Shown piece after piece: positions 1 through 9,884 of a stretch of DNA of 9,884 nucleotides. The position numbers and the translations under genes were made by a program. The stretch comes from Chloroflexi bacterium UBA4733 (GTDB lineage Bacteria; Chloroflexota; UBA4733). The DNA is taken from assembly GCA_002404055.1 (NCBI GenBank), contig DHIZ01000223.1, positions 25,866-35,749 of the forward strand, written 5' to 3'. Position 1 is the first letter of the stretch. The number at the start of each line of letters is the position of its first letter. Below the pieces are notes generated by a model that was not told the origin of the DNA, ran no database searches, and saw only the letters and a list, made by a program, of their open reading frames with translations.

Positions 1-968
1 CCGAGGTCGGTGAACCAGAACAGCCGGTCGCTGGAACGAAGGTCGAAGCAGTGAGCCAGGTCCTGGGCCGCCTTGAAGGGAAAGCCGGCGTGGACATGGA
101 CTGTCGCCTTTGGCAACCCCGTCGTGCCCGACGTGTAGATCAACAAGAACGGGTCGCCGGCCGCCGTGTCCGCCGGCGCTCGCTGGCCGGCCTGCTGCGC
201 GCCGAGCGCCTCGTGCCACCAGATGTCGTATCCCTGGCGCCAGGGTACTGGCTGACCGCAACGACGAATGACCAGCGTGTGCTCCAGGCTGGGGCAGAGC
301 CGGCCTGCGTCGTCGGCCGTCTCCTTCAAGCGCACGACCTGGCCACGGCGCAAGAAGCCGTCGGTCGTGATCAGCAGGCGAGCGGAGCAGCCGTTGAGCC
401 GGTCGGCAAGCGCCTGGGCGCCGGAGCCGGAGAAGATCGGCGTGTAGATGGCGCCCAGGTAGCCGCAGGCCAGCACGGCCACGACGGTCTCCGGGAGCAT
501 CGGCAAGAAGATGCCGACACGATCGCCGGGACCTATCCCCAGCGCCGCGATAGCCGCGGCGGCACGCTGCACCTCGGCCGCCAGTTGGTCATAGTCCAAG
601 CGGATAGTGACGCCGTCTTCCCCTTCCCAGAGTACGGCCGGGCGCCGTGCCCGAGCGGAACCTGCCTCCAGTCCCAGTGCTGCGCCGACGTAGTTCCAGC
701 GCGCGCCCACGAAGAAGCGGCTCCAGGGTAGGCCAGCCGTCGTGTCGAGCCAGCGGTCGGGCGGCGATTGCCAGCGGATACCGATGTCAGCAGCGACGGC
801 TGACCAGAACTGCTCCGGATCAGCGAGCGCGCGGGCCTGGAGTGCCGGGAGGTCGGCTACAGCCAGCCGGCGCATGAAGCCGGCAAGACGGGTCGCTGCA
901 GCTTGCCCCGGCTCAGGCGCCCAGGCAAACTGCTGTCCGGAAGCCAGGGAGTCTTGAACGTTACCCAT
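1..968 (-). CDS. Acetyl-CoA synthetase-type AMP-forming acyl-CoA ligase, N-terminal 322 residues (3' end beyond the window)
   Basis: The visible product is an ANL-superfamily adenylate-forming ligase. It would activate a short carboxylate to an acyl-adenylate and then an acyl-CoA in the cytoplasm. An ACS-type N-terminal segment (QFWSAVAADIGIRW, about residues 53-66) precedes the adenylation core. The core shows GDRVGIFLPMLPE (148-160), the ACS-like IYTPIFSGSGAQALADRLN (174-192) and the phosphate-binding loop YTSGTTGLPK (278-287). The catalytic C-terminal lysine lies outside the window. The start is ATG at 966-968, set by the SD TAAGGAGG four bases upstream. That SD contains the TAA stop of the SDR gene, so the two are probably cotranscribed and coupled. 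Acetyl-, propionyl- or acetoacetyl-CoA ligase are all possible; the substrate cannot be read here. Confidence 0.9.
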   Translation of the reverse strand, partial: MGNVQDSLASGQQFAWAPEPGQAAATRLAGFMRRLAVADLPALQARALADPEQFWSAVAADIGIRWQSPPDRWLDTTAGLPWSRFFVGARWNYVGAALGLEAGSARARRPAVLWEGEDGVTIRLDYDQLAAEVQRAAAAIAALGIGPGDRVGIFLPMLPETVVAVLACGYLGAIYTPIFSGSGAQALADRLNGCSARLLITTDGFLRRGQVVRLKETADDAGRLCPSLEHTLVIRRCGQPVPWRQGYDIWWHEALGAQQAGQRAPADTAAGDPFLLIYTSGTTGLPKATVHVHAGFPFKAAQDLAHCFDLRSSDRLFWFTDL

Positions 969-972
969 CTCG

Positions 973-980
973 CCTCCTTA
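973..980 (-). promoter_or_regulatory. Shine-Dalgarno of the acyl-CoA ligase, overlapping the SDR stop codon
   Basis: The minus strand reads TAAGGAGG, then CGAG, then ATG. The TAA is the stop codon of the upstream SDR gene, so ribosomes ending there sit on the SD of the ligase. This near-perfect site fixes the ligase start at 968. Confidence 0.8.
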
Positions 981-1748
981 CCAGGCAGTCCAGCCGCCAT
1001 CGACCATCAGAGTATGGCCAGTGACCATAGCGGCGGCCGCGCTGGCGAGGTAGACGACGGCGCCGACCACGTCCTCGGGCTCGGCGATGCGGCCAAGCGG
1101 AATGCGCCGAAGGATGTCGTCGCGCACCGCCGGATCACTGAGCGTGCGCTCGCCCATCGGCGTGCGCACGAAGGTCGGCGCGACGGCGTTGACCAGGATG
1201 TTGTGGGGCGCCCACTCGATAGCGAGGACGCGGGTGAGGTTGACTACCCCGGCTTTTGCCGCACAGTACGCGGCTCGGTTGAAGTAGCCGACGACACCGT
1301 TCTGTGAGGCGACGTTGATGATCCGCCCTCCGTGCTGGGCCACCATGACCCGGCCGGCAGCCTGGGCACAAAAGAAGACACCGCGCAGGTTCACGTCAAG
1401 CACGCGATCCCAGTCATCTTCGCTCACCTCGAGGGCCGGGCGAGCGACTTGCACGCCGGCATTGTTCACCAGCAGGTCGAGCCGTCCCAGTTGGTGTTGT
1501 ACTGTGGCGATGACCGGCCCGATGGACGGGACATCCCGCACGTCAAGCGGTAAGGCGAGGCTCCGCCGCCCCATGTGCTGAATCAGGTCACTCACGTCTG
1601 CGGCTCGCTCGAGGAGGTTAGGCAGCTCGGTCGTGACAACGTGGGCGCCTGCTTCAGCAAGCGCCAGGGCGATGGCGCGTCCGATGCCGCTTCCAGCACC
1701 GGTCACGAGCGCCACCTGATCGGTCAACTGCATGCTCGGTAAGTACAT
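978..1748 (-). CDS. SDR-family NAD(P)-dependent oxidoreductase
   Basis: This is a classical short-chain dehydrogenase of about 251-256 residues, the usual family length. Numbered from the internal ATG at 1733, it shows TGAGSGIG (11-18, cofactor loop), an acidic E36 at the end of beta-2 (suggesting NAD rather than NADP), NNAG (90-93), N115, S143 in NVASQNG, Y156-x3-K160 (YCAAK), and the terminal GHTLMVDGGWTAW typical of FabG/glucose-dehydrogenase-like SDRs. The catalytic tetrad N-S-Y-K is complete. The frame stays open to a GTG at 1880, but those 44 extra residues do not look like SDR sequence. ATG at 1748 (chosen) or 1733 fits the family; neither has a clear SD. The next gene is the acyl-CoA ligase, and the dehydratase-like gene is divergent. 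Oxidation of a sugar acid or hydroxy acid is an inference. Confidence 0.9.
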   Translation of the reverse strand: MYLPSMQLTDQVALVTGAGSGIGRAIALALAEAGAHVVTTELPNLLERAADVSDLIQHMGRRSLALPLDVRDVPSIGPVIATVQHQLGRLDLLVNNAGVQVARPALEVSEDDWDRVLDVNLRGVFFCAQAAGRVMVAQHGGRIINVASQNGVVGYFNRAAYCAAKAGVVNLTRVLAIEWAPHNILVNAVAPTFVRTPMGERTLSDPAVRDDILRRIPLGRIAEPEDVVGAVVYLASAAAAMVTGHTLMVDGGWTAW

Positions 1749-1913
1749 ACGCGCTAGCATGGCGCCACACGCTGGCTCCGTCAAGAGACCTGCCAGAAGG
1801 CCAGGAGGGGGGGTGATGCAAAGTAGTGCGGAGGAAAGCGGCAACTCCTGTGCAGTATGCTCTGGCGCGAGGCGGGCCACCTCGGCGCGGCCCTACAGCA
1901 GATTGGACACACG

Positions 1914-3020
1914 ATGAAGATCACCTCTGTCGAACCCATACTCTTTGATGCGGGATTTGGCCGAGTTTGGTTGTTCGTGCGGGTGAACACCGACGCTGGA
2001 CTGAGCGGCATCGGCGAAAGCACGACCACGGAGCCGTTCATGGCCGCCGCAGTCTTACGGCGGGTCGGCGACTCACTGCTGGGTCAGGATCCCAGCCGCA
2101 TCCAGGAGATCTGGCAAACGACCTACACGCGCCACTTCAACGTGCGCGGCGGCCCCCTGCTGTTGTGCGCGATGAGCGGCATTGAGCACGCGCTGTGGGA
2201 CATCAAGGGCAAGCTGGCCGGTCTGCCGGTCTATGAACTGCTGGGCGGCAAGCTGCGCGACAGCGTACCGGTGTACGCCAACCACATGTTCTTCGCCGGC
2301 CTGAGTGCGCCGGAAGCGTACGCCGAACGCGCCGCCGAAGCCGTCGAACGCGGCTACCGCGCCGTGAAGATCGATCCCTTTGGGGCGGTGCGCGGCACTT
2401 TGCGACCGCCGGAGTTGCGGCAGGCCATGGCGATTGTCCGGGCGGTGCGCGACGCTGTCGGTCCCGATGTTGATGTCGCCATCGACAGCCACGCCAAGTT
2501 CAGCATGGCGGCGGCCATCACGGTGGGCCGAGCGCTGGAGGAGTTTGCGCCGTTCTTTTACGAGGAGCCGGTACCGCCGGAGAACGTCGCGGCCCTGGCC
2601 AAGGTGCGCGCCTGTGTCAACGTGCCGATCGCCACCGGGGAACGCCTCTATACCAAGTGGGGCTTCCGCGAGCTGCTGGCCGCCCAGGCTGCCGAGATCA
2701 TCCAGGTCGATGTTGCCCACTGTGGCGGCATCCTGGAGGCCCGCTTCATCGCCGCCATGGCGGAGAGCGCCTACGTGCAACTGGCGCCCCATAGTTGGTA
2801 CGGGCCCGTTTCACTGGCCGCCTCCTTGCAACTCGACGCCGGCATCCCCAACCTGCTGGCGCAAGAGCGGGCTGTGCCCCATCAGGAGCCGCCCCAGCAA
2901 CGCGACCTGCTCATGACACCCTTCACCTTTCGTGACGGCGCCCTCGTCGTCCCGACCGGGCCAGGTCTGGGCATCACCTTGAATGAGGAGGTACTGACGG
3001 CGCACCGCCTGGAGGGCTGA
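1914..3020 (+). CDS. Mandelate racemase/muconate lactonizing enzyme family protein, galactonate dehydratase-like
   Basis: This is an enolase-superfamily enzyme of 368 residues, full length for the family. It would abstract the alpha-proton of a sugar acid, most likely to give a 2-keto-3-deoxy acid. An N-terminal capping domain (1-120, with GIGESTTTEPF) is followed by the barrel: K152/D154 in VKIDPF, D191 and H193 in AIDSHAKFS, E217 in FFYEEPVPP, E243 in ATGERLYTKWGF, D266 in IIQVDVAHCGGI, H293 in LAPHSWYGP, and E318 near LLAQE. D191, E217 and E243 are the expected Mg ligands; H293 with D266 is the expected catalytic dyad. ATGERLY and QVDVAHCGGI resemble E. coli DgoD, but substrate specificity in this family cannot be read from motifs alone. 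The start at 1914 (MKITSVEPILF) matches family N-termini; an upstream ATG at 1857 adds 19 unrelated residues. No good SD is seen. The gene diverges from the SDR/ligase pair. Confidence 0.92.
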   Translation: MKITSVEPILFDAGFGRVWLFVRVNTDAGLSGIGESTTTEPFMAAAVLRRVGDSLLGQDPSRIQEIWQTTYTRHFNVRGGPLLLCAMSGIEHALWDIKGKLAGLPVYELLGGKLRDSVPVYANHMFFAGLSAPEAYAERAAEAVERGYRAVKIDPFGAVRGTLRPPELRQAMAIVRAVRDAVGPDVDVAIDSHAKFSMAAAITVGRALEEFAPFFYEEPVPPENVAALAKVRACVNVPIATGERLYTKWGFRELLAAQAAEIIQVDVAHCGGILEARFIAAMAESAYVQLAPHSWYGPVSLAASLQLDAGIPNLLAQERAVPHQEPPQQRDLLMTPFTFRDGALVVPTGPGLGITLNEEVLTAHRLEG

Positions 3021-3034
3021 CAAAGGTCCCCCCG

Positions 3035-3229
3035 AGCAGGGCCGCGATTGCGATCGGCGGCCAAGTGACGAGGGCGACTGCGGTCGCTTGGTGGGGGAGG
3101 GCGGTTGCGATAGGGGATGGATGATAGGGCGGGGCACTGAGACGCCGGGGATGCGCAACCGTGCTCACCCTGTCAAGCGACCGCAGTCGCCCTCGTCACT
3201 TGGCCGCCGATCGCAATCGCGGCCCTGCT
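3035..3229. repeat. Long inverted repeat: two perfect 56-bp arms around an 83-bp centre
   Basis: Positions 3035-3090 and 3174-3229 are exact reverse complements over 56 bp. Pairing continues inward in patches: 3094-3096 with 3168-3170, and CGGTTGCG at 3102-3109 with CGCAACCG at 3154-3161. The whole 195 bp is therefore an imperfect palindrome. It nearly fills the gap between two convergent genes: 14 bp after the stop of the dehydratase-like gene and 3 bp before the stop of the flavoprotein gene. No target-site duplication is visible (flanks TCCCCCCG and GGATCATC). No ORF inside looks real. It could be a MITE-like non-autonomous element, a decayed or hairpin-forming chromosomal repeat, or a very strong bidirectional transcription barrier. 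There is no T-run, so it is not a standard intrinsic terminator. Confidence 0.9.
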
Positions 3230-3232
3230 GGA

Positions 3233-4366
3233 TCATCTAAACCGCCCCAGCCGGAACAGCCTAATGTCGTGCCGGGTTGCACCCTCCAAAGCCAGATCCG
3301 CCATGATCTCGCCCACCACGCTGCAGAACTTGAATCCGTGGCCGGAGAAGCCGGCGGCGATGGACACCTGCGGATAGTCCGGGTGGACATCAATGATGAA
3401 GTGCTCGTCGGGGCTATTCGTGAAGAGACAGACCTGCAGGTTTACGGTCGGCCCCGCTCCGTCGGGAAAGTTGCGCTCGGCAAAGCTGCGCAGCACCCGC
3501 TCGTCGCGCTCGTAGCAGCCACGGTCTAGTTGGTCTGGATCGGTTTGCTCCTGGAGGTGGTGGTAACGCCCCACCTTGAAGCCCGGCACGCCGAAGACCG
3601 GGAAGCCGTAAAAGTGTCCTTCCTCCACAGTGACATTGAACACGGGAAAGCGACCCTCCGCGAAGCTCTCAGGGTGCCGGGGTTGGAACCAGCCCACCAC
3701 CTGGCGCTCCGCTTGCGCCAGGCCGGCGAGCCGATCAACAAGTGTGCTCGCCCAGGCGCCGGCCGTCACCACCAGGCGCGCTGCCTCGTAGCTGCCGAGA
3801 TTGGTACGCACGCGCACGCCGTCGCCCAGCGGCTCCCAGCCAAGCACCTGCTCGCGGCTGTGTACCTCCGCTCCCAGGGCCTGCGCTGCTCCGACGTGGG
3901 CAGCGACGCAGCGTTCCGGCAGTAGGAACCCGCCATCCGGCTGAAACACCGCCATGACATCAGTCGGTAACCGGTAGCCCGGAAAGCGCTGCGTGAGTTC
4001 GGCACTCGTCAACACCTCGTGTGGTAGATCATGCAAGGCACAGGACCGAAGCGACCCCTGGAAAACCTTGCTCTCCCGTGTGCCGGCGTCAACCGAGCCG
4101 GTGATGTGGAGCAGCGTCTCCCCCGCCGCCTGCTGCAACTCCCGCCAGAGCTCGTAGGAGCGACGCAGCAGCGGCACATAGGATGGGTGCTCGAAGTAGG
4201 CCAGGCGGATGATGCGCGTGACACCGTGCGACGAGCCCATATCGTTCGGAATGTCGAAGCGTTCCAACCCGAGCACGCGCATGCCGCGCCGGGCCAGTTG
4301 GTAGACGGTGGCGCTGCCCATACCGCCAACGCCAACGACGATCACGTCAAACGGGCGGGTAGTCAT
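3233..4366 (-). CDS. FAD-dependent amine oxidase of the monomeric sarcosine oxidase / N-methyl-L-tryptophan oxidase type
   Basis: This DAO-superfamily flavoprotein of 377 residues (from ATG 4366) would oxidise an N-methyl or secondary amino acid to an imine with release of H2O2. It has the Rossmann FAD motif VIVVGVGGMGSATVYQLA (GxGxxG at 12-17) with E35 at the ribose position; MGSSHGVTRIIRLAY (43-57), the MSOX flavin/substrate loop; RQVVGWF (221-227); K264 in GFKVG, matching the oxygen-activating lysine of MSOX; C313 in QVCLFTNSPDEHF, matching the cysteine that covalently holds FAD in MSOX; and AAGFSGHGFKF (337-347). Length and motif order match MSOX/SolA. The frame also offers an ATG at 4390, which adds eight unconserved residues; neither start has a clear SD. 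The gene stands alone and converges on the dehydratase-like gene. Sarcosine is the best-supported substrate class but is not proven. Confidence 0.92.
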   Translation of the reverse strand: MTTRPFDVIVVGVGGMGSATVYQLARRGMRVLGLERFDIPNDMGSSHGVTRIIRLAYFEHPSYVPLLRRSYELWRELQQAAGETLLHITGSVDAGTRESKVFQGSLRSCALHDLPHEVLTSAELTQRFPGYRLPTDVMAVFQPDGGFLLPERCVAAHVGAAQALGAEVHSREQVLGWEPLGDGVRVRTNLGSYEAARLVVTAGAWASTLVDRLAGLAQAERQVVGWFQPRHPESFAEGRFPVFNVTVEEGHFYGFPVFGVPGFKVGRYHHLQEQTDPDQLDRGCYERDERVLRSFAERNFPDGAGPTVNLQVCLFTNSPDEHFIIDVHPDYPQVSIAAGFSGHGFKFCSVVGEIMADLALEGATRHDIRLFRLGRFR

Positions 4367-4445
4367 TGAGCCATGCCGATGCACTGGCATGCGGCGCGAA
4401 TGCTAGACAAGGTCTTCAGTCTCGTTTCCATATCACGGTGCCATT

Positions 4446-4467
4446 ATGGCAGCCATGCATCTGCCAT
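4446..4467. promoter_or_regulatory. Short inverted repeat in the divergent intergenic region, possible operator
   Basis: ATGGCAG (4446-4452) and CTGCCAT (4461-4467) form a 7-bp inverted repeat with an 8-base spacer, in the ~285-bp region between the divergent flavoprotein (start 4366) and cytochrome operon (start 4651). A regulator-binding site is plausible but only inferred from symmetry. The rest of 4391-4634 shows no gene; a 5-bp CGGGG/CCCCG hairpin at 4598-4612 is the only other structure noticed. No convincing -35/-10 pair was found for either gene. Confidence 0.25.
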
Positions 4468-4634
4468 GCTGCCCGGCCCGTCTCGGCGTGCCCGTGCCGG
4501 TAAACATCTAAAAGGCGAGGAGGTAGCGGAACAGGGAGGCCCACGGTGGTACACTTCCCGCAAGCATCAAATATTGCTCGACCAGAACGGGAATCAGCGG
4601 GGGCCTGCCCCGACTTGAATCCCCAATTAGAGAG

Positions 4635-4643
4635 TAAGGAGGG
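4635..4643 (+). promoter_or_regulatory. Shine-Dalgarno that sets the start of the small membrane protein
   Basis: TAAGGAGGG lies seven bases before ATG 4651. The same frame has an upstream ATG at 4546, but that start lacks such a site and would add residues unlike a membrane-protein N-terminus. The SD therefore selects 4651. Confidence 0.8.
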
Positions 4644-4650
4644 TATCGGT

Positions 4651-4797
4651 ATGAACAATCCCGCGGCCTACCTGCACTGGGGCTTCATCGTGATCTCGGT
4701 CCCTAACCTGATCCTGATCGCCGGCATGGTCGTGGTCTTCGTGGCCGCGCTCGTGCTGCCGTTCCCGCGCCACGACGACGGGGGCGAACCACAATGA
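4651..4797 (+). CDS. 48-residue single-span membrane protein, first gene of the cytochrome b6-like operon
   Basis: This small protein starts MNNPAAYLHWG and has one hydrophobic segment (about residues 12-37, IVISVPNLILIAGMVVVF and beyond), followed by PFPRHDDGGEPQ, a polar charged tail. It fits a single-pass accessory subunit of a membrane cytochrome complex. The strong SD at 4635-4643 and the ATGA overlap (4794-4797) with the cytochrome b gene show translational coupling. A role in assembly or stability of the following cytochrome is inferred from position only. Its size, one span and lack of any redox motif resemble the small subunits of b6f/bc complexes, but I recognise no specific family name. 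Confidence 0.8.
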   Translation: MNNPAAYLHWGFIVISVPNLILIAGMVVVFVAALVLPFPRHDDGGEPQ

Positions 4798-5438
4798 ACT
4801 CCAAGCAAGCCACCGACCGCGCCGTTACGGGAAGCTGGACCACGGCGTTGCGCGAGTTCCTCGTCAGGCGGCTTCCTCCCGAGCACCTGCTGCCGGATCG
4901 GCAGCCGACCTACGTCGGTTCCTGGGTCTACGTGTTCGGCGTGGTCGCCACCGCGGCCCTCGTCTGGGTCATCGCCAGCGGTGTCGTGCTGGCCTTCTTC
5001 GGACCGCAGTGGTGGCACGAGGTCGGCGTCGGTCACTTCGTCAACAGCCTCCACCTGTGGGCGGTGCAACTGTTCTTCATCTTCATGGTCCTGCACCTGT
5101 GGGGCCAGTATTTCGCTGCCGGCTGGCGGGACGGCCGCGCACCGACCTGGATGGTTGGCGCCGTCACCTTCCTGATCAGCATCGTGGCAGCCTTCACCGG
5201 TTACGTGTCCCAGCAGAACTTCGACGCCCAGTGGATCGCCATCAACGCCAAAGACGCCATCAACGCGACCGGCCTGGGCAGCCTTTTCAACGTCCTGAAC
5301 TTCGGTCAGATGTACGGCATGCATGTGCTGCTGATCCCGATCACGATCACCTTCCTGGTAGCGCTGCACCTCGCTATGGTCCGCATGCGCGGCGTCGTCA
5401 AGCCGATCGAGCGACCGGTGAAGGGACAGGTGGGATGA
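4794..5438 (+). CDS. Cytochrome b6-like (cytochrome b N-terminal) di-heme membrane subunit
   Basis: This 214-residue membrane protein matches the N-terminal, heme-bearing half of cytochrome b. Four hydrophobic helices are visible (about 45-69, 87-107, 119-137, 175-198). The heme ligands are H87 and H101 in helix B (H-x13-H, SLHLWAVQLFFIFMVLHLWG) and H177 and H192 in helix D (H-x14-H, GMHVLLIPITITFLVALH). The x14 spacing in helix D is the b6 type rather than the bc1 type. AAFTGYVSQQNFDAQW (132-147) occupies the Qo-side loop region. The protein has no cysteine, so the extra c-type heme of b6f (heme cn) is not expected. It lies between the 48-aa gene and the next membrane subunit, overlapping each by ATGA. 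It is probably a quinol-linked electron carrier in the cytoplasmic membrane; the electron acceptor is unknown, since no Rieske or cytochrome c gene is in view. Confidence 0.9.
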   Translation: MNSKQATDRAVTGSWTTALREFLVRRLPPEHLLPDRQPTYVGSWVYVFGVVATAALVWVIASGVVLAFFGPQWWHEVGVGHFVNSLHLWAVQLFFIFMVLHLWGQYFAAGWRDGRAPTWMVGAVTFLISIVAAFTGYVSQQNFDAQWIAINAKDAINATGLGSLFNVLNFGQMYGMHVLLIPITITFLVALHLAMVRMRGVVKPIERPVKGQVG

Positions 5439-6373
5439 GCGCCGTCGATCAGACCGAGTACTACCGGGGCGTGCGCATGGCCCCCTACGACCTCGTGCGT
5501 GAGCTGGTCATCGCGCTGGGCGCCACGTTCGTGCTGATGGTCGGCCTGGCGGCGTTCCTGTCGTCGCCCGACGTGAAGCCGGAGACGATCCAGAGCTGGG
5601 CCCAGGCCGACCCGGTCGACCTCGTCACCACCGCGGTGGGTGAACTGGCGGGCACGACCACCAGTTCCGGCTACGGGCCGCCCTACAACGATGGCTCGGC
5701 ATCGATCCAGAGCATCGGCTTCTTCGCCCCCCAGGCGTGGGCCGGCGTCCATTCGCCGGTCGACGCCGCGCAAGACTTCGTGCTCCAGCCGCTCAAGCAA
5801 GCCGGCGTCGGCAACCCGGCCCTCGCCGCCGCACTCGCGACCTACACGGCAGCCAACGCCAAGCAGCAGCAAGCCTGGTTGGACGCCGAGGGCAAGGCGC
5901 TCAAGGACGCCAAAGTCCAGAGCGGGCAGGTGGTCGTGGCGGCCGGTGACTACGGCCCTCTGCCGACCATGCTAACGAACTATCTGGAGCTGGCCCGGGT
6001 GGGCGCGATCGATGGCGCGCTCCTCAGCGACGGCCACTTCTATCAGACCGACTACAGCCGACCGCTGCTGTTCATGGGCGACGGGGGCTACCTGAGCGGG
6101 CTGGCCGGCGATCAGCACCTGCTCGGCAGCCAGTGGGGCATGATGAACGAGACGGGCAACTACCCGGGCCAGGCCTGGCTCTGGCTCTACACCCTGTGGT
6201 ACCAGGTCCCCCCCTACAGCGGCGCGGCCAACGCCGACCTGCTGGTCGTGCTCACGATGGCGGTGCTGAGCCTGGGGCTGGTGCTGACGCCGTTCATCCC
6301 CATCGTCAACCGCATCCCGATCTGGGTCCCGATCTACCGGCTCATCTGGCGGCGTCACTACGCAAAGAGGTAG
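5435..6373 (+). CDS. Atypical cytochrome b/subunit-IV-like membrane protein with a large non-membrane insert
   Basis: The protein has 312 residues. An N-terminal helix (about 24-43, LVIALGATFVLMVGLAAF) followed by SSPDV resembles the first helix of cytochrome b6f subunit IV. The Qo signature PEWY expected after it is absent; DPVDLVTTAVGELAGTTTS (59-77) and GYGPPYN stand there instead. Residues about 78-255 are a soluble-looking domain, with an Ala/Gln/Lys-rich helical stretch (130-160), GDYGPLPTM (171-179), FYQTDYSRPLLFMGDGGYL (202-220) and QWGMMNETGNYPGQAWLWLY (233-252). A second helix (268-290) and PIWVPIYRLIWRRHY close the protein. Translation is coupled to the b6-like gene by ATGA. I infer that it pairs with that subunit; the insert is unassigned and might bind another partner or ligand. 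The 3' end overlaps the convergent GrdB-like gene by 32 bp. Confidence 0.85.
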   Translation: MSAVDQTEYYRGVRMAPYDLVRELVIALGATFVLMVGLAAFLSSPDVKPETIQSWAQADPVDLVTTAVGELAGTTTSSGYGPPYNDGSASIQSIGFFAPQAWAGVHSPVDAAQDFVLQPLKQAGVGNPALAAALATYTAANAKQQQAWLDAEGKALKDAKVQSGQVVVAAGDYGPLPTMLTNYLELARVGAIDGALLSDGHFYQTDYSRPLLFMGDGGYLSGLAGDQHLLGSQWGMMNETGNYPGQAWLWLYTLWYQVPPYSGAANADLLVVLTMAVLSLGLVLTPFIPIVNRIPIWVPIYRLIWRRHYAKR

Positions 6374-7274
6374 CTCCGACAGGCGTCGCCGCCTCCAGGG
6401 CGCGCGCCAGGGCTGCCTCGAACGCCTCGCCGTCCGACGTCCAGTCGGTGATCGGCGGGTACGTCTCGCGGCGCCAGCGGTAGGGCAGGTCCAAAACCAG
6501 GCCGGGCTGTGGGGCGCGCCGCGCCAGCGAGAGCATATCCCGCAGTACCGTGCGTTGCTGATCGACCTTGCCCGGCTCACCCAGCGCGTGGCCGAAAGGC
6601 CAGTGGACGTAGAGCAGACGGGGCGCGTGCGCGGCAACGGCCACTTCCCGGACCAGGGCCAGGCCCACCGTGGTCACGCCGGCGGCCTCCACCTCACGGG
6701 CAAGCAGTCCCACGGACCGCGTGCAGATGGGTCAAGCAGGGACGAACAGAGCCAGGTCGACGTGGTCGCGCTTCAGGAGGCGGCCGACCTCCCGCCCCGT
6801 CGCCACCATCTCGTCCACCTTATCCGCCAGGCCCAACCCGTAGTGCCGGTCGGCCACCCGACCGATCACGCCCTCGGCCGCCAACTCTCGGAGCCGCTGC
6901 AAAGGGAAAACGAGGTTGATGTCGCGCAGGGCGTCGGTTCGGTCATAGCCCTGGTGCGTGATGGCCAGGTCGTCGGTCTCCGCCGTGCGGGGGATGACGC
7001 GGAACGTGTCGTCACCGGAGAGCTTGAATGGGCGGTCCTCTCGCAGGTGGACACCACACGTCGTGACCAGGGCGACGGTCGCCTCCCGAAGCGGCCGTTG
7101 CAGTGGGCTCCAGGGGATCGCGCCCGAGGTCCGGCGACGCAACTGCGGTAGAGCCACGATCCGGCTCACCCAGTGACCAAGGGCCTGGCCCCGCCCGGTG
7201 CCGCTGACCCAGCGTGAAAACGCCTCCATGCCGGGGTTGGCGTGCGTCCGCCGCGGGCCTGTCTGGTTGTTCAT
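6342..7274 (-). CDS. Glycine/sarcosine/betaine reductase selenoprotein B (GrdB)-family protein with in-frame TGA, probable selenocysteine at residue 181
   Basis: A single frame runs from ATG 7274 to the TGA at 6342-6344, interrupted only by a TGA at 6732-6734. Read through, it gives 310 residues. The N-terminal half contains VALVTTCGVHLRED (about 68-81), DDTFRVIP, TDDLAITHQGYD and INLVFPLQRLRELAAEGVIG. Then come LALFVPA, the TGA, and PICTRSVGLLAREVEAAG, giving U181-P-I-C184-T-R. This matches the redox U/C-x-x-C-T-R motif of the GrdB family. The second half continues with LLYVHWPFGHALGEPG, LRDMLSLA and DLPYRWRRETYP, typical of GrdB-like short proteins. Conservation on both sides in the same frame argues against a true stop. 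The SD GGAGGAGGT (7279-7287) fixes the start. It is last in the LUD-PhyH-GrdB-like set. Likely a thiol/selenol reductase acting on a C-N or similar bond; substrate unknown. Alternatives are a nonsense-mutated cysteine codon or a sequence error. Confidence 0.85.
6708..6727 (-). promoter_or_regulatory. Candidate bacterial SECIS-like hairpin just after the in-frame UGA
   Basis: In the mRNA after the UGA, bases 9-12 (CACG) pair with bases 18-21 (CGUG) around the loop CGGUC, which carries the G-G-U that bacterial SECIS loops usually show. Skipping one G extends the stem by U-G, C-G and U-A. The loop starts about 12 bases after the UGA, a little closer than in E. coli fdhF. The stem is short, so this is suggestive rather than proof. 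Confidence 0.4.
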
Positions 7275-7334
7275 GCCGACCTCCTCCGATCAACTCAACC
7301 GTCCGATGGCCTGATCACCCGCCGCCGTGCCGCT

Positions 7335-8252
7335 TCAGATCGGCAGGAGCGCCTCCGCTGGCGGATGGCGCAGGGGGTGACGCTCGGTCTGGATCACCTC
7401 GCGGGCAAAAGGGTTCAGCCGCTCCAGGAGTGCCGCCGACGGTTCATAGCCAAAGCGTGTGCGATTCCAGGCTGAGCCGTAGCGGTAGACGGCGATGCGC
7501 CGCTCTCCCGGATTGACCCGCCGGGCAGAGCCGTGGCAGCAGGCGTCCACGAACACGAGCGCATCGCCGGCCTGCATATATACCTCGATAGCGCCTTCGG
7601 TATCTTCCGCCGACCGTGCAACTCCATCCGCGCTCACTTGCCCCATCGACCGCAGGAAGGCCGGGTGGATGATGTTCGACTTATGCGAGCCGGGGATCAC
7701 CATGGTGGCGCCGTCGCCGGGTCCAATATCGGTAAACGCCATCAACACGTTGACCTGGCCGCACATGAACCGCCCGTTGTGGTAGCGATACTGCACCCGC
7801 TTGCTGCGATTGTGGGCGCCGCCGTGCAGAAAGATCGCCTCACCCGGTCCACGGAGTGAAAAGAAGTCCTCGTCAATGAACAACGGGCCATGGTGGTAAT
7901 CAAACGTGTTCTGCCCGCCGACGAACCGCAACAGGTAGTTGATGTAGCTGGGGTGATCAATCAGTTGCTCGAACGGCTCGCCTGCTTCGTAGACCTGCTG
8001 GTAGCTGATCCCCCGCTGCTCGGTGTGGTCCTCGCGCTGCACGTAACCGTACCAACCGTCGCGCGGCAGCGACCGCGGTATCTTGTCGACGCAGGCGTTC
8101 GCCGCCGCAACCAGTTCCGGGCTGAGCGCGCCGCGCAACAGCACAAAGCCCTGCAGATCGAACAGATACTCCTCGATGTTCGTCGGGACGCGAGCCTCCG
8201 GGAACCGGACCTCCAATGGTTTGATCTGATGGTTGTCATAGGTAGGTGACAT
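7335..8252 (-). CDS. Phytanoyl-CoA dioxygenase (PhyH) family protein with HxG in place of HxD
   Basis: This is a cupin-fold Fe(II)/2-oxoglutarate oxygenase relative of 305 residues, normal for the family. It has an N-terminal helix region (EEYLFDLQGFVLLRGALSPE, 27-46), then FLHGGAHNRSK (141-151) where the metal motif HxD is expected, TDIGPGDGATMVIPGSHKSN (174-193, the PhyH PGSHK signature), and FVDACCHGSARRVNPGERRI (234-253) with the distal metal His H240 and a basic site for 2-oxoglutarate nearby. The proximal motif reads H143-G-G145, lacking the usual carboxylate. ATG 8252 has a GGAG nine bases upstream. The gene lies 95 bp after the LUD gene and 60 bp before the GrdB-like gene, on the same strand. 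Hydroxylation of a small organic compound is the likely role; the substrate is unknown. Confidence 0.9.
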   Translation of the reverse strand: MSPTYDNHQIKPLEVRFPEARVPTNIEEYLFDLQGFVLLRGALSPELVAAANACVDKIPRSLPRDGWYGYVQREDHTEQRGISYQQVYEAGEPFEQLIDHPSYINYLLRFVGGQNTFDYHHGPLFIDEDFFSLRGPGEAIFLHGGAHNRSKRVQYRYHNGRFMCGQVNVLMAFTDIGPGDGATMVIPGSHKSNIIHPAFLRSMGQVSADGVARSAEDTEGAIEVYMQAGDALVFVDACCHGSARRVNPGERRIAVYRYGSAWNRTRFGYEPSAALLERLNPFAREVIQTERHPLRHPPAEALLPI

Positions 8253-8294
8253 AACCGCTTACTCCATAGGTGAACGTCCGCCAGTGTTCGCCGG

Positions 8295-8303
8295 ATTATC
8301 GCA
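8295..8303 (-). promoter_or_regulatory. Possible extended -10 promoter ahead of the PhyH gene
   Basis: The minus strand reads TGCGATAAT, an extended -10 (TGn plus a 5/6 match to TATAAT), about 43 bases before the PhyH start. No good -35 was found, which extended -10 promoters can lack. It would allow the PhyH and GrdB-like genes to be transcribed separately from the LUD gene. The 95-bp gap holds no other gene. Confidence 0.35.
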
Positions 8304-8347
8304 CAACGGGCAAGTGCGGCACTGATACCGTGACCGGGCGAAAAGCG

Positions 8348-8977
8348 TTATACGCCAACAGGCTCCCGGACCAGGATGACGGTGACCCTGCCGGCGATCC
8401 ATTCCCGCCGCATAATCAGCACCTTCCCCATGAAGGTTCCGCTGTTCATCCGTGCTCGCACCAGCGCGTCCTCGTAGGGAAAGACGTGTTGGTCGATGCG
8501 CCGGAGCGCCTCCTTGAGGTCGCGCACGATCTTCTGGCTGCCGACGACGAGGATCAGCCGGCCGGCGCCGCCGGCATAGGGGCCGAGCTGGCCGGCGGTG
8601 GCGGAGGCGATCACCAGATCGCCGTCTGCCGTGAGCGCGTTCACGCTGCCCAGCATAAAGTCCGGAGCCGCAATGAGCTTGCGGATCTCGCGGCCCTGCG
8701 TCTGCCGGTCCATCTTCATGTAGCGCGCCCGCAGCGAATCGTAGCGACCGGACTCGAACAGCTCGGCGAAGATCCCCGCCTCCTCCAGCGTCTTCGACTT
8801 GCCGGAGTGTACTTCGGCGCCGGCCGGGATGCGCTCCAGCACCTCACGGCGCGCCTCCTCGGCAGTACCGACGATGACCACGTCCATGTTGTTGGACCGT
8901 AGAGCCGCCGCTGCCCGTTGGAGGATCTCCTCCGTGGCTGGTGATGTGTAGTCAGTGCGCTGATCGGATGTGTCGAT
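8348..8977 (-). CDS. LUD (LutC/YkgG-type) domain protein, probably starting at an ATC codon
   Basis: This is a LUD-domain (DUF162) protein. Core motifs are GAEVHSGKSKTLEEAGI, DRQTQGREIRKLIAAPDFML, GSVNALTADGDLVIASATAG, LILVVGSQKIVRDLKEALRR and the C-terminal ILVREPVGV. LutC-type proteins work in lactate utilisation with LutA/LutB, none of which is here, so the role is open. The first ATG in frame (8887) would start inside the first helix-strand unit. The frame upstream encodes TSPATEEILQRAAAALRSNN, which reads like the normal family N-terminus. It stays open to a TAG near 9005 and contains no ATG, GTG or TTG. A good SD (GGGAGG, 8985-8990) sits seven bases before ATC 8977, giving 209 residues. 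I take ATC as the likely start; a sequence error or start-codon mutation is the alternative. The gene heads the LUD-PhyH-GrdB-like set. Confidence 0.8.
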   Translation of the reverse strand: MDTSDQRTDYTSPATEEILQRAAAALRSNNMDVVIVGTAEEARREVLERIPAGAEVHSGKSKTLEEAGIFAELFESGRYDSLRARYMKMDRQTQGREIRKLIAAPDFMLGSVNALTADGDLVIASATAGQLGPYAGGAGRLILVVGSQKIVRDLKEALRRIDQHVFPYEDALVRARMNSGTFMGKVLIMRREWIAGRVTVILVREPVGV

Positions 8978-8984
8978 GGTGAAT

Positions 8985-8990
8985 CCTCCC
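8985..8990 (-). promoter_or_regulatory. Shine-Dalgarno of the LUD gene, followed by ATC
   Basis: GGGAGG on the minus strand, then seven bases, then ATC at 8975-8977. The spacing is ideal for initiation at this codon, while the nearest ATG (8887) is about 100 bases away and its own upstream sequence is coding-like. Confidence 0.65.
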
Positions 8991-9005
8991 GTGCAAAGCT
9001 ACGAC

Positions 9006-9124
9006 GGTCCGTGGAATCATTGCGCCCGTCGGGTGCGGAGGAACCCCTTCCGGCTCGCACTACTCGCCAGGTTTCCCCCTAACGGGAGAAACCTTCGCTG
9101 CAGATCAAGGAACGGCCACGGACC
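9006..9124 (-). ncRNA. Candidate structured 5' leader RNA of the LUD gene
   Basis: Read as minus-strand RNA, GGUCCGUGG (9124-9116) pairs perfectly with CCACGGACC (9014-9006), a 9-bp closing stem. Inside it are two hairpins. P2 is at 9093-9070: GGUUUC with GAAACC, one C-A mismatch, three further G-C pairs, loop 4. P3 is at 9060-9033: GUGCG with CGCAC, an internal loop, GGAA with UUCC, loop GGGG. The arrangement is a closed multi-branch leader ending 15 bases before the LUD SD. I recognise no known riboswitch or T-box consensus. Function as a cis-regulator is inferred. Confidence 0.4.
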
Positions 9125-9143
9125 CCAGACTTGGGTGCGTCTG

Positions 9144-9172
9144 ATAATACCGTGTGGGGCTCTGCTGAGCCA
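9144..9172 (-). promoter_or_regulatory. Possible promoter of the LUD leader
   Basis: A TATTAT -10 (9144-9149, 5/6) lies 17 bases downstream of a weak -35 TGGCTC (9167-9172, 3/6). Transcription would begin near 9137, just ahead of the 9-bp closing stem at 9124. A perfect TTGACA at 9180-9185 is 30 bases from the -10, too far for sigma70. Confidence 0.35.
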
Positions 9173-9248
9173 CCGCCGTTGTCAATTCACGGATGGATGA
9201 GGCGCAGGTTGTGCTGGGCGACCGCGCCTAGCGCCGGCCTGCCGGTCG

Positions 9249-9422
9249 TGCGTCTTCGGCCTCGAGGAGATGCTGGAGCGGCTTCAGAACGGCGGCCACC
9301 CGGCAAACGCTGACGACTTTCTCGCCGGAGAGACGTTCCTCGACTCATTGCTTGAGCAAGGTATGGCTGCACCTCCCCACGGATGCGCTCAAGAGCGTGC
9401 TGGCGAATTGGATAGGCCGTGA
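9249..9422 (+). pseudogene. Unidentified coding-like fragment without a start codon
   Basis: This frame encodes VFGLEEMLERLQNGGHPAN then ADDFLAGETFLDSLLEQG. Its third codon positions are almost all G or C, as in real genes of this genome, and the peptide reads like a helical domain. The frame opens after a TGA at 9198 but has no sensible start or SD, and the last 19 residues look random. I take it as a remnant of a gene whose front has been lost. The family is not recognised. Confidence 0.3.
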
Positions 9423-9521
9423 TCACACGAAGAGGCTCTTGGGCAATGGGGTCGTAGATCACACTGACGGAACACCCATTTGCAACGGCGCCATATTCTC
9501 AGCATCCCACAGAAACCTCAC
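9370..9521 (-). pseudogene. Remnant resembling a BrnT-type toxin, frame broken
   Basis: A GTG at 9521 opens VRFLWDAENMAP, like the xFxWDxxN start of BrnT-family ribonuclease toxins, but the frame stops at codon 21 (TGA). A different frame shortly after reads GCSVSVIYDPIAQEPLRVI then TAYPIRQHALERIR, like the terminal beta-strand and RVITARP/TAYP end of such small toxins. The middle, including the expected HxxxHGV helix, is missing. The assignment rests on short motifs. A sigma70-like promoter is placed exactly for leaderless transcription of this GTG. Confidence 0.35.
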
Positions 9522-9527
9522 CACAGC

Positions 9528-9556
9528 ATGGTACACAAATGCATCGCTCGGGTCAA
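9528..9556 (-). promoter_or_regulatory. Sigma70-like promoter
   Basis: The minus strand has TTGACC (9551-9556, 5/6 match) and TACCAT (9528-9533, 4/6 match) separated by exactly 17 bases. The predicted transcription start is about 9521, which coincides with the GTG of the BrnT-like remnant, so the transcript would be leaderless. Confidence 0.45.
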
Positions 9557-9560
9557 TACT

Positions 9561-9884
9561 TCAATACTGGTGATCCAGGTCAGGGGCGAGGCGGGCGGAA
9601 AAGCGGCCAAAGACCCGCTGCACAAACTGTCGCGAGAATAGGGTGAGAGACGGAGCCTTCGCCTGGGCCGCGCCGGTTAGCCACGAGCGAGTTGCGTTCG
9701 TATCGTCTGGATCGCCGGCGTCATAGCGGCAGAGCGTCTTGTTCAGGTTCGACGAGTTGAATGTCCGTAAGGACAAAGTCCGCCGTGCCTCCCCGGTCCT
9801 GCCAGTAGCCAGGAACACGGACAAGCCGATTGACCAATGGCCCGACCATGTCGTCAAGAATGATTGGGGTGTGTTTCACCTCTG
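9561..9884 (-). pseudogene. Frame-disrupted ORF entering from the right edge
   Basis: From the right edge one frame (possible GTG at 9879) reads KHTPIILDDMVGPLVNRLV, VPGYWQDRGG and TADFVLTDIQLVE, then stops at TGA 9721-9723. A second frame, offset by one base, is coding-like from about 9745 to the TGA at 9561 (YDAGDPDDTNATRSWLTGAA, then FSRQFVQRVFGRFSARLAPD). Together they look like one gene of about 108 residues or more, split by a single frameshift. The family is not recognised. A genuine small gene in either frame remains possible. Confidence 0.35.

Follow-up and report, generated by a model that had tools for sequence, protein, structure and literature searches.

The closest described systems to the gene reported here are PrdB, a component of D-proline reductase, and protein B of the glycine, sarcosine and betaine reductases (GrdB, GrdF and GrdH). 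Selenoproteins of the PrdB type, with a UxxC motif in which selenocysteine (Sec) comes first, have been in print since 2005. A Sargasso Sea paper, in its available text, counted 42 PrdB selenoprotein genes with UXXC (PMC1088965), and the accessible part of the 2008 GOS paper gives 235 Sec and 110 Cys forms for pfam07355 (PMC2398784). Selenoproteins had also been counted in Acidobacteria and Chloroflexi by a 2006 survey, as its available portion states (PMC1794560), while the terms "soil," "chloroflex" and "acidobacter" are absent from the main text, as available, of a 2026 review (PMC13188914). In Cloacibacillus porcorum MFA1, the GrdB-like selenoprotein FarB is proposed, in the accessible part of the report, to cleave the C-F bond of fluoroacetate (PMC10838667); hence, a GrdB relative has been proposed to act on another small electrophile.

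The gene described here lies in the window, by which we mean the whole 9,884-nt stretch of DNA that was analyzed. It very likely encodes a Sec-decoded, PrdB-like selenoprotein, and its in-frame TGA at 6732-6734 is almost certainly a selenocysteine codon. Compared by description with the marine PrdB selenoproteins in the available text of the two papers (PMC1088965; PMC2398784), it has in common with them the Pfam family pfam07355, a UxxC motif with Sec first, mis-annotation in metagenomes and the existence of Cys homologs; it differs in that the named relatives of its clade are Chloroflexi, Acidobacteria and Streptosporangiaceae, mostly metagenome-assembled genomes (MAGs). An original prediction, made from the DNA sequence alone, had called the protein a likely new selenoprotein. 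Given the forms published in 2005 and 2008, that claim is not supported as worded, and novelty is limited to the gene and perhaps its clade. Like FarB, the window protein is a GrdB-related selenoprotein with a proposed role outside the classical reductases and Sec as the putative nucleophile. FarB differs, as far as its available description goes, in catalyzing an anaerobic reaction and in belonging to a four-gene operon with a radical-SAM protein and an antiporter (PMC10838667); no such operon was seen here. The family is widespread in bacteria and usually mis-annotated.

Reading Frame and Family Assignment

Translated with TGA as Sec (U), the minus strand from 7274 to 6342 yields a 310-residue protein whose U181 (6734-6732) stands in the context ...LALFVPA-U-PICTRSVGLLARE... 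and opens the motif U-P-I-C-T-R. The features of the locus are as follows.

6342..7274, minus strand: selenoprotein coding sequence as proposed, 310 residues with Sec181; ATG at 7274-7272, terminal TGA at 6344-6342
6732..6734, minus strand: TGA read as selenocysteine, residue and codon 181
6723..6725, minus strand: TGC, Cys184, proposed resolving residue of the UxxC motif
6705..6719, minus strand: bacterial SECIS-type hairpin core, CGGTCC - loop GTG (6713-6711) - GGACTG
7280..7287, minus strand: GGAGGAGG, Shine-Dalgarno-like, 5 nt before the ATG, read from the sequence
7335..8252, minus strand: phytanoyl-CoA dioxygenase family gene (PF05721, PhyH), upstream, 60 bp before the selenoprotein ATG

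Mechanical ORF calling yields two ORFs, 7274-6732 (180 aa) and 6713-6342 (123 aa), exactly the split that the original prediction had foreseen, and the GTG of the hairpin loop doubles as the start codon of the downstream ORF. Because gene callers cut at the Sec codon, the selenoenzyme is hidden: its close homologs appear in databases as two short fragments, labeled "hypothetical protein" or, where named, "PrdB."

Both halves match TIGR04483 (PrdB), scoring 118.6 and 43.0 bits alone (model positions 20-144 and 151-236, respectively) and 178.6 bits when joined (20-236), so that the predicted single frame across the TGA is borne out by the 310-residue read-through. The homology to PrdB of D-proline reductase spans residues 55-269 of 310 (model 20-236 of 238), with the Sec inside the match. 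The window protein has approximately 35 extra N-terminal and approximately 40 extra C-terminal residues compared with PrdB, and it falls short of the equivalog cut-off of 300 bits. GrdB-type models (PF07355, NF040794, NF040795 and TIGR01917/8 were compared) reach at most 69.5 bits on the joined protein. Against GrdB, GrdF and GrdH, the window protein matches the C-terminal part of the models, is approximately 120 residues shorter than the 431-435-position models and scores 47-70 bits. It passes the gathering score of PF07355, the GRDB superfamily (43.4 vs. 22 bits), and misses the GrdB cut-offs of TIGR01917 (46.7 vs. 602.2 bits) and TIGR01918 (55.2 vs. 65.45 bits). By profile score, the protein is PrdB-like rather than GrdB-like. 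The earlier assignment to the GrdB family, which had pointed to U-x-x-C-T-R, presumably the GrdB motif, is imprecise, the nearest family being PrdB.

No grd or other prd genes were found among the window ORFs scanned. Partner subunits were also sought in 50 relatives' genomes, chosen from 101 with Sec forms: the PrdA model matched in none (0/50, in a search without a positive control), and GrdA was likewise found in none (0/50). The GrdA search was positive in a 51st genome, G138, which served as control and in which the GrdA match shares its contig with a GrdB-like gene. The absence of the usual grd partners had been anticipated and is upheld by the scanned window ORFs and the 50 genomes. Taken together, the PrdA and GrdA results make a role as a proline or glycine reductase subunit unlikely, and the name PrdB, which suggests proline fermentation, is thus not transferable as a function.

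Conservation Across Homologs

Used as a protein query, the read-through product retrieved 295 proteins, 120 of which were listed, one being the window's own protein. Among those listed, 116 of the 120 stop at the same residue, with [VA]P[AG] just before the TGA. The four without the common end point are P0026, which has Leu at the Sec position and an open frame thereafter; P0085, which reads differently near its end; P0105, in which Cys at the Sec position is followed by an unrelated tail; and P0109, whose tail differs. When the downstream half was used as query, 338 proteins were retrieved; among the 120 listed, 104 have GLLAR right after the first residue, that is, they start at the hairpin-loop codon. 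In a Chloroflexi MAG, two ORFs with consecutive locus tags (JOZ41_14860 and JOZ41_14865) represent the two halves of a close homolog. DNA was available for seven genome loci (L001-L007; one Streptosporangiaceae and six Acidobacteria, the latter including two Terriglobia and one Acidobacteriaceae), and in all seven a TGA occupies the aligned codon, P[IL]CTRSVGLLAR comes next and the frame resumes. In the eight-row alignment, many positions 3′ of the TGA do not vary. A chance origin of the frame is rejected on the strength of the end point shared by 116/120 listed homologs, the in-frame continuation in 7/7 loci and the invariant downstream residues; the locus thus has, as expected of a bacterial selenoprotein, an in-frame UGA flanked by conserved coding sequence.

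Profile A2, built for the clade, had matches in 83 of the 297 genomes sampled for G002's phylum (Acidobacteriota) and in 59 of the 296 sampled for that of G001 (Streptosporangiaceae, Actinomycetota), some of the matches being distant GrdB-type relatives. Within G002's class, few genomes carry the close clade (4/399). Most of the A2-matched rows that were examined have TGA at the Sec position, with a minority of Cys or other forms. The codon was examined in 148 rows, namely those of the window and the seven loci together with 140 of the 174 match rows, giving TGA 121, TGC 14, TGT 2, TCG 5, TCA 1, GAA 2, GAG 1, GAC 1 and GAT 1. Removal of three duplicate loci left 145 rows: 118 Sec (TGA), 16 Cys (TGC/TGT) and 11 other. 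One of the 118 Sec rows, L149 from G138, is a GrdB-type gene. The proposed alignment of homologs at residue 181 thus did reveal Sec/Cys exchange. The 34 match rows left out of the count comprise 19 from the phylum-G002 sample, 18 of them without an internal stop, and 15 from the phylum-G001 sample, of which one lacks an internal stop and several are weak GrdB-type matches; because the left-out rows of the former sample mostly lack an internal stop, the count is biased to TGA and the non-Sec share in the phylum of G002 is higher than counted.

In a tree of the 145 rows, the window sits in a nine-row, fully Sec clade (SH-aLRT 100) in which no Cys forms were found. The three residue states need 9 changes on the tree, compared with 26.2 when labels are shuffled, indicating that the residue at the Sec position switched several times in the wider family. 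Cys occupies the Cys184 column in 114/117 Sec rows. When L149 is set aside, nearly all of the 144 remaining rows retain, among other residues, D88, R92, D118, P124, E196, T202 and R219; these are candidates for the site around the Sec.

Other residues also occur at the Sec position: Glu or Asp in five rows (L049, L055, L096, L117 and L135) and Ser in six (L141 and L143-L147). The Glu/Asp rows adjoin Cys forms in the tree, and ten loci of this combined group have a same-strand upstream gene in common, whose representative (L096) is a cation-efflux protein. Three further loci (L084:1909, L089:1909 and L130:3409, from genomes G383, G416 and G225) contain two in-frame TGA codons three apart, read as PA-U-PI-U-HQSVAL, so that TGA stands at both the Sec and the resolving-Cys positions. 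In their best hairpin, CGCGCT/AGCGCG, the loop lies 17 nt past the second TGA. At E ≤ 1e-40, only G383 and G416 match among 24 genomes of their class. The available text of the marine papers gives PrdB only as UxxC (PMC1088965; PMC2398784), compared with UxxU in these double-TGA members.

A SECIS-Type Hairpin Downstream of the TGA

As a yardstick we used the detailed bacterial SECIS consensus (loop G, spacing) of the bSECISearch literature. In the window, the core stem begins 12 nt and the loop 18 nt after the TGA, which places a hairpin just 3′ of the UGA, with a G opening its loop. Taken alone, the window would reach six pairs by codon usage with a chance of 0.019, and its 45-nt RNA has a folding z of -2.56. 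In the same register, the 118 Sec rows form a mean of 5.47 of six pairs (at least five in 105/118), the Cys rows 3.62 (at least five in 3/16) and the other rows 3.18 (at least five in 0/11). Since the protein itself is conserved, the null consisted of 1000 synonymous-codon shuffles that keep every amino acid. The Sec rows' 5.47 pairs compare with a shuffle mean of 3.59 (sd 0.084, maximum 3.82), and all six pairs form in 77/118 Sec rows compared with 3.8 expected; the 16 Cys rows lie inside their null (3.27, sd 0.21, maximum 3.94). Because the rows are related, the shuffle sd should not be read as an exact probability, and the argument is carried by the effect size and by the contrast between Sec and Cys rows. 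Paired substitutions occur across the stems (CAGTCC/GGACTG, CAGACC/GGTCTG, CGCGCC/GGCGCG and CGTACC/AGTACG), and the first loop base is G in 114/118 Sec rows. Thirteen of the 118 have four pairs or fewer in the common register, some of them with other hairpins. The fixed register and the Sec/Cys contrast make these rows directly usable for testing bacterial SECIS rules.

Selenocysteine Machinery in Relatives

No tRNA or Rfam matches were found within the window, and sel genes were surveyed in the seven genomes of loci L001-L007. A match to selB over the cut-off was present in six of the seven, with selB of G001 in pieces. For selA, five genomes exceeded the cut-off, and in a sixth (G001) the gene, next to selB, is truncated by the end of the contig; selD exceeded the cut-off in six. 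A tRNA-Sec scored above the Rfam threshold in all seven; ARAGORN read the anticodon UCA in six of these and a tRNA-Ser in G001. G001, the nearest genome in the tree, therefore has a sole ARAGORN-read tRNA-Sec candidate that is called tRNA-Ser and only a fragment of selA; G007 lacks selA and a full selB, and G004 lacks selD. These gaps are likely due to incomplete MAGs. In four acidobacterial genomes, the selD matches themselves (L029, L030, L032 and L033) each contain one in-frame TGA and are probable SelD selenoproteins.

In the two phylum samples, selA was found in 51/53 Sec-form genomes compared with 141/244 others (phylum of G002; Fisher p 6e-9, uncorrected for kinship) and in 41/44 compared with 141/252 others (phylum of G001; Fisher p 5e-7, likewise uncorrected). 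Five of the 97 Sec-form genomes have no selA match. The "others" include family-positive genomes whose rows were not fetched as well as genomes with Cys or other forms only, and the latter also have selA (16/17 and 3/3 in the two samples), so that selA tracks the family broadly.

Alternative Explanations

An in-frame TGA could reflect a nonsense mutation or a sequencing error, so that a pseudogene or artefact shows TGA where a Cys codon belongs. A single window would not distinguish this from a Sec codon, and one homolog, P0026, has Leu at the position, but the end point common to 116 of the 120 listed homologs, the TGA and conserved downstream sequence of all seven genome loci and the conserved hairpin refute it, and we give this explanation practically no weight. 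It is also highly improbable that the UGA is recoded to Trp, Cys or another residue by a suppressor tRNA or an altered code. The tRNA-Sec of G001 is unconfirmed, which would fit such recoding; however, TGA terminates five of eight window ORFs checked, including the selenoprotein gene itself and the PhyH gene, whose listed homologs are mostly similar in length, and the UxxC context, the SECIS-type hairpin, the relatives' tRNA-Sec(UCA) and sel genes and the swapping of Sec and Cys forms in the wider tree all point to Sec. Alternatively, the UGA might act mainly as a regulated stop, with a functional 180-residue N-terminal product and the full form made only with selenium. A Sec UGA can indeed always terminate too, but a product ending at the TGA would lack the UxxC motif as well as the final strands and helices of the predicted fold, and the residues downstream are strongly conserved, making this very unlikely. 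The reading of the TGA as Sec, as originally predicted, is thus favored by the shared end point, the in-frame continuation in relatives, the hairpin and the relatives' sel genes.

A separate question is whether this Sec-containing protein serves D-proline reductase as a genuine PrdB subunit alongside PrdA, which would contribute the pyruvoyl group. TIGR04483 is its best family, and the source jgi calls many relatives PrdB. Nonetheless, 178.6 bits is far from the curated cut-off of 300, the PrdA model matched none of the 50 relatives' genomes (without a positive control) and no other prd gene occurs among the scanned window ORFs; we consider this identity as improbable as the regulated stop.

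Predicted Structure and Proposed Mechanism

A structure model with Cys in place of Sec (pLDDT 87.7, pTM 0.88) has an alpha/beta domain from about residue 60, preceded by N-terminal helices. Strand 174-178 precedes residue 181, and helix 184-197 follows it, starting with Cys184. A search for a close solved structure found none.

The UGA at codon 181 would be decoded as Sec by SelB and tRNA-Sec(UCA), aided by the mRNA hairpin 12 nt downstream. The Sec181 selenolate may then attack a small electrophilic substrate (a C-N or C-X bond, or a peroxide or disulfide), after which Cys184 would resolve the selenenyl-sulfide and a thioredoxin-type system could re-reduce the enzyme. With no PrdA or GrdA partners, the protein would be a stand-alone thiol-type selenoenzyme and not a D-proline or glycine reductase. 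We regard this stand-alone redox mechanism as about evenly balanced between right and wrong, the proposed reaction being drawn from the UxxC motif and from analogy with GrdB/PrdB chemistry. The broader proposal, held a little more tentatively, is of a PrdA- and GrdA-independent selenoenzyme that is common in air-living soil bacteria, split by gene callers and U-x-x-U in some members, and that catalyzes a reductive reaction new for selenoproteins. Identifying what the stand-alone enzyme acts on could account for some of the selenium that soil bacteria use.

Gene Neighborhood

The PhyH neighbor is 80% identical to a Chloroflexota MAG protein, which, together with the close homolog in a Chloroflexi MAG, suggests Chloroflexota as the probable origin of the window. 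No PhyH homolog was found near the gene in loci L001-L007, whose flanks are partly short. No neighbor common to the window and its relatives and pointing to a substrate was found. The PhyH dioxygenase and an oxidase-type neighbor fit the earlier suggestion of a probably aerobic host, which stays an inference. On the plus strand of the window, the ORF 5009-6373 overlaps a cytochrome-b-like gene (4794-5438) and then extends past it. A Pfam comparison at E ≤ 0.001 gave no family for this ORF. By eye, its 3′ part resembles a membrane protein; the ORF ends at 6373, and its 3′ terminus overlaps that of the selenoprotein gene, which runs toward it and ends at 6342.

Some clades of the wider family have conserved neighbors of their own, read here from one representative per neighbor family (L078, L158, L170 and L085 for the first clade). 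In a clade of the phylum-G001 sample (e.g., L078 and L158), 23 loci have a YchF-type GTPase gene upstream and a DUF6391 gene downstream (23 each), with a Pyr_redox-type gene further down in ten loci and a thioredoxin-like gene in seven. In another clade, nine loci (L051, L053, L057, L059, L098, L118, L122, L124 and L132) have a same-strand upstream gene in common, whose representative (L051) is an AhpC/TSA peroxiredoxin.
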